From NCBI RefSeq assembly GCF_011742555.1, contig NZ_JAAQQR010000002.1:186001-250000 (forward strand): DNA of 64,000 nt. Reading direction: 5' to 3'. The position numbers and the translations under genes were made by a program. Under the pieces are notes generated by a model. The model was not told the DNA's origin, did no database searches, and was given only the letters and a program-made list of their open reading frames with translations. This document shows positions 1 to 64,000 of the stretch, one piece after another (position 1 is the first letter of the stretch; each line of letters begins with the position of its first letter). This DNA is from Luteibacter jiangsuensis. Its GTDB lineage: Bacteria > Pseudomonadota > Gammaproteobacteria > Xanthomonadales > Rhodanobacteraceae.

Positions 1-1
1 C

Positions 2-259
2 AACATCGATTACAAGATCGACAAGGACTTCGCGGTTCTCACCGGCAACGCCTATGTGAACCAGCCGGCCAAGGGTAGCGCTCAGGGCGACAAGCTCACC
101 TACAACACGAGCGACAGCACGATGACCGGCGAGAGCAGTGGCGGAGCCCCCGTGCACATGACCTTCCAGCCGAAGAACAAGGCCCCGGGCACGCCCGCCG
201 CGTCCCCTGAGACACCGGCGAAGGACGCCGCCCCGGCCACCGACACCAAGAAGCCCTGA
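2..259 (+). CDS. lptA: LPS transport periplasmic protein LptA (C-terminal part)
   Basis: The reading frame is open from the window edge, so only about 85 C-terminal residues are present. They include a beta-jellyroll stretch ([30 protein letters not shown]) typical of the OstA/LptA fold, which bridges the periplasm and carries LPS from LptC to LptD. A low-complexity tail rich in Pro, Ala, Lys and Thr follows. lptB starts 4 bases after the stop, the usual lptA-lptB arrangement, and this supports the call more than the short sequence alone. The start and signal peptide lie outside the window. Confidence 0.85.
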
Positions 260-263
260 TCCG

Positions 264-983
<720 letters not shown>

Positions 984-1071
984 CCTCCGGCCGGCCGGGA
1001 TAGCCGACCGACCGCTGGCCTGGGCCAGTCCCAGGGGGTAGGATGGCTCGGGAACCACAAGCGTCGAAGGC

Positions 1072-2559
1072 ATGAAACCCGGACTCCAGTTTCGCCTCCA
1101 TCAGCAGCTCACGCTGACGCCGCAATTGCAGCAGGCCATCCGCCTGTTGCAGCTGTCGCAGCTCGAGCTCGAGGCCGAACTCCGCCAGATCGCGGAAAGC
1201 AATCCGTTGCTCGAGTTCGCCGAAGATGCCGAATCGGACGCCGAAACCGACGTCAGCGAAGAAAACGACTTCGAGGCTCCCGAATTCCCTTCGCGTGAGG
1301 AATCGCCCGCCAAGTCTTCCAAGGAAGACGACGAATCCACCGCCGCCCCGTCCGAGGAACTGGCGCCCGAGTGGGACGACGACCGTTTCCAGGGCGACCC
1401 GAGCGAATACGGTGGCAGCGCCTCCCGCACGGGGGGCACGGACGAGGATGGTTTCGAGCCGCAGAACGCGGCTCCGGAAAGCCTCCAGCAGCATCTGGAA
1501 TGGCAGCTCAACCTGTCCCAGTTCTCTCCGCGCGAACATGCCATCGCCACGGCCATCATCCACGCGCTGGACGAAGACGGTTACCTCCGCGACGGCGTCG
1601 CCGCCGTGGAAGCGGCCCTTCCGGCCGAAATGGCGGCCAGCGCGGACGAGATCGACGCCGTGCGTCAGCGCGTGCAGCGCTTCGATCCCACCGGCGTCGC
1701 CAGCCTCGACCTCCGCGACTGCCTGTTCTGCCAGCTTTCCCAGTTCTCCCTCGACACACCGCACCGCGAACTCGCCATCCGCGTCGTGAACGAGGAACTC
1801 GAACTGCTTGCCCGGAACGACATCGCGAAAATCGCCCGCCGCCTGAAGGCAGCGGAGGAACACGTGACGGCCGCCGCCGCGCTCATCCGCAGCCTCGACC
1901 CGCGCCCGGGCGCGGCGCTCGACGCCACCCCCGTGGAGTACGTGGCGCCCGACGTCTACGCGCGCCGCGAGAACGGCCGCTGGCAGGTCAGTCTCAACCC
2001 CGACGCACAGCCGCGGCTCGGTCTTAACCAGCATTACTGCAACCTGATCGCCCGCGCGCGCGGCGAAGACGCCACCTGGATGAAAGGCCAGTTGCAGGAA
2101 GCCCGGTGGCTTCTGAAGAGCCTGCAGTCCCGTGCGGAAACCCTGCAGAAGGTGGCCGACGTCATCGTGCGGCGGCAGAGCGCCTTCCTCGACTACGGCC
2201 CGGAGGCGATGCATCCGTTGGTCCTGCGTGAAGTGGCGGAGGAAGTGGGCATGCACGAATCCACCATTTCGCGCGTCACCACGCGCAAGTACATGCACAC
2301 GCCCCGCGGCACCTTCGAGCTCAAGCACTTCTTCTCCAGCGGCGTGGCCACGGAGGACGGCGGCAGTGCATCCGCCACGGCCATCCAGGCCATGATTCGC
2401 AAGCTCATCACGTCCGAGGACGCACGGCGCCCCCTGTCCGACCAGGCCCTGGCGGAGGAACTGCATCGACGCGGCATTCAGGTGGCCCGACGTACCGTGG
2501 CAAAGTACCGCGAAGCGATGCGTATCCCGAGTTCCAGCGAACGCGTTCGCGCGAACTGA
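1072..2559 (+). CDS. rpoN: RNA polymerase sigma-54 factor RpoN
   Basis: Sigma-54 directs RNA polymerase to -24/-12 promoters that need an AAA+ activator. The 495-aa protein has all three family regions. The N-terminal Gln/Leu-rich activator-interacting region includes QLTLTPQLQQAIRLLQLSQL. An acidic linker follows at about residues 50-115. The core-binding and DNA-binding domain ends in the RpoN box ARRTVAKYRE (472-481). It is slightly longer than the 477-aa E. coli protein because of the acidic linker. Placement after lptB and before hpf is the classical order. Confidence 0.97.
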   Translation: MKPGLQFRLHQQLTLTPQLQQAIRLLQLSQLELEAELRQIAESNPLLEFAEDAESDAETDVSEENDFEAPEFPSREESPAKSSKEDDESTAAPSEELAPEWDDDRFQGDPSEYGGSASRTGGTDEDGFEPQNAAPESLQQHLEWQLNLSQFSPREHAIATAIIHALDEDGYLRDGVAAVEAALPAEMAASADEIDAVRQRVQRFDPTGVASLDLRDCLFCQLSQFSLDTPHRELAIRVVNEELELLARNDIAKIARRLKAAEEHVTAAAALIRSLDPRPGAALDATPVEYVAPDVYARRENGRWQVSLNPDAQPRLGLNQHYCNLIARARGEDATWMKGQLQEARWLLKSLQSRAETLQKVADVIVRRQSAFLDYGPEAMHPLVLREVAEEVGMHESTISRVTTRKYMHTPRGTFELKHFFSSGVATEDGGSASATAIQAMIRKLITSEDARRPLSDQALAEELHRRGIQVARRTVAKYREAMRIPSSSERVRAN

Positions 2560-2611
2560 CGACGCGAAGGAACCCTACCGGAGGCACGCGGTCCGAACGG
2601 TTCAAGACAAG

Positions 2612-2632
2612 GGAGCGACGCTCCGTCGCTCC
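2612..2632 (+). other. Hairpin in the rpoN-hpf gap
   Basis: A perfect 8-bp inverted repeat (GGAGCGAC / GTCGCTCC, 5-base loop) lies between rpoN and hpf. No T-run follows, so it may be an mRNA stability or processing element rather than a terminator. A strong AAGGAGG Shine-Dalgarno follows at about 2665-2671, in front of the hpf ATG. Confidence 0.4.
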
Positions 2633-2677
2633 GATCTCGCCGCCCCACGGCGGCACCCTCAGCAAGAAGGAGGCGTC

Positions 2678-3025
2678 ATGCAAATCCAGATCAGCGGCCA
2701 GCACATCCAGATCACTCCCGCCCTGCGCGAGCGTGTGGAACAACAGATCGGTCGCTTCGAACGCCTTTTCGACAACATCAAGGGCCTCGACGTCGTGCTC
2801 TCCGTCGACAAGGCGGAGCACAAGGCGGGCGGCACCCTGCACTGCGCCGGCACCCGGCTGCATGCGGACGGCATTGCCCGGCTGGAGGACGACGACAAGA
2901 AGGACACCATGTATTCCGCGATCGACGAAATGATCGAGAAGCTGGCCGGCCAGCTCAAGAAGCACAAGGAAAAGCTCAAGGATCACCACAACAGCGAGGT
3001 CCGGGAGTCCCGCGTCCCCGGCTGA
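2678..3025 (+). CDS. hpf: Ribosome hibernation promoting factor, short form
   Basis: This 115-aa protein of the HPF/YfiA family binds the 30S decoding region and promotes inactive 100S ribosomes when growth slows. Family sequence is clear: MQIQISGQHIQITPALRERV at the N-terminus, the KAEHKAGGTLHCAG strand, and the amphipathic helix AIDEMIEKLAGQLKKHKEKL. It lacks the extra C-terminal dimerisation domain of long HPF. The gene follows rpoN, as in most proteobacteria. An AAGGAGG ribosome site sits 6-7 bases before the ATG. ptsN, which often follows hpf, is absent here. Confidence 0.94.
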   Translation: MQIQISGQHIQITPALRERVEQQIGRFERLFDNIKGLDVVLSVDKAEHKAGGTLHCAGTRLHADGIARLEDDDKKDTMYSAIDEMIEKLAGQLKKHKEKLKDHHNSEVRESRVPG

Positions 3026-3065
3026 CCCAGGCAGTCCAGCCGCCCTTGATGGCACAATAGGACCC

Positions 3066-3095
3066 AGGCCGGCACGCCCCGCGTGCCGGCCTTTC
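3066..3095 (+). terminator. Strong hairpin between hpf and hprK
   Basis: A perfect 12-bp stem (AGGCCGGCACGC / GCGTGCCGGCCT, 3-base loop) is followed by TTTCCTTCC. The T-tract is weak, so it could be a partial terminator that lowers readthrough from hpf into hprK. A GTG at 3083 lies inside this stem, which argues against that codon being the hprK start. Confidence 0.6.
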
Positions 3096-3121
3096 CTTCC
3101 CAAGGGACCAAGAGCCTGTTC

Positions 3122-4072
3122 ATGGAACGGCTGACCGCCAGACAACTCTTCGACGGAGTACACGAGCGCATGGCCTTGCGTTGGGCCGCGGGCATGCGTG
3201 GGGAATCCCGTGTGCTCGAACCCAACGCGAAGCAGAGCCGGCGCCCTTCGCTCGTCGGCTACCTCAACGTGATCTACCCGAACAAGGTGCAGATCATCGG
3301 TACCGAGGAGCTGAACTACCTCGACGGCCTGGATTCGCGCCAGCGCTGGGAGGCCATCCACAAGATTGCCGCCTACCAGCCCGCCGCGCTGATCGTCACC
3401 AAGGACCAGTCCATCCCGCCCGACCTGCGCGAGGTGGCCGAGGAAACCGATACGCCGCTGTGGCAGAGCACGAAGCGCGGCCACGAGCTTCTCACCTACC
3501 TGCAATACCACCTGGCCCGCACGCTGGCGCCCCAGGTCACGCTGCACGGGGTGTTCCTCGAGGTTTTTTCCATCGGCGTGCTGATTACCGGCGAACCGGG
3601 CTCGGGCAAGAGCGAACTCGCCCTCGAACTCATCAGCCGCGGCCATCGGCTGGTGGCCGACGACGCCACCGAATTCACGCTCATCGCTCCGGACGTCATC
3701 GACGGTGCCTGTCCGGAACTCCTCCAGGACCTGCTGGAAGTGCGCGGCCTGGGCGTGCTGAACATCCGCGAGATGTTCGGCCACACGGCGGTGAAGCCTT
3801 CGAAGTACCTGCGCCTCGTGGTCCACCTGAAGCCGCTGCAGATCGGCGAGGAAGGCGACGCCATGACCCGCCTTACCGGCGATGTCAGCCGGCGCAACGT
3901 GCTCGACGTGGACGTGCCCAAGATCACCATTCCCGTCGCGCCGGGCCGCAACCTGGCCGTGCTGGTCGAGGCCGCCGTGCGCAACCATGTGCTGAAGAGC
4001 AAGGGCATCGACCCCGCGCAAACCTTCATCGACCGCCAGGCGCACCAGATGCGCCGCTTCTCCCCATGGTGA
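3122..4072 (+). CDS. hprK: HPr kinase/phosphorylase HprK
   Basis: The enzyme phosphorylates and dephosphorylates Ser46 of HPr, and that serine is present in the HPr encoded downstream. The 316-aa protein has the P-loop GEPGSGKS (157-164), the upstream HGVFLEVF segment with the catalytic His, and the HprK signature [15 protein letters not shown]. The ATG at 3122 is preferred over the in-frame GTG at 3083 because the GTG lies inside a 12-bp hairpin and homologues begin close to [10 protein letters not shown]. It is the first gene of a run of hprK, rapZ, EIIA, HPr and EI, likely co-transcribed. Confidence 0.95.
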
Positions 4073-4079
4073 CCTCCCC

Positions 4080-4976
4080 GTGATCGACGAAGTCATGAGC
4101 CCCATCGTCGAGCCCGACGCCATCCACCTGGTCGTGCTTACCGGCATGTCCGGCGGCGGCAAGACCGTGGCCCTGCGTGCCCTGGAAGACCTCGAGTTCT
4201 ATTGCGTGGACAACATGCCCGCGGAACTCATCCCGCAACTGGTCGCTGCGGTGAGCCAGGGCGAACACGGTCCGCGCCGACGCATCGCCGTGGGCGTGGA
4301 CGTGCGCAACCGCCGGATCGATCTGGCGCGTATGCCGCATGTGCTGTCCGAGCTGTCCACGGCCGGCGTGCACGTGCACCTCATCTTCCTCGACAGCCGC
4401 GACGACGTGCTGATCAAGCGCTATTCGGAAACGCGCCGCCGCCACCCGCTCGCGGCCGAGAAGCTGTCGCTGGCCGATTCGATCGCGCAGGAACGGAAGC
4501 TGCTGCGGCCCCTGGTTTCCATCGCGGAAAAGGTCATCGATTCCAGCGACCTGAACGTGCACCAGTTGCGCCGTCTTTTCGCCACCGGTTACGCCGCGGC
4601 GTCCGACGGCACCACACTTCTGTTCGAGTCGTTCGCCTACCGCCGCGGCCTGCCCTCGGACGCCGACTTCGTCTTCGACGCGCGCTGCCTCCCCAATCCG
4701 CACTGGGATCCCCGCCTGCGGCCGTTCTCCGGCAAGGACCTCCCGGTGCGGGAGTTCCTCGACGCGAACCCGCTCGTGGGCGAGTACTATGACGACGTCG
4801 CACGGTGGCTCGATACCTGGCTGCCGCGCTTCGACGGTGAAGACCGGAGCTACGTCACCGTCTCGATCGGCTGCACCGGCGGACGCCATCGCTCGGTCTA
4901 CCTGGTCGAGAAGCTGGCCCAGCATTTCCGCTCGGAACGCGGCAACGTCCTTACCTTCCATCGCGAACTCGAGTGA
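4080..4976 (+). CDS. rapZ: RNase adapter protein / nucleotide-binding RapZ
   Basis: RapZ is a P-loop protein. In E. coli it targets the GlmZ small RNA for RNase E cleavage and so tunes glucosamine-6-phosphate synthesis for the envelope. Here the Walker A is GMSGGGKT near the N-terminus, followed by the family block EFYCVDNMPAEL. The C-terminal RNA/metabolite-binding half contains SIGCTGGRHRSVYL. It starts 7 bases after hprK. Two starts are possible: GTG at 4080 (298 aa) or ATG at 4095 (293 aa). Neither has a strong ribosome site. Confidence 0.95.
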   Translation: MIDEVMSPIVEPDAIHLVVLTGMSGGGKTVALRALEDLEFYCVDNMPAELIPQLVAAVSQGEHGPRRRIAVGVDVRNRRIDLARMPHVLSELSTAGVHVHLIFLDSRDDVLIKRYSETRRRHPLAAEKLSLADSIAQERKLLRPLVSIAEKVIDSSDLNVHQLRRLFATGYAAASDGTTLLFESFAYRRGLPSDADFVFDARCLPNPHWDPRLRPFSGKDLPVREFLDANPLVGEYYDDVARWLDTWLPRFDGEDRSYVTVSIGCTGGRHRSVYLVEKLAQHFRSERGNVLTFHRELE

Positions 4977-5018
4977 CATGACCCACGGATCCCACCAGCC
5001 GCAGCGAGACACCGGGCC

Positions 5019-5411
5019 ATGACCGTCGGGGTGCTCCTCATGACCCACGAGGCCGTGGGCAAGGCGCTGATTTCCGCCGCGCGCCACGTGATGCCGAAGC
5101 TGCCGCTGGACGTCGACGCCGTCGAGGTGCCGCCCAGCGCGGATCCCGACGTCATGCGCACGCTCACCGCACGGCATGCCCGTGAACTCGACCACGGCGA
5201 CGGCGTGCTGGTGCTCGCCGACCTCTACGGCGCCACACCCTGCAATATCGGCCTCTCGCTGAGCGAACTCGGCGTGCACCTGCGTTGCGTGTCCGGCCTC
5301 AACCTGCCGATGCTGCTTCGCGTACTCAACTATTCGGAAAAATCGCTTCCCGAACTGGCCGAAATCGCGGCCAGCGGCGGTCGCGGAGGGATCTTCATCG
5401 ACCATGCTTGA
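5019..5411 (+). CDS. PTS mannose-family EIIA component
   Basis: This 130-aa single-domain EIIA of the mannose family has the predicted phospho-acceptor His10 in VLLMTHEAVG. The typical LADLYGATPCN segment follows at about residues 68-78. The protein would accept phosphate from HPr. No EIIB, EIIC or EIID is present in the window, so a regulatory rather than transport role is likely, as proposed for incomplete PTS systems in Xanthomonadales and other proteobacteria. It overlaps the HPr gene by 8 bases. Confidence 0.9.
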   Translation: MTVGVLLMTHEAVGKALISAARHVMPKLPLDVDAVEVPPSADPDVMRTLTARHARELDHGDGVLVLADLYGATPCNIGLSLSELGVHLRCVSGLNLPMLLRVLNYSEKSLPELAEIAASGGRGGIFIDHA

Positions 5412-5673
5412 ACGTGACATCGTGGTATCGAACCGGCTCGGCCTGCATGCACGCGCATCGGCCAAGCTCGTGCAGCTGGTCGCGGGGTTCAAGTCGACGG
5501 TCTGGCTCGTCAGCAAGGGACGCGAGGTCAATGCGCAGAGCATCATGGGCGTCATGATGCTGGCTGCCGGCATGGGCACCTCCCTCACCGTGCGCGCCGA
5601 AGGTGAGGACGCCGAGCAGGCCGTCGCCGCCGTCGTCGATCTGTTCGACCGCAAGTTCGACGAAGGCGCCTGA
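5404..5673 (+). CDS. ptsH: Phosphocarrier protein HPr
   Basis: The 89-aa HPr relays phosphate from enzyme I to the EIIA domain. His15, phosphorylated by EI, is in the GLHARAS motif. Ser46, the HprK target, is in QSIMGVMML. Both sites are intact, so the protein can be controlled by the HprK encoded 1.3 kb upstream. It overlaps the EIIA gene by 8 bases, suggesting translational coupling. No sugar-specific permease lies nearby. Confidence 0.95.
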   Translation: MLERDIVVSNRLGLHARASAKLVQLVAGFKSTVWLVSKGREVNAQSIMGVMMLAAGMGTSLTVRAEGEDAEQAVAAVVDLFDRKFDEGA

Positions 5674-5707
5674 CCATGCCGACTCGCCTGCCGTGTAGGG
5701 AGCCTCT

Positions 5708-7456
5708 ATGAGATTGGTGCTGACCGGTACACCCGCCGCCAGGGGCATGGCCCTCGGACGGGCCCGTCTGGTCCAGCCGAGCCTGCTCATGGTCGACATG
5801 CGGATGCTCGAAGACGCCGAGGTCGGCCCGGAAATCGAGCGCCTGCACAAGGCCATCGATACCGCACGCACCGAGTTGCGCGAACTGCGCGGCAAGTTGC
5901 ACGGGGCGCTCGCCCGGGAAGTGGGCGACTTCATCGACGCGCACAGCCTCCTCCTCGACGACGAAGAACTCCTGCGCGGCCTGGACGATCTTGTCTCCGT
6001 GGGCCATTACACCGCCAGCGCCGCGCTGAAGATGCAGCGCGATCGCCTTGCGGCCGTGTTCGACACCATGAACGACCCCTACCTGAAGAGCCGGGGCGAG
6101 GACATCGACCAGGTCATCGGGCGCGTCATGTCGGCGTTGAACCAGCAGTCCAGCCGTGAGGAGCGCAAGCTTGCCGCCCGCGTGGGCGAGATCGTCGTGA
6201 GCGACACCATCGCACCGGCCGACATGGCGGGCATGGCGGGCCAGGGCATGCTCGGCGTCATTGCGAGCGCCGGCAGCATCTATTCGCACAGCGCCATTCT
6301 CGCGCGCAGTTTCAACATCCCCATGCTCGTGGGCACGCGCGATGCGCTCGCCACCATCAACGACGACGACCTCGTACTGATCGACGCGGAGCACGGCGAG
6401 GTCATCGTGCATCCCACGGCGCAGGACCTCGCGCGCTACCGGCAATGGCAGCGACAGGCCGCCGCGGAAGGTCGGCGCCTGGCCGCGCTCGCCACGGCGC
6501 CCACGCTCACGCGCGACGGCGCGCACGTGCGCCTGTACGCGAACGCGGAACTGGCCGGCGACGTCACCCTCGCCCGGTCGCGAGGCGCCGACGGCATCGG
6601 TCTCTATCGTTCCGAGTTCCTGTTCCTGCGCCAACGCGGCCTGCCTTCCGAAGACGAGCAATTCGCGGCCTACCGCGACGTCGTGCTGGGCATGGGCGGC
6701 CTGCCGGTCACCATCCGCACCCTGGACCTCGGCGCCGACAAGGCGGACGCCGCAGGGCTGGCGCTGCGCGGCGAAGACAATCCCGCGCTGGGCGTGCGGG
6801 GCATCCGCCTGTCGCTTCGCTACCCCGACATCTTCAGCGTGCAGTTGCGCGCCATCCTGCGCGCGGCCTGCTACGGCCCGGTGCGCATCCTGGTACCGAT
6901 GGTCACGCACCTCGGCGAACTCGCCGCCGTGCGCACTCTCATCAAGAGGGCTCGCGAGGATCTTTCACGGCAGGGGCAAGAGCTCCCGGAGCGCCTGGAC
7001 ATCGGTGCCATGATCGAAGTGCCGGCGGCGGCGATCGGCGTCACGTCGATCCTCGCGAAGGCCGACTTCCTCGCCATCGGCACGAACGATCTCGCGCAGT
7101 ACGTGCTGGCTGCGGACCGCAACAACGACGCGCTTGACGGCATTTACGATCCGCTGCAACCCGCGTTCCTGCGCCTCATCGCACACGTGATCGCCAGCGC
7201 CCGCCGCGCGAAGAAGCCGGTAAGCCTCTGCGGCGAAATCGCCGGCGACACCCAGTTCACCGCCCTCCTCCTTGCCATGGGCCTGGAGGAATTCAGCATG
7301 CACCCCGGCCAGTTGCTCCAGGTGCGCGACCGCCTCACCTCGCTCGACTGCGGGGCGCTCCGCCGCGCAGCGCCGCGCCTGTTCCGCGCGCACACGCGGG
7401 ACGAAGTGGAAGCACGCCTGCTCGATGTCGTGGCGAAGCAGGACGGCTGTTCCTGA
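5708..7456 (+). CDS. ptsI: Phosphoenolpyruvate-protein phosphotransferase (PTS enzyme I)
   Basis: This 582-aa enzyme I transfers phosphate from PEP to HPr. The phospho-His motif is SIYSHSAILAR with the His at about residue 194. The PEP-binding barrel carries GLYRSEFLFL, the GTNDLAQYVLAADRNN segment and the C-terminal Cys in SLCGEIAGD. It has no N-terminal GAF domain, so it is EI-type rather than the nitrogen-PTS PtsP. It ends the hprK-rapZ-EIIA-HPr-EI run and is followed by a repeat and a bidirectional terminator. Confidence 0.94.
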   Translation: MRLVLTGTPAARGMALGRARLVQPSLLMVDMRMLEDAEVGPEIERLHKAIDTARTELRELRGKLHGALAREVGDFIDAHSLLLDDEELLRGLDDLVSVGHYTASAALKMQRDRLAAVFDTMNDPYLKSRGEDIDQVIGRVMSALNQQSSREERKLAARVGEIVVSDTIAPADMAGMAGQGMLGVIASAGSIYSHSAILARSFNIPMLVGTRDALATINDDDLVLIDAEHGEVIVHPTAQDLARYRQWQRQAAAEGRRLAALATAPTLTRDGAHVRLYANAELAGDVTLARSRGADGIGLYRSEFLFLRQRGLPSEDEQFAAYRDVVLGMGGLPVTIRTLDLGADKADAAGLALRGEDNPALGVRGIRLSLRYPDIFSVQLRAILRAACYGPVRILVPMVTHLGELAAVRTLIKRAREDLSRQGQELPERLDIGAMIEVPAAAIGVTSILAKADFLAIGTNDLAQYVLAADRNNDALDGIYDPLQPAFLRLIAHVIASARRAKKPVSLCGEIAGDTQFTALLLAMGLEEFSMHPGQLLQVRDRLTSLDCGALRRAAPRLFRAHTRDEVEARLLDVVAKQDGCS

Positions 7457-7513
7457 CGTCTTCCGAATATCGAGGTCGTTTGCCCAAGCGATACCGACAA
7501 GGACGACGGCTGC

Positions 7514-7593
7514 TGTGGGAGCCGCTTCAGCGGCGATACGTGCTCGCGAGAGTGCCCGCTGCCGCGGGATCGCCGGCATAGCCGGCTCCCACA
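7514..7593. repeat. REP-like palindromic repeat, copy 1
   Basis: An ~80-bp imperfect palindrome is bounded by TGTGGGAGCCGCTTCAGCGG and its near-complement GCCGGCTCCCACA. Related copies are at 13661, 13789 (half), 15820, 20024 (diverged) and 35196. All are intergenic. This copy lies between two convergent genes, next to a terminator. Confidence 0.85.
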
Positions 7594-7600
7594 AAGAACA

Positions 7601-7634
7601 AAAAAAGGGCCGCGATTGCTCGCGGCCCTTTCTC
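7601..7634. terminator. Bidirectional terminator between ptsI and fadE
   Basis: The stem GGGCCGCG / CGCGGCCC (7607-7614 and 7621-7628, 6-base loop) has an A-run on the left and a T-run on the right. It can therefore end both the plus-strand PTS transcript and the minus-strand fadE transcript. Confidence 0.85.
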
Positions 7635-7649
7635 TCACTTCCCCGCTGA

Positions 7650-10121
7650 TTACGCTGCGCGGATCGACTTCATCGTTTCGGCGTTGCGCACGACATTCGC
7701 CCGCAATTCCTCGCTGTCGAAATCGTCCACCGAGATGAACTCGGCCACGCCGTCGCGCACGCGCTGCAGGAGCTCTCGCTCCGCGGCCGTGATGGCACCG
7801 AGCTTCTCGGCTTCCGCCAGCTGCTCGTTGTACGTGTGCGAGCGCAGCTGGCCGCCCTTGAACGCCTTGAGGAACTTGCGCTCCACGGGCTCCGCCGCGA
7901 TCACGTCGGGGAGGATCTTGTTCATGCGGCCCACGGTGTTGTTCGCGGTGGGCGCCATGTAAGTCCAGGAGATGAGGCGATCGCGGGCTTCGCTCGGTGC
8001 CGTGATGAGCGCGGCGACGCGACGACCCAGGCGATCCGACGGCGGAACCTCGCGGCGGCCGAACGGGAAGACCAGGGCGCGCAGCAGCCAGGCCACCGGA
8101 CGCACCGGGAAGTTGCGGATGACGCCGTCCAGCGCCATCTGCATCTTCCACACGCATTCGTGGAACGCCCAGGCCAGCAGCGGACGATCCGCTTCCGGAC
8201 GGCCGGTGTCTTCGTAGCGCTTCAGCATGGCGCTGGCGATGTACAGATACGACAGCGTGTCGCCGAGACGGGCCGACAGTTTCTCCTTGAACTTCAGCTT
8301 GCCGCCGAGCACACCCATCGACACGTCGGCGCAAAGCGCCAGCGCGGCCGAGTAGCGGTTGAGCTTGCGGTAGTAGCGGCGGGTGTACGCATCGCCAGCC
8401 GTGTCGCCGATCTTCGCCGCGGTGATGCCCAGCACGAAGCTGCGCACCGCGTTGGAGAAACCGAAACCGATGTGACCGAACAGTGCGTCGTCGAAGGTCT
8501 TCAGGCGCTCGCGATAGTCCGCGATGTTCAGCGCCTGCATTTCCTTCAGCACATAAGGATGGCAACGGATGGCGCCCTGCCCGAAGATCATGAGGCTGCG
8601 CGTCATGATGTTCGCGCCCTCCACCGTGATGGCGATGGGCACGCTCTGCCAGCCGCGGCCCATGTAGTTCTTCGGGCCGAGGATCACGCCCTTGCCGCCG
8701 TGGACGTCCATGGCGTCCGACGCGATCTGGCGGCACCATTCGGTGGCGTGGTACTTCGCGATCGCCGAGGGAACCGCGGGCTTTTCGCCGCGATCCACGG
8801 CGGCTGCCGTGGCGCGCGAGAGTGCCTGCGTTGCATAGGTGAGTCCGCCGATGCGGGCCAGCGCTTCCTCCACACCCTCGAAGCGGCCGATGGCGAGGCC
8901 GAACTGCTTGCGCATGCGTGCATACGCACCGGTGGCGGCCACCGCCATGCGCGAGGCGCCGGTGGCGTTCGACGGCAGCGAAATGGCACGGCCCACGGAG
9001 AGGCATTCGACCAGCATGCGCCAGCCCTGGCCGGCCATGTGCGGGCCGCCGATCAGCACGGACAGGGGAACGAACATGTCCTTCGCGTGGACGGGGCCGT
9101 TCTGGAACGGCGTGTTCAGCGGGAAGTGGCGGCGGCCGATCTCCATCCCCGGGGTTTCGCGCGGCAGCAGCGCCAGCGTGATGCCGAGGTCTTCCTTGTC
9201 GCCCAGCAGCTTGTCCGGGTCGTACATGCGGAAGGCGAGGCCGACGATGGTCGCCACCGGCGCCAGGGTGATGTAGCGCTTGTCGAAGGTGAGGCGGATG
9301 CCGACGGTTTCCTCGCCGTTCCACATGCCCTTCGTGACGATGCCGAAATCCGGGATCGACGTGGCGTCGGAACCGGCATACGGGCCCGTCAACGCGAAAC
9401 ACGGGATCTCGCGACCGTCGGCGAGCCGCGGCAGGTAATGGTTCTTCTGTTCCTCGCTGCCGTAGTGCATCAGCAACTCGCCTGGGCCAAGCGAGTTCGG
9501 CACGGCGACGGTGGAGGCCAGCGTCTGCGACATGCTGGACAGCTTCTGCAGCACCGCCGAATGCGCCAGCGCCGAAAAGCCGAGGCCGCCGTAGCTCTTC
9601 GGAATAATCATGCCGAAGAACTTGTTCTTCTTGATGAACTCCCAGACGTTCGGCGGCAGGTCGGCCAGCTCGTGCGTGATCTGCCAGTCGTCGATCATGG
9701 CGCAGAGCTCTTCGACGGGGCCGTCGAGGAAGGCCTGCTCTTCGGTCGAGAGCTCCGGCTTCGGCTGACGAAGCAGCTGCGACCAATCGGGCTTGCCCGA
9801 GAAAAGCTGGCCTTCGAAACCGACGGTGCCCGCCTCGAGAGCGGTCTGCTCGGTATCGGACAGCTTCGGCGTGACCTTCGCGAACATCGAGAGCAGCGGG
9901 GCGCTGATCTTCTTGCGGCGGAAATCCACCATCAGCAGGGGCACCGCGACGAGCCCCAGCAGAACGAGGAGCACGACGGTGGTCACCGGCGCACCGGCGA
10001 GGAAGCCGACGACGAGGATCGTCACCGCCGTCGCGATGGCCCACGTCTTCAGGGACGTGCGGTGGTAGGCACAGGCACCGGAGGCGATGAGCGCCGCCAG
10101 TACAACCAGGATCGCAGACAT
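7650..10121 (-). CDS. fadE: Acyl-CoA dehydrogenase FadE
   Basis: This is the large proteobacterial acyl-CoA dehydrogenase of beta-oxidation, which oxidises acyl-CoA to trans-2-enoyl-CoA and passes electrons to ETF. At 823 aa it matches the FadE family (E. coli about 814 aa). Two hydrophobic N-terminal segments (about residues 1-60) suggest membrane attachment. The acyl-CoA dehydrogenase core follows (IIPKSYGGLGFSALAHS, ALTGPYAGSDATSIPD), then the large C-terminal extension. The ATG at 10121 is chosen because AGGTGA sits 5 bases upstream. The GTG at 10130 overlaps that ribosome site. An alpha/beta hydrolase gene ends 5 bases upstream, making a likely two-gene operon. Confidence 0.95.
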   Translation of the reverse strand: MSAILVVLAALIASGACAYHRTSLKTWAIATAVTILVVGFLAGAPVTTVVLLVLLGLVAVPLLMVDFRRKKISAPLLSMFAKVTPKLSDTEQTALEAGTVGFEGQLFSGKPDWSQLLRQPKPELSTEEQAFLDGPVEELCAMIDDWQITHELADLPPNVWEFIKKNKFFGMIIPKSYGGLGFSALAHSAVLQKLSSMSQTLASTVAVPNSLGPGELLMHYGSEEQKNHYLPRLADGREIPCFALTGPYAGSDATSIPDFGIVTKGMWNGEETVGIRLTFDKRYITLAPVATIVGLAFRMYDPDKLLGDKEDLGITLALLPRETPGMEIGRRHFPLNTPFQNGPVHAKDMFVPLSVLIGGPHMAGQGWRMLVECLSVGRAISLPSNATGASRMAVAATGAYARMRKQFGLAIGRFEGVEEALARIGGLTYATQALSRATAAAVDRGEKPAVPSAIAKYHATEWCRQIASDAMDVHGGKGVILGPKNYMGRGWQSVPIAITVEGANIMTRSLMIFGQGAIRCHPYVLKEMQALNIADYRERLKTFDDALFGHIGFGFSNAVRSFVLGITAAKIGDTAGDAYTRRYYRKLNRYSAALALCADVSMGVLGGKLKFKEKLSARLGDTLSYLYIASAMLKRYEDTGRPEADRPLLAWAFHECVWKMQMALDGVIRNFPVRPVAWLLRALVFPFGRREVPPSDRLGRRVAALITAPSEARDRLISWTYMAPTANNTVGRMNKILPDVIAAEPVERKFLKAFKGGQLRSHTYNEQLAEAEKLGAITAAERELLQRVRDGVAEFISVDDFDSEELRANVVRNAETMKSIRAA

Positions 10122-10126
10122 CGGTA

Positions 10127-11029
10127 TCACCTCGTCACAGTCGGATGGCTAAGGGTATGCATGAAACTCGCGACTTCGCGCGTGAACGCGTCGTTCGCGT
10201 CGCCGGCCACCATGTGGGTGGCGTCGGGCAGCACCACGTGACGCGCATGCGGCACGAGGCGAAGGAATTCTTCGACGGTATGGCTGGACACCACATCGCT
10301 ACGGGCACCGGAGAGAAGCAGCACCGGCACCTTCACCCGGGCGGCCGCCTCGAACAGACGCGGCTGGTAGCGCTCGCTTTCCTGCACCACGCCGTCGAGC
10401 AAGGCCGGGTCCCAGTGCCAGCGGAGCCGCCCGTCGCCATCCTGGCGGAGCAGCGGCTTCAGTTGGGATTCCGTCTTGCGCTCACGGCGATGCGGGAGGT
10501 ACGCCTCGATGGCCGAGGCGGCCTCGTCGTAGCTTGCGAAGCCTCGCGGATGGGCGCGCATGAATCCGAGGATACGTTCCACTCCCGCCGTTTCCCAGCG
10601 GGGAGTGATGTCCACCAGGACCAATGCGGAAAAAGGCGGCACGGCATCTTCGGCCGTCTCGCCGGCGGCTACCAGGCCAAGCAGACCGCCCATGGAGGCG
10701 CCTACGAGTACCGGAGGGCTGCCGTCCGCCGAGGCCGCTTCGCGCGCCACGGCCAGCAGGTCGCCGACGAACTGTTCCATGTGGTAATCGCCGCGCGGCA
10801 TGCGCTCGCTTTCCCCGTGGCCACGCGCGTCGAATGTCGTGGCATCGAACCCATCGGCCGCCAGTGCCCGGGCGGCGCCCTGCCATGCATGGCGGGTCTG
10901 GCCGAAGCCGTGCGCAAATACCAGGGACGGCGAGCGTTCGCCGCGCCAGCGTTCGGTAGCGATGGCGAGGCCGTCGAACGAGACGAGGCTCGCACGGGCT
11001 CTGGAGACATGAATGGAGTCGACAACCAT
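10127..11029 (-). CDS. Alpha/beta hydrolase
   Basis: This 300-aa alpha/beta-hydrolase has the oxyanion segment FAHGFGQTRHAW, the nucleophile elbow GASMGG, a likely acid Asp in SGARSDVVSS and the catalytic His in DATHMV. The substrate is unknown; position suggests an ester or thioester linked to fatty-acid metabolism. It ends 5 bases before fadE on the same strand and is divergent from a TetR regulator, so the trio may be one regulated unit. The ATG at 11029 is preferred over the TTG at 11065, which overlaps a promoter-like sequence. Confidence 0.85.
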   Translation of the reverse strand: MVVDSIHVSRARASLVSFDGLAIATERWRGERSPSLVFAHGFGQTRHAWQGAARALAADGFDATTFDARGHGESERMPRGDYHMEQFVGDLLAVAREAASADGSPPVLVGASMGGLLGLVAAGETAEDAVPPFSALVLVDITPRWETAGVERILGFMRAHPRGFASYDEAASAIEAYLPHRRERKTESQLKPLLRQDGDGRLRWHWDPALLDGVVQESERYQPRLFEAAARVKVPVLLLSGARSDVVSSHTVEEFLRLVPHARHVVLPDATHMVAGDANDAFTREVASFMHTLSHPTVTR

Positions 11030-11036
11030 ACGGCCG

Positions 11037-11065
11037 AGTATGTAACGACCGAAAGGGTGCGTCAA
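11037..11065 (-). promoter_or_regulatory. Putative sigma-70 promoter for the hydrolase-fadE operon
   Basis: On the minus strand TTGACG (11065-11060) and CATACT (11042-11037) are separated by 17 bases. If used, transcription would begin within a few bases of the ATG at 11029, giving a nearly leaderless mRNA. This is sequence pattern only. Confidence 0.35.
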
Positions 11066-11169
11066 TACGCCCGCGTACGGTCAGGTAAGGGCAGCCAAGT
11101 CAAGGTCTTATGCAACATCGCCCGGCGGCGACCGATTGCAAACGCGGCAGTCTCGGCTACCATGCGTCG

Positions 11170-11760
11170 ATGAACGATGGTGCGAAGAACGAACGAGTCC
11201 GCCTTTCCGCCGAAGACTGGGAAGACGGTGCCCTGGCCCTCATCGCCGAGCAAGGCGTCGGCGCGGTCGCGGTCGAGGCCCTGGCCCGGCGTCTGGGCGT
11301 CACCAAGGGCAGCTTCTACTGGCACTTCCGAACCCGCGAGGCGCTGCTACAGGCCGCACTGGAACGCTGGGAAGAGTACGGCGAACGCGAAGTGCTGGCG
11401 GAGATCGAACGCATCCCGGATCCGCGCAAGCGCCTGCCGGAACTGTTCCGCCGCGTAGCCCACGAGATGCAGCCCCACCGCGTCTACGCCGCGCTGCTCA
11501 AGGCACTCGATCATCCGCAGGTCATTCCGGTGATGTCGCGCGTGTCCCAGCGGCGTATCGACTTCCTCACCCGCATGTACACGGAAGCCGGACTGGAACC
11601 GGTGGTGGCCCTTCATCGGGCCCGGCTCACCTATGCCGCGTACGTCGGTTTCCTGCAGCTGAACTTCACGCTCGGCCTTCCGCGGATTTCGCACGACGAG
11701 TTCGACGCCTACGTCGAGCACATGATCGCCACGCTCACGCCCGCGAAATCGAACGACTGA
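11170..11760 (+). CDS. TetR/AcrR family transcriptional regulator
   Basis: A 196-aa repressor-type protein. The N-terminal helix-turn-helix is clear (AVEALARRLGVTKGSFYWHF at about residues 35-54). A divergent ligand-binding domain, typical of the family, follows. It is divergent from the alpha/beta hydrolase-fadE pair about 140 bases away, so control of those genes in response to an acyl-CoA or similar ligand is a reasonable inference. The ATG at 11170 is preferred. An in-frame ATG at 11110 would add 20 residues without homology to the usual N-terminus. Confidence 0.85.
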   Translation: MNDGAKNERVRLSAEDWEDGALALIAEQGVGAVAVEALARRLGVTKGSFYWHFRTREALLQAALERWEEYGEREVLAEIERIPDPRKRLPELFRRVAHEMQPHRVYAALLKALDHPQVIPVMSRVSQRRIDFLTRMYTEAGLEPVVALHRARLTYAAYVGFLQLNFTLGLPRISHDEFDAYVEHMIATLTPAKSND

Positions 11761-11857
11761 TCCTGAACGGCAACGGCGTTTTGCTGCGCCGTACCTTGCC
11801 AATACCAGGAATCGCAAACTACTGTCTCCGCTTGCGTTTAACTGGAGACCACCAAGG

Positions 11858-13648
11858 ATGCGTTCGCACGGCAGTTCACTGGAAGCATTGAATCGATGGG
11901 TCGACGACGTCGCCCGGCTCACGGAACCCGCGGCCATCCACTGGTGCGACGGCTCCGACGCGGAGTACGCCGAACTCGTCACCACGATGCTGGCCAGCGG
12001 GGACCTGCTTCCGCTGAATGCCGAGAAGCATCCGCGTAGCTACCTGCATCGTTCGCATCCTTCCGACGTGGCGCGCGTGGAACACCTCACGTTCGTGTGC
12101 ACGCCGGAAGAAGAAGACGCCGGCCCCAACAATCACTGGATGGCGCCCGCGGAAGCCCACGCGAAAATCGACGCGCTGTTCGCCGGCGCCATGCGCGGCC
12201 GCACGATGTATGTCATTCCCTACTGCATGGGCCCGATCGACTCGCCGATCGCGCGGTGCGGCGTGGAGATCACCGACAGCCCCTATGTGGTGGCCAACAT
12301 GCGCATCATGACCCGCATGGGTCAGCCGGCCCTGGCCCGCATCGAACGCGACGGCAGCTTTGTGAAGGGGCTGCATTCCACAGGCGACCTCGATCCGGAG
12401 CGCCGCTTCATCATGCATTTCCCCGAGGAACTGTCGATCAAGTCGATCGGTTCGGGCTACGGCGGCAACGCCCTCCTGGGCAAGAAGTGCCATGCGCTGC
12501 GCATCGCAAGCCACCAGGCCCGTCGCGAAGGCTGGCTCGCGGAACACATGCTCATCGTGGGCATCGAAAATCGGCAGGGCGAAAAGCACTACATCGCCGC
12601 CGCCTTCCCGTCCGCCTGCGGCAAGACCAACCTCGCCATGCTCATTCCGACCGAGGGCTATCGCAAGGCGGGATGGAAGGTCTGGACCGTCGGTGACGAC
12701 ATCTGCTGGATGACACCCGGCGAAGACGGCCGCCTGTGGGCGATCAACCCGGAGGCCGGTTATTTCGGCGTCGCCCCGGGCACCAGCGCCAAGACCAATC
12801 CCTCGGCCCTCACCACGCTCGGCCAGGATGCGATCTTCACCAACGTGGCCGTGACGGCCGACAACGCCGCATGGTGGGAAGGCCTGGGCGAAGGCGAGCC
12901 GGTCATCGACTGGCAGGGCCGCCCGTACGATCCCGCCAACGGCCCGGCCGCACATCCGAACGCGCGCTTCACGGTCAGTGCGAAGCAGTGCCCGAGCTGG
13001 GCTCCCGAGTCCGAAGCGCCCACCGGTGTGCCGATCTCCGCGATCGTCTTCGGCGGTCGCCGCCCGTCGCTGGTGCCGCTGGTGTTCGAGGCCAAGGACT
13101 GGGCGCACGGCGTCCTCGTCGGCGCCGCGATGGGTTCGGAAACGACGGCCGCCGCCACGGGTGCCGTGGGCGTGCTCCGTCGCGATTCAATGGCGATGAA
13201 GCCGTTCTGCGGCTACAACTTCGCCGACTACTTCGCCCACTGGCTGTCGTTCGACAAGCCGGGCGCCAGGCTGCCCCGCATCTTCCACGTCAACTGGTTC
13301 CGCAAGGACCGCGACGGTCAGTTCATGTGGCCGGGCTATGGCGACAACCTGCGCGTCCTCGACTGGATGATCCAGCGCGTGACGGGTTCGGCCAAGGGCG
13401 TCGACACGCCGATCGGCATCCTGCCCGCGAAGCACGAACTGAACCTGGATGGCCTGGATATCTCGCCGGGCGTCGTGGACGAGTTGCTGCGCGTGGACGT
13501 GGAAGGCTGGCAGGAAGAACTGAGCGCCATCGCCCTGTACCTGGACGGCTTCGGGACGCGCATGCCGGAGAAGCTGAAAGCCGAACGCCTGAAGGTCAGC
13601 AAGGCCCTGGACGCCGCCGTGATCCGCCCAAAGGCCAGCGTGGCCTGA
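11858..13648 (+). CDS. pckG: Phosphoenolpyruvate carboxykinase (GTP)
   Basis: This 596-aa enzyme converts oxaloacetate and GTP to PEP and CO2 in gluconeogenesis. It is the GTP-type, shown by FPSACGKTNLAM (about residues 250-261, with the reactive Cys254 and P-loop Lys256), YVIPYCMGP, and FHVNWFRKDRDG in the C-terminal nucleotide region. The length fits the family. The ATG at 11858 has GGAGACCACCAAGG just upstream. It is monocistronic as seen here, with a repeat after its stop. Neighbouring fatty-acid degradation genes fit growth on acetyl-CoA-yielding carbon sources. Confidence 0.97.
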   Translation: MRSHGSSLEALNRWVDDVARLTEPAAIHWCDGSDAEYAELVTTMLASGDLLPLNAEKHPRSYLHRSHPSDVARVEHLTFVCTPEEEDAGPNNHWMAPAEAHAKIDALFAGAMRGRTMYVIPYCMGPIDSPIARCGVEITDSPYVVANMRIMTRMGQPALARIERDGSFVKGLHSTGDLDPERRFIMHFPEELSIKSIGSGYGGNALLGKKCHALRIASHQARREGWLAEHMLIVGIENRQGEKHYIAAAFPSACGKTNLAMLIPTEGYRKAGWKVWTVGDDICWMTPGEDGRLWAINPEAGYFGVAPGTSAKTNPSALTTLGQDAIFTNVAVTADNAAWWEGLGEGEPVIDWQGRPYDPANGPAAHPNARFTVSAKQCPSWAPESEAPTGVPISAIVFGGRRPSLVPLVFEAKDWAHGVLVGAAMGSETTAAATGAVGVLRRDSMAMKPFCGYNFADYFAHWLSFDKPGARLPRIFHVNWFRKDRDGQFMWPGYGDNLRVLDWMIQRVTGSAKGVDTPIGILPAKHELNLDGLDISPGVVDELLRVDVEGWQEELSAIALYLDGFGTRMPEKLKAERLKVSKALDAAVIRPKASVA

Positions 13649-13660
13649 TCGTCGAACTAC

Positions 13661-13743
13661 TGTGGGAGCCGCTTCAGCGGCGATGGGTGCTCGCGGCAAG
13701 CTTGCCCGCTGCCGCGGGATCGCCGGCCTAGCCGGCTCCCACA
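13661..13743. repeat. REP-like palindromic repeat, copy 2
   Basis: An ~83-bp copy starts 12 bases after the pckG stop. The ends TGTGGGAGCCGC and GGCTCCCACA can fold on each other. The internal part (GCCCGCTGCCGCGGGATCGC) is nearly the same as in copies 1 and 3. Confidence 0.85.
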
Positions 13744-13788
13744 GGAGTCCTCACCAAGCAAAAAGGTTTCTTCACAGGCCTGCAGCTT

Positions 13789-13817
13789 TGTGCGGGAGCC
13801 GCTCCAGCGGCGATGAG
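13789..13817 (+). repeat. Half copy of the REP-like repeat
   Basis: About 29 bases matching only the left arm, with two changes (TGTGCGGGAGCCGCTCCAGC), lie 45 bases after copy 2. The right arm is missing. It falls in the presumed promoter region of the ECF sigma gene. Confidence 0.6.
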
Positions 13818-13870
13818 GGCGCAATCCTTGCTTAAACCGTTTGTCCCCTGCCGGCATCCAAGCTGGCAAG

Positions 13871-14458
13871 ATGAACGCCCTATGCCTCGCCGCCACGTCC
13901 TTCATGCAGCCTGAGCTGCCCGCCGCATCGTCGGACGACGACATCGTGCGCGCGGCCGTGGCCGGCGACCGCAAGGCCTTCGAAACCCTCTATCGCCGGC
14001 ACGCCGACCGCGTTTACGGCGCCGTGCTGCGCCTCGCGGCGTTCGACCATGCCCGCGCCGAAGATCTCACCCAGGAAGCCTTCGTGCGCGCCTGGCAGAA
14101 GCTCGAGGGGTTTCGCTTCGAAAGCGCCTTCGGCACCTGGGTGTACCGGCTCGCGGTGAACGTGGCGCTCATGTCCATACGCGCCCGCAACGCCGACCCG
14201 GTCAACATTGTGGCCGACGACCAGCTTCCGGACATCACGGACACCGACAATCCCGTTCGCGCCTTCGAGCGCGAGGAACTGGAACAGGCGATCGCGGCAT
14301 TGCCGCCGCGCGCCCGGGCCGTCCTCGTGCTGCACGACGTGGAAGGATGGAAACACGAGGAAATCGCCGTCGAACTGTCGATGGCGGTGGGTTCCTCGAA
14401 AGCACAGTTGCATCGCGCGCGCGGCCTGCTTCGGCGCGCGCTGGGAGACAAGCCATGA
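13871..14458 (+). CDS. ECF-type RNA polymerase sigma factor
   Basis: A sigma-70 family factor of about 195 aa with only regions 2 and 4. Region 2 is seen in AFETLYRRHADRVYG and DLTQEAFVRAWQKLEGF. Region 4 is in LPPRARAVLVLHDVEGWKHE followed by a SSKAQLHRAR helix. It overlaps the next gene, which has one membrane segment, by ATGA; this is the usual sigma/anti-sigma arrangement. The start is uncertain between ATG 13871 and ATG 13904, neither with a good ribosome site. Likely targets are its own operon and envelope genes (inference). Confidence 0.9.
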   Translation: MNALCLAATSFMQPELPAASSDDDIVRAAVAGDRKAFETLYRRHADRVYGAVLRLAAFDHARAEDLTQEAFVRAWQKLEGFRFESAFGTWVYRLAVNVALMSIRARNADPVNIVADDQLPDITDTDNPVRAFEREELEQAIAALPPRARAVLVLHDVEGWKHEEIAVELSMAVGSSKAQLHRARGLLRRALGDKP

Positions 14459-14868
14459 ACGAACTCGACTACCTGCGCCAGATGCGCTCCATCAATCGCC
14501 CTGTTGTCCCGCACCGCGACCTGTGGGCGGGTATCGAGGCGCGGCTCGACGACGCCGGGGCGGCGCCTCGCCGCCAGTATCGTGCGCGGCCCTGGTTGAT
14601 GGCCGCGGCCATCGCCGGCGTGGCGGTACTCGGCGGCGGGCTTGGCCTGCACCTGGTCGCGCCCGAGTCGCATACCGTGGCCAGCGCGGCGCCATGGAAG
14701 CCTTCCGATCCGCGTCTCACCGGCGCGGCAGTGGAACTCGACGCCGCACGCATGGAACTCACCCAGGCCATGCAGGACTCCCCGGATTCGGCCGCATTGC
14801 AACGCCTGTTGCTGCGCACCGAGCGCCAGCGCAATCGTCTTCGTAATCTCGACAAGCAAGCCAGCTAA
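14455..14868 (+). CDS. Putative membrane-anchored anti-sigma factor
   Basis: A 137-aa protein whose ATG overlaps the sigma stop (ATGA). A cytoplasmic N-terminal portion of about 45 residues precedes one hydrophobic segment (MAAAIAGVAVLGGGLGLHLV). A periplasmic part with a Leu/Arg/Gln-rich helix (LQRLLLRTERQRNRLRNL) follows. I do not recognise a named family from sequence. The anti-sigma role is inferred from topology and coupling to the sigma gene. A DUF4097 gene follows 23 bases downstream. Confidence 0.65.
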   Translation: MNELDYLRQMRSINRPVVPHRDLWAGIEARLDDAGAAPRRQYRARPWLMAAAIAGVAVLGGGLGLHLVAPESHTVASAAPWKPSDPRLTGAAVELDAARMELTQAMQDSPDSAALQRLLLRTERQRNRLRNLDKQAS

Positions 14869-14891
14869 CGCGAACAGCCAGGACACTCCCC

Positions 14892-15800
14892 ATGAAAACG
14901 CTCTATTTCACTCCCCTGCTGCTGGCGCTGTCGATCGGCGAGGTCTTTGCCTCGACGCCGATCAACCTCTCGAAAGACATTCGCCCCAACGCCCGCGTCA
15001 GCATCGAAAACGTCAAGGGCGAGGTCACCGTCACCGCCTGGGACAAGAACCAGGTGCAGGTGTCCGGCACGCTGGGCGACGGTGCGCGGCCGCTGGAGAT
15101 CGAAGGCGACGAGCGCAACGTCGACATCCGTGTCGAAGGCGACGAGAAGAAGGGCCGGTGGTTCAGTTGGGGCAACGACTCCAGCATGCAGCCCACCATC
15201 CTCAATGTGCGGGTGCCCCGGTCTGTGGCAGTGGACATCAACGTGGTCAGCGCGCCGGTCAGCATCGACGGCCTCGACGGCGGCAAGATCGACGTGGAAT
15301 CCGTCAGTGGACGCATTCGCGCCAACCTGCGTTCTCCCGAGGTCAGCATGCAGACCGTCAGCGGCACGATCGACCTCGCGGGCCGCGCGGGACGCGCCGA
15401 CCTGCAGACGGTCTCCGGTGACATCACGGCCCCGAACGTGAGCGACAAGATCGACGCACAGACGGTGTCCGGCCGCATGACCATCGGCGGCGGCCCCTGG
15501 AAGGAGGCGAACTTCAGCACGGTGTCGGGCGACACGCAGATCAACGGCAGCGTGGTCGAGGGCGGCAAGATCGACGTCGACTCGATGAGCGGCGACGTGC
15601 AGATCCAGTTGCCCCCAAGCACGTCCGCCCACCTCGAAGCCTCCACCTTCAGCGGCGATCTGCGCAGCGACTGGGGCAGCCCCTCGAAAGGCGAAGACGG
15701 TCCGGGCAAGGAACTGAAGACGACGATCGGCGGCGGCGCCGGCAACATCCACGTCGAGTCGTTCAGCGGCGACGTGCGCGTGCGCAACACGAGCCGCTGA
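14892..15800 (+). CDS. DUF4097-family secreted beta-repeat protein
   Basis: A 302-aa exported protein with a signal peptide (cleavage probably after VFAS, about residue 21). The rest is a run of short beta-strands with a recurring (V/M/F)SG motif about every 20 residues: ESVSGRI, QTVSGTI, QTVSGDI, QTVSGRM, STVSGDT, DSMSGDV, STFSGDL, ESFSGDV. This fits the right-handed beta-helix predicted for DUF4097/DUF4098 proteins (adhesin-like fold). Its function is unknown. It is third in the ECF sigma operon, so is probably an output of, or a sensor in, that envelope response. Confidence 0.85.
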   Translation: MKTLYFTPLLLALSIGEVFASTPINLSKDIRPNARVSIENVKGEVTVTAWDKNQVQVSGTLGDGARPLEIEGDERNVDIRVEGDEKKGRWFSWGNDSSMQPTILNVRVPRSVAVDINVVSAPVSIDGLDGGKIDVESVSGRIRANLRSPEVSMQTVSGTIDLAGRAGRADLQTVSGDITAPNVSDKIDAQTVSGRMTIGGGPWKEANFSTVSGDTQINGSVVEGGKIDVDSMSGDVQIQLPPSTSAHLEASTFSGDLRSDWGSPSKGEDGPGKELKTTIGGGAGNIHVESFSGDVRVRNTSR

Positions 15801-15819
15801 GGCTGCGCGGGCGCTTCTC

Positions 15820-15901
15820 TGTGGGAGCCGCTTCAGCGGCGATGGTGCTCGCAGCTAGCTTGCCCGCTGCCGCGGGATCGCCGGCATAGCCGGCTCCCAC
15901 A
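15820..15901. repeat. REP-like palindromic repeat, copy 3
   Basis: An ~82-bp copy between two convergent genes (the DUF4097 gene and the minus-strand exported protein). Both arms are intact, and the core is nearly the same as in copies 1 and 2. Confidence 0.85.
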
Positions 15902-15908
15902 CCGGGGG

Positions 15909-16853
15909 CTACAAATCCTGGTGATACTGCACGTACGGCGTGCGCGACTGGTCGGGCTCGGGGCCGGCCGGGCTGCTGGGCGCATTGCCCGACGACCATA
16001 CGTTCTGCGCGCCCACCGAGAGCTCACCCCGCCACGGCAGGCGCCAGGTGACGCCGAGATCGATGGCGCTCCAACGGCGATCCGGGTTCAGGCCGTTCAC
16101 AGCGGTGGCTTCGGGCTGCATGGTGCGGCCTGTGATCGAGCCGGAAAGCGGGCCACGATCGACACCGAAGCTCAGCGCCTTCTGGTCCACGGAACCGATG
16201 CCGAGAAGATTACCCGGCAGGAGCCGGATGCGACCGATGCTCGCGCCGAGATCGATGCCGCTGCGCGCGCCGAGGTCGACACGGCCATGCGCATTGAGTT
16301 CGGTACTGGACGACAACGCCCCGAAAGGAAGGCCGGAAGCCGTGGCAAGACCGGGTAGCACGCGAGGCAACCCGGCGCCCGTACCGGTCGGCCGGCTGGA
16401 ACCGACACCGACGCCGACGCTGTAGCCTGTGCCGCGGTAGGTGGCGCCGACTTCACTTCCGACGATGCGGGGCGGCGCGCCGGGGGAGCTGCAGCGATCG
16501 GTCTTTGCTGCCGAAGCGCCACACGACTCGGACGAATTGATCCAGCCCTGGCCACTGACGTTGGCATGGGCCTGCACGCGGGGGCCGAGGTCGTACTGGA
16601 GGCCGCTGGAAAGAAACGGGCCCGCCCCGACCGGGTTGAGCGCCAGCGGCCGGGCCTGATCCGGCCGGTCGCTGGCCGAAAGGCTGAGCCCGCGCCCCTG
16701 CTCGTCGCTCCCAGGCACGAGGCCGGAAGCGTCCTGCTGGTCGTCCGCGCTGGCGCCCAGGAGGGGCGGCGCCGCGTCCGAAATCACCGGCGCAGCCTGT
16801 CCTGCCGTGGCGAACGGCATCAACAGGAGCATGGTGAGTAAGGATCTGCGCAT
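15909..16853 (-). CDS. Exported protein of unknown function, possibly an outer-membrane barrel
   Basis: A 314-aa protein with a clear signal peptide (MRRSLLTMLLLMPFATAGQA). The mature part is rich in Gly, Ser and Pro. Its C-terminal half has alternating strand patterns (LNAHGRVDLGARSGIDLGAS, SAIDLGVTWRLPWRGELSVG). These could form a small outer-membrane beta-barrel or beta-sandwich. A cysteine pair (SCGASAAKTDRC) might form a disulfide. I do not recognise a named family. It stands alone, convergent to the DUF4097 gene and divergent from the GGDEF-EAL gene. Confidence 0.7.
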   Translation of the reverse strand: MRRSLLTMLLLMPFATAGQAAPVISDAAPPLLGASADDQQDASGLVPGSDEQGRGLSLSASDRPDQARPLALNPVGAGPFLSSGLQYDLGPRVQAHANVSGQGWINSSESCGASAAKTDRCSSPGAPPRIVGSEVGATYRGTGYSVGVGVGSSRPTGTGAGLPRVLPGLATASGLPFGALSSSTELNAHGRVDLGARSGIDLGASIGRIRLLPGNLLGIGSVDQKALSFGVDRGPLSGSITGRTMQPEATAVNGLNPDRRWSAIDLGVTWRLPWRGELSVGAQNVWSSGNAPSSPAGPEPDQSRTPYVQYHQDL

Positions 16854-16889
16854 GGATAGTCTGTCGGCAGCGGCTGAAATTCCCCGAGG

Positions 16890-16912
16890 CCCCGGCTTCA
16901 GCCAGGCCGGGG
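16890..16912. other. Hairpin in the 265-bp divergent intergenic region
   Basis: CCCCGGC (16890-16896) pairs with GCCGGGG (16906-16912) in the gap 16854-17118, upstream of both divergent genes. An A/T-rich stretch at 16928-16950 may hold promoter elements. I cannot assign -35/-10 boxes with confidence. Confidence 0.3.
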
Positions 16913-17118
16913 ACGGGATCGAGTGTATCCCATTTTACTTTTTACTAACACCCCTGGGAGGCCGGCTTCAGGAAACGTATCGGCTGCCGTTGACCACGAT
17001 TAAGGAACCGTCCGCCGATTAGGGGCAAGGGTCGGGCGACAGGGCCACGACCGCCCCATCGCGCGGTTGCGACAACGCATATAGACTGAATGAAACACGA
17101 CCGGAACCCCGCCAGGCG

Positions 17119-20013
17119 ATGACCTCCGTTTCATCCCAAAGCCCGACTATGCAGGCGCCTGGTTTCGGCGAGATGGAGCCGTTGCAGCACGCCCTGGAGC
17201 GGCTGCTCCGTGCCGCGGACGCCGAAGCGGTACGCACCGAATGCGAGGCCTTCGTGCACTGCCTCATTGCCGGGGCGCAAGTGGACTGGCGCGCGGACGC
17301 CGACGCGATTCCCACCCGCCCGGGGCTGCTGGAACTGGCGGTCGATCCGCAGAACGAGCGAAGTCTGGAGATCGCGGCACCGGAAGCGGACCTGGCCGCC
17401 TGGGCCGACATGCTGTCCTGGCTCGGCCGCCTTTCGTCCGCCCGCCTGCGACAGCTCGCCGAAACCGCGAACCTCTACGAGGCCATCTCCCGGCTCGCCC
17501 TCGCCGAGCGGCTGCAGCGCGCGCTCTACGCCATTGCCGAGCAGGCGGGCGCCGAGCACAACATGAAGGACATGATGAGTGCGCTCCACGGCATCGTGGG
17601 CAGCCTCATGTATGCTGAGAACTTCTTCATCGTTCTGTACGACGCGCAGAACCGCACCGTCCGTTTCCCGTATTTCGTGGACACCGAGGATCAGGACATT
17701 CCCGATCCGGAAGGCATACGTCCCATCGAGGCCATCGAGAACACGCTGACCTGGCACGTGCTGCTCAGTGGCCGTTCCATGATGGGCGCCAGCAGCGATC
17801 TGGAAAAGAACCTGCCGGGTCCGCGGGTGAACATCGGCCCGCCCAGCGACGACTGGCTCGGCGTGCCCATGAAGCGCGGCGAGGACGTCGTGGGCGCGCT
17901 CGTGGTGCAGAGCTACCGCGACGATACGCGCTACACGGAGAACGACCGCGATCTTCTCACCTATGTCGCGCAGCACGTGCAAACGGCGCTGGAACGGCGC
18001 CAGGCTCATGAGGAACTGGAACGCCGGGTCACCACGCGCACAGCCGCGCTGCGCGAGGCCAATCGCGTGCTCCGCCAGCAGGTTCTGCAGCGCCAGCGCG
18101 GCGAACGCCTGCAGGCGGCGCTCTTCCGCATCGCGGAGCTGGCCAACACATCGGACAGCATCGAGAACTTCTACGCAGCGGTGCACCGGGTCATCGGCGG
18201 TCTTCTCTACGCGCGCAATTTCTATATCGCCCTGTTGTCGGAAGACCAGAACAAGCTCACGTTCCCCTATTCGGTGGACGAACTCGACGGCGTGCGGGAG
18301 CCGCGCGAACTCGGCCGCGGGCTCACCGAGTACGTGCTGCGCAACGGCAAGGCCCTGCTGGCCGACCGCGACGAGATCGACCGCCTCAACCGCGACCAGG
18401 TGCTTTCCACCAGCGGCGCCCGCTCGCTGCACTGGCTTGGCGTGCCGCTCATCTGGAACGAGAAGTCGATGGGCGTGCTGGCGGTGCAGAGCTACACGCC
18501 CGAACACACCTACAGCGCCCGCGATCAGGAACTGCTGACCTTCGTCAGTTATCACATCGCGAACGCGCTGCAGCGCAAGTACACGACCGAGTCCCTGAAG
18601 CAGGCCTACGCGAGCCTGGAGCGCCGCGTCACGGAGCGCACGCGAGCACTCGCACTCGCCAATCGCGACCTGCGCGAGCAGATTGCGGAGCGCGAGCGCG
18701 TCGAGCGCCGCCTCAAGTACGAAACCCTGCACGATTCCCTCACCGGCCTGCCGAATCGCACCCTTCTGCTGCAGCGCCTCGAACAGGCGTTGAACCACTA
18801 CCGCGAGAATCCCGGCGAACTCTTCGCCGTGCTCTTCATCGATCTCGACCGCTTCAAGGTGATCAACGACTCCGTGGGGCACCTCGTGGGAGACGACCTG
18901 CTCTTCCAGGTCGGCGGCCGTATCCGAGCCTGCCTGAAGACGCGCGACGTGGTCGCCCGCCTGGGCGGCGACGAGTTCGCCGTACTGGTCGAGGGCATCG
19001 TCGACCCGCAGGCCGCCACGCACATCGCGGAACGCATCATCGCCCAGTTGCAGACACCCTTCCGGCTGGGTGCGAAGGAAATCTTCACCTCGGCATCCAT
19101 CGGCATCGCGCTGCCCTCGCCCGATTACACACGGCCGGAAGAACTGCTCCGCGACGCCGATTCGGCCATGTACCGCGCGAAGGACGAGGGGCGCCACCGC
19201 GCCGCCATCTTCGACGATCGCCTGCGCCGCGAAGCGCTTTCCCTCCTCGAACTGGAAGGCGACCTGCGCCGGGCGCTCACGCGTAACGAGTTCGTGCCCT
19301 TCTACCAGCCCATCGTGGAACTGGAGAGCGGCCGCGTCGTCGGTTACGAGGCACTGCTGCGCTGGCGCCATCCCGAGCGCGGCCTGCTGCCGCCGGGGGA
19401 ATTCCTCGCCGTGGCCGAAGACACGGGCTGTTCCGAAGCCATCGACTGGCAGATCTTCGAACAGGTGGCGCGGCAGGCGCGTGCGCTGGTGGGCGACGAG
19501 GGTTTCCTCAGCATCAACGTATCGGGCAGCCATTTCCGCTCCCCGGACCTCGATCAGCGCCTGCTCGACCTGTTGGCGGAGCACAACGTACCGGCCCGCT
19601 CCATCCGCGTGGAAGTCACGGAGCGCGCGCTGCTCGAGAACCCCGCCCAGGTCAAACGCATCCTGGAAAACCTGCGCAACCATGGCGTGGGCATCGCGCT
19701 GGACGACTTCGGCACGGGCTACTCCTCACTCAGCTACCTGCACCAGTACCCGATTGAAACACTGAAGATCGACCGCTCCTTCGTGACCGAGCTTCCGTCC
19801 GAAGACAACGAGGCCCACAGCACGGCTGTGGTGCGCGCCATTCAGGCGCTGGCCGATTCGCTGCGCATGCAGGTGATCGCCGAGGGCATCGAAACCGAAT
19901 CGCAGATGCGCGTCCTGCGCCGCATCGGTTGCCGATTCGGCCAGGGCTTCCTGTTTGCCCAGCCGGCCCCGGCCAGCAAGTGGCTCGGCTCGCCGCTGTC
20001 GCTGGATGCGTGA
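17119..20013 (+). CDS. GAF-GAF-GGDEF-EAL cyclic-di-GMP signalling protein
   Basis: A 964-aa cytoplasmic protein with no membrane segment. Two GAF-like sensor modules, each followed by a coiled coil (ERRVTTRTAALREANRVLRQ; ERRVTERTRALALANRDLRE), lead into a GGDEF domain and an EAL domain. The cyclase motif GGDEF is intact at about residue 616. The EAL domain keeps EALLRW (about 743), EVTE, LDDFGTG, LKIDRSFV, AEGIET and the terminal QGFLFAQP, so phosphodiesterase activity is expected. The allosteric I-site reads KTRD instead of RxxD, so product inhibition may be lost. The net direction cannot be told from sequence. ATG 17119 is the first in-frame start. Confidence 0.94.
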   Translation: MTSVSSQSPTMQAPGFGEMEPLQHALERLLRAADAEAVRTECEAFVHCLIAGAQVDWRADADAIPTRPGLLELAVDPQNERSLEIAAPEADLAAWADMLSWLGRLSSARLRQLAETANLYEAISRLALAERLQRALYAIAEQAGAEHNMKDMMSALHGIVGSLMYAENFFIVLYDAQNRTVRFPYFVDTEDQDIPDPEGIRPIEAIENTLTWHVLLSGRSMMGASSDLEKNLPGPRVNIGPPSDDWLGVPMKRGEDVVGALVVQSYRDDTRYTENDRDLLTYVAQHVQTALERRQAHEELERRVTTRTAALREANRVLRQQVLQRQRGERLQAALFRIAELANTSDSIENFYAAVHRVIGGLLYARNFYIALLSEDQNKLTFPYSVDELDGVREPRELGRGLTEYVLRNGKALLADRDEIDRLNRDQVLSTSGARSLHWLGVPLIWNEKSMGVLAVQSYTPEHTYSARDQELLTFVSYHIANALQRKYTTESLKQAYASLERRVTERTRALALANRDLREQIAERERVERRLKYETLHDSLTGLPNRTLLLQRLEQALNHYRENPGELFAVLFIDLDRFKVINDSVGHLVGDDLLFQVGGRIRACLKTRDVVARLGGDEFAVLVEGIVDPQAATHIAERIIAQLQTPFRLGAKEIFTSASIGIALPSPDYTRPEELLRDADSAMYRAKDEGRHRAAIFDDRLRREALSLLELEGDLRRALTRNEFVPFYQPIVELESGRVVGYEALLRWRHPERGLLPPGEFLAVAEDTGCSEAIDWQIFEQVARQARALVGDEGFLSINVSGSHFRSPDLDQRLLDLLAEHNVPARSIRVEVTERALLENPAQVKRILENLRNHGVGIALDDFGTGYSSLSYLHQYPIETLKIDRSFVTELPSEDNEAHSTAVVRAIQALADSLRMQVIAEGIETESQMRVLRRIGCRFGQGFLFAQPAPASKWLGSPLSLDA

Positions 20014-20023
20014 TCCCGTCCCT

Positions 20024-20112
20024 GAGGAGTCGCTGCAGCGGCGAGGGGGAGGCGCACGAGGCTTATCGCTACGCCGCTTCGTTGGCTTTTCGCCGCTGAA
20101 GCGGCTCCCACA
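20024..20112. repeat. REP-like palindromic repeat, copy 4 (diverged)
   Basis: About 89 bp with weaker arms (GAGGAGTCGCTGCAGCGGCGA and TCGCCGCTGAAGCGGCTCCC) and an unrelated middle. The right arm matches copy 5 closely. It lies between the convergent GGDEF-EAL and hslO genes and ends just before the hslO stop. Confidence 0.7.
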
Positions 20113-20118
20113 TGTCGC

Positions 20119-21039
20119 TTATTGGAGCGTTGAGGGCGAGGGCGGGGTTTCCACCTGCGTGAGCAGGCGCTCCGCGTCCACGCGATCGAAGATGTAGCGA
20201 GTGGCGCAGAACTCGCAGATCACTTCGATCTCGCCCTGCCTGTCATGAAGCGTGGCCTCCACCTCCTCGCGTCCGAGCGCACGCAGCATGCCCTCCACGC
20301 GCTCCTGCGAGCAGGTGCAACCGAAGGCCAGCGGCTTCGGTTCGTACAGCCGCACGGTCTCTTCGTGGTAGAGGCGATAGAGCAGCTCCTCCGGACGCGT
20401 GGCAAGCATTTCGGTGGCACTCAACGTGGCGGTGAGGTGACCGACCCGGGCCCAGGCGTCGTCGTCCTGTTCCGCCGCCGCATGGCCGCCCTCGCCCGGC
20501 ACGGGCTGGAGCATGAGCCCGACCGCGTGCTTTCCGTCGGCCGCCAGCAGGATACGGGCCGGCAACTGCTCGGAGCGTTCGAAGTAGTTTTCGAGCGCCT
20601 CGCCGATCGTGCCGGTGTCTTCGAGGTTGACCACGCCCTGGTAACGGCCGCGTTCCGCATGGCCGATGGTGATGGCCAGCATGGCGTCGGGCAGGCTGGC
20701 CAGTTCGACCTGCGGCGGCAGTGCCTGGGCGTCGTATCGCGCCAGACCGCGAACGCGGCCCTTGTCGGTGCATTCGGTGAACAGCAGGCGCAACGCGCCC
20801 TGGCTCTTGAATTCGAGCGAGAGCGCGCCCTCGAATTTGATATTTCCCGTCAGCAGGGCGCTGGCGGCCACCGCCTGGCCGAGCGTGTCGCGCAGCGCGC
20901 TGGGATAGTCCGCGCGCGAGGCGATCTCGTGCCAGCTGGCGCCCAGTCGCACCAGCACGCCGCGCACTCCCGCCTTCTCGAGCATGAAGCGGTGCAGCAC
21001 GTCTTCCGAGGCAAGGTTTTCGACGATGGAATCGGTCAC
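20119..21039 (-). CDS. hslO: Redox-regulated chaperone Hsp33
   Basis: The 306-aa holdase is switched on by oxidation and protects unfolded proteins from aggregation. The C-terminal zinc switch is present: CxC in FGCTCSQERVEG and CxxC in EVICEFCATRY. The N-terminal domain has RGVLVRLGASWHEI and FSSQ-type hydrophobic strands typical of the family. The start is GTG at 21039, with AGGAG six bases upstream; a longer in-frame reading to 21126 has no homology. It is divergent from mtgA. Confidence 0.95.
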   Translation of the reverse strand: MTDSIVENLASEDVLHRFMLEKAGVRGVLVRLGASWHEIASRADYPSALRDTLGQAVAASALLTGNIKFEGALSLEFKSQGALRLLFTECTDKGRVRGLARYDAQALPPQVELASLPDAMLAITIGHAERGRYQGVVNLEDTGTIGEALENYFERSEQLPARILLAADGKHAVGLMLQPVPGEGGHAAAEQDDDAWARVGHLTATLSATEMLATRPEELLYRLYHEETVRLYEPKPLAFGCTCSQERVEGMLRALGREEVEATLHDRQGEIEVICEFCATRYIFDRVDAERLLTQVETPPSPSTLQ

Positions 21040-21145
21040 GGCGGTCTCCTGGTGATCCGACGGAAGATGGGGACGCCCACGGGCACCGACAAGCCTGCGG
21101 CGGACTTGCCCCTTATACTGCGCCATCCTTCGTCACAGCGCCGCT

Positions 21146-21886
21146 ATGAGTCCCACGCCTCGTTCGCCGATACGCCGGATTCTCCGCCTGCTGGCCCTGC
21201 TGCTGCTCGCGTGGGTGGTGCTCTCCTGCCTGGCCGTCATCGTGCTGCGCTTCGTGCCTCCCTGGACCAGCGCCATGATGATGGAACGCCGAACGGAGGC
21301 GCTCGTGCACGGCGAGGAGGATTTCCACTTCCGCCACCGCTGGGTGCCGTGGGACCGCATCTCGCCAAACGTAGGCATTGCCATGGTGGCTGGCGAGGAT
21401 CAGAAATTCCCCTACCACCATGGGTTCGACGTGGATGCGATCCAGGACGCCATCGATGCCGCCGACGAAGGCAAGCGCCTGCGTGGGGCAAGCACCATCA
21501 GCCAGCAGGTGGCGAAGAACCTGTTCCTGTGGAACGGACGCAGCTTCGTGCGCAAGGGGCTGGAAGCCTGGTTCACCGTGCTCATCGAGGCCTTCTGGCC
21601 GAAGCAACGCATCCTCGAGGTGTACATGAACATCGTGGAACTCGGCGACGGCGTTTACGGCGTGGGCGCCGCCAGCGAAGCGTTCTTCCACACCACGCCC
21701 GACCGGCTCGGCATGGCCCAGGCGGCAAGGCTTGCCGCGGTGCTGCCCAATCCACGCCGCTTCCACGCCGATGCGCCCAGTGCCTACGTGCAGCGCCGCG
21801 CGGAGTGGATCGCGCGACAGGCGGCGCAGCTTGGCGGCCCGGCTTACCTCACGCGACCGGCGCCCGTGTCCGGGCGTGTCCGGTGA
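21146..21886 (+). CDS. mtgA: Monofunctional peptidoglycan transglycosylase MtgA
   Basis: A 246-aa GT51 enzyme that polymerises lipid II glycan chains. One N-terminal membrane helix (about residues 12-36) is followed by the GT51 motifs GEDQKFPYHHGFD (catalytic Glu), RGASTISQQVAKNLF, RKGLEAWFT and KQRILEVYMNIVELGDGVYG. It lacks a transpeptidase domain, as expected. Only 11 bases separate it from the following GT2 gene, so the two are probably co-transcribed. Confidence 0.96.
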   Translation: MSPTPRSPIRRILRLLALLLLAWVVLSCLAVIVLRFVPPWTSAMMMERRTEALVHGEEDFHFRHRWVPWDRISPNVGIAMVAGEDQKFPYHHGFDVDAIQDAIDAADEGKRLRGASTISQQVAKNLFLWNGRSFVRKGLEAWFTVLIEAFWPKQRILEVYMNIVELGDGVYGVGAASEAFFHTTPDRLGMAQAARLAAVLPNPRRFHADAPSAYVQRRAEWIARQAAQLGGPAYLTRPAPVSGRVR

Positions 21887-21897
21887 GAAGACCCCTT

Positions 21898-22866
21898 ATG
21901 TCGTTTTCCCTCGCCGTCGTCGTTCCCGCTTACAACGAAGCCCAGGTCATCGGGACTTTCCACGCCCGGCTCGCTGGCGTGCTCGACGGCATCGATGCCG
22001 CATGCCGCGTCATCTACGTGGATGACGGCAGCAGCGACGAAACCTGGCCCATGGTCGTGGCGCTGGCCGAAGAAGACCCGCGCGTGGCGGCGCTGCGGCT
22101 CTCGCGCAATTTCGGCAAGGAGGCCGCCATGACGGCGGGCCTGGATACCGCCGACGCCGATGCCGTCGTGGTCATCGACGCCGACCTCCAGGACCCTCCC
22201 GAGCTCATTCCCGAACTGATCGCGCAGTGGCTGGACGGATACGACGTGGTGTATGCCACACGCGGAGAACGAGACGGCGAGACGCGCACGAAAAAATTCA
22301 CGTCCGCGGCGTTCTACCGGGTGATGGAAAAGCTGTCCGACACCCCCCTTCCCCGCGACACGGGCGACTTCCGCCTGCTTTCGCGGCGCGCCGTGGAGGC
22401 CATGCGAGGTCTGCGCGAGCGGCAGCGCTTCATGAAGGGGCTGTTCGCCTGGATCGGCTATCCGCAGACGTCGGTCACCTACCATCGCGATGCCCGCCAC
22501 GCGGGCAACACCAAGTGGAACTACTGGCGCCTGACCAATCTGGCCATCGAGGGCATCACCTCGTTCTCCACCGCGCCGCTGCGGATGGCCACCTGGCTGG
22601 GTGTGTCCGCCGCAGGCTTCGCCTTCCTGTACGGGCTCTGGGTGATGTTCAAGGTGCTCCTCTGGGGCGACCCTGTGCGGGGCTATCCCACACTGATGGT
22701 GGTGATCCTCTTCCTCGGCGGGGCGCAGCTTCTCGCCCTGGGGGTGATAGGCGAATACATCGGACGGACCTACGCCGAAGCTAAACGCCGCCCGCTTTAC
22801 TACATCGAATCGCGCCGTGGCGGCCTTTCATGTGGCGGTGACTCCGGCAAGGCGGGTCGGGAGTAA
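21898..22866 (+). CDS. GT2 polyprenyl-phosphate glycosyltransferase (GtrB/DPM1-like)
   Basis: A 322-aa membrane-bound glycosyltransferase. The GT2 domain shows VVVPAYNEAQVIG, the DDGSSD nucleotide-binding site and DADLQDPPEL near residues 95-104. Two C-terminal membrane helices follow (about 232-300), with the GtrB-type ending GVIGEYIGRTYAEAKRRPLY. Such proteins load a sugar onto undecaprenyl phosphate for O-antigen or lipid A decoration. The sugar and acceptor are unknown, and no GtrA flippase is adjacent. The ATG at 21898 lies 11 bases after mtgA. Confidence 0.9.
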   Translation: MSFSLAVVVPAYNEAQVIGTFHARLAGVLDGIDAACRVIYVDDGSSDETWPMVVALAEEDPRVAALRLSRNFGKEAAMTAGLDTADADAVVVIDADLQDPPELIPELIAQWLDGYDVVYATRGERDGETRTKKFTSAAFYRVMEKLSDTPLPRDTGDFRLLSRRAVEAMRGLRERQRFMKGLFAWIGYPQTSVTYHRDARHAGNTKWNYWRLTNLAIEGITSFSTAPLRMATWLGVSAAGFAFLYGLWVMFKVLLWGDPVRGYPTLMVVILFLGGAQLLALGVIGEYIGRTYAEAKRRPLYYIESRRGGLSCGGDSGKAGRE

Positions 22867-22912
22867 ACTGCGGGTACCGCGGCGGCGGCCGCGCCCAACC
22901 CGGGAGTCGAGC

Positions 22913-23341
22913 ATGCAGCAGGTCAAGCATCTTCTTGCAGCCAAGGGGAACGCCGTTTACGCGGTGGCACCCGATGCCGCGGTATACGACGCCCTCCAGC
23001 AGATGGCCGACAAGAATGTCGGCGCCCTCGCCGTCATCCGGGGGGACGAACTGGTGGGCATCATTTCCGAGCGCGATTACGCACGCAAGGTCGTTCTCAA
23101 GGATCGCTCGTCGCGGGAAACGCCGGTCTCGGAAATCATGACGCCGGGCGTGGTCACCATCGGCCCCGATGCCTCCGTGGACGACTGCATGCGGCTGTGC
23201 ACCGACAACCGGCTGCGCCACCTGCCGGTGCTGGACGGCGGCCGTGTCGTGGGCATGGTGTCGATCGGCGACCTGGTGAAGGCGACGATCTCCGAGCAGA
23301 GGGAAACCATCAACCAGCTGGAAAGCTACATCGTCGGCTGA
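22913..23341 (+). CDS. Tandem CBS-domain protein
   Basis: A 142-aa protein made almost wholly of two CBS motifs (AVYDALQQMADKNVGALAVI and SVDDCMRLCTDNRLRHLPVL), a pair that usually binds adenosyl nucleotides as an energy or redox sensor. No partner domain is present. The ATG at 22913 has CGGGAG 9 bases upstream; an in-frame ATG at 22817 lies inside the preceding GT2 gene. Its 3' end overlaps the convergent transporter gene by 16 bases. The target is unknown. Confidence 0.88.
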   Translation: MQQVKHLLAAKGNAVYAVAPDAAVYDALQQMADKNVGALAVIRGDELVGIISERDYARKVVLKDRSSRETPVSEIMTPGVVTIGPDASVDDCMRLCTDNRLRHLPVLDGGRVVGMVSIGDLVKATISEQRETINQLESYIVG

Positions 23342-24627
23342 TCCGCCTTCGTGGCCTCGCTCGACTCCGGCTCGAGATCGGGCGAGGTGGCGGCGCGCCT
23401 CGCCACTTCCGTCGCCACGGCGGCAAGCCCGGCGCAGATGACACCGATGCCCGCGATACCCACGCCGATGGCGTGAAGGCCCTGGAGGCCGCCGGTGACC
23501 AGCAGGTCGCCAAGGCGCCATACCGTGGTCTCGATGAAATTCTTGCCCTTGTAGCGCAGTTCGGGCGGCACACGCGTGTAGAGCGCGTCCGCCGCGGGTT
23601 TGGCCATCCCGTACGTCAGGCCACGCGTTCCCACCTGCACGATGGCGATCAAGGGCACGGCGACACCGAACAGGAGCGCATTGCCCGCCCCGTGCATGGC
23701 CAGCCAGGCGAGCAGTCCGAAGTTGACGACCGACGGCAGCACCAGTGCCCATGCCGTGCCGAGGCCGCGCATCAGCAGCGGCGTAAGGGTGAGTTGAAGG
23801 AGCGCGCCAAGGCCGTTGATCCACAGATCCAGTTCGGCGTAAAACGCGGTGCGGACGGCATTGTCCGTGAAATGAGCCTTCGTGTAGTCGGCCATCAGGG
23901 CATAGGCCATGGTGGCGATGCCGTCGCTCAGCAACATGAGCAGGGCCATGTAGCGAAGGAACGGCTGCGACACGGCCGCCTTCGCCCCTTCGACGAATGA
24001 ACCTCCGAGCGGCGTACCGTCGCCGGCATCGTCCTCTCCGTTTCGCGTGGAGAGGGCAAGCAATGCACCGAGAGCCGCCAGGAGCGCGACAGCCGACACG
24101 ACGAGCATCGCGGGGACATTCAGGCGCATGACGAGGAGGCGGGTGAGCAACGGACCGGCCAATGCACCGGCCATGCCACCAAAGGCGATGAACGGGAACA
24201 CGAGACGCGCCTGCCGACTCCGGTACACGTCCGCCATGAAGCTCCAGAACAGCGACACCACGAAAAGGTTGAAGACGCTAAGCCAGACGAAGAACACCCG
24301 GCCCAACGCCTCGGCCCCGATGCGGTCCTGCGCCACGAAGGCCGGCACGAAGGCGATCAGACACGCGACGAAGAAAAGGTAACTGCCCAGAACCACCCGC
24401 CGGCGCGGAAAGCGCGACACCAGCCAGCCGAAGACCGGCGTCAGCGCCAGCATCACCACGAAGACGATGGCGTAGAACATGGGTAACGACGACGATCCCG
24501 TCGCGCCCACCAGCTGATCGCGCACAGGGCGCAGGATGTAGTAGGAGGTCAGTATCAGGAAAAAGGAGATGACCGATAGCGCGAGGGACTTGGCCTCGCC
24601 GCGGGCGGCATTCGGTCTCTGGTTCAC
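23326..24627 (-). CDS. MFS-fold carrier resembling NTP/NDP exchange transporters
   Basis: A 433-aa membrane protein with about 12 predicted helices. The N-terminal SYYILRPVRDQL and the segments FWSFMADVYRSRQAR and RGLTYGMAKPAADALYTRVP recall the ATP/ADP-translocase-like (NTT) branch of the MFS seen in free-living bacteria, where the substrate is usually unproven. The C-terminus is a short hydrophilic tail rich in Glu and Ser. It overlaps the CBS gene tail to tail by 16 bases. The call is based on family resemblance only. Confidence 0.75.
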   Translation of the reverse strand: MNQRPNAARGEAKSLALSVISFFLILTSYYILRPVRDQLVGATGSSSLPMFYAIVFVVMLALTPVFGWLVSRFPRRRVVLGSYLFFVACLIAFVPAFVAQDRIGAEALGRVFFVWLSVFNLFVVSLFWSFMADVYRSRQARLVFPFIAFGGMAGALAGPLLTRLLVMRLNVPAMLVVSAVALLAALGALLALSTRNGEDDAGDGTPLGGSFVEGAKAAVSQPFLRYMALLMLLSDGIATMAYALMADYTKAHFTDNAVRTAFYAELDLWINGLGALLQLTLTPLLMRGLGTAWALVLPSVVNFGLLAWLAMHGAGNALLFGVAVPLIAIVQVGTRGLTYGMAKPAADALYTRVPPELRYKGKNFIETTVWRLGDLLVTGGLQGLHAIGVGIAGIGVICAGLAAVATEVARRAATSPDLEPESSEATKADQPTM

Positions 24628-24807
24628 GATGGCCCACGGTCCGGTGAAAGCGGCGTCGGAAGCCTACCATGCCCACGTGGCTCGTTCAGGGTCGTCAAGA
24701 GGCCATCCGTTGTCGCGGAGCGGGAAGTAAAAGACAATGCCAGGAGCCGGGGGTATCCGGTGTTCCCATTCCGCGGCACCGCCGGTGCCTCGATCCGCGA
24801 GAAAAGC

Positions 24808-26148
24808 ATGTCGTTTCGTTCCGCGTCCCTGCTCGCCTGCGCGCTCGCCTGCGCCGCCTCCGCGTCCATCGCGTTTGCCGCGACTCCGCAAAAACCACCC
24901 GTCGTTCACGTGGATCCCGCCTCGGCGAAACTGCCGCCGGAGAGGGTCAAGGAAACCGTGGAGAATTACAAACGGTGGCTCGATGCGCTGGAAGCGCGCG
25001 ACGTGGCACCCGCGGTCGTGACGGCCGTCATCGTCGACGACAAGGTCGTCTACGAGCGCGCCATGGGCTATGCCAACGCGAAGACGAGGGAACCGGCCAC
25101 TCCGGAGACCGTGTTCCGCCTGGCCTCGCTCTCGAAGGCTTTTGCGACGGGCGTCACCGCCGTACTGGTGCGCGCGGGGTTCCTCAGCTGGGATACCAGG
25201 CTGATCGACACGATTCCCTATTTCAAGCTCAAGGACATGCAGGAGGCCCAGCAGGCGACCGTACGCGACATCCTTGGGCAGCGCCTGGGCCTGCCGCGCA
25301 ACACCTACGATGCGATGCTGGAAGCCGACGCGCCCTACGAGGAACTGGTGCGCAAGCTGGACGAGGTCGATCTCTCCTGCAAGGTGGGCGCATGTTACGG
25401 CTACCAGAACGTGGCCTTCAGCATGATCGGCGACGTGATCTTCGCCCAGACCGGCGACTATTTCTTCCGCCAGGTGGAGCGGCGCATCTTCTCGCCGCTG
25501 GGCATGACCACCGCAAGCTACGGCCGCGACGCCCTGGAATCCAGCAAGAGCTGGGCCCGTCCGCATCGCGGCACGCCGCACCACTGGACGCCTTACGAAC
25601 CCAACGACAGCTACTACCGCGTGGCTCCCGCCGCCGGCGTGAACGCCAGCCTGCGCGACATGGAGCAATGGCTGATGGCCCAGATGGGCGCACGGCCCGA
25701 CGTCCTGCCCACGCCGTTGCTCGACGTGCTGCATGCACCGGAGGTCGCCACGCCTTCCGAGGAGCGCTCGCAGCCGTGGCGCCGCGCCCGTGTCACCGAC
25801 GCGCATTACGCACTGGGCTGGCGCGTCTTCAAGTACGCCAATGAAGACCTCGTGTACCACGCAGGCGCGGTATCGGGCTATCGCACGATGATAGGCTTCT
25901 TCCCGAAGTACCACGCAGGCGTCGTCACGATGTGGAACGCCGCCGGCCCGGTGCCGGGCGGGCTCATGCCCATGGTGTTCGACAGCCTGTTGGGCTTGCC
26001 GCATGTCGATTGGGCGGGCGTCGACGGCCCGGTACGCGACGCACCGGTCGCCAAGGCCGCGAAGTCCACCCCTGCGAAAGCCAACGCCAAGGCGAAGACA
26101 TCCCCGAAAAAGAGCGCGGCGAAGAAGACGGCAAAAAAGAAGCCCTGA
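24808..26148 (+). CDS. Serine hydrolase (class C beta-lactamase fold) with a Lys/Ala-rich tail
   Basis: A 446-aa exported protein with a signal peptide ending near SIAFAA. The penicillin-binding fold motifs are SLSK (Ser107-Lys110, nucleophile and general base), YQN (Tyr199-Asn201) and HAG (His351). These fit the beta-lactamase/D-aminopeptidase family of unknown substrate. The last 31 residues (416-446) are Lys, Ala, Thr and Ser almost only (AKKTAKKKP at the end), like a histone H1 tail and unusual for a periplasmic enzyme. The ATG at 24808 begins the signal peptide; an upstream GTG at 24760 is less likely. Confidence 0.88.
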   Translation: MSFRSASLLACALACAASASIAFAATPQKPPVVHVDPASAKLPPERVKETVENYKRWLDALEARDVAPAVVTAVIVDDKVVYERAMGYANAKTREPATPETVFRLASLSKAFATGVTAVLVRAGFLSWDTRLIDTIPYFKLKDMQEAQQATVRDILGQRLGLPRNTYDAMLEADAPYEELVRKLDEVDLSCKVGACYGYQNVAFSMIGDVIFAQTGDYFFRQVERRIFSPLGMTTASYGRDALESSKSWARPHRGTPHHWTPYEPNDSYYRVAPAAGVNASLRDMEQWLMAQMGARPDVLPTPLLDVLHAPEVATPSEERSQPWRRARVTDAHYALGWRVFKYANEDLVYHAGAVSGYRTMIGFFPKYHAGVVTMWNAAGPVPGGLMPMVFDSLLGLPHVDWAGVDGPVRDAPVAKAAKSTPAKANAKAKTSPKKSAAKKTAKKKP

Positions 26149-26181
26149 TTCCCTTTGGCGGCACCCCGCCCTGACTCACGC

Positions 26182-26215
26182 AAAAAAAGGCCCCCGCTTG
26201 TCGCGAGGGCCTTTC
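26182..26215. terminator. Bidirectional terminator
   Basis: The imperfect stem GGCCCCCGC / GCGAGGGCC with a short loop has seven A's before and TTTCG after. It separates the convergent serine hydrolase and TonB-like genes. Confidence 0.8.
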
Positions 26216-26218
26216 GTC

Positions 26219-27241
26219 TTACCGGCCGAGGTTGAACTGCAACCGTCGCCGGAGTGTTACCGCCATCGGTTCGCCGTTGCGTGTGGCCGGCTTGTATTCC
26301 CAACGGCTGACCGCGTCGATCGCCGAGCGATCGAACACGTGCTTGGGCTGCGAGTCCACCACCGTGACGTTACCCACCGTACCGTCGGTGCCCACGGTCA
26401 GTTCGACGTCGACCCAGCCCTCCTGGTTCGCGCGCATCGCCGCGGTCGGGTAGCGCGGGGTGACCTGGCGCACGAGTACCGCGTCGCTGATCGCGTCGGC
26501 TTCGGGCGCTGCCGGGCGCGGCGTCGGCGTGGCGGCAGGGCGACTGGCGGGTGCGGCGGTCTGCTGCTGGGCGGTACGGGCCGCCTGTTCGCGTGCCGCA
26601 GCCAGGCGCTGAGCTTCCGCTGCCTGTTCGGCCTGCTGCTTTGCTGCCGCCGCCGCGTTCTGCTGGGCAAGCTGCTGAGCCTTCTGAGCATCCAGCGCCT
26701 GCTGCTGTTCGCGGTCGAGCGTCTTGCGCTGGGCATCGAGCTTGGACCGCAGGATCGTCAGCGTGTAGTTCTCGGGGTCCGCCTTGGCGAGCAGATCGAT
26801 CTCGCGCTGCGCTTCGGTGAAGTCGCGCTGGTTGATCGTCTGCTCGGTCGCTGCGGCGCCGTAGGAAAAGGTCTCGCGCAACGCGTCGGCGGCCACCGGA
26901 TTACCCGGCTGCTTTTGCAGCACTTTCATATAGAACTCGAAAGCGTTGTTACCCGCCGGGGCGACGAGCCGCTGCTCGTTCATGGCGGTGCGGGCTTCGG
27001 CCAGCAGCTGATCGACGCTGAGCGCATCCACGTTGGCGGGTGGGGCTTCGCGCGCCGCGGTCGTCTTCTGCGACGCGGTGGGCCCGGGTGACACACCGGC
27101 CGATGCGTCGCGGTACGGTTTGATGATCAGGAACCACGCTGCGATGGCGAGAGCCACGACGATGGCGACGACCGCGAGCGTGACAGGATTGACGGCACCG
27201 CGTACATGGCGGCGCGAGGAAAGGCGATGACGGGTATCCAT
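26219..27241 (-). CDS. TonB-like energy transducer
   Basis: A 340-aa protein with one N-terminal membrane helix (VTLAVVAIVVALAIAAWFLI, about residues 20-39). A periplasmic helical region, very rich in Gln and Ala (about 150-235), probably forms a coiled coil. A TonB C-terminal domain follows (VTPRYPTAAMRANQEGWVDV ... WEYKPATRNGEP). No exbB or exbD is adjacent. The long helical insert in place of the usual Pro-rich spacer is atypical. The ATG at 27241 is chosen, since upstream in-frame sequence shows no conserved pattern. Confidence 0.85.
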   Translation of the reverse strand: MDTRHRLSSRRHVRGAVNPVTLAVVAIVVALAIAAWFLIIKPYRDASAGVSPGPTASQKTTAAREAPPANVDALSVDQLLAEARTAMNEQRLVAPAGNNAFEFYMKVLQKQPGNPVAADALRETFSYGAAATEQTINQRDFTEAQREIDLLAKADPENYTLTILRSKLDAQRKTLDREQQQALDAQKAQQLAQQNAAAAAKQQAEQAAEAQRLAAAREQAARTAQQQTAAPASRPAATPTPRPAAPEADAISDAVLVRQVTPRYPTAAMRANQEGWVDVELTVGTDGTVGNVTVVDSQPKHVFDRSAIDAVSRWEYKPATRNGEPMAVTLRRRLQFNLGR

Positions 27242-27398
27242 GGCGGTTCTGAACGGACTCCGCTTAACGCGCGCCCCTCTATGGCTTGACGCGGAAGACC
27301 CCCCGTCCTCCGCAGCGCGATGTGGCGACAAGGTAACCGTAATGGCCGCGTGAATCCAGTTCGCCGGACTAGGAGCTTTTCGGGGCCTGAAAACGAAC

Positions 27399-27460
27399 GA
27401 CCCCGGCGGGGCCGGGGTCAAGTCTTCGAAGTGACTCCCCGCGCTGGGCACCGCGGGGAG
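27399..27460. terminator. Two tandem hairpins downstream of the metJ-H1 gene
   Basis: The first stem is GACCCCGGC / GCCGGGGTC (27399-27407 and 27411-27419). The second is CTCCCCGCG / CGCGGGGAG (27435-27443 and 27452-27460). Both are perfect 9-bp stems without a T-run. They lie in the 256-bp gap between the minus-strand fusion gene and the TonB-like gene, probably ending or stabilising the upstream mRNA. Confidence 0.5.
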
Positions 27461-27497
27461 CTAATTCGCTAACGTACTTTCTTATTGGAGGTGACGC

Positions 27498-28085
27498 TTA
27501 CTTGGCCTTGGCGGCCTTGGTCGCGCGGACCACCTTGGCGGCGGCGACCTTCTTCGAAGCAGCCTTGCGCGGCGAAGCCTTGCGCGTGGCCTTCTTGGCG
27601 GTGGCCTTACGTACGGCCTTCTTCACCGCCTTCTTGGCGGCGACCTTACGGGTGGACGTCTTGCGAGCGCCCTTCTTCGCAGCGGCCTTCTTCGCCGGCG
27701 ACTTGCGGGTAGCAGCCTTACGGGTCGCGACCTTGCGGGTCGAGGCCTTCTTCGCCGGCGACTTGCGGGCGGCGGTCTTCTTCACGGTCGACTTCTTGGT
27801 CGCCTTCTTGGCGGCCGATTTCTTGGCAGTGGATTTCTTGGCAGTGGCCATGGTTCGTCTCAGCTCCTCATCAGTTGGCAGTGGTTGCCCAGTAAAAGCG
27901 TGGAGGAACGCTTCGACCAGCAGGTCGCTGTTCGTAGCGTGCCTCAAATTGTTCACCTGGCGGCGAGTACGTTCATCGGAAAGCAGGCGGAGCACATGCA
28001 GCGGAATCGAGACTGTGATCTTGCGAACCGACCCCGCTTTCGAACCATGCTCCACATACGGCCTGATGAATTTTCCTGTTTCCAT
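27498..28085 (-). CDS. MetJ repressor domain fused to a histone H1-like Lys/Ala tail
   Basis: A 195-aa protein of two unlike parts. Residues 1-78 match the MetJ methionine repressor: [49 protein letters not shown] and [10 protein letters not shown]. This includes the ribbon-helix-helix DNA-binding strand and the AFLHAF segment that lines the S-adenosylmethionine site in E. coli MetJ. Instead of MetJ's last ~28 residues, residues 79-195 are repeats of Ala, Lys, Thr, Arg and Ser ([26 protein letters not shown]), like the bacterial H1 proteins HctB/AlgP. A Met at residue 79, exactly at the junction, could be an internal start. It is divergent in function from its neighbours. Confidence 0.85.
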
Positions 28086-28111
28086 TCCGGGTTCCCCGTC
28101 GATTGACGCAA

Positions 28112-28140
28112 AAGCTATTCCTGAACATTTCCGCTGTCAA
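28112..28140 (-). promoter_or_regulatory. Putative promoter of the metJ-H1 gene
   Basis: On the minus strand a perfect -35 TTGACA (28140-28135) is followed after 17 bases by TAGCTT (28117-28112). This would place the transcript start about 20 bases before the ATG at 28085. I saw no obvious repeated AGACGTCT met-box in the flanking 250 bases. Confidence 0.5.
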
Positions 28141-28309
28141 TAAATTTTGGCACTAAATTGAAGACCTTGCGGCGGGATAGCAGCGACATCGAGTGACCTG
28201 GGAAGGCTCGTTCGGTCGCTTCGAGGATGGCTTTCGTGCTGTCGGAACGCAGAACACTAAACACACGCGAGCGCTTATTCGGTTCAGCAAACATCATAAA
28301 TAAAGGCAT
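28115..28309 (-). CDS. Small hypothetical protein upstream of the metJ-H1 gene
   Basis: A possible 64-aa protein ([20 protein letters not shown] at the start, then a basic helix with [15 protein letters not shown]). The middle third uses G/C-ending codons like real genes of this genome, while both ends are A/T-rich. No family is recognised and there is no strong ribosome site. Its 3' end overlaps the putative metJ-H1 promoter. It may be real, or chance coding in a regulatory region. Confidence 0.4.
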
Positions 28310-28463
28310 ATTTCGTTCGTCGTGAGAAACGACGTGCGTTTCCGGCAGCGGCTTGTGTCCATTACGAGCGACGCCCGAACAACTCCGAACCGACGTCGTT
28401 CCGGGGATGAACGAAGTGCAAATCGGGGGCAAAAAAAAATTTCCCCGGCACCCCCTCCGGGAC

Positions 28464-28494
28464 AAAAAAAATGCCGGTCGAGGACGACCGGCAT
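28464..28494 (-). terminator. Rho-independent terminator of gcvH
   Basis: A perfect 10-bp stem (ATGCCGGTCG / CGACCGGCAT, 4-base loop) is followed on the minus strand by seven or more T's. It lies 23 bases after the gcvH stop. Confidence 0.9.
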
Positions 28495-28517
28495 CGATTC
28501 GGGGTTACCGAAGGGGA

Positions 28518-28913
28518 TCAGTGATCGTCGCTTTCGGCGACCTCGGCGTACTCGTCCGGCGTGAGCAGATCGTCGAGTTGCGACTTGTCGCTCATCTTCA
28601 GTTTGAAGATCCAGCCCTCGCCGTAGGCGTCCTCGTTGATCGTTTCCGGCTTGTCGCTGAGAGCCGTATTCACCGCGATGACTTCGCCCGACACAGGCGC
28701 ATAGATGTCGGAAGCTGCCTTCACGGATTCGACCACGGCCGTGCCTGCGCCAGCCTCGACCGAGCTGCCCACTTCCGGGAGTTCGACGTAGACCAGGTCG
28801 CCAAGCGACTCCTGCGCATGGTCGGAGATGCCGACGGTCACGCTGCCGTCGCTTTCGACGCGGACCCACTCGTGGGACTTCGCAAACTTCAGATCGCCGG
28901 GGATTTCGCTCAT
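28518..28913 (-). CDS. gcvH: Glycine cleavage system H protein
   Basis: The 131-aa lipoyl carrier shuttles the aminomethyl group between the P, T and L proteins. The lipoylated Lys is in [14 protein letters not shown]. The family blocks KSHEWVRVE and [20 protein letters not shown] are present. It is separated from gcvT by a plus-strand gene for a secreted protein. gcvP is not in the window. It is transcribed alone and ends at a strong terminator. Confidence 0.96.
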
Positions 28914-29210
28914 GGGATAGGGCCTCGTTCGTCTCGGTACGGGTGCGGGAATGGGACGCTCGATTGTACCGGTAAGTGGCCCGCGAGAAAGCCGTACCCG
29001 ACATGCTTCTGGCGCACACCCAGCCCCGGGCTTACCGACCTGAAGGATGTTTCCTCACAGCCAGCGGCGAATGCACCGACAGAATGCCGTGGGCGCGCGG
29101 GGCTACCTTGTAGCCGCGGCTCGGTCCTGATGCCGCATCCCGATCGCCTCCCCCTCCCGCGGCGATCCACTCCCTGCGAACCCATCGCAGCATCCACCAC
29201 GGAGCTCCCC

Positions 29211-30428
29211 ATGAAACGGATCCTCAAGACCACCCTGATCGCCACCGCCATGGCGCTGTCTCTCTCCTCCCCGCTGATGGCGGCCGAGGTCGCCAGCGTT
29301 GGTGAAGCCCGCCAGGAGGCGGCCCGTCATCTCGCGACGCTCATCAACGACGCCGCCTTCAACGATGCCTTGCAGGGCCAGTTGCACAAGAACCAGGCGA
29401 TGCTTGCCGATGTACTGCGCGACTACGAGCCCAGGGACGTGACCCGCGGCGACGCTGCGAAGGAAGAGCTTCGCGACCTGGACCGACAGGCTATTCGTTA
29501 CCGCGGCCTGGAAGGGGCGGTTCAAGGCCTGCTCGATTTGCACGTGTCCGGCACGGGCGGTCAGCCACTCGCGAACACCCGTGGTGTCTGGACCGCGACC
29601 ATCGTGAAGAACCCCGCCACCCGGCAGAAGGAACTGGTCGCCTACGACGACCGCGGCACGGAGCGCCGCTATCCGGTCGACGCGGCGCCCGACGTGCCGA
29701 TGCTCGTCGTCGAATCGACCAACGCGACGGCCCTTAGCGCGGGCATGCGAATCATGAACGAGTCGCTGCGCCGAGGTGACCTGCAATCCGAAACGCCACG
29801 GGCCACCTCGCGGACAGGGAGCCTGGCCGCGTCCCAGGAAGATGTTTCCGTGCTCACCGACATCTACCTGACCGATGACCGGGAGCCCAACGCGGCAGGC
29901 GACGCTGAAGTTTTCGCCATCATCTCCGGGGTCAGTCCCGAGGGCAAAGCGGAAATCATCAATGTGGACATGCCATGGCTGGACCACGACAAGCAGTGGT
30001 ACAGGCCGGGTCAGGATTTCATCACCTGGCGGAATTTCGGCGCCAATTACGTGAACGTGCAGCTCTTCGAAGACGACGGCGACTTCAACTATAAGGAGTT
30101 GACCAAAGCGGTGGTCTCCGCGGTCGGCGACGTGTCGCTCCTGGTCTCCCCGGGAGCACCGTATGCACTCATTTCCGCCGGCCTGGCCAAGATCGCCAAT
30201 ACGATCATCGATGTGATGCCGGGCCAATGGTTCGAGAACTCGGTGGATTACATCGACTCCTTCTATATGCTCGAGCGTGGCAGTCACTACACCCGAAACA
30301 GTCCGAGAGTCGGCGCACGTGGTTGGGCAAAGATCGGGTTGGCACCGCGAGTGATCGTCGGGCCGGGAGTGAAGGCATACGTGGACAAATCCACGGAAAC
30401 CGAAAAGCCGGGCAAGAACGACCTCTGA
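29211..30428 (+). CDS. Secreted protein of unknown function
   Basis: A 405-aa protein with a signal peptide (MKRILKTTLIATAMALSLSS, cleavage near LMAA). The N-terminal half is helical and polar. The C-terminal half contains WLDHDKQWYRPGQDFITW and VNVQLFEDDGDFNYKELTKA, followed by a hydrophobic VVSAVGDVSLLVSPGAPYAL segment. It resembles proteins annotated DUF3103 in Vibrio and Xanthomonadales, but I cannot confirm this. GGAG lies 7 bases before the ATG. It is inserted between gcvH and gcvT on the opposite strand. Confidence 0.75.
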   Translation: MKRILKTTLIATAMALSLSSPLMAAEVASVGEARQEAARHLATLINDAAFNDALQGQLHKNQAMLADVLRDYEPRDVTRGDAAKEELRDLDRQAIRYRGLEGAVQGLLDLHVSGTGGQPLANTRGVWTATIVKNPATRQKELVAYDDRGTERRYPVDAAPDVPMLVVESTNATALSAGMRIMNESLRRGDLQSETPRATSRTGSLAASQEDVSVLTDIYLTDDREPNAAGDAEVFAIISGVSPEGKAEIINVDMPWLDHDKQWYRPGQDFITWRNFGANYVNVQLFEDDGDFNYKELTKAVVSAVGDVSLLVSPGAPYALISAGLAKIANTIIDVMPGQWFENSVDYIDSFYMLERGSHYTRNSPRVGARGWAKIGLAPRVIVGPGVKAYVDKSTETEKPGKNDL

Positions 30429-30438
30429 TCGAAACGCG

Positions 30439-30464
30439 AAAGGGCGGCCCGCGCCGCCCTTTCC
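30439..30464. terminator. Bidirectional terminator
   Basis: The stem AAAGGGCGGC / GCCGCCCTTT (4-base loop) lies between the convergent secreted-protein gene and gcvT. Confidence 0.85.
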
Positions 30465-30483
30465 TTTCCGCCACCCGGTTCTT

Positions 30484-31590
30484 TCAGCCGGCGATACCCG
30501 GCATGGGCTGGCCGTCGCGGACGAAGGGGAACTTCACCACCCGAACCGGTATTTCGCGGCCACGGATGTCCACGCGGACCGAACCGAGTTCGCCGACCGG
30601 CACGCGCGCGAAGGCCACCGACTTGCCCAGGGTGGGTGCGAACCCGCCGGACAGGATCTCGCCTTCGCCGGCCGCCGTGAGCACCTTCTGCCCGTGGCGC
30701 AGCACGCCCTTGTCGTCCATGACCAGCCCGACCATCGTGCGCTGCACGCCGTCGGCCTTCTGCTTCTCGAGCGCGGCGCGCCCGATGAAGTCGCGGCCCT
30801 CGTCGAGGGAGATCGTCCACGCGAGCGCGGCTTCCCACGGGGTGACCGACTCGTCCATGTCCTGGCCGTAGAGATTCATGCCGGCCTCGAGGCGCAACGT
30901 GTCGCGCGCGCCGAGACCGGCCGGCGCAACGCCGGCTTCGCGCAGAAGGTTCCACAGTTCGACCACCCGAGCATTGGGCACGACGACTTCGAAGCCGTCT
31001 TCACCCGTGTAGCCGGTGCGCGCGAGGAACAGCGGCATGCCGTTCGGCCCCTCGACCTCGATGGCGGCGAACTTGCCCAGCTTGCGCGCCTTCTCGCGCA
31101 CTTCCTCCGGCAGGAGGCCGATAAGCTTCTCGCGCGCGTTCGGGCCCTGCACGGCGATCATGCCGAACTCGGGGCGCTCGCGTACCGTGACGCCGAAGGG
31201 GGCCGCCTGTTTCTCGATCCACGCGAGGTCCTTGTCCCGGGTGGCTGCGTTGACCACCAGGCGGAAGAAGTCCTCGCGGAGGAAATACACGATCAGGTCG
31301 TCCACGACGCCGCCGTTTTCGTCGAGCATGCACGTGTAGAGCGCCTTGCCCGTCTTCGCCAGCTTGTCGACGTTGTTCGCCACCAGCTTGCGGAGGAATT
31401 CGCGCGTACGGTCGCCGCCGAGATCGACCACGGTCATGTGCGACACGTCGAACATGCCGGCGTCCTTGCGCACGGCATGGTGCTCCTCGATCTGCGAGCC
31501 ATAGGCGATGGGCATGTCCCAGCCGCCGAAGTCGACCATGCGGGCGCCCAGCTCGCGATGGGTGGCGTTGAGTTCGGTCTTCTGGGTCAT
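30484..31590 (-). CDS. gcvT: Aminomethyltransferase, glycine cleavage T protein
   Basis: The 368-aa tetrahydrofolate-dependent enzyme releases ammonia from the aminomethyl-lipoyl H protein. Family motifs are [44 protein letters not shown] (the folate-site region) and [20 protein letters not shown]. The length matches the 364-aa E. coli protein. It is divergent from the Mla-type operon. I looked for a glycine riboswitch in the 118-bp leader and could not identify one. Confidence 0.97.
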
Positions 31591-31708
31591 CGGCGTACCT
31601 TGCAGGGAATGGACGGCGGGAACAGCCTCCCATTATCGGGCCGCGGCCCGCCAAAGGCCAATGGCGACCAAGACAGGGGGCCACCGACTCCTGCTAGCCT
31701 TGCCATCC

Positions 31709-32851
31709 ATGGCGACGGCAACCTTACCCGGCTCGGCAACCCTTTCCCGCGACGCGGGCGGCGCGCGGCTGGCCCTGGCGGGCGACTGGACCCTCCCCCA
31801 CTACCCGGCGCTGCAGCAACGCGCCACCGAACTGGCCGGCTCGATCGATGCGGCAGTAGCGCTCGATATCTCTCGCCTGGGCGCCCTGGATACCGCCGGG
31901 GCCCTCGTCATCGCCGAGTTGCTGGGCAGCGCTCGAACCCAGGCGCTGGCACAAGACGAGGCGCTGCCTCCGGCGCGCCGTGCGCTGCTGAAGACCGTCG
32001 GCGACGCCATCGACACCTATTGCACCGGAGTGAAGCGCCGCCGCGACGCCGGTTTCGTGGTAACGCTGGAGCGCATCGGCCGGGCCATGCACGGCTTCTG
32101 GCGACAGACCGCCAAGCTCCTTGCCTTCATTGGCATGACGCTGCAGGGTTTTCTCACCACGGTCTGGCGCCCGCATCGCTGGCGGGTGACCTCGCTGGTG
32201 TCGCACATCGAACAGACCGGCCTCGACGCCGTGCCGATCCTCGCACTGCTCTCGTTCATGGTGGGCTGCGTGGTGGCCTTCCTCGGGTCCACCGCCCTGG
32301 CCAGCTACGGCGCCACCGTCTTCACCGTGGACCTCATCGGGTTCGCCTTCCTGCGCGAGTTCGGGGTGCTGCTCACGGCCATTCTGCTCGCCGGCCGCAC
32401 GGCCAGCGCCTTCACCGCGCAGATCGGCTCGATGAAAGCGCGGGAGGAAATCGATGCCATACGAACGCTCGGCCTCGACCCGGTGGAACTGCTGGTGCTT
32501 CCGCGGGTGCTGGCCCTGCTGATCTCCCTGCCCCTGCTCACCTTCATCGCGATGATGTCCGGTGTCGTCGGCGGCGCCGTGGTCTGCATGGCGGTGCTGA
32601 AGATGTCCCCGTCGATGTTCCTCACCATGTTCCAGGCGGACATGTCGCTCACGCAGTTCCTCGTCGGCATGGCGAAGGCGCCGGTGTTCGCGTTCATGAT
32701 CGCCGTGATCGGCTGCATGGAAGGTTTCAAGGTCGCCGGTAGCGCGCAGTCGGTGGGCGAGCACACCACGTCCGCCGTGGTGCAGTCGATCTTCGTGGTA
32801 ATCCTCCTGGACGCGGTGGCGGCACTCTTCTATATGGAGATGGACTGGTGA
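31709..32851 (+). CDS. MlaE-family ABC permease with N-terminal STAS-like domain
   Basis: A 380-aa protein. Residues 1 to about 120 look like a STAS domain (DWTLPHYPALQQRATEL, AVALDISRLGALDTAGALVI), the role played by separate MlaB in E. coli. The MlaE permease follows with five or so helices (FMVGCVVAFLGSTAL, GRTASAFTAQIGSMKAREEI). It would move phospholipids between membranes together with the downstream ATPase, MCE protein and lipoprotein. The ATPase start overlaps its stop by four bases (GTGA). The ATG at 31709 has a poor ribosome site. Confidence 0.92.
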   Translation: MATATLPGSATLSRDAGGARLALAGDWTLPHYPALQQRATELAGSIDAAVALDISRLGALDTAGALVIAELLGSARTQALAQDEALPPARRALLKTVGDAIDTYCTGVKRRRDAGFVVTLERIGRAMHGFWRQTAKLLAFIGMTLQGFLTTVWRPHRWRVTSLVSHIEQTGLDAVPILALLSFMVGCVVAFLGSTALASYGATVFTVDLIGFAFLREFGVLLTAILLAGRTASAFTAQIGSMKAREEIDAIRTLGLDPVELLVLPRVLALLISLPLLTFIAMMSGVVGGAVVCMAVLKMSPSMFLTMFQADMSLTQFLVGMAKAPVFAFMIAVIGCMEGFKVAGSAQSVGEHTTSAVVQSIFVVILLDAVAALFYMEMDW

Positions 32852-33630
32852 CCGCCGAAACCGTCATCGAGGTGCGCGGGCTGGTGAACCGCTTCGGTAC
32901 CCAGACGGTGCACGAGGATCTGAACCTCGACGTCTACCGCGGCGAGATCATCGGCATCGTGGGCGGGTCGGGCACCGGCAAGTCGGTGTTGCTGCGAACC
33001 ATCGTCGGACTCGTGCGCCCCACCGCGGGCGAGGTCCGCGTGTTCGGGGAGAACCTGCTCGCCTTGCCCGAGGACCGCCGCTCTCAGGTGGAACGTCGCT
33101 TCGGCGTGCTGTTCCAGAGCGGTGCATTGTTCTCTTCGCTGACGGTGGCGGAGAACGTGGCGCTCCCTCTGGTGGAGCACGCGGGCCTTCCACGCATGGA
33201 CGCACAGCGCCTCGCCGGAGTGAAACTGGCGCTTGCGGGACTTCCCGTGGATGCCGGACGCAAGTACCCCTCGCAGCTGTCGGGGGGCATGATCAAACGC
33301 GCGGCCCTCGCCCGGGCGCTCGCCCTTGACCCGGAAATCCTGTTCCTGGACGAGCCGACCGCGGGGCTGGACCCGATCAGCGCCGCGGCCTTCGACAGCC
33401 TCATCGTCACTTTGCGCGACGCCCTGGGGCTTACGGTTTTCCTCGTCACCCACGACCTCGACACCCTGTACTCCACCTGCGATCGCGTCGCGGTACTTTC
33501 GCAGCGACGCGTGCTCGCCGCCGCCCCCATCGACGAGGTGGCGAAAACCGACGATGCATGGGTGCAGGCGTATTTCAACGGACCGCGCGGCCGCGCGGCC
33601 ACATTCGCCGCCCATCGGGGCGGTGGCTAG
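32848..33630 (+). CDS. MlaF-type ABC transporter ATPase
   Basis: A 260-aa ATPase of the lipid-asymmetry transporters. Walker A is GGSGTGKS (about residues 39-46), the signature is LSGGMIKRAALARAL, Walker B is ILFLDEPTAGLDP, and the H-loop is in VTHDLD. The GGM after LSG is typical of MlaF rather than generic transporters. The start is GTG at 32848, overlapping the permease stop. The MCE-domain gene follows 10 bases later. Confidence 0.94.
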   Translation: MTAETVIEVRGLVNRFGTQTVHEDLNLDVYRGEIIGIVGGSGTGKSVLLRTIVGLVRPTAGEVRVFGENLLALPEDRRSQVERRFGVLFQSGALFSSLTVAENVALPLVEHAGLPRMDAQRLAGVKLALAGLPVDAGRKYPSQLSGGMIKRAALARALALDPEILFLDEPTAGLDPISAAAFDSLIVTLRDALGLTVFLVTHDLDTLYSTCDRVAVLSQRRVLAAAPIDEVAKTDDAWVQAYFNGPRGRAATFAAHRGGG

Positions 33631-33640
33631 GGACTCTCAC

Positions 33641-34579
33641 ATGGAAACCCGCGCGCACCACATCCTGATCGGGCTGTTCACGGTACTCGTCGTGCTCTTC
33701 GGTCTCGGCTTCGGCGTATGGCTGGCCAAGGCGCATTCCGACCAGGAATGGAACTACTACGACGTAGTCTTCAACGAGGCCGTGACCGGCCTCTCGCGAG
33801 GCGGTGCCGTGCAGTACAACGGCATTCATCTCGGCGACGTGATGCAGCTTCGCCTCGACCCGGAAGACCCACGGCGTGTGCTGGCCCGCATCCGTGTCGC
33901 CGGCGACACGCCACTGCGGCGGGACACGCATGCGAAGCTTGCCCTCACGGGCGTGACCGGCGTCGCGATCATCCAGTTGTCGGGTGGCTCGCCGGGCAGT
34001 CCGCTGCTCGTGGGGCACAACGGCGAGGTGCCGATCATCGTGGCGGACCCCTCCCCGCTCTCGCGCATTCTCTCGAACGGCGAAGACCTCATCACCAACA
34101 TCAATCAGGCGGCGGCGCGAGCGAGCCAGTTGCTGTCCAACGAGAACGTGCACGCCATCGAACGAACGCTCGACCACCTCGACAAGACCACGGGCGTCAT
34201 TGCCGACGAGCGGGAGGACATCCGGGCCCTGATCGGCCAGCTGGCCACGGCGACGAAAGAGGCCAATGCGACGCTGGCCGAAAGTCGCGCCCTGGTGCAG
34301 AACGCCAACGGCCTCGTGGAAGGCCAGGGCAAGGCCACACTGGAAAGCGCCCAGCGCGCCATGGCATCCCTGGAACATTCGATGGCCACGATCGACCGCC
34401 TGCTCAACGACAACAACGATGCGCTCAACGGCGGCGCCGCCAGCCTGGGACAACTCGGCCCCGCCCTGCACGAACTGCGCGACACGCTGGGTTCGCTGCG
34501 TTCCATCACCCGGCGCCTCGACGAGAATCCGAGCGGCTATCTGTTCGGTCGCGAGAACACCAAGGAGTTCACCCCATGA
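33641..34579 (+). CDS. MlaD/MCE-domain lipid transport protein
   Basis: A 312-aa protein with one N-terminal membrane helix (ILIGLFTVLVVLFGLGFGVW) and one MCE domain (about residues 38-115: VVFNEAVTGLSRGGAVQYNG, GVAIIQLSGG). A long helical tail (about 130-300) is rich in Ala, Leu and Asn. The helical tail makes it longer than E. coli MlaD (about 183 aa) and more like PqiB/Mce proteins that span the periplasm. It overlaps the next lipoprotein gene by ATGA. Confidence 0.92.
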   Translation: METRAHHILIGLFTVLVVLFGLGFGVWLAKAHSDQEWNYYDVVFNEAVTGLSRGGAVQYNGIHLGDVMQLRLDPEDPRRVLARIRVAGDTPLRRDTHAKLALTGVTGVAIIQLSGGSPGSPLLVGHNGEVPIIVADPSPLSRILSNGEDLITNINQAAARASQLLSNENVHAIERTLDHLDKTTGVIADEREDIRALIGQLATATKEANATLAESRALVQNANGLVEGQGKATLESAQRAMASLEHSMATIDRLLNDNNDALNGGAASLGQLGPALHELRDTLGSLRSITRRLDENPSGYLFGRENTKEFTP

Positions 34580-35181
34580 GCCGTGCCCGTCTCGCCGTTC
34601 CGCTTCTATTCGCATGGCTCACGGCGTGCTCCATCCTGCCTAAGGCCGAGACCCCGCGCATCTATACGCTGCCGTCGGCGCCGGGCGCCAGGCCGGCCGC
34701 GGCGCAGCCGGTGAGCTGGGCGCTGCGCGTCGCCTCGCCGAACGCGCCCCGCGTCCTGGAGAACTCGCGCATCGCGGTGGTGCCGGAAGCCAATACGGTG
34801 ACCGTCTATGCCGGGGCGCGCTGGTCGGACACGGTACCGAAACTCTTCCGCAATCGGCTGACCGACGGATTCCGCGACACCGGAAAGGTGCCGGCGCTCA
34901 GCACCGACGACAGCGACCTCGCCGCCGATGTCGAACTCGGCGGGTCGCTGGGCGCATTCCAGACCGAGTACACGGGCGGTAAACCCGACGTGGTCGTGCG
35001 CTTCGACGCGGTGCTGGCCGACACGCACAAGCATCGCATCCTGGGCAGTCGCCGCTTCGAGGTTCGGGAACCCGTGGACGGCAAGGAAGTGCCGCAGGTG
35101 GTAGAAGCGTTCGGACGCGCCATGGACAAGGTGACCCATGAGGTTGTGGACTGGACCTTGCAGACTGCGCCGGCGAAGTGA
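34576..35181 (+). CDS. ABC-type transport auxiliary lipoprotein (PqiC-like)
   Basis: A 201-aa protein with a lipoprotein signal (LLFAWLTAC, lipid-attached Cys at residue 18). The ABC_trans_aux/PqiC-type domain begins RIYTLPSAP and includes IAVVPEANTVTVYAGARWSD. It probably sits on the outer membrane and docks the MCE protein. MlaC and MlaA are not present, so the operon is permease-ATPase-MCE-lipoprotein, closer to the pqi/yeb layout. It is the last gene of the operon and is followed by a repeat. Confidence 0.88.
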   Translation: MSRARLAVPLLFAWLTACSILPKAETPRIYTLPSAPGARPAAAQPVSWALRVASPNAPRVLENSRIAVVPEANTVTVYAGARWSDTVPKLFRNRLTDGFRDTGKVPALSTDDSDLAADVELGGSLGAFQTEYTGGKPDVVVRFDAVLADTHKHRILGSRRFEVREPVDGKEVPQVVEAFGRAMDKVTHEVVDWTLQTAPAK

Positions 35182-35195
35182 TGAAACCGCGACCC

Positions 35196-35277
35196 TGTGG
35201 GAGCCGCTTCAGCGGCGATCCCGCGGCAGCGGGCACGCTGGCGCGAGCACCCAATCGCCGCTGAAGCGGCTCCCACA
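35196..35277. repeat. REP-like palindromic repeat, copy 5
   Basis: An ~82-bp copy in which both arms are the same unit facing each other (TGTGGGAGCCGCTTCAGCGG and CCGCTGAAGCGGCTCCCACA), giving a near-perfect 24-bp stem. The middle appears inverted relative to copies 1-3. It lies between convergent genes. Confidence 0.85.
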
Positions 35278-35297
35278 GAAGCGCCAGCGCCGGACCT

Positions 35298-35888
35298 TCA
35301 GCTCTTTATCGAGCGAAACGTGAGGTTGATGCGCGGGCCAACGACGCGCTTCCGCGCCGGCAACTCATGCTTGTAGAGACGCTGCGTGGCGCCGGCCATG
35401 CGCAGCAGGCTACCGTGCGTCAGCTCGATGGCGACCGGCTCGCCGCCCGACTTCGCACGGAAACGGAAGGTTCTCTCCGCACCGAGGCTCACCGACGCGA
35501 TCACGGGCGCCGGGCCGAGTTCCGGCTCGTCGTCGCTATGCCAGCCCATGCGGTCGCTACCGTCCCTGTACAGGTTGGCGAGCACACTGTTGAACGCGAC
35601 GCCGCAAGCGTCCGAGGCGCGCTCACGCAGCGCCTGCAACACCGGCGGCCACGTATGGGGAGCGAAACGCGTGCCGGAATAGCGGTAAGTGGCGTCGGCG
35701 TCGCCGATCCAGGCGCTCAACCGTGGCGAGTCCACCACGCGGCCGAACATCCTTATCCGATGCACTTCCCAGGGCAGCGACTCCTGTAGCGCCAGCAACA
35801 GGCGGTCGGCCTCGACGGGAGCCAGCCAATGCGGCGCGAACGTCACGTCGGCGCCGGGCAGGTCGATCCGGCGCGCGTCGAGGTTCAG
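35298..35888 (-). CDS. AlkB-family 2-oxoglutarate/Fe(II) dioxygenase
   Basis: About 196 aa of an AlkB-like DNA/RNA demethylase. The iron ligands are HxD in GWHSDDEPELG and the later His in YKHELP. The 2OG-binding Arg is in the terminal NLTFRSI. The substrate-side NSVLANLYRDGSDRMGWH is typical. No ATG lies near the N-terminus. Candidates are CTG at 35888 (overlapping the amidase stop as CTGA), GTG at 35936 or GTG at 35846. It follows the amidase gene directly and is probably translated by coupling. Confidence 0.88.
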   Translation of the reverse strand: MNLDARRIDLPGADVTFAPHWLAPVEADRLLLALQESLPWEVHRIRMFGRVVDSPRLSAWIGDADATYRYSGTRFAPHTWPPVLQALRERASDACGVAFNSVLANLYRDGSDRMGWHSDDEPELGPAPVIASVSLGAERTFRFRAKSGGEPVAIELTHGSLLRMAGATQRLYKHELPARKRVVGPRINLTFRSIKS

Positions 35889-37285
35889 GCGGGCTCCACG
35901 GGATAGGCCGGTTCGGCGTCCAGCGACGAAGCGCACACCCCGGCAAGTTCGAGCAGGCGAAGGTCGGAGCCACGCGCACCGACCAGTTGCAAGCCGATCG
36001 GCATGCCGTTGGGCAACGTGCCCATCGGAATACTGACCGCCGGGCATCCGGCGAGACTGGCGAATCCGCAAAGGTCCGCCTGCGACGACGGCACGGGCCC
36101 GTCCAGAGGAAAGGCCCCTTGCGGCGTGGTCGGCAGCACCAGGACATCCACCTGCGCGAAGAGGCGCCGCATCTTCAGGGTCGCCGCGTCCAGCACGAGG
36201 TCGGCGGCGGCATAGTCGGCCGCGGATTTCTTCGCCGCGAAGTCCACCATGTCGCGGAAGCCCGCCGATACGGGATAGGCCTCGTCCGCAAGCTCGGTGG
36301 CGAAGGTGTTGAGCATCTCCGCTTCCATGAGCAGAAGGCCGGCACGGCGGGTGCGTGCGAAATCCCAGTCGGAGAAGTCCACGGTACGCCGTTCGCCCAG
36401 TTCGCCCTGCAACTTCGCCAGCGCGGCCTCGAACACGTCGATGACGTCTTTCTCCACACCGACCGCCGCGAGATCGGGCAGGAACCCCGCGCGCAGGTTG
36501 CCGGGCTCCCAATCGGGCGGCGAGAAGGCGACACGCCGGCGGCGCGAGCGCGCGTCGTCGGCGTCATAGCCTGCCAGGGTTTGCAAGAGCACCGTGAGAT
36601 CGTCGACGCCACGCGCGAGGAGGCCCACGGCGTCGAGCCGGCGCGCCGCGGGAACGAGGCCACGCGCGGAGATCTCGCCATGCGTCGGCTTCAGTGCGTA
36701 AACGCCGCAGTAGCTGGCGGGGACGCGGATCGAGCCCAGCGTGTCCGACCCGATCGCGGCCACTGCCATGCCGGCGGCCACGGCTGCGGCCGCGCCGCCC
36801 GACGAACCGCCCGCTGTATAGCCGAGACGGTGCGGATTGTGCGTTGCGCCATGGAAGGGGTTGTTGGTCGTGAGACCGAGCGCGCCCTCGTCCATGTTCG
36901 TCTTGCCCAGCAGCACGGCGCCGGATGCCCGCAGGCGGGCCACCGCGTGCGCATCCTCGCCTGGCACGACCGTGCGGCGGCGCATACCCGCGCGCGTCGG
37001 CACACCGGCCACGTCGAAATTGTCCTTGATGGCGAGCGGCAGGCCATCCAGGCGACCGATCACCCCGTCGCGCCGACGACGATCCGCCGCCAGGGCCTGC
37101 TCCTGGATCAGCGAGACGCTGAAGTCGACATACGCGTTGAGGCGGGGGTTCAGGCGCTCGATGGCGTCCTGGTACACGTCGGAAAGAGCCTGGGGCTGGA
37201 CCCGTCCTATGGCAAGCCAGTGCAGTATCTGCAACAGGGTGGCGCGGCGCATGTCGTTATCGGCGACCGGCGGCATCGTATTCAT
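35885..37285 (-). CDS. Amidase (amidase signature family)
   Basis: A 466-aa amidase with the Ser-cisSer-Lys centre: Lys in LAIKDNFDV, first Ser in GYTAGGSSGGAAAA and nucleophile Ser in SDTLGSIRVPASYCG. It hydrolyses an amide bond of unknown substrate. It is not the GatA subunit as far as context shows, because gatB and gatC are absent. The ATG at 37285 has AAGGAG 6 bases upstream. It is divergent from the ETF-QO gene and precedes alkB. Confidence 0.92.
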   Translation of the reverse strand: MNTMPPVADNDMRRATLLQILHWLAIGRVQPQALSDVYQDAIERLNPRLNAYVDFSVSLIQEQALAADRRRRDGVIGRLDGLPLAIKDNFDVAGVPTRAGMRRRTVVPGEDAHAVARLRASGAVLLGKTNMDEGALGLTTNNPFHGATHNPHRLGYTAGGSSGGAAAAVAAGMAVAAIGSDTLGSIRVPASYCGVYALKPTHGEISARGLVPAARRLDAVGLLARGVDDLTVLLQTLAGYDADDARSRRRRVAFSPPDWEPGNLRAGFLPDLAAVGVEKDVIDVFEAALAKLQGELGERRTVDFSDWDFARTRRAGLLLMEAEMLNTFATELADEAYPVSAGFRDMVDFAAKKSAADYAAADLVLDAATLKMRRLFAQVDVLVLPTTPQGAFPLDGPVPSSQADLCGFASLAGCPAVSIPMGTLPNGMPIGLQLVGARGSDLRLLELAGVCASSLDAEPAYPVEPA

Positions 37286-37433
37286 GAACTCTCCTTGCGC
37301 TTGGGAGGATTATGAACGCGAGATGTGAAGATCATGCAACCCCAGCCGTTTGAAACGGCTTATTTGCCCGAATACCGGCGAAACCGGACAATACCGGGTT
37401 GATTCCGCAGCCAGCCAACCGAGTGAGCCAGCC

Positions 37434-39041
37434 ATGAGCGAACGCGAAACCATGGAATACGACCTCGTCGTCGTCGGGGCAGGCCCCGCCGGCCTCGCGT
37501 TCGCCATCCGCACGAAGCAGCTCAACCCGGACGTGTCGGTCTGCGTGATCGAGAAGGCCTCCACGATCGGTGCGCAGATCCTTTCCGGCGCGGTGATCGA
37601 ACCGGGCCCGCTGGACCGTCTGCTGCCCGAATGGCGCAAGGCGCCGCCCCCGGTGTGCGTGCCGGTGACCAAGGACGAATTCTGGTTCCTGTCGGGCCCC
37701 GAGGCGGGCACGAAGAGTCCCGTCACCCCGCCGCAGATGAACAACCACGGCAACTTCATCGTGAGCCTCGGTGCCCTGTGCGCCTGGCTGGCACCCCAGG
37801 CCGAGGCGCTGGGCGTGGACGTGTTCCCGGGCTACGCCGCCGCCGAGGCGCTGATCGACGACAACGGCGCGGTGGCCGGCGTGCGCATCGGCGACATGGG
37901 CATCGCTCGCGACGGCTCGCACAAGCCCGGCTACACGGAAGGCATCGACATCCGGGCGAAGGTCACCGTGCTCTCCGAAGGCTGCCGCGGCCATATCAGC
38001 AAGGCGCTCGTCAAGAAGTTCGACCTCGACGCGAACAGCGATCCGCAGACCTACGGCATCGGCCTCAAGGAACTCTGGCAACTGCCGCCGGGACGCGGCA
38101 CGCCGGGCAAGGTGGTGCACACCGTGGGCTGGCCCCTGCCCAGCGACGTGTACGGCGGCAGTTTCCTGTATCACCTCGACAACGATCGCGTGGCGGTCGG
38201 CTTCGTCGTCGGCCTGGACTACCCGGACCCGAACTTCTCCCCATTCGAAGCCTTCCAGCAGTTCAAGCACCACCCGAACGTGAAGGGCCTGCTCGAAGGC
38301 GGCAGCATCGTGTCCGCCGGCTCGCGCGCCATCATCGAAGGCGGCTACCAGTCGCTGCCAAAGGTGGAAATGCCTGGAGCCATCCTCATCGGCGACGCGG
38401 CCGGGCTGGTCAACGTGCCGAAGATCAAGGGCACGCACCAGGCCATCGCCTCGGGCATGCTCGCCGCCGAGCACCTCATGGCGACGCAATTCGATCCGTC
38501 TGGCTGGGACGCCAAACTGCGCGCCTCGGCGATCATGAGCGAGCTGAAGAAGGTGCGGAACATCCGCCCCGGCTTCGCCAAGGGCCTGTGGCGCGGCCTT
38601 GCCAACGCCGCGTGGGAAACGCTCACCGTCGGCCGTTCGCCGTGGACGCTGAAGAACCACGCCGACTGGTCGTCGCTCGTCAAGCTCGACAAGTACGAGG
38701 CACCGAAGAAGGACTATGTCGAGCGTACCCTTGCGCCGCGCGACCGACTCGCCAGCGTGTACTTCGCCGCCACCGAACACGACGAAGACCAGCCGGTGCA
38801 CCTGAAGGTGGCCGACACGAACATCTGCATCGAACGCTGCACTGTGGAGTACGGCAATCCCTGCCAGCGCTTCTGCCCGGCAGGCGTCTACGAGATCGTG
38901 CAGGACGACGCCGGGCGCCGGTTGCAGATCAACTCGGCCAACTGCGTGCACTGCAAGACGTGCGATATCAAGGATCCGTACCAGATCATCACCTGGGTGA
39001 CGCCCGAGGGTGGGTCTGGGCCGAATTATCAGAGTCTCTGA
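37434..39041 (+). CDS. Electron transfer flavoprotein-ubiquinone oxidoreductase
   Basis: A 535-aa membrane-surface enzyme that passes electrons from reduced ETF to ubiquinone. It has an N-terminal FAD site (VVVGAGPAGLAFAI) and the second FAD segment GAILIGDAAGLVNVPKIKGT. The C-terminal 4Fe-4S cluster has Cys in CxxxC, RFCP and CVHCKTC (about residues 465-515). The start is taken at ATG 37434; ATG 37452 is an alternative. It serves FadE-type dehydrogenases. Its ETF partner genes are 10 kb downstream, beyond a block of glycan genes. Its stop overlaps the first glycosyltransferase start (TGATG). Confidence 0.96.
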   Translation: MSERETMEYDLVVVGAGPAGLAFAIRTKQLNPDVSVCVIEKASTIGAQILSGAVIEPGPLDRLLPEWRKAPPPVCVPVTKDEFWFLSGPEAGTKSPVTPPQMNNHGNFIVSLGALCAWLAPQAEALGVDVFPGYAAAEALIDDNGAVAGVRIGDMGIARDGSHKPGYTEGIDIRAKVTVLSEGCRGHISKALVKKFDLDANSDPQTYGIGLKELWQLPPGRGTPGKVVHTVGWPLPSDVYGGSFLYHLDNDRVAVGFVVGLDYPDPNFSPFEAFQQFKHHPNVKGLLEGGSIVSAGSRAIIEGGYQSLPKVEMPGAILIGDAAGLVNVPKIKGTHQAIASGMLAAEHLMATQFDPSGWDAKLRASAIMSELKKVRNIRPGFAKGLWRGLANAAWETLTVGRSPWTLKNHADWSSLVKLDKYEAPKKDYVERTLAPRDRLASVYFAATEHDEDQPVHLKVADTNICIERCTVEYGNPCQRFCPAGVYEIVQDDAGRRLQINSANCVHCKTCDIKDPYQIITWVTPEGGSGPNYQSL

Positions 39042-40297
39042 TGGACATCGGTTGGAAGCTTCGGCGGATCCGGCACCTGGTTCGCCGACTGAAGGGCAGC
39101 ATCGCGATGCGCGGCTGGCGTGGAACCTTACGCCGTATTGGTCGACCTCGCGCAGTCGTTGAATCGGTCCAGGGCGAGGTCTTCGTCCAGCGTCCCGCCC
39201 CTGGCCACCCTCCGCGCCGAATTCTCGTTATCGAAAGCATGACACCGGATCCGTCGCGCGATTCCGGTTCGGTTCGCCTGTGCCGAATCTTCGCGTTACT
39301 GAACGCCGACGGATGGGAGATCGACTTTCTTGCGGACGACGGCGACAGCTCCTCCGCCGATGCCGTTCGCCTCGGCGCCCTTGGCGTGAGGATCGTGCGC
39401 GAGCAGCCCCTGCAATGGCTAAGGCGTGAAGGCGTGGCGCTCCACGCCGTCATGCTATGCCGCCTTCCGGTCGCGGACCAATATATCGACGTGGTCAGGC
39501 GCCATGCGCCGCACGCCCGCGTTGTCTTCGACACCGTCGACCTGCACTTCATACGGGAACGCCGTGCCGCCGAATTGATGGGTGCCCCCGCCATGATGCG
39601 GCGCGCGATACGCCTGCGCACCCATGAACTCGCCATGGTCGGACGCTGCGACACCACGTTGGTGGTGAGCATGGATGAGCGAAACGTCCTCCAGCAAGAG
39701 GCGCCTCGCGCGCATGTCGAACTGGTCAGCAACATCCACGACGTGCATGCGCCAGCACGCGGCTTCCATGGCCGCAGCGGACTGTTGTTTGTAGGCGGCT
39801 TCGGCCATCCTCCCAACGAGGATGGCGTGCGCTGGTTTGTGGAAAAAATCCTTCCAGGTGTACGCACGGTGGCACCTGACACAACATTGCACCTGGTCGG
39901 CGATATCGACGAGCATTCGCGAAAGGGCATCGAGGGCGAAGGTATCGAGATTCACGGACGCCTGGCCGACATCGCTCCTCTTTTCGGGCAGGTGCTGATC
40001 TCGGTGGCACCGCTGCGCTTCGGCGCGGGGGTGAAAGGCAAGGTCAATCAGGCCATGAGCTTCGGGGTTCCCGTGGTGCTGACAAACGTCGCCGCCGAGG
40101 GCATGCACCTGAAGGACGGCGTGGACGCATTGATCGCCGACACGCCGGAGGCTTTCATCGCGGCGATCCTCCGACTGAGCCATGACGAAACGTTGTGGGC
40201 CCGAATCTCCGACGCGAGCATGGAAAACGTCCGCCTGCACTTCTCCGTCGACATCGCGCGGGACGCCTTGCGCCGCGCTCTGGATGCCGGGAAATGA
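39041..40297 (+). CDS. GT4-type glycosyltransferase
   Basis: A 418-aa cytoplasmic glycosyltransferase with a basic N-terminus. The GT-B fold is shown by the N-domain start RILVIESMTPDPSRDSGSVR, a C-domain start GLLFVGGFGHPPNEDGVRWF, and the donor region APLRFGAGVKGKVNQAMSFG with GVPVVLTNVAAEGMH. The donor sugar is unknown. The ATG at 39041 overlaps the ETF-QO stop by one base. It overlaps the next gene by ATGA. It is the first gene of the glycan locus on this side. Confidence 0.9.
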   Translation: MDIGWKLRRIRHLVRRLKGSIAMRGWRGTLRRIGRPRAVVESVQGEVFVQRPAPGHPPRRILVIESMTPDPSRDSGSVRLCRIFALLNADGWEIDFLADDGDSSSADAVRLGALGVRIVREQPLQWLRREGVALHAVMLCRLPVADQYIDVVRRHAPHARVVFDTVDLHFIRERRAAELMGAPAMMRRAIRLRTHELAMVGRCDTTLVVSMDERNVLQQEAPRAHVELVSNIHDVHAPARGFHGRSGLLFVGGFGHPPNEDGVRWFVEKILPGVRTVAPDTTLHLVGDIDEHSRKGIEGEGIEIHGRLADIAPLFGQVLISVAPLRFGAGVKGKVNQAMSFGVPVVLTNVAAEGMHLKDGVDALIADTPEAFIAAILRLSHDETLWARISDASMENVRLHFSVDIARDALRRALDAGK

Positions 40298-40530
40298 AGC
40301 ACATCACCCGCATGTTGCTGCGGCGCATGATGGCGATCATGGCGCGACATCCGCGATTGAAGCGCGGACTGGTCGACCTCGTCTATCGCCTGCCGTGGGT
40401 CGACATGCGCCTGCGGCAACTGGCCGCCCGCAGCGCTCACGACAGAGCCCTGCTCGATCTCGATATCAAGCGAATGCCGGAGGGCAGCCGCCGCAGTCTC
40501 GAGCGGATGAAGGCAAGGATGCGACAGTGA
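40294..40530 (+). CDS. Small basic protein in the glycan operon
   Basis: A 78-aa protein, rich in Arg, Met and Leu (MKHITRMLLRRMMAIMARHP, then LVDLVYRLPWVDMRLRQLAA). It is probably helical and may bind a membrane surface or a partner enzyme. Both ends overlap neighbours (ATGA with the upstream GT4, GTGA with the downstream GT), so it is almost certainly translated. No known family is recognised. Confidence 0.75.
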   Translation: MKHITRMLLRRMMAIMARHPRLKRGLVDLVYRLPWVDMRLRQLAARSAHDRALLDLDIKRMPEGSRRSLERMKARMRQ

Positions 40531-43325
40531 AGATCCATATCGACATGCAGGGGCTCCAGACAGAGAGCCGTCACCGGGGCATCGGCCGCTACACGCGCGC
40601 CACGACCGTGGAATTCCTGCATGCCATCCAAGGACGGCACGACGCACGATTGCTCTTCAACGCCGCCCTGGGCGGCATTGACGAGGCCGTTGTCGACTTC
40701 GCCGAAAAGAACCTGCATCCGCCACGGACCCTGTTCGGGCCGTTGCGCGGAACATCGTTCGACAACCCGGGCAACGACGCGCGGCGCGAAGCCGCGGAAC
40801 GGGTCTACAGTCATGCCCTAGATATCGGAGGCGCCGATGTCGTCTGGCTCACCAGCCTGATCGAAGGTTACAAAGACGATGCGGTCATGCCGAGCGACCT
40901 GCCCCGGCAGCTGACCGTCGCAACGCTGTACGACGTGATCCCACTAGGTTCCGGGGGCGATCTTGGCCAGTCCCGCGCGCGCGAGTGGTACATGCGAAGG
41001 ATCGACATGCTTCGGCGCTGCGATCTGTTGCTCGCGATTTCCTCCTGGGTGCGCGACGACGCGATCCAGAGGTTGGGACTGGACGAAAGCCGCATCGTGA
41101 CCATCGGTGCCGGAGTCGACGCAAGGTTTCGGCCAGCGTCGGAGGGAGACCTTGATGCCCGGCTCCTTCATCGAATGGGTATCGACCGTCCTTTCCTGCT
41201 TTACAGCGGCGGCACCGACAAGCGAAAGAACGTGGAAGCGCTCTTCCCCGCCTTCTCGGCGCTGCCGAAAGCGCTACGGGACAAGCATCAGTTGGTCGTG
41301 GTCGGACGCCTCGACGCGCCGACGCGACAACGCCTGGAGCGCGCCGCTCGCGTCGCGGGACTCGATGACGGCGAAACCGTCTTCCCCGGCCATGTGCCCG
41401 ACGACGAGTTGATCCGCCTATACCAGGCATGTGCGCTCTTCGTGTTTCCTTCCGCGCAGGAAGGTTTCGGCCTGCCTCCCCTGGAGGCCATGGCATGCGG
41501 CGCGCCGGTCATCGTCAACAATGCCACCAGCCTGCCGGAGGTCGTGAATGACCCGTCGGCGATGTTCGATGCCTCGGAACCCTCGTCGATCACCACGGCG
41601 ATACGCAGCGTGCTGGAAGACCCCAACCGCGCCATCGCCCTGAGGGATGCCGGTGTCCGGCGCGCACGCGAGTTCAGCTGGCCCCGCGTCGCGGCGCGTG
41701 CCGTCGACGCCATGGAAGCGGCATGGGCTACGTTCACCCGCCCCCGAAACGCGCCTGCGCCGAACTATTCTCCTGCCGCCGCCCCCGTTGACGGTGCCAG
41801 TGCCCAGATCCCTATTTACCTCATGGATGACGACAACGTCGCTGAGCTCATGCCGGCGCTACGCGCATGGCCGGGGCTGGCCGAGTGGCAAGGTCCATTT
41901 CCAACGACCGCTGTGCCGGAACTCGAGCGCTATCGCGCCGGCGGCTGGAAGGCGGTTCTCGATCCTTACGCCGTCGACTGGCCACGTGTCCTCGCGCACG
42001 AATCGGTGGCCGTGCGCCAGGTGGAAGCACGACAGGACCACGAGGCACGGCGTCGATGGATCGGGGACAATGCATCGCACCCCCTCGTTCGCCAGCGCAT
42101 GGTCGAGGACGACATCGCCGCGCACATCGCGCACCGGCTCGACGAAGATGACCTTGCACGAGTCGCGGATGCCCTTGACCGCCTGCGGCCCAGCGGCAGC
42201 GCGCGGTGGCTGGTCGATGTCACGCACGTCGCCAGCGCCGACCTCGGCACGGGCATCCAGCGGGTGGTCCGCTCGGTCCTCAAACGTTGGCTTACCGCGC
42301 CCCCCGCGGGCATACGTATCGAGCCCGTCGCCTTCCGCGATGGCCTGTATCAACATGCCCACGGTTATGCAGCGGCATTGCTCAAGATACCGGTGCCCCC
42401 CGGTTTGGTCGAAGACACCGTCGCGATAACGGGCAACGAGACATTCATTGGCCTGGATTGGGCCATGGAAAGTCTGCCGGCTAGCGCGGACCTGTTACAC
42501 GCCTGGAGGCGCACCGGCGTGGGGATGCACTTCATCGTTCACGACCTGCTCCCGATCACGCTTCCAGAGGCGTTCCATCCCCAGACGCGCGAAGCGTTCG
42601 ATCGGTGGTTACGCCTGTCGACGGACCTCGCCGATGGCTTGCACTGCGTTTCACGCAGCACGGCGGATGAGCTGGCGACATGGATGCGAATGGAACGACG
42701 GAGCAGGACTCCCGCGACATCGACGTTCCCTCTCGGGGTCGAAGTGCCTTCGGCACTCGAGTCCGCCCGGCTGGACCCGACCACCGATAAAGCTCTCGCG
42801 ACACGGCCTTCTTTCCTCATGGTCGGCACCATCGAACCACGAAAAGGCCACGAACAGGCACTGGACGCCTTCGAACTGCTATGGGAATCGAACGCCGATG
42901 TGGTCCTCGTCATTGTCGGGAAGCGGGGCTGGATGGTCGGCGAGCTTATCCAGCGCCTTGAACAACATGGGGAAAGGGGGCGACGGCTCTTCTGGTTCGA
43001 AGGGTGTTCCGATGCCGCGCTGGACGCGCTCTACCGTGCGAGCACCGCGCTCCTGGTGACTTCGCTGGGCGAGGGCTTTGGCCTTCCCGTCGTCGAGGCC
43101 GCGCAGCGAGGCAAACCGGTCATAGCCCGGTCACTCAAGGTCTTTCGCGAGATCGCTGGCGACTACCCGTCGTACTTCGATGGCACGTCGCCCGCCGTGC
43201 TCGCCACCTACCTCGCCCGCTGGCTCGCCGAACGCCCCCTGCATGCCCCCCGCAGCGATTGGCCGACGTGGGACGATGCGGCGTCCGTACTTGCCGAGCG
43301 GATTGGTGAAGTATCGACGCGGTAA
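40527..43325 (+). CDS. Large bifunctional glycosyltransferase (two GT4 modules)
   Basis: A 932-aa protein with two GT-B glycosyltransferase modules. Module 1 (about residues 1-400) begins IHIDMQGLQTESRHRGIGRY and has FPSAQEGFGLPPLEAMACGA. Module 2 (about 550-932) begins WLVDVTHVASADLGTGIQRV and has SLGEGFGLPVVEAAQRGKPV. Both keep the EGFGLP donor-site Glu motif. Fused pairs like this occur in O-antigen polymerising mannosyl/rhamnosyl transferases such as WbdB-type enzymes. The sugar here is unknown. The start is GTG 40527. It ends 10 bases before the convergent minus-strand block. Confidence 0.9.
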   Translation: MKIHIDMQGLQTESRHRGIGRYTRATTVEFLHAIQGRHDARLLFNAALGGIDEAVVDFAEKNLHPPRTLFGPLRGTSFDNPGNDARREAAERVYSHALDIGGADVVWLTSLIEGYKDDAVMPSDLPRQLTVATLYDVIPLGSGGDLGQSRAREWYMRRIDMLRRCDLLLAISSWVRDDAIQRLGLDESRIVTIGAGVDARFRPASEGDLDARLLHRMGIDRPFLLYSGGTDKRKNVEALFPAFSALPKALRDKHQLVVVGRLDAPTRQRLERAARVAGLDDGETVFPGHVPDDELIRLYQACALFVFPSAQEGFGLPPLEAMACGAPVIVNNATSLPEVVNDPSAMFDASEPSSITTAIRSVLEDPNRAIALRDAGVRRAREFSWPRVAARAVDAMEAAWATFTRPRNAPAPNYSPAAAPVDGASAQIPIYLMDDDNVAELMPALRAWPGLAEWQGPFPTTAVPELERYRAGGWKAVLDPYAVDWPRVLAHESVAVRQVEARQDHEARRRWIGDNASHPLVRQRMVEDDIAAHIAHRLDEDDLARVADALDRLRPSGSARWLVDVTHVASADLGTGIQRVVRSVLKRWLTAPPAGIRIEPVAFRDGLYQHAHGYAAALLKIPVPPGLVEDTVAITGNETFIGLDWAMESLPASADLLHAWRRTGVGMHFIVHDLLPITLPEAFHPQTREAFDRWLRLSTDLADGLHCVSRSTADELATWMRMERRSRTPATSTFPLGVEVPSALESARLDPTTDKALATRPSFLMVGTIEPRKGHEQALDAFELLWESNADVVLVIVGKRGWMVGELIQRLEQHGERGRRLFWFEGCSDAALDALYRASTALLVTSLGEGFGLPVVEAAQRGKPVIARSLKVFREIAGDYPSYFDGTSPAVLATYLARWLAERPLHAPRSDWPTWDDAASVLAERIGEVSTR

Positions 43326-43335
43326 AGGTTAGCCC

Positions 43336-45639
43336 TCAGCGGGGTAAGATCTCGATGGTCGACAGCGAGACACCCAGCACACGACTATCCGAGTTCATAT
43401 CCAGCATGGCGGGTGAGGCCGCCTGCGGCACATCCACCTGTATAAAGGCCACCTCACGCCCCGTCGGTAGCGTGACGGCCATTGTATGGATGGAAGTATC
43501 TGTGATGGTCGCGCTGACCGAGGCATTGGGGTCGCCTGCTGACAGCGCCACCGTTACGGGCCGATTCGCACTGGCAGCGAACGCCGCAAGTCCCAGATGC
43601 ACCACGCACGAGGTCTCTTGGCACGATGGTGAGATTGGGATCAGCAATCGGGCGTGCGCTCCCGACCAGCGGTTGCCCGGTTCACGAGCATGCCATCCTC
43701 GAACGAGGATCCGGTCTGCCGCATCGGGGGTCTCGATCACATTCAGGGGCAGCGAAACACCTTCCAAGGTGCGCGCCCAAGCCCTCTGACGCCCGGCTTC
43801 GCTTTGGTATTCAGGACGAAGTGCGACGACCGCAAAGAACGCTTCCTCCTTAACCGAGAGCACGGGGTCGCCACGCAACATCTCGACAGCAGGTGAATAT
43901 GCCTCGCGAATCTTCTGGGGACACCAGAAATCGGTGCGCGACTCGAACAAGGCCAGTGTCCCTGCCGAATACCCTTTCGCCTCTTCGGGACAGGGCCATA
44001 CGTGAGCGGCATAAAGACTGTTGAAGTAAGGAATCACGATCGCGTCGGCATCTTGCTCGAGGAGAACACCTCGGATAGCGCTTGCGTCGTCAGGGGCGAG
44101 CCGATTCATAACGAACTGGCTCATGCTGTCGGGCCACGCTGGCCGGGCAATTTCGACCTGTTTATCTCCGCCGACGTTGTATGACACGACGTGCAGTTTT
44201 GGGCTGAGGTAATTAGCCATCACGTCGTTGTTGTACGGCATGAACAGCACGCGCGAGCCCGGTCGCAGGTGCCGGCCGAGCGGCTCGGCCAATTCGCGGT
44301 CGATGTTGCCGAAGTCTCGCCGGAACGTACGGTAATCGCCCCACTGTGCCCCCAGGTGCGGAGCGACCGCGACAACAAGCGCGATGTAGCCGGCGTTCCA
44401 TGCGAACGAGCCTCTAGAGCGGGCCGCACGCAAAGCGATGAGCCCCCACATACCGAGAAGGAAGAGACCCTCCCAACGATACGACGCGCGCATGATCCTG
44501 AACCCGGGGACGTGCTCGGATAACAAGGCACTTCCGGTAGGGTATATTCCCGGCGTCGCAGTCATGCTTCGTTCGACTACTCCAGCAGGTTTCACCGCAT
44601 CGACCTTCAGCGACGGACCAAGAGCCATATACAAGCCGAAGGCCGCAATGGCCAACAGAAGCCATGCACGACGATCGGTTCCACGGAGGGAAGCAACACA
44701 CGCCAGACCGACGATAACCAAGGGGAGCGCGAAGGTGGTGGTCCAGACCGAAGCGTCGCCGTAAAAGATGGCTTCGCTACGGCTGGTCGTCCAATGCAGG
44801 GCATCCCATAGCCACAATTCGCCACTGGAAGGCTTAACGAGGAAAGTCAGGTCCAGGCCCCATCCTCTGAACACGTCCAGCGGCGCGGGGTCGAATGCCG
44901 AACGCCCGACGAAACGCGTGTAAAGGACATATGCACCGCCGAAACCCATGATGCAGACCGGCAGCGCAAATGTCAGGGCACGCCGCCGCGATAACGGATC
45001 TGCGAGCTTGTATAGCCACGTGATTCCGGCGGCAACGGCGAACATCATGAATGTGTATCCGTCCATGAATAACGCGAGGACGCATGCGGCGCAGAAAAGT
45101 CCGCCGGTCACCAGATTGCGAGGCCATGGACGACTGCCGTTCGGGACGAAGAGCGACAGCGTCAGGAACAAGTACGCCGGCAGCAAAGCCATGCCCAAGG
45201 CCAGCGACGAATAGCCTTGATGAGCCCAGATGATGGGCAGACTCATCCAGGCGCCGGCAGCCAGCGCCGCCGTGACAGATCGCAAACCGTAGAAAACTGC
45301 AAGCGACCACGCCCCGGCGAATCCAGCCGCAAGCCAACAGGCGACTGCCGCGGAGTAAGCATCCGGCCCTGCAAGACCGAGACGAAGGAATAGCCCGGCG
45401 ACCCAGGCCAGCGGAAGGCCGGTCGCCAGGGACGTAGGGACAGGATAGCCAAACGATCGCGCATGCAGCGAGTACCAGTGCTGATCTGCGAATGCCTGTG
45501 CGTATCCAAGCATGGACGCTGCCTGGCCGAGTGTAGGCGTAGCAAAGCCAGGAACGGCGCCATTGACAGCCAGCGCCCAGCCTAGACTGGCGAGGATGGC
45601 CACAGCTACCCATACCCGCGACATCGCCTGATTATTCAT
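43336..45639 (-). CDS. Large polytopic membrane protein, GT-C/YfhO-like
   Basis: A 767-aa protein with about 12 membrane helices in residues 5-450 and a C-terminal soluble, probably periplasmic beta-rich domain (about 600-767). Early luminal loop SFGYPVPTSL and the later LSEHVPGFRIMRASYRW resemble the large GT-C membrane glycosyltransferases, which use polyprenyl-phosphate sugars on the outer face of the membrane. The activity is not proven. The ATG at 45639 has AAGGGGACA upstream and overlaps the previous gene by 8 bases. G+C is lower than in core genes. Confidence 0.75.
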   Translation of the reverse strand: MNNQAMSRVWVAVAILASLGWALAVNGAVPGFATPTLGQAASMLGYAQAFADQHWYSLHARSFGYPVPTSLATGLPLAWVAGLFLRLGLAGPDAYSAAVACWLAAGFAGAWSLAVFYGLRSVTAALAAGAWMSLPIIWAHQGYSSLALGMALLPAYLFLTLSLFVPNGSRPWPRNLVTGGLFCAACVLALFMDGYTFMMFAVAAGITWLYKLADPLSRRRALTFALPVCIMGFGGAYVLYTRFVGRSAFDPAPLDVFRGWGLDLTFLVKPSSGELWLWDALHWTTSRSEAIFYGDASVWTTTFALPLVIVGLACVASLRGTDRRAWLLLAIAAFGLYMALGPSLKVDAVKPAGVVERSMTATPGIYPTGSALLSEHVPGFRIMRASYRWEGLFLLGMWGLIALRAARSRGSFAWNAGYIALVVAVAPHLGAQWGDYRTFRRDFGNIDRELAEPLGRHLRPGSRVLFMPYNNDVMANYLSPKLHVVSYNVGGDKQVEIARPAWPDSMSQFVMNRLAPDDASAIRGVLLEQDADAIVIPYFNSLYAAHVWPCPEEAKGYSAGTLALFESRTDFWCPQKIREAYSPAVEMLRGDPVLSVKEEAFFAVVALRPEYQSEAGRQRAWARTLEGVSLPLNVIETPDAADRILVRGWHAREPGNRWSGAHARLLIPISPSCQETSCVVHLGLAAFAASANRPVTVALSAGDPNASVSATITDTSIHTMAVTLPTGREVAFIQVDVPQAASPAMLDMNSDSRVLGVSLSTIEILPR

Positions 45640-46609
45640 TGATGTCCCCTTGGCCTCGATAATCCATGCGCGCCTGCATGTATCTCCATGCCCAGCCGGT
45701 CGCAAATGCCAGTGCATCGGCCACCGTGGTGGCCAAGCGCAACGTGATGCCAAGTGCGATGGCGGCAGACTCCCCGTACAACGGCGTGAACAGCACCAGG
45801 AGCACCGACTCCCTGACCCCTATCCCCGCCGGCGCGCCAGGCAACAAATAGCCCGCCAGCCAGGCAAGGGCGAAGAACCCACTTACCTCCAAAAGTGGTA
45901 CGGCGGGCGCGCCAAAATACACCTGCGACTGCATGCGCAATATCAAGCCCATGCAGCCGTAGCTGCAGACGTAAAGGATCGACACGCGCAAGGCTGCGGC
46001 CATGCCAGGAGGCCGCAGCTCGCTGCCTCCGAAAAACCGCCCGACGAAATCGGGAAAAATCCGCTTCAGAAGCGTGACACCTGCCCAGGGAGCCGTGATC
46101 ACGGCCGCAAAACATACGAGCAGCCCGGCGCCGTCGAACCATCGCGGGAATGTCGAGATGTGGCCGCCAAGGAAGAGAAAGAGTGAAAGCGCTGAAATGC
46201 CGAGCGCCGTGCCGACACTCCAGAGCACCTCGGTGAGCATCGTCGCCAAAGTGATGGGAACAGGTATGCCGATGTCCCTGGCGAGAACGACCCTTCCCAC
46301 GAATTGTCCGATATTCCCAGGGATGTACTTCCCGAACTGAGACACCAGAAACAGCGCCTGCACCTTTGCAAAGGGGCGGCGTACCCGTTGATCGTTCAAA
46401 AGCACCTGCCAGACCGATCCCGCGAGCAAGATCGCAGCCAGCGCCAGCAACACCGAGGCTATGGATACTCCGATACTAGCCGGGCTCCAGGCGACGTGCG
46501 GCAACCCGGATGAGTTGACAACAAGCCGCTGCACAAAGAAGCCGATGGCAACGACGGCAACAAGCCCTCCTGCCACCCGCCTTAAGACATGGCGAGCGAG
46601 CCCCTTCAC
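45632..46609 (-). CDS. UPF0104/lysylphosphatidylglycerol-synthase-TM-like membrane protein
   Basis: A 325-aa protein with about 8 helices. The family hallmarks are LFLVSQFGKYIPGNIGQFVG and GYLLPGAPAGIGVRESVLL. This is the transmembrane part of the MprF/AglD family without the synthase domain. Such proteins are common in glycan clusters and may flip or present lipid-linked sugars (inference). The start is GTG 46609, overlapping the stop of the upstream GT4 gene (GTGA). A second protein of the same family is encoded at 54542. Confidence 0.85.
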   Translation of the reverse strand: MKGLARHVLRRVAGGLVAVVAIGFFVQRLVVNSSGLPHVAWSPASIGVSIASVLLALAAILLAGSVWQVLLNDQRVRRPFAKVQALFLVSQFGKYIPGNIGQFVGRVVLARDIGIPVPITLATMLTEVLWSVGTALGISALSLFLFLGGHISTFPRWFDGAGLLVCFAAVITAPWAGVTLLKRIFPDFVGRFFGGSELRPPGMAAALRVSILYVCSYGCMGLILRMQSQVYFGAPAVPLLEVSGFFALAWLAGYLLPGAPAGIGVRESVLLVLFTPLYGESAAIALGITLRLATTVADALAFATGWAWRYMQARMDYRGQGDINE

Positions 46610-47682
46610 GTCATTTGCCTTGACGTGGCGGCATATGCTTCCAGGGTGCGTTCTGCCACCACTGACCAGCTATAGCGGGATGCGATCGTTGCTTGCGCGT
46701 TCTGAATAAATGACCTTCTTTTCTCCATCGGCCACGATATCAACTCCGCTATCTTGGCAGCCCAGGCTGTTGCATCGCCTGCAGGAAGCAGATAGCCAGT
46801 TACTCCGTCGACCACAGCATCGACGATGCCTTCGATGCCACTCGCCAACAGAATGCCTCCGTCGGCACCTGCCTCGACTGCGGTAAGGCCGAATCCTTCG
46901 ACATCCGTACCGCCGGAAGGAATGTTCGGCATGACCACCGCGATCGCCTCCCGCCGAAGCGTGCGTAGTTCTGCGGCGGTTACGACATTGCGGTAATCGA
47001 CTCTTGGAGCCGCGCCGAGCAGGGCGATCTCGCTCTCATCCCACGCCTTGCCGACAACGACCATGCGCACCGATGCAGGCAACCGTGGCAAAACCTCCGT
47101 GGCAAACCAGGCGGCCCCTTTACGCCTGACCAAACGGCCGACGAACAACACAAACGGACGTGCCGGGGAATCAACGGGCGGGCAAAGCGTGGGTGGGTCG
47201 ACACCCAGCGTCACCACGGTGACATTGCAAAATCCCGCTCTCTCGCAAAGCATCGCTGTCTGGCGCGAGATGGCGATCACATGCGCATTCTTGCCGATCA
47301 TACGAACGCCGAGCGCAAGGTAATGCCGGTACAGCCACGGGAGCAGCCCTTTCCGGTACCCGTAGACAAGGTCCAGCCCGTAGGCGGTAATGACAGTACG
47401 TGGAGCCGCGCCTACCACGCGGGCGAACCACTCAAGCGGCCATAACACGAGATCACCGACGTGTACAACATCAGCTCGGCGTCTCGCAAGAAACCGCATC
47501 GAACCCAGTAAGAACAGAGCTAGCCGAAACGGGACGGGAGGCCTGCCGTCGATCCGGCCGGGCAATACATGGGTCTCCAGTGCACAACGCGCCTCCAACT
47601 GTGTGGCGAGCTTCACCGCATAGGTTTCCATGCCACCGATGGCAGGGGGCCACTTGCGCGTGATGAACAGGACTCGCTGCAT
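46606..47682 (-). CDS. GT4 glycosyltransferase
   Basis: A 358-aa GT-B enzyme (MQRVLFITRKWPPAIGGMETYAV-type N-domain; VLFVGRLVRRKGAAWFATEV; donor-site GTDVEGFGLTAVEAGADGG). It is the first gene of a three-gene minus-strand operon: GT4, UPF0104, GT-C-like. ATG 47682 is preferred for the AGGT before it and the match to family starts. ATG 47709 would add 9 residues. The donor and acceptor sugars are unknown. Confidence 0.9.
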   Translation of the reverse strand: MQRVLFITRKWPPAIGGMETYAVKLATQLEARCALETHVLPGRIDGRPPVPFRLALFLLGSMRFLARRRADVVHVGDLVLWPLEWFARVVGAAPRTVITAYGLDLVYGYRKGLLPWLYRHYLALGVRMIGKNAHVIAISRQTAMLCERAGFCNVTVVTLGVDPPTLCPPVDSPARPFVLFVGRLVRRKGAAWFATEVLPRLPASVRMVVVGKAWDESEIALLGAAPRVDYRNVVTAAELRTLRREAIAVVMPNIPSGGTDVEGFGLTAVEAGADGGILLASGIEGIVDAVVDGVTGYLLPAGDATAWAAKIAELISWPMEKRRSFIQNAQATIASRYSWSVVAERTLEAYAATSRQMT

Positions 47683-47730
47683 CGGGCAACCTGCATGTGA
47701 AAGGGTCATTACAATTTGTTGTCACGATGG

Positions 47731-47736
47731 ATTATA
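47731..47736 (-). promoter_or_regulatory. Perfect -10 box for the minus-strand glycan operon
   Basis: TATAAT on the minus strand lies about 50 bases before ATG 47682, within an A/T-rich divergent gap (47710-47802). No good -35 box sits at 16-18 bases. The start of transcription would be near 47724, upstream of both candidate ATGs. Confidence 0.4.
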
Positions 47737-47802
47737 AACAGCTTTGTCTACGTAGCTCCCGATGGCAAGGGATAGCCCACGACGGGGCGGGGAGAAAAGA
47801 AC

Positions 47803-48810
47803 GTGAAGCTGATCATCCAGGTCCCTTGTTTTAACGAAGCTGACACGCTGGGCATCGCGCTGACCGAGTTGCCGCGCGAAGTTCCCGGCTTCGATTCCGT
47901 GGAATGGTTGATCATCGACGATGGATCCGCCGACGACACCGCAGCGGTAGCTCGCCGCCATGGCGCGGACCATGTCATTCGTCACCAGGTAAACCGCGGC
48001 CTGGCGGAAGCCTTCATGTCAGGCATCGATGCCTGCCTGCGGCTCGGTGCTGACGTCATCGTCAACACCGATGCCGACAACCAATACCATGCCGGCGATA
48101 TCCCCGCGCTGATAGCCCCGTTACTTGCAGGCGAAGCCGAAATCGTGATCGGCGCGCGACCGATTGCCGAGACCGAACATTTCTCCTGGCTGAAGAAGAG
48201 GCTCCAGCACCTGGGGAGCTGGGCCGTCCGCATGGCCAGTCAAACGCAGGTAGCCGATGCGCCCAGCGGATTCCGGGCAATGTCTCGGGAAGCCGCTATG
48301 CGTTTGCACGTATTCAACGGATACACCTACACGCTGGAAACGATCATCCAGGCGGGGCAAAGCAACATGCGGGTCATCTCCGTCCCGGTTCGTACAAACG
48401 CGGACCTGCGTCCGTCCCGATTGGTCAAGAGCATCTCCAGCTACGTCAAGCGCTCACTACTCACGATTCTGCGCATGTTCGTCGTTTACCGGCCACTCGC
48501 TTTCTTCGCGTGGCTGGGCGGTTTGTTTTTTGCCGCAGGCCTGGTCGCCGGTTTTCGCTTCCTGTTTTTCTACATGAGCGGAGCGGGGGCCGGCCATGTC
48601 CAGTCGGTGATCTTCAGCGCGCTGTGCATCATCGTCGGCCTCATGCTCACCATGATCGGCCTGGTCGGCGACCTGATCGCCACAAACCGGAAGCTCCTTG
48701 AGCGGATCGACGTCCGTCTGCAGCGTATTGAGCGCGAACGGTCCCCGCCGGACGCCCCCCGAGGGCACCCAGGGGCCTCGCAACGCCCACGAGCCACTTT
48801 CACGCCGTAG
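47803..48810 (+). CDS. GT2 membrane glycosyltransferase
   Basis: A 335-aa enzyme with an N-terminal GT2 domain (IIQVPCFNEADTLGIAL, IIDDGSADDT, VNTDADNQYHAGDI) and two C-terminal membrane helices (about residues 225-300), followed by a short Arg/Pro tail. It resembles DPM/GtrB-like synthases that act on lipid phosphates. The start is GTG 47803 with GGGGAG 7 bases upstream. It lies between the divergent minus-strand operon and etfB, with its own likely promoter in the gap. Confidence 0.88.
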   Translation: MKLIIQVPCFNEADTLGIALTELPREVPGFDSVEWLIIDDGSADDTAAVARRHGADHVIRHQVNRGLAEAFMSGIDACLRLGADVIVNTDADNQYHAGDIPALIAPLLAGEAEIVIGARPIAETEHFSWLKKRLQHLGSWAVRMASQTQVADAPSGFRAMSREAAMRLHVFNGYTYTLETIIQAGQSNMRVISVPVRTNADLRPSRLVKSISSYVKRSLLTILRMFVVYRPLAFFAWLGGLFFAAGLVAGFRFLFFYMSGAGAGHVQSVIFSALCIIVGLMLTMIGLVGDLIATNRKLLERIDVRLQRIERERSPPDAPRGHPGASQRPRATFTP

Positions 48811-48824
48811 TTGCGGCAGCGCAG

Positions 48825-48853
48825 GATTCTTCGAGCGGGGGCCACGGTATACT
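48825..48853 (+). promoter_or_regulatory. Putative promoter of etfBA
   Basis: A -10-like TATACT at 48848-48853 has an A/T-rich GATTCTTC at 48825-48832 in the -35 position, although its match to TTGACA is poor. It lies about 67 bases before the etfB ATG. Confidence 0.35.
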
Positions 48854-48919
48854 CCATGGTTCGCATACCCGCCGTCCGGGTGGGTCGGTGCGTCCGAATG
48901 CCTGCTAAAGGGACACTAA

Positions 48920-49666
48920 ATGAAGATTCTGGTCGGCTATAAGCGCGTCGTGGACTACAACGTCCGGATTCAGGTCAAGCCCGACGGCAGCGGCGTCGTC
49001 ACGGACGGCGTGAAGCTCTCCGCCAATCCCTTCGACGACATCGCCCTCGAGGAGGCCTTACGTCTGCGCGAGAAGGGCCTGGCCGAGGAAGTGGTCATTG
49101 TGGGTATCGGTCCCGCCGACCTCACGGCCCACCTGCGCAATGGTTTGGCCATGGGCGCCAACCGGGCCATTCATGTCCAGACGACCGATGCCGTCTCGCC
49201 GTTGGCAGCAGCCCGTACGTTCCTGAAGCTGATCGAGAAAGAGCAGCCGAGCCTCGTGATCCTGGGCAAGCAGGCCATCGACGACGACGCGAATCAGACT
49301 GGCCAAATGCTGGCTGCCTTGTGGGATCGCCCGCAGGCCACCTTCGCGAGCAAGGTCGAAATCGCCGGCGGGAAAGTCACGGTCACCCGGGAGGTAGACG
49401 CCGGGCTGGAAACCATTGAGGCCGAGCTCCCCGCAGTCATCACCACCGACCTTCGCCTCAATGAACCGCGCTTCATCAAGCTACCGGACATCATGAAGGC
49501 CAAGTCCAAGCCGATCGACGTGATCGAACTGGGCTCGCTGGGGGTCGAAGTAGCAGACCACATCAAGACCACTCACTACGCTGCCCCGCCCAAGCGGAGC
49601 AAGGGGGTGATGGTGAAGGACGCGGCCGAGCTCGTCGCGGCCCTCAAGCAGAAGGGTCTGCTGTAA
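48920..49666 (+). CDS. etfB: Electron transfer flavoprotein beta subunit
   Basis: The 248-aa small ETF subunit binds AMP and receives electrons from acyl-CoA dehydrogenases such as FadE. It has the ILVGYKRVVDYNVRIQVKPD start, the NPFDDIALEEALRLRE block and the ETF-beta signature around TREVDAGLETIEAELPAVIT. It is followed by etfA after 22 bases. ETF-QO lies 10 kb upstream past the glycan genes. Confidence 0.97.
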   Translation: MKILVGYKRVVDYNVRIQVKPDGSGVVTDGVKLSANPFDDIALEEALRLREKGLAEEVVIVGIGPADLTAHLRNGLAMGANRAIHVQTTDAVSPLAAARTFLKLIEKEQPSLVILGKQAIDDDANQTGQMLAALWDRPQATFASKVEIAGGKVTVTREVDAGLETIEAELPAVITTDLRLNEPRFIKLPDIMKAKSKPIDVIELGSLGVEVADHIKTTHYAAPPKRSKGVMVKDAAELVAALKQKGLL

Positions 49667-49688
49667 GGCAGCCGACCGGAGAATCGAC

Positions 49689-50636
49689 ATGACCAAGATC
49701 CTCGTTATCGCCGAACACCTCGACGGGAAGCTCAATGGCGCCACGGCGCGCGCCGTCAGCGCCGCTGTCGCCACCACGCCGGAATCCATTGACGTCATCG
49801 TGCTTTCCGATGCGCCTGAGGCCATCGCTGCCGAAGCCGCCAAGATCGAAGGCGTGAGCAAAGTGCTGACCGTGGCCCGTGCCGAGAACGCGCACGGCCT
49901 GGCTGCCGTGCTCGCGCCGCAGATCGCCAAGGCCGCTGCCGGCTATTCTCACGTGTTCGCCCCCTCGACCACTTTCGGCAAGGACCTTGCCCCGAGGGTG
50001 GCCGCCCTGCTCGGTGTGTCCCAGGTCAGCGACGTGATGAGCGTGGAAGGCTCGCATACCTTCAAGCGCCCGATCTACGCCGGCAATGCCATCGTCACCG
50101 TCGAAGTTGATGCGGCCTCCACCGTCGTCGCCACGATCCGCACGGCGTCCTGGCCGGCGGCGGCTTCGACGAACAGCTCCGCGTCGGTGGAAGCGCTGAC
50201 CCTGGATGTCACCCTGCCCTCGCACACGCGCTTCGTGGACCTGCAGCAGGGCAAGAGCGACCGGCCCGACCTGCAGGGTGCCGCAAAGGTCGTCAGCGGC
50301 GGCCGTGGCGTGGGCTCGAAGGAAAACTTCGAGATCATCTACAAGTTCGCCGACAAGATTGGCGCTGGTGTGGGCGCCTCGCGCGCCGCTGTCGACGCAG
50401 GGTACTGCCCTAACGAGATGCAGGTCGGCCAGACCGGAAAGATCATTGCGCCGGAGCTTTATATGGCCATCGGTATCTCAGGTGCGATCCAGCATCTGAC
50501 CGGTATCAAGGACGCCGGCACTATCGTCGCGATCAACAAGGATGGCGAAGCGCCGATCTTTGAAATTGCCGACATCGGCCTGGTCGGGGACCTCTTCAAG
50601 ATCCTGCCCGAACTGGAAGCCGCCATCGGCCAGTGA
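49689..50636 (+). CDS. etfA: Electron transfer flavoprotein alpha subunit
   Basis: The 315-aa large ETF subunit holds FAD and docks with ETF-QO. The FAD domain is clear in the C-terminal half: VSGGRGVGSKENFEIIY, ASRAAVDAGYCPNEMQVGQT, GKIIAPELYMAIGISGAIQH and AINKDGEAPIFEIADIGLVG. It follows etfB by 22 bases. In Xanthomonas the LPS gene cluster lies between metB and etfA, so this gene marks a known insertion point for glycan genes. Confidence 0.97.
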   Translation: MTKILVIAEHLDGKLNGATARAVSAAVATTPESIDVIVLSDAPEAIAAEAAKIEGVSKVLTVARAENAHGLAAVLAPQIAKAAAGYSHVFAPSTTFGKDLAPRVAALLGVSQVSDVMSVEGSHTFKRPIYAGNAIVTVEVDAASTVVATIRTASWPAAASTNSSASVEALTLDVTLPSHTRFVDLQQGKSDRPDLQGAAKVVSGGRGVGSKENFEIIYKFADKIGAGVGASRAAVDAGYCPNEMQVGQTGKIIAPELYMAIGISGAIQHLTGIKDAGTIVAINKDGEAPIFEIADIGLVGDLFKILPELEAAIGQ

Positions 50637-50659
50637 CGGCAGGCGGCATTGAGGGGAAC

Positions 50660-50695
50660 GGGGCAAACGGGACGCCAGACCGTCTCGCTTGCCCC
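50660..50695 (+). terminator. Hairpin after etfA
   Basis: A long imperfect stem begins with GGGGCAA and ends with TTGCCCC, with inner pairing GACG/CGTC. No T-run follows. It probably ends or slows the etfBA transcript before the rfbG operon. Confidence 0.5.
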
Positions 50696-50771
50696 GGATC
50701 GACGTCTCCATCGACACCATTGGAACGGTACAGGCGTTCCGATTCTCGGTTTGACAAGGACACGGGTAACA

Positions 50772-51872
50772 ATGCAAGCCACCGAACTTCTTGCCTTTGA
50801 GGCCGCTCTCCGTAACAAGCGCGTTTTCGTGACGGGCCACACGGGCTTCACCGGGAGCTGGGCTTGCTCGTGGCTGGCACAGATCGGCGCCGAGATCTGC
50901 GGTTTCTCACTTGCTCCGGAGACGTCCCCAAACCTGTGGGAAGAACTGGCCCTCCAGGGCAGCGTGCGGTCGATCATTGGCGACATCTGCGACCGCGAGG
51001 CCCTGGACGCGGCCATCCTTACGTTCGCCCCGCAGGTGATCCTTCACCTTGCCGCACAGCCGTTGGTCCGCCGTAGTTATCGCGACCCCCATGAAACGTT
51101 CAACACGAACGTCATGGGCACGCTCAACGTGCTGGAGGCTGCGCGCCGTGTTCCCGGCCTCGAAGCCATTGTCTGCGTCACCACGGACAAGGTGTACGAG
51201 AACAGGGAATGGCCGTGGCCCTATCGCGAGAACGATGCTCTCGGCGGGAAGGATCCGTACAGCGCATCCAAATCCGCCACTGAAATGGTGATTCAGAGCT
51301 ATCAGTATGCGTTTCAGACGGCCGACGGCCGCGCTCTCCCGATCGCCACAGCGCGGGGCGGCAACATCATCGGCGGGGGCGACTGGTCGGAAGACCGACT
51401 TGTTCCCGATTTCGTGAGGGCCGTGGCGAACGGATCGGCGATCACCTTGCGCTATCCCGACGCAACGCGCCCCTGGCAACACGTGCTTGCCCTCGTCCAG
51501 GGCTATCTCATGCTTGCGGCAAAGCTTATCGATTCGCCGAAAGCCGCGGCTCGCAGCTGGAACCTGGGACCTGCCGACGGGCGCGCCTTGACAGTGCGCG
51601 CCGTTCTGGAAAGTCTCTCGAAAACCTGGGCTCGACCGAATCTCGAGTATCTGGACAACCCCGCGAAGGAGGCCCAGCTTCTGGCGCTCGACAGCACCCT
51701 TGCGCGAGACGTGCTTGGCTGGACGCCCGCCTGGGACGTCGAGGAGACCATCGAACACACCGCTGCGTGGTACCGCGACTTTTACGCGGGCAAGGGAGCG
51801 TCGGCAATTACGGCAGCTCAGATTTCTGCCTGGCGCGACGCATTGCTTGAACGTGAAAACCGCCCTGCATGA
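50772..51872 (+). CDS. rfbG: CDP-glucose 4,6-dehydratase
   Basis: The 366-aa short-chain dehydrogenase-fold enzyme converts CDP-glucose to CDP-4-keto-6-deoxyglucose. It has the NAD-binding GHTGFTG near the N-terminus, the VTTDKVYENREWPWPYREND region specific to RfbG-type dehydratases, catalytic Tyr-Lys in PYSASKSATEM, and ARGGNIIGGGDWSEDRLVPD. The ATG at 50772 is the first in-frame start with homology. It overlaps the next gene by ATGA. The CDP-glucose it needs is made by rfbF, two genes downstream. Confidence 0.95.
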   Translation: MQATELLAFEAALRNKRVFVTGHTGFTGSWACSWLAQIGAEICGFSLAPETSPNLWEELALQGSVRSIIGDICDREALDAAILTFAPQVILHLAAQPLVRRSYRDPHETFNTNVMGTLNVLEAARRVPGLEAIVCVTTDKVYENREWPWPYRENDALGGKDPYSASKSATEMVIQSYQYAFQTADGRALPIATARGGNIIGGGDWSEDRLVPDFVRAVANGSAITLRYPDATRPWQHVLALVQGYLMLAAKLIDSPKAAARSWNLGPADGRALTVRAVLESLSKTWARPNLEYLDNPAKEAQLLALDSTLARDVLGWTPAWDVEETIEHTAAWYRDFYAGKGASAITAAQISAWRDALLERENRPA

Positions 51873-52810
51873 CTCGCATCCTACTGACTGGCGGATCCGG
51901 ATTTATCGGGAGCAGATTCCTTTCGCATCTCGCGGCCGCGAATATCGACGTGGTTTCGATCGGACGGGGCGCGCGAAGCAATAGCTGTGCAACGACCACC
52001 GATCACCGCGTCGTCTCGCGACTTACTGCGGACGAGGTGAAGCAAGCGGTTGGAGAAACGCCCATCGACGCAGTCGTCCATCTGGCCGCCGCGGGCGTGA
52101 ATCCGTGGGACCGAGACGTTGGCAATCTGCGCATGATCAACGGGTTGTTGCCGAGTGAACTCGTCGAGTTGGCACACGCCTGGGGAGCCAGGGGTTTCAT
52201 CATGTCCGGGAGCAATTCGGAGTACGCCCGTTTCGACGGCGACCGCATCGAAGAAAGCGCTCCGCTCGAGGCGACGAAGCTATATGGTGCAACAAAGGCC
52301 GCGGGCGGGCTCATGGCGCTCGCGACCGGCACGGCTTTGGGATTGCCCAGCGCAAATCTGCGCCTTTTCAACGTTTACGGTCCCGGTGAGGCTCCGCATC
52401 GCCTGCTTCCATCGCTCAGCAAGGCGCTTCTCCGCGGCGAAGACGCCCCCCTGTCGCAAGGCCAGCAGGTTCGCGACTTCATCCACGTCGACGACGCTTG
52501 CTCGGCGCTCATGGCATCGCTTTCCGGAGTGATGAACGGCACTCTTCCCACTGGCCATTACAACGTGTGTACCGGTGAAGGCACGAGCGTACGCAACTTC
52601 GCCCTGGCCGTGGCGGATGCCCTGAATGCCGCCCCTTCGCTGCTTCGCTTCGGCATGATCCCCATGCGCCCCGACGACCAAGCCCGAGTCGTCGGAGATC
52701 CATCCGCATTCAAATCGCATACCGGATGGCGGCCGCGATTGTCCCTTGCCGAGGGCATCGCTGAAACGCTGTCCGCCCCCCATCGTGCCGAACATGCCGG
52801 ACCGCCATGA
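51869..52810 (+). CDS. NAD-dependent epimerase/reductase acting on a CDP-sugar (RfbJ-like)
   Basis: A 313-aa extended SDR. The Rossmann motif is LLTGGSGFIGSRFL, and the catalytic Tyr-Lys is in LYGATKAAGG. NLRLFNVYGPGE and the late VRDFIHVDDAC are typical of sugar epimerase/reductases. Between rfbG and rfbF it is likely to reduce or epimerise CDP-4-keto-6-deoxyglucose, as CDP-abequose/paratose or 6-deoxyhexose synthases do. The exact product cannot be told. It overlaps both neighbours by ATGA. Confidence 0.85.
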   Translation: MTRILLTGGSGFIGSRFLSHLAAANIDVVSIGRGARSNSCATTTDHRVVSRLTADEVKQAVGETPIDAVVHLAAAGVNPWDRDVGNLRMINGLLPSELVELAHAWGARGFIMSGSNSEYARFDGDRIEESAPLEATKLYGATKAAGGLMALATGTALGLPSANLRLFNVYGPGEAPHRLLPSLSKALLRGEDAPLSQGQQVRDFIHVDDACSALMASLSGVMNGTLPTGHYNVCTGEGTSVRNFALAVADALNAAPSLLRFGMIPMRPDDQARVVGDPSAFKSHTGWRPRLSLAEGIAETLSAPHRAEHAGPP

Positions 52811-53766
52811 CCTCACTTCCGCTTATATCGATAGCCATTCCGGTTTATAACGAGGAAGGGAACATCGCGGCCCTGTACAGCCGGCTCAACGCACTTTCCG
52901 TCTCATTGGCGGACGAATGCCGGCTGGAGTTCGTATTCAGCGACAACAGTTCGACCGATGCGACGTGGAGCATGCTCGAATCCCTGGCGGCGGCCGACGA
53001 GCGCGTCAGAGCCATTCGATTTTCGAAGAATTTCGGCTTCCAGCGCTCCATCATGGCGAACTATCTGCACACGCGCGGCGATGCAGTTCTTCAGATCGAC
53101 GCAGACTTGCAGGACCCACCCGAGCTATTGAAGGAATTCCTCGCACTCTGGAAGCAGGGCTATCATGTCGTATACGGCGTGCGCAGGTCGCGCCCGGAAG
53201 GTAAGGTGATCCATACATTCCGAAAGGTCGGTTACTGGATCATCGACCGCATCAGCGAACACCCCATTCCACGCAATGCCGGCGACTTCCGGCTTGTCGA
53301 CCGCAAGGTCATCCAGGCGCTGGAAAAACAACGTTCGGCTGAGCCATATCTTCGCGGCCTCATCGCCGGCATGGGGTTCCGGCAAATCGGCGTGACCTAT
53401 GACCGCTCCGCGCGCGTCGCCGGCTCGAGCAAATTCGGCGTGGCGCAGTTGATGCGATTGGGCCTCACAGGCGTATTCAATCATTCGCTGGTGCCGCTCC
53501 GTCTTGCAACCGTGGCCGGCATCGTCATCCTGTCGCTGTCCGCGCTCGGCACGGTGTATTACCTGGTACTGAAGCTGCTTTTCCCGGATTTTCCGCGAGG
53601 TCTGGCGAGTCTGCACATCCTCATTCTTTTCGGAATCGGCTTCCAGTCATTGCTGCTCGGCATCCTGGGAGAGTATCTGCTACGCATATACCGGATTCTC
53701 CGCAGAGAGCCCATTGCCATCGTCCAGGATTCGCTGAATCTGGATTCCGACGAAATCAAACTTTGA
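52807..53766 (+). CDS. GT2 polyprenyl-phosphate glycosyltransferase
   Basis: A 319-aa enzyme of the ArnC/GtrB/DPM1 type. The GT2 domain has IAIPVYNEEGNI, SDNSSTD and DADLQDPPEL. Two C-terminal helices (about 230-300) follow, with LGEYLLRIYRILRREPIAIV. It could load the CDP-sugar product, or another sugar, onto undecaprenyl phosphate. It overlaps the epimerase gene by ATGA. It is clearly related to the GT2 at 21898 (shared DLQDPPEL and the RNAGDF/RDTGDF block). Confidence 0.9.
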   Translation: MTSLPLISIAIPVYNEEGNIAALYSRLNALSVSLADECRLEFVFSDNSSTDATWSMLESLAAADERVRAIRFSKNFGFQRSIMANYLHTRGDAVLQIDADLQDPPELLKEFLALWKQGYHVVYGVRRSRPEGKVIHTFRKVGYWIIDRISEHPIPRNAGDFRLVDRKVIQALEKQRSAEPYLRGLIAGMGFRQIGVTYDRSARVAGSSKFGVAQLMRLGLTGVFNHSLVPLRLATVAGIVILSLSALGTVYYLVLKLLFPDFPRGLASLHILILFGIGFQSLLLGILGEYLLRIYRILRREPIAIVQDSLNLDSDEIKL

Positions 53767-53777
53767 GTAGCCAGAAC

Positions 53778-54545
53778 ATGAAAGCAGTCATCCTTGCAGG
53801 CGGCCTCGGAACGCGTATCGCGGAAGAGTCCGATTACAAGCCAAAGCCGATGGTCGAGGTCGGGGGGCGCCCGCTGCTCTGGCACATCATGAAGAGCTAC
53901 TCAAAGCACGGGATCAAGGACTTCGTGGTCTGTCTCGGCTACAAGGGCTACGTAATCAAGGAGTATTTCTTCAACTACTACCGCCACACAGCGGACCTCG
54001 AGATCAATCTCCGCACAGGCGAGGCATCGGTCCTGAATACGCAAGCCGAGGACTGGACAATAACCTTGATTGACACTGGCCAGGACACGATGACCGGCGG
54101 CCGGGTAAAGCGCGTTCGCCAATACCTCGGTGAGGAAACGTTCTGCCTCACCTATGGAGACGGCCTGTCCGACATCGATATTTCGCGAGAAATAGCGTTC
54201 CATCGCCAGCACGGCAAGATGGCGACCGTTGCCGCGGTACAGCCCCCCGGTCGCTTCGGCGTCCTCAACCTCGGCCAGGACTCGAACGTGGCGAGCTTCG
54301 AAGAGAAGCCCCAGGACGAAATCGGCTGGATCAATGGCGGCTTCTTTGTCCTCGAGCCGTCAGCGCTGGACTATATCGAGGGCGACGACACGTCCTTCGA
54401 GCGCGCCCCCCTTGCAAACCTCGCCAAGGATGGACAGCTCATGGCATTTCAGCACCATGGTTTCTGGCAGCCTTGCGATACGCTGCGCGACAAGCGTGAA
54501 CTGCAGGCGCTATGGGACGCTGGCAGTGCCCCCTGGAAGGCATGA
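53778..54545 (+). CDS. rfbF: Glucose-1-phosphate cytidylyltransferase
   Basis: The 255-aa enzyme makes CDP-glucose from CTP and glucose-1-phosphate, the first step of the CDP-hexose route. The nucleotidyl-transferase N-terminus MKAVILAGGLGTRIAEES, KPKPMVEVGGRPLLWHIM and the active-site CLTYGDGLSDIDI are clear. WINGGFFVLEP and DGQLMAFQHHGFWQPCDTLR are also typical of RfbF. The ATG at 53778 is chosen over a TTG at 53763. It overlaps the next gene by ATGA. Confidence 0.96.
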   Translation: MKAVILAGGLGTRIAEESDYKPKPMVEVGGRPLLWHIMKSYSKHGIKDFVVCLGYKGYVIKEYFFNYYRHTADLEINLRTGEASVLNTQAEDWTITLIDTGQDTMTGGRVKRVRQYLGEETFCLTYGDGLSDIDISREIAFHRQHGKMATVAAVQPPGRFGVLNLGQDSNVASFEEKPQDEIGWINGGFFVLEPSALDYIEGDDTSFERAPLANLAKDGQLMAFQHHGFWQPCDTLRDKRELQALWDAGSAPWKA

Positions 54546-55603
54546 CGATGCTGGATGAGCCCGCGCCCCTCACCGCACCGAGGAAAGGCAAGAACAACAT
54601 CGTTCGTCTGGTCATTGGCTGCGGCCTGTCGGTCGCGTGCCTGTACTTTGTATTCCGCAACATCAGGCTCAAGGACGTCGAGCACGCGCTCGCAACGTTC
54701 CACTGGCCATATTTGATCGTTGGCGTGCTTTCCCTCGCCGTCGGTTACTCGGCGCGTATCTTCCGCTGGAAGATGCTACTGGAGGCATGCGGCCCGAGGG
54801 TTACGACGGCGGCATGTGCCGGTCCCTTCCTCGCTTCGATCGCCCTGAACAATGTCCTGCCGTTCCGCCTGGGCGACGTTGTCCGGGCACTCGTTTTTCC
54901 GACTGCCTTGGGTGTGACCAAGACCGGTGCCACCGCCACTCTCGTGCTCGAGCGGCTTGTTGACCTGCTTACATTGCTTGTCTGTCTCACCGTTGCAGCA
55001 TCCTTCTTTCCGAAGCGTGCACTCCCCGCTTCGGTCGTCGATATCGTCATTGCCCTCTCGGTGATGGGCAGTGTCGCCTTGCTTGGCCTGATGCTTCTAA
55101 CGGGTCCCATCGTGCGACTGACCCGGTGGTTCGCCACGCGGATCGAACCGAAGGCGCCGGCGAAGCTGGTGGTCCTGGTACGGGCGATCGCCGATCTCGT
55201 CGAAGCACTGCAGTCGATTTCACGCATCCGCACCGTCTTCGCGGCACTCGCCATATCCTTTGTCGCCTGGGCAGGCGAACTTGGCCTCTATCTCGCGCTC
55301 ATGCAAGGCACAGGCATGGCGTTCTTCCTGCCCGGTGGTTTGCTGTTGATGTCGATGGCCACGATCGCCACGCTGGTGCCTTCCTCGCCGGGGTATGTCG
55401 GTCCTTACCACCTTGCCGCATTCACTGCAGCGCACCTGATGGGTGGATCGTCGACACAGGCCATGACACTGGCCATCCTGTGCCATCTGGGCGTGTGGCT
55501 TCCTACGACGGTCGCGGGCGCGATCGTCATGGCTTTCAATCGCAACCTGTTCAAAGCGGCGCGCAATCAGGCCTCGCTTGCGGCCTCCGGAGATACGACA
55601 TGA
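54542..55603 (+). CDS. UPF0104/lysylphosphatidylglycerol-synthase-TM-like membrane protein
   Basis: A 353-aa protein with a polar N-terminus and about 8 helices. Family motifs are FLASIALNNVLPFRLGDVVR, TLVLERLVDLLTLLV and a late TLVPSSPGYVGPYHLAAF. It is a second member of this family in the locus (see 45632), but the two are only distantly alike. The role is probably in handling lipid-linked sugars at the membrane (inference). It overlaps rfbF and the FAD oxidoreductase gene by ATGA. Confidence 0.85.
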   Translation: MTMLDEPAPLTAPRKGKNNIVRLVIGCGLSVACLYFVFRNIRLKDVEHALATFHWPYLIVGVLSLAVGYSARIFRWKMLLEACGPRVTTAACAGPFLASIALNNVLPFRLGDVVRALVFPTALGVTKTGATATLVLERLVDLLTLLVCLTVAASFFPKRALPASVVDIVIALSVMGSVALLGLMLLTGPIVRLTRWFATRIEPKAPAKLVVLVRAIADLVEALQSISRIRTVFAALAISFVAWAGELGLYLALMQGTGMAFFLPGGLLLMSMATIATLVPSSPGYVGPYHLAAFTAAHLMGGSSTQAMTLAILCHLGVWLPTTVAGAIVMAFNRNLFKAARNQASLAASGDTT

Positions 55604-56934
55604 ACCATCCCGCCCCAATTTATGACGCGGCCATTGTGGGCGCAGGCTTCGCGGGCCTCGTTGCCGCGCTACGCCTCGCTCAGGCAGGCAAGAAAGTCGT
55701 CGTGCTCGAATCTGACTCGTCCCCAGGCGGCCTCGCCGGGACTTTCGACTTCGACGACGGCGTGCGCATCGAGAAGTTTTACCATCATTGGTTCAACAAC
55801 GATGCTTATGTTCCGAAACTCGTTGAAGAACTCGGCCTGAGCGATCTCATCCTGACGTTACCTTCCAGAACGGGCATGTATTACAACGGCCGGCTGTGGA
55901 AGCTTTCCACGCCCCTCGACGTGCTTCGCTTCAGCCCGCTACCTTTCATCGACCGCATACGCCTCGGCTGGCTGGTTTTCCAGGTGCGGAAAGTCAAGGA
56001 TTGGAAGGAAATCGAACATCTAACCATTCGCGAGTGGCTCGAACCGCTCTGTGGGAAGAAGGTGTTTGAGCTTGTCTGGGAGCCGCTCATTCGCTCGAAG
56101 TTTTCGGTGTTCGCAGAAGACATCAACGCTGTGTGGTTCTGGAAGAAGCTCGTGCTTCGTGGCAGCACCCGCGATCCGAAAGGCGGCGAGCAGCTCGCCT
56201 ACTTCCGTGGCGGTTTCGGCCGGCTCGCGGAAGCCATCGCAGACCGGATCGTGTCTCTCGGTGGTGAAATCCGTTACAACGCACCGGTTACCGGTGCGAT
56301 CACGGAAGGCGACCGGATCCAGGCGCTGCAGACGAACGACGGCGAGGTCGCCGCCAGGACCTTCCTCTTCACACCCTCCTTCAAGATCATCGCAAACATT
56401 CTGAAGGATGCGCCAAGGGCGTGGCTCGATTCGCTCGAACGTGTCAACTATCTTGGCAACGTCTGCCTCGTCATGGAACTGACGCATAGCCTGTCGGATA
56501 CTTACTGGATCAACGTCAACGATCCTGGCTTCCCGTTCGTTGGCGTCATCGAGCACACGAATCTCGACGACAGTTCGCACTACGCCGGGCGTCATATCGT
56601 CTTCCTCTCACGCTATCTCGCAACGTCGGACGAGACATGGTCGATGAGCGATGAAGAGTACCTGCAGTACGCGCTACCTCACCTCGAGAGAATGTTCCCC
56701 AAGTTCCGGCGAGACTGGGTGAAAGAATTCCGTATCTGGCGAGCCGACTACGCACAACCGGTCACCGAGCGCGGTTACTCGAAATACGTCCCGGCGGAAG
56801 AGACTCCCTATCGAAATGCCCTGATCTCGACCATGGCGCAAATCTATCCCGAAGACCGTGGAACCAACTACGCCATCCGCGAAGGCTCGCGCATGTCGGA
56901 GCGCCTCTCTGAACTGTCCAGGCAGGATGCCTGA
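55600..56934 (+). CDS. FAD-dependent oxidoreductase (amine-oxidase/UDP-galactopyranose-mutase-like fold)
   Basis: A 444-aa flavoenzyme. The N-terminal FAD site is AAIVGAGFAGLVAALRLAQA, followed by VLESDSSPGGLAGTF. A HHWFNNDAYVP segment and YFRGGFGRLAEAIADRI follow; the last is the usual second FAD strand of protoporphyrinogen-oxidase-like enzymes. Its substrate is unknown. In this operon (rfbG, reductase, GT2, rfbF) it may act on a nucleotide- or lipid-linked sugar, or on the polyprenyl carrier. It overlaps the previous gene by ATGA and the next starts 2 bases later. Confidence 0.8.
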   Translation: MNHPAPIYDAAIVGAGFAGLVAALRLAQAGKKVVVLESDSSPGGLAGTFDFDDGVRIEKFYHHWFNNDAYVPKLVEELGLSDLILTLPSRTGMYYNGRLWKLSTPLDVLRFSPLPFIDRIRLGWLVFQVRKVKDWKEIEHLTIREWLEPLCGKKVFELVWEPLIRSKFSVFAEDINAVWFWKKLVLRGSTRDPKGGEQLAYFRGGFGRLAEAIADRIVSLGGEIRYNAPVTGAITEGDRIQALQTNDGEVAARTFLFTPSFKIIANILKDAPRAWLDSLERVNYLGNVCLVMELTHSLSDTYWINVNDPGFPFVGVIEHTNLDDSSHYAGRHIVFLSRYLATSDETWSMSDEEYLQYALPHLERMFPKFRRDWVKEFRIWRADYAQPVTERGYSKYVPAEETPYRNALISTMAQIYPEDRGTNYAIREGSRMSERLSELSRQDA

Positions 56935-56936
56935 TC

Positions 56937-58895
56937 ATGGGTAACGGAGAAGGAGGCATCGGTTCTCACTTCGTGCGCGAGGGGCGCTCGCTGTCGGTGG
57001 CAGCCACGCTCGTGGTGGCTGCATGCATTTTCGCCCGGGTACTCCCGTATGGATTCAGCGCCAGTCCGGATCTCGCCCATCATTACGGCCTCATCCGCTG
57101 GCTGATGGAGCACTGGGGCGTCTCCACGGACGCTGCACCGATCCTTGGCGAGATGAGTATCTATCCGAGATACGCACACATACTGGCCGCCATTCTAGGC
57201 ACCGGAGCACACTCGGCGTTCCTGGGGATGCAGCTCGTTGCCACGGCATCGCTCGTTATCTGCTGGATAGCGCTCGCCTGGATGTCGCAGGTCCTGCCTG
57301 GTCGTGCATCGTGGATATTCGTCTGTGCCTTCGTTGCCCTTCTCGCTTTCAACCGGGCGACCATCGGCCTGGATCTCGTTGGACACGAGATCGTGGTCAA
57401 CTATTTCTTCTCGCAATTGGCGGGGCAGGCCTGCTTTCTGGCCATCGTAGCGTTCTGTGCGCGTACAGAGGCGGACAGAGGATTTGGAATCCTCTTGCCG
57501 CTCGTGGTGATCGTGCTGGCCGTACTCATGGCCGGCGTCCATCTCGTGCCAGCGATCGAAGGACTCGGATACGGACTGGTCCTGCTTTTTGCGCACGCGT
57601 TGTCGGATAGGCGGGCCTGGCTGCCGCGATCTGCCGTGCTTGTTGTCGCTTTAGGCATCGGGGTGGCGGCCATGTGCTTACACCCCGCATTCACCGCGTC
57701 CCGCTCCATCAGTGAGAACAACGGCTTTCTGCCACTGGCTGCGGTCACGACACTTCCGCGACTGATATTGCTTGCCGTGACCACCGGCCTCGCATCGCTG
57801 GGCCTGATCTGGATTTCACTTCCCTGGCAACGTATCCAGGTGCCACGGGTAGCCGCGATTGCCCGCCACATCGGTTCTGCGGGAGCCGCGATCGCTTTCC
57901 TCTGCATGCTGCAGGCGGTCGCAGCGGCCATGCACCTAGGCTCGGAATACGCGGTGCGAAAGTACGCCTTCGGACTTTCCACGATCCTGCTGACGGAGAT
58001 CGCACTGCTGGTGGCCGTGTTCGGCGCGAAACGCTTTGCGCAAGGCTCCGCGCGCGCACCTCTCGCATGGTCGCAGCCAGCGATAGTTGTCGCCGCCTTA
58101 TGGCTTTTTTCGTTCTCCGGCAGCCGTCCAGCCGTGGATGCGCCGTCGTTCCTGGCCCTGGAAAATGCAGCGACTGTGGCCAAGGACATTGGAGCCGTCA
58201 ACGGAGCGCATCAAGCCTACGCCCGCGGCCTTGTCCTTGGTGACGTGAGCAATGTCGCCAACTATCTTGTGTCGCAAGCCATTTTCGGCGCACCACGCGA
58301 CGAAAACGGCATGGCCCCGCTATACGATCGTGAGTTTCCGGCGCCCGAGGCCGTGGGCGCCATATTCAGTTCGACGAAAAATCCCAGTCTCTGGTCGGAT
58401 GAGGGCTGCGTGCGGACACGGCTCGGGGGCGGATTTGTCGTTAGCGACGGGCAATGTATCCGCGCCAGGTTTTCAGACGCCTGCCGGGAGGCTCTCGTCT
58501 TCTCCTTCAAGGGCTTTCTCCCCGCCAGCATGATGACGGGCTTCAGCAACGCCGAGGTGGACGGGCGCTGGACTGAAGGGAATCGCGCGACCGTCACGTG
58601 TCGCAAGGCGGAGGGGAGCCCCGATTGGAAGGAGCTCAAGCTCGACGTTCAACCGTTCAGTCCGAATGGCCACGTGCAAACCGTCGAGCTTTCCATCAAT
58701 GGCATTCCCGCAGGCACGTATTCGCTCACCGATGCCACCACGCTGAAGGTACCCCTTCCTGAGGAAGCTCGTAACGATCCCCATGCGCTCACGGTGTCAT
58801 TCGCACTTCCCAACGCGCTCTCACCTAAGGAAGCGGGCTTGAGCGCCGATGCCCGCAAACTTGGGCTCATGCTGAAGACGCTTACCCTCCAATGA
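56937..58895 (+). CDS. Large polytopic membrane protein of the glycan operon
   Basis: A 652-aa protein with about 12 helices (residues 20-400) and a C-terminal soluble domain (about 410-652) with paired Cys (DEGCVRTR, DGQCIRAR, SDACRE). The luminal loop SASPDLAHHYGLIRWLMEHW resembles GT-C-type glycosyltransferases with an Asp near the first long loop. The function is unproven. It is the last gene of the rfbG operon and ends before a strong bidirectional terminator. Confidence 0.75.
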   Translation: MGNGEGGIGSHFVREGRSLSVAATLVVAACIFARVLPYGFSASPDLAHHYGLIRWLMEHWGVSTDAAPILGEMSIYPRYAHILAAILGTGAHSAFLGMQLVATASLVICWIALAWMSQVLPGRASWIFVCAFVALLAFNRATIGLDLVGHEIVVNYFFSQLAGQACFLAIVAFCARTEADRGFGILLPLVVIVLAVLMAGVHLVPAIEGLGYGLVLLFAHALSDRRAWLPRSAVLVVALGIGVAAMCLHPAFTASRSISENNGFLPLAAVTTLPRLILLAVTTGLASLGLIWISLPWQRIQVPRVAAIARHIGSAGAAIAFLCMLQAVAAAMHLGSEYAVRKYAFGLSTILLTEIALLVAVFGAKRFAQGSARAPLAWSQPAIVVAALWLFSFSGSRPAVDAPSFLALENAATVAKDIGAVNGAHQAYARGLVLGDVSNVANYLVSQAIFGAPRDENGMAPLYDREFPAPEAVGAIFSSTKNPSLWSDEGCVRTRLGGGFVVSDGQCIRARFSDACREALVFSFKGFLPASMMTGFSNAEVDGRWTEGNRATVTCRKAEGSPDWKELKLDVQPFSPNGHVQTVELSINGIPAGTYSLTDATTLKVPLPEEARNDPHALTVSFALPNALSPKEAGLSADARKLGLMLKTLTLQ

Positions 58896-58973
58896 AGGTT
58901 TCGCTGCGGCGGCCCGGTGCCCGAGGCACGGCTCACGATCGGCCCGCTTGTCACTTGCCTAGCCCATCTGTGT

Positions 58974-59008
58974 AAAAAAAGGCCGGGAGCATGCTCCCGG
59001 CCTTTTCC
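58974..59008. terminator. Strong bidirectional terminator
   Basis: A perfect palindromic stem (AAAGGCCGGGAGCATGCTCC and its complement) is flanked by A's on the left and T's on the right. It ends both the rfbG operon and the minus-strand ugd. Confidence 0.92.
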
Positions 59009-59025
59009 ATTTGCCGCAGGGCGAA

Positions 59026-60192
59026 TCAGTTGTCGCCGAACAGGTCTCTTGTGTAGACCTTGTCCACCACGTCGGCAAGCGAATCTGACATGCGGTTGCT
59101 GACGATGACGTCCGCCTCCTGCTTGAAGCGTGCAAGGTCGTTCACGACCTTCGAGTGGAAAAAACTATCCGACTCGAGCACCGGTTCGTAGACGATGACT
59201 TCAACGCCTTTCGCCTTGATGCGCTTCATAATCCCCTGGATGCTCGACGAACGAAAGTTGTCCGATCCGCTCTTCATGATCAGCCGGTAGATCCCGACGA
59301 CCTTCGGCTTGCGGCGCAGAATATCTTCGGCGATGAAATCCTTGCGCGTCGTGTTCGACTCGACGATGGCCTTGATCAGTGTCTGCGGAACGCTCTGATA
59401 GTTGGCGAGCAGCTGCTTGGTATCTTTGGGGAGGCAGTATCCGCCGTAACCAAAGGACGGGTTGTTGTAGCCGCCGCCTATACGCGGATCCAGCGAAATG
59501 CCCTCGATAATGTGCCGGCTATCGAGCCCGTGCGTTACCGCGTAAGTGTCCAGCTCATTGAAGTAGGATACGCGCATCGCAAGATACGTATTGGCGAACA
59601 ACTTGATAGCCTCGGCCTCGGTTGAGTCCGTGAACAACACGGGTACGTTCTCCTTCTCGGCACCCTTCTCGAGCAAGCCGGCGAAAATTTTCGCCGGCTG
59701 CGAATGATCGCCTACGATGATGCGCGAGGGGTTGAGATTGTCGTAAAGCGCCTTGCCTTCCCGCAGGAACTCTGGCGAGAAGATGATGTTATCCACGCCG
59801 AACTTCTCGCGCAGCTTCTTCGTGTAACCCACCGGAATGGTCGACTTTATGATCATGGTCGCCTGGGGGTTGATCTCGATCACCTGCCTGACCACGGCCT
59901 CGATCGAGCCGGTGTTGAAGTAATTGGTGTCCGGATCGTAATCGGTCGGCGTGGCAATGATGACGAACGACGCATTCTCATAGGCATCTTTAGGATCGAG
60001 CGTCGCACGGAAATTCAACCCGCCTTCCGAAAGCGCGGCTTCAAGCTCCGCATCGACGATCGGGGAGCGCCTCTGGTTCAGCATGGCAACCTTGCTCTCC
60101 ACAATGTCCAGTGCGACGACTTCGTTGGCCCTGGAAAGCAAGACGCCGTTTGACAAGCCTACGTAACCCGTTCCAACGACGGCAATTTTCAT
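59026..60192 (-). CDS. ugd: UDP-glucose 6-dehydrogenase
   Basis: The 388-aa enzyme oxidises UDP-glucose to UDP-glucuronate, a precursor for acidic polysaccharides and for aminoarabinose. It is very close to E. coli Ugd along its whole length: [19 protein letters not shown] (NAD site), [34 protein letters not shown] and the catalytic Cys in [23 protein letters not shown] 60192 matches the family start; ATG 60204 would add four residues. The closeness to enterobacterial Ugd hints at transfer. The 165-bp gap upstream shows no clear promoter. Confidence 0.95.
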
Positions 60193-60357
60193 AGTAATGC
60201 TCATTCCAACTGATAGTGTTAGGTGATCCGTTTATCGACTCGGTGGCCGACCAGGTCATCGAAGGCTCGGGCACACGCTTTCTGAGGCAGACGACGGAAG
60301 ATATACCGGCAATTGAGAGCGCGCGTCAGTTACCGACCATCGCTTCACATCCCGAGG

Positions 60358-61683
60358 TCATGCTTGTCCTGGGTGACTTCCAGGATCGGAAGCTCGGACC
60401 TCGTTCAGCCTTCTCCGCGTCATCTCGACAAGCGGTTCCGCGAGGCGAACAGCCAGGTAGAAGATCACCACCAGTTGCCACGCCGCATATGGCCAACGGA
60501 CGTTGCTCATTATCTTCCACGCCGATCCCGTCACGAATGGCCGCCATAGCGCGCTGAATTCCGGGGCGTACCAGCAAAGATGTTCTTGTGCATAGTTGTC
60601 CGCCCAACAGACATCCGTCTCCCGCTGGCCAAACAAGTAGCCCTCCAGCGAAACCCACGCCGAGAGCAGAAGAACCAGCAACGTCAATGCGATGCGTATC
60701 GGCTCAGCTCGCGTCGATCGCAGGCCGACAGCAAGCAGGAGCGACGCCGGTACCGACATGAATAGAAAGAAGCGAGGCCCCCAGAACGAGCCCCCGTACC
60801 AGGCCCACCACTTCGCATAGGTCACGACAGGCAAGGCAAGAGCAATGAAGGCCACAAAGGTGGCCTTCCGATCCAGACCTAGGGCCCTCCTGATGTCGCC
60901 GAAAAAGCCTAGCAGCAGAGCTGGCATGAAGAACACCAGGCCCTTTCCGAAGGAGAGAGTGATAGCCATCAGTCCAAACAGTAATGGATAACTGAATCCT
61001 GGCCTTCCGGAATACGGCAAGACTGTAACGTTGCCGTGCTCGTCAGCCGAAAAATATCCTTGTCCGAGCCCAACGTGCTTGAACCACATCTCAAGCAGAA
61101 CGAGAGCGACTGCAATGGGGACAGCGGCAAGGGGGGCCATTCTCCTGTAAAAGAGGAACAAGACCACCGCAAGCCCAACGAGCGACGGGAGCAACGCAGG
61201 CGTGTTCACGCATCCCAAGGCAAACAACACTGCGGATACCACGGGTCGCCGGTCGATTAGCAACGCCGCCAGGAACACTAATAGAGACGTCAACACCTCG
61301 CCATAGTAGTACTGCAGGTGGTGTGGAAACATCGACGCTGACAACATCAGCAGCCACCAGGCACGGCCAACAGCTGGTTTGTACCGGGCGGCGAGTTCGC
61401 GATAGATGAAGATGGTTAATGCCGAGAATGCGGAGAAGTTGAACCACGCGACGAACTTGACGACGTCTGCTTCAGCGAAGCGCCCGAGCCATGCAAGGGG
61501 CATGGACAGAATCGGTTGCACGAAGGAGAACTTCGAGAACGCCCCACCATCGCCCAAGAACGCCTGGATGGTCTGGAAGCGCACTGCTCCGTCGCCATCA
61601 ACGGTGGGATGCAAGGTAAAAACCAACACGATGAAGCCGGCGCATATGAGCGCCCATTCCCATGCCCTGACTGCATCTTTCAT
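60358..61683 (-). CDS. Polytopic membrane protein, GT-C-like
   Basis: A 441-aa membrane protein with about 11 helices and no soluble domain. The first loop HPTVDGDGAVRFQTIQAFLG carries an acidic pair after helix 1, as in GT-C enzymes. A WAWYGGSFWGPRFFLFMSVP segment recalls ArnT/PMT-type and mycobacterial mannosyltransferases. The activity is unproven. The ATG at 61683 has AAGGAGG upstream, a strong ribosome site. G+C is visibly lower than in the core genes. It is downstream of the 684-aa protein gene by 31 bases. Confidence 0.75.
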   Translation of the reverse strand: MKDAVRAWEWALICAGFIVLVFTLHPTVDGDGAVRFQTIQAFLGDGGAFSKFSFVQPILSMPLAWLGRFAEADVVKFVAWFNFSAFSALTIFIYRELAARYKPAVGRAWWLLMLSASMFPHHLQYYYGEVLTSLLVFLAALLIDRRPVVSAVLFALGCVNTPALLPSLVGLAVVLFLFYRRMAPLAAVPIAVALVLLEMWFKHVGLGQGYFSADEHGNVTVLPYSGRPGFSYPLLFGLMAITLSFGKGLVFFMPALLLGFFGDIRRALGLDRKATFVAFIALALPVVTYAKWWAWYGGSFWGPRFFLFMSVPASLLLAVGLRSTRAEPIRIALTLLVLLLSAWVSLEGYLFGQRETDVCWADNYAQEHLCWYAPEFSALWRPFVTGSAWKIMSNVRWPYAAWQLVVIFYLAVRLAEPLVEMTRRRLNEVRASDPGSHPGQA

Positions 61684-61714
61684 ACCGCCTCCTTTCGATT
61701 GTTCCTCGCCTGTA

Positions 61715-63769
61715 TCAGAGTTGTGGGGCAGGTAGCTCCGCCGAGGCCGGGGCTACCCCACGGTCGTGCAGCCACAAGCGCCCTTCAAGGACCGCACTTA
61801 CAACCAAATGTCCATGCTCACCCGGAGTCGCCGGCACAGTGAAAGTCACTCTGCGAGTGTCTGCCGGCATGATCTCCGACTCGCCGCCGATGTCCACACG
61901 AGGGAACCACCGGTCAGGATCAATCGGGGTTTGGTCGGCGACCTTCTGCCAAGAAAGACGCAGCGGATTAGGCACGGACCTAGTGGCCAATGCATGAAGC
62001 GAGCCATTGGCAATCGCCACTGTGACGCGATATGAGCCACCCTCTCGCTGCAGGGACTCGATCCGCAGAGATATGCCGGGGATCTCGCTCACGGGAATCT
62101 CGCTCAGAACGCCCTGAGAACAGGACGTCTGGCCGATAACAACTATCGGACCAGTTGCGCCCTTGGGCAAGGACTTCTTGAGTCGCTCGGCGAAGAAGCC
62201 CTTCGCTGAATCGAACCGGTACCACGCCTGCCGGCAGGGACCTTCGTCTGCGCGAGGATAGTAGCCAGGCGGAATGTTGCCCGAGTAGCCATTCAACGTC
62301 GGCAGCCCCTTCTCCTGCGCCAGGATCACGCCATCGAGCTCAGAATCGTAGGATGCAACGTCCGACTTCAGGGGATTGAAAACGACGGCCCGGACGGGCA
62401 TCGGCGAAGGAAGCTCACTGGCAAGCTGCGCAATGCGTCCCCGGGCTCGTTCGATATCCAACTTGATGGTAGTCGTAGCGACTGATTCGCCGATCATCAT
62501 TATGACGAGTGCCACACCAAGGACTTTCCATCTACCTCTCGCGGAGCTCACGGCATCCACGCCGATAGCTACCAACAGTGCGACAGGCAGCGTCATCACC
62601 ACCACGATGCGCGAGACTGCCCGAACCGATGTAATCCCTGGCAGCCTCGCGATAACCATGTACAGCGAGTGGCCACCCACACTCAACGTGAGTACCGCAA
62701 GCAGCAGGATGGAAACCAGTGCCACCCACCGCATGCGAAGCGTCGAGTGGATCAGTGCAACGGCTACCAGTCCCAGAATGCCGACACCGAAAAACATTTG
62801 CTGCTCGGGTCGCATCGGTACCGCGGTAACGAATCGGCGACTCAGATCACCCCAAACGGTGGACGCATCCGCCAAGAGGTAGCTCTGCAGTCGCGGAAGC
62901 ATCGTCACGATCTCTTCGGGAGCGCGCTGGAATCCGTAAACCTTCGAATAGTGGAGATACGGATGCATCAGCCAGGCCAGGGCAAGCGCAGCGACGACGA
63001 TCATCATCACAGCCCGAATCAGCTGCTGCCGCGTCGCTGGCTCCTTCCACCGGCGCCACTGCCCGAACCAATGCTTTGGCCCGTAACCCTCGACCATCCA
63101 CCCAGCCACTGCCCATGCGCCGATAAGCAGCAGCATGAAGTAGCCAAGATAAATGGCGATGTAAAACTGCGCCGTCGTGGCGAACGCGAGCCAGCCGAGC
63201 CACTGCCACTCGCTAGACTCGCGAAAACGCTGCCACAGCAGCAGACCCGCGGGTATCAGGCAGCGAAACGTCAGCTGCGCGTGCCCATGCGTCGCTATGA
63301 CGGGCAACGAGAAGGTGAAGGCGAATGCACCCAGCGCGCTTGCCAAGGGCGAGAGCCCCAGCTTGCGGAACACAACGTGACATACGATGAAGTTGCTTAG
63401 GTACCCCGACAGATACCAGATATCGAAGGCGTTGTAACGATCCCATCCCAGCGAGCGAATCACCGCATAGAGCCAGGCCGTACCCCAATGGTTATCAGAG
63501 AACGTCAGAGCGCCAGGCATTGGGTAAAAGAACGACGGGCTCATGAGACTGCGATCGCTACCGGTCACCCAGCGATAGAAGTGTTCAAGCACGACGCTAT
63601 TGAAGCGCGCATCACCAAGGTCACCAGGCAGGCAACTCAGATTGCAGGTCTGCGCAAGTGGCACAAACCAGAAGCCAACGAGAAGCACCACGAACGGCAC
63701 CGCCCAACGCCAGACCCGGCCACTCGCCATCGAGCCACGAGCAGAATGAAGCTGAGAGATAGGGTGCAT
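61715..63769 (-). CDS. Large polytopic membrane protein, GT-C/YfhO-like
   Basis: A 684-aa protein with about 12 helices and a C-terminal soluble domain (about 430-684). The loop SPSFFYPMPGALTFSDNHWG and the later IARLPGITSVRAVSRIVVV match the layout of the protein at 43336 (FGYPVP; VPGFRIMRASYRW), so the two are distant paralogues. The C-terminal part ends in a beta-sandwich-like region (VTFTVPATPGEHGHLVVSAV). The ATG at 63769 has AAGGAA 6 bases upstream. It probably acts on lipid-linked sugars. Confidence 0.75.
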   Translation of the reverse strand: MHPISQLHSARGSMASGRVWRWAVPFVVLLVGFWFVPLAQTCNLSCLPGDLGDARFNSVVLEHFYRWVTGSDRSLMSPSFFYPMPGALTFSDNHWGTAWLYAVIRSLGWDRYNAFDIWYLSGYLSNFIVCHVVFRKLGLSPLASALGAFAFTFSLPVIATHGHAQLTFRCLIPAGLLLWQRFRESSEWQWLGWLAFATTAQFYIAIYLGYFMLLLIGAWAVAGWMVEGYGPKHWFGQWRRWKEPATRQQLIRAVMMIVVAALALAWLMHPYLHYSKVYGFQRAPEEIVTMLPRLQSYLLADASTVWGDLSRRFVTAVPMRPEQQMFFGVGILGLVAVALIHSTLRMRWVALVSILLLAVLTLSVGGHSLYMVIARLPGITSVRAVSRIVVVMTLPVALLVAIGVDAVSSARGRWKVLGVALVIMMIGESVATTTIKLDIERARGRIAQLASELPSPMPVRAVVFNPLKSDVASYDSELDGVILAQEKGLPTLNGYSGNIPPGYYPRADEGPCRQAWYRFDSAKGFFAERLKKSLPKGATGPIVVIGQTSCSQGVLSEIPVSEIPGISLRIESLQREGGSYRVTVAIANGSLHALATRSVPNPLRLSWQKVADQTPIDPDRWFPRVDIGGESEIMPADTRRVTFTVPATPGEHGHLVVSAVLEGRLWLHDRGVAPASAELPAPQL

Positions 63770-63786
63770 TTGCGATTCCTTCGCCG

Positions 63787-64000
63787 TCAGTGGCAGCGAT
63801 AGTCCGTTGCCATCACGCTGTTGCGGAAAGGATCGGTCAGCGCATCGGTATATTGACCCATCAACAGACGATGAGTCGGCAAGAGGTTCTTCCGGTAGAA
63901 GCGGCTGAATGTCGCAAGGCGCGCGCCCCACGGCGTCAGCTTCACGCAGCCGTTCTGGATTACGATCGTGCCCGACTGAAGCTGTTCGGTAAGGCGCACC
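63787..64000 (-). CDS. C-terminal end of a protein in the glycan locus (partial)
   Basis: At least 71 residues, open to the window edge, so the N-terminus is missing. The visible part (LQSGTIVIQNGCVKLTPWGA, then RLATFSRFYRKNLLPTHRLL) resembles the C-terminus of small integral membrane proteins that end in a winged-helix-like strand-loop-strand. No family can be named. It ends 17 bases before the 684-aa gene, so it is probably the preceding gene of the same operon. Confidence 0.6.
   Translation of the reverse strand, partial: VRLTEQLQSGTIVIQNGCVKLTPWGARLATFSRFYRKNLLPTHRLLMGQYTDALTDPFRNSVMATDYRCH

Follow-up and report, generated by a model that had tools for sequence, protein, structure and literature searches.

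The systems closest to the locus described here are the E. coli methionine repressor MetJ, the bacterial H1-like proteins and the methionine regulation reported for Xanthomonadales. For E. coli MetJ, we take Lys23 and Thr25 to be the DNA-contact residues, Arg42, Glu59, Ala60 and Phe65 to be the residues of the SAM site, and two tandem copies of AGACGTCT to be the met-box consensus. Among the bacterial H1-like proteins, which we take to be marked by low-complexity Lys/Ala repeats, we also count AlgP from Pseudomonas. For Xanthomonadales, a published survey describes the control of methionine metabolism via SamR, MetR and a SAH-riboswitch, and Table 1 of that survey shows no MetJ in its four genomes of this order (PMC4239095). 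In Rhodanobacter R12, MetJ, which the authors call a putative repressor, is reported to rise while four methionine enzymes fall, an observation that is a correlation only (PMC12146267).

We analysed a window of 64,000 nucleotides from Luteibacter jiangsuensis and computed, for one of its genes and its relatives, the junction between two domains, its sequence, its conservation and constraint, the distribution of candidate operators, the synteny and the similarity of leaders. The gene, metJ-h1, is a fused open reading frame of 195 codons plus a stop (27498..28085, minus strand), and all 77 distinct relatives that are not cut share its architecture. An earlier note on this DNA had assigned residues 1-78 (27852..28085, minus strand) to a MetJ core, that is, a ribbon-helix-helix repressor, and this assignment is borne out: the product matches Pfam MetJ (PF01340) with 129 bits against a cut-off of 25 and the NCBIfam MetJ equivalog with 135.9 against 110, and the E. 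coli MetJ chain 1cma aligns to residues 3-88 at an E value of 3.7e-33. From residue 79 onwards there is a tail of 117 residues, up to residue 195 (27498..27851, minus strand, including the stop), which we propose is also translated alone. The same note had called this tail H1-like; it is indeed in frame and rich in Lys, Ala, Arg and Thr, but it scores below the curated cut-offs of both HC2 (PF07382; 24 against 40 bits) and the Burkholderia H1-like family (NF038053; 27.7 against 80 bits), and we therefore use "H1-like" as a name and not as a statement of family membership.

A second MetJ was searched for in the genome and not found, so that the fused frame is its sole MetJ. The window protein has K22 and T24, which correspond to E. 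coli Lys23 and Thr25, and keeps all four SAM-site positions, corresponding to Arg42, Glu59, Ala60 and Phe65. Thus, the suggestion that a normal MetJ might exist elsewhere while the DNA-binding residues had been lost here was tested and did not hold. The best named relative is Luteibacter anthropi, at 94% over residues 1-79, in a comparison from which the own record was possibly excluded. Upstream of metJ-h1 lies gcvH (28518..28913) and downstream a TonB-C gene, all of them on the minus strand; the free H1-like gene of sister families, discussed below, also sits after gcvH. Elsewhere in the window, a beta-lactamase-fold serine hydrolase (Pfam PF00144; 24760-26148, plus strand) has a short Lys/Ala tail of its own at its end, and the genome contains two more Lys/Ala-rich reading frames (L164 and L165), open over 328 and 322 codons.

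MetJ was sought across the order. We use f1 for the Rhodanobacteraceae-type family and f2, f3 and so on for the other family labels of the same order, of which f2 is probably Xanthomonadaceae. MetJ was found in 126 of 298 genomes of the order and, among the matches listed, it occurs in f1, in genus g45 of f9 and in f11; for f2, f3, f4 and f6, no MetJ was among the matches listed in this order-wide search of 298 genomes. Within f1, there is a MetJ match in 193 of 197 genomes and in all 26 of 26 genera, and the fusion occurs in the named relatives Luteibacter, Dyella, Rhodanobacter and Frateuria. The 84 f1 loci yielded 79 distinct core-plus-tail sequences, covering 25 of the 26 genera (genus g20 is not included). 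Two of these, L024 and L076, are truncated by the end of their contig no later than the junction, while the remaining 77 of 79 read past it and all run on in frame as a Lys/Ala tail, so the pairing that the earlier note had seen once extends to 25 of 26 genera. Complete tails that start with Met (n=72) range from 34 to 309 residues, with a median of 95. The MetJ of f9 genus g45, which is Marinicella as judged by an identical protein in the named locus L109, has 90-96 amino acids, and that of f11 has 79-81 and no tail. A class-wide sample gave MetJ in 5 of 282 genomes; two of these belong to f1 and the other three have open frames of 112-118 amino acids, so that this sample says little about tails elsewhere.

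The conservation of the core was then considered residue by residue. T24, E58, A59 and F64 are present in 79 of the 79 distinct f1 sequences and K22 in 78, the exception being a change of Lys22 to Thr. R41 is found in 64 of the 79, with His, Tyr or Glu in the other 15, which are mostly of the Rhodanobacter type; the window protein keeps both Arg41 and Lys22. Rhodanobacter-type cores read SDLRT(H/Y/E)RQ, with E38 and R41 altered together (L058, L059, L065, L068, L069, L070, L306, L311, L312, L313 and L316), and met boxes persist in those searched genomes whose core has this reading. The C-terminal part of MetJ, past about residue 80, is absent from the window protein. We do not take this part as defining, given that the MetJ of f11 is also without it and yet f11 genomes have met boxes.

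To describe the candidate operators, 248 genomes were searched for AGACGTCT twice in tandem with at most two mismatches, and the reversed pattern served as a control. Tandem met boxes were found in 86 of 87 f1 genomes, at 366 sites where the reversed control gave 37, and in five of five f11 genomes, with 3 to 16 sites each; in f2 they were found in 0 of 90 genomes, though the reversed control gave 66 sites there. There are some mismatches between boxes and protein. For instance, the f1 genome G014 has no box, the f9 genome G284 has MetJ and no box, and the f9 genome G270 has two boxes and no MetJ among the matches listed. Single boxes also occur in five MetJ-less genomes (G200, G216, G237, G245 and G279).

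At all 24 of the f1 loci, the best 16-mer upstream of metX agrees with the consensus at 13-16 positions, and TTGACA immediately follows the box in 15 of the 24; genomes in which R41 is changed (G003, G006, G017, G018 and G022) are part of this set. The corresponding regions of f2 and f3 reach 9-10 positions in six of six cases, which is shuffle-like, and none of the six has boxes. In the genome of the window, metX (MetX equivalog, 368 bits against a cut-off of 296) is preceded by three met boxes (G000:C13:122954-122977), and a SAM (S-box) riboswitch lies between these and the gene (L206 2622-2734, minus strand); with up to three mismatches, this genome has 8 tandem places against 2 for the control, at least three of them inside reading frames. 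In addition to L206, the riboswitch was found at metX in 20 of 20 loci examined (17 from f1 and 3 from f2 or f3), a count that leaves out 9 of 30 metX loci. The metX genes of f2 and f3 carry it without met boxes and, since it is common to MetJ-less families, we rejected the riboswitch as an explanation of the boxes.

Met boxes are also found about 165-190 nt before metJ-h1 itself: of 70 regions, 55 match at 12 or more of 16 positions, against a mean of 9.3 for shuffles. A further eleven score 9 to 11 of 16. The remaining four, the Luteibacter-type loci L001, L048, L049 and L053, have no met boxes there, with scores of 8-9 of 16; the genus of the window lies among the groups without met boxes at this place. 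Tandem met boxes were also noticed between divergent cysG-like and cysB-like frames, by our own reading of the frames, at L249 and L237, in one f1 and one Marinicella-like genome. Judged by its sequence and by these boxes, the MetJ half retains the appearance of a methionine repressor, one with a genuine met-box regulon in its family.

Two features had been overlooked in the earlier reading, namely a start codon with a ribosome-binding region within the MetJ codons and a free-standing H1-like gene in MetJ-less sister families. At the junction, Met79 is encoded by an ATG (27849..27851, minus strand) that we propose as a second start, and 12 nt before it lies GAGGAG (27864..27869, minus strand), the proposed Shine-Dalgarno sequence. 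Both follow or fall within a block in which codon choice appears frozen, metJ codons 65-76 (ACT GGG CAA CCA CTG CCA ACT GAT GAG GAG CTG AGA; 27858..27893, minus strand). In f1, ACT, GGG, CCA, GAG GAG and AGA are almost fixed within these last 12 MetJ codons, 76 of 77 distinct sequences have ATG at the junction, and the synonymous difference falls from 0.490 in the preceding 44 codons to 0.137 in these 12 (77 sequences, column permutation p<=2e-5). The conservation extends about 20 nt upstream of GAGGAG. Predicted pairing with the anti-Shine-Dalgarno sequence has a mean of -8.4 kcal/mol at the internal start against -4.4 at the metJ start, being stronger in 76 of 76 cases, and a mean of -1.4 at inner control positions (51 loci).

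Three further comparisons were made on the set without the Rhodanobacter-type SDLRT(H/Y/E)RQ loci: the same 12 codons in tail-less metJ show no drop in synonymous difference (0.554 in 47 enterobacterial or vibrio-type genes, 0.642 in 9 Marinicella-like genes and 0.474 in 5 f11 genes), the distance from GAGGAG to ATG is 12 nt in most fused genes and 9 nt in some genera, and in 45 of 51 loci the internal start is predicted to be more accessible than the mean of the control positions. The window's own internal start is predicted to be less accessible than the control positions (0.33 against 0.38), and the 12-nt spacing is longer than usual for a Shine-Dalgarno sequence, which counts against a second start. 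The exception to the ATG is L307 (genus g7). Its junction codon is GTG, its counterpart of GAGGAG reads GACGAG, and the codons of its block are ordinary ones; in this one case, block and start codon are lost together. At the junction, Rfam gave ten weak matches, all below the gathering score and none covering the block in the coding direction, and a known RNA family at this place was rejected on these grounds.

In the sister families, a free H1-like reading frame beginning with MATKKAAKK or similar lies after gcvH in 14 of 14 f2, 2 of 2 f3, 3 of 4 f4 and 1 of 1 f6 genomes examined; it was not found in the stretches from f5, f8, f9, f10 and f11, most of which covered 1.5 kb on either side. Its leaders were compared with a 27-nt probe from the metJ 3′ end, excluding the Shine-Dalgarno sequence, with 6000 local windows as background and leaving out four f2 leaders nearly identical to L142. 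Seven of the 15 leaders match at p<=1/6001 (two each from f2, f3 and f4 and one from f6), one other does so at p=0.0015, and the remaining seven give 0.045 or worse. Given that an 11-residue segment is common to the fused MetJ and to the tail-less MetJ of f11 and Marinicella, the leader most likely derives from metJ, and not the reverse. In several leaders (L138 and most of those from f2), the former metJ codons and the ATG are in different frames, so that these leaders do not code. A CTGGGC box and a ACTGACGAGGA box, separated by a variable spacer, were seen in leaders L142, L143, L146, L168, L174 and L176, and perhaps amount to more than a Shine-Dalgarno site. A tree of GcvH left the families unresolved and gave no branching order of f1, f2, f3, f4, f6 and f11, and a tree of the flavoprotein-ubiquinone oxidoreductase (L274-L297) likewise left them unresolved, mixing members of f1, f2 and f3, which suggests an exchange of the oxidoreductase gene between families.

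We consider it likely, on the strength of these sequence comparisons, that one gene has two products, the full MetJ-H1 repressor and a free H1-like protein consisting of the tail only. Translation from the first ATG would produce MetJ-H1, which would bind tandem met boxes and repress metX as well as, in the majority of genera, its own promoter; SAM would be its co-repressor, as in E. coli, and the long cationic tail would presumably add non-specific affinity for DNA. From the same mRNA, the ATG at codon 79 would give the tail alone, with the ribosome-binding region lying within the last MetJ codons, and the free tail may act as a nucleoid-type protein of the H1-like kind, possibly compacting DNA. 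Methionine status would in this way be coupled to the nucleoid. The junction appears to be old, as an H1-like gene survives after gcvH in MetJ-less sister families and several of its leaders are recognisable as the metJ 3′ end. We also lean, if only slightly, towards regarding the locus as a nested gene, in which the 3′ coding end of the repressor would double as the leader of a nucleoid protein and from which the sister families would have lost the repressor half and kept the leader. If this is true, the sister families set free a nucleoid protein that had been enclosed in a metabolic repressor and, as the repressor is usually autoregulated, the dose of a chromatin protein would be governed by the level of SAM.

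Other explanations need to be weighed against two products from one gene. It is unlikely, in our judgement, that only the full MetJ-H1 is made, with a tail that raises DNA affinity or bridging and an ATG and GAGGAG that are leftovers of the fusion. The reading frame is open and in frame in all 77 sequences, and the evidence for a repressor requires no second protein; leftovers, however, should not remain frozen at synonymous sites across 25 genera, the lone gene without the ATG, L307, has lost the frozen block too, and the free gene of the sister families uses the same start. We see still less reason to think that the frozen block is mainly some other signal in DNA or mRNA, such as an internal promoter or a site for a protein or a small RNA. 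The conserved 20 nt or so upstream of GAGGAG do exceed what a Shine-Dalgarno sequence needs, and a CTGGGC box and a ACTGACGAGGAG box, variably spaced, are retained in f2 leaders, but no Rfam family covers the block, which directly precedes the ATG and disappears with it in L307, and an internal promoter would still give the short protein.

The two remaining explanations concern the fusion itself, and both can be given very little weight. The earlier note had considered that the core might merely be reused to dimerise an H1-like protein, methionine repression being gone, and it is true that the SAM-site set is partly altered in 15 of 79 sequences and that related members of the order have other methionine regulators (PMC4239095). 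Nevertheless, the boxes at metX are present in all 24 f1 loci, Arg41-change genomes included, and in none of the six MetJ-less controls, and tandem boxes track the MetJ protein across genomes (86 of 87 in f1 against 0 of 90 in f2), so that we rejected this idea as highly improbable. An even smaller chance attaches to a sequencing or assembly artefact joining two genes, which that note had placed near position 27851. Several assemblies do break off within the tail, which is repetitive, but this possibility was tested and rejected, for the identical in-frame junction recurs across many assemblies, in every one of the 77 distinct sequences that are not cut.

The locus presents a repressor whose own codons carry the apparent start signal of a nucleoid-type protein, as well as a traceable case of coding sequence turned into a leader in relatives, and it makes a link between the level of SAM and the dose of a nucleoid protein testable in one gene. 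A MetJ regulon is also documented, from its candidate operators, in a family of an order for which the published survey lists none. We found no description of the fusion or of the internal start in the open-access literature, which was the scope of our search (subscription journals and bioRxiv lie outside it).

In comparison with known systems, the control by SamR, MetR and the SAH-riboswitch shares its order and its pathway with the f1 system, whereas the four Xanthomonadales in the table of that survey are without MetJ and f1 has it (PMC4239095). The bacterial H1-like proteins (HC2, PF07382; Burkholderia, NF038053) resemble the tail in their low-complexity Lys/Ala repeats, but the tail falls under both curated cut-offs and is joined to a sequence-specific repressor. 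The free H1-like gene of f2, f3, f4 and f6 shares with it the place after gcvH, the MATKKAAKK-like start and a related leader, and differs in being without a MetJ core and, for the 90 f2 genomes, without tandem met boxes in the genome. E. coli MetJ (1cma, PF01340) is similar in core sequence, in its DNA-contact residues, in the tandem met-box operator and, for most f1 genera, in having boxes at its own gene. In contrast, a Lys/Ala tail opening with a conserved internal ATG here takes the place of its C-terminal part, and the clear target is metX, the leader of which also bears a SAM riboswitch. The parts are thus of known kinds, and it is the nesting of a repressor and an H1-like gene that appears to be new in the literature searched.
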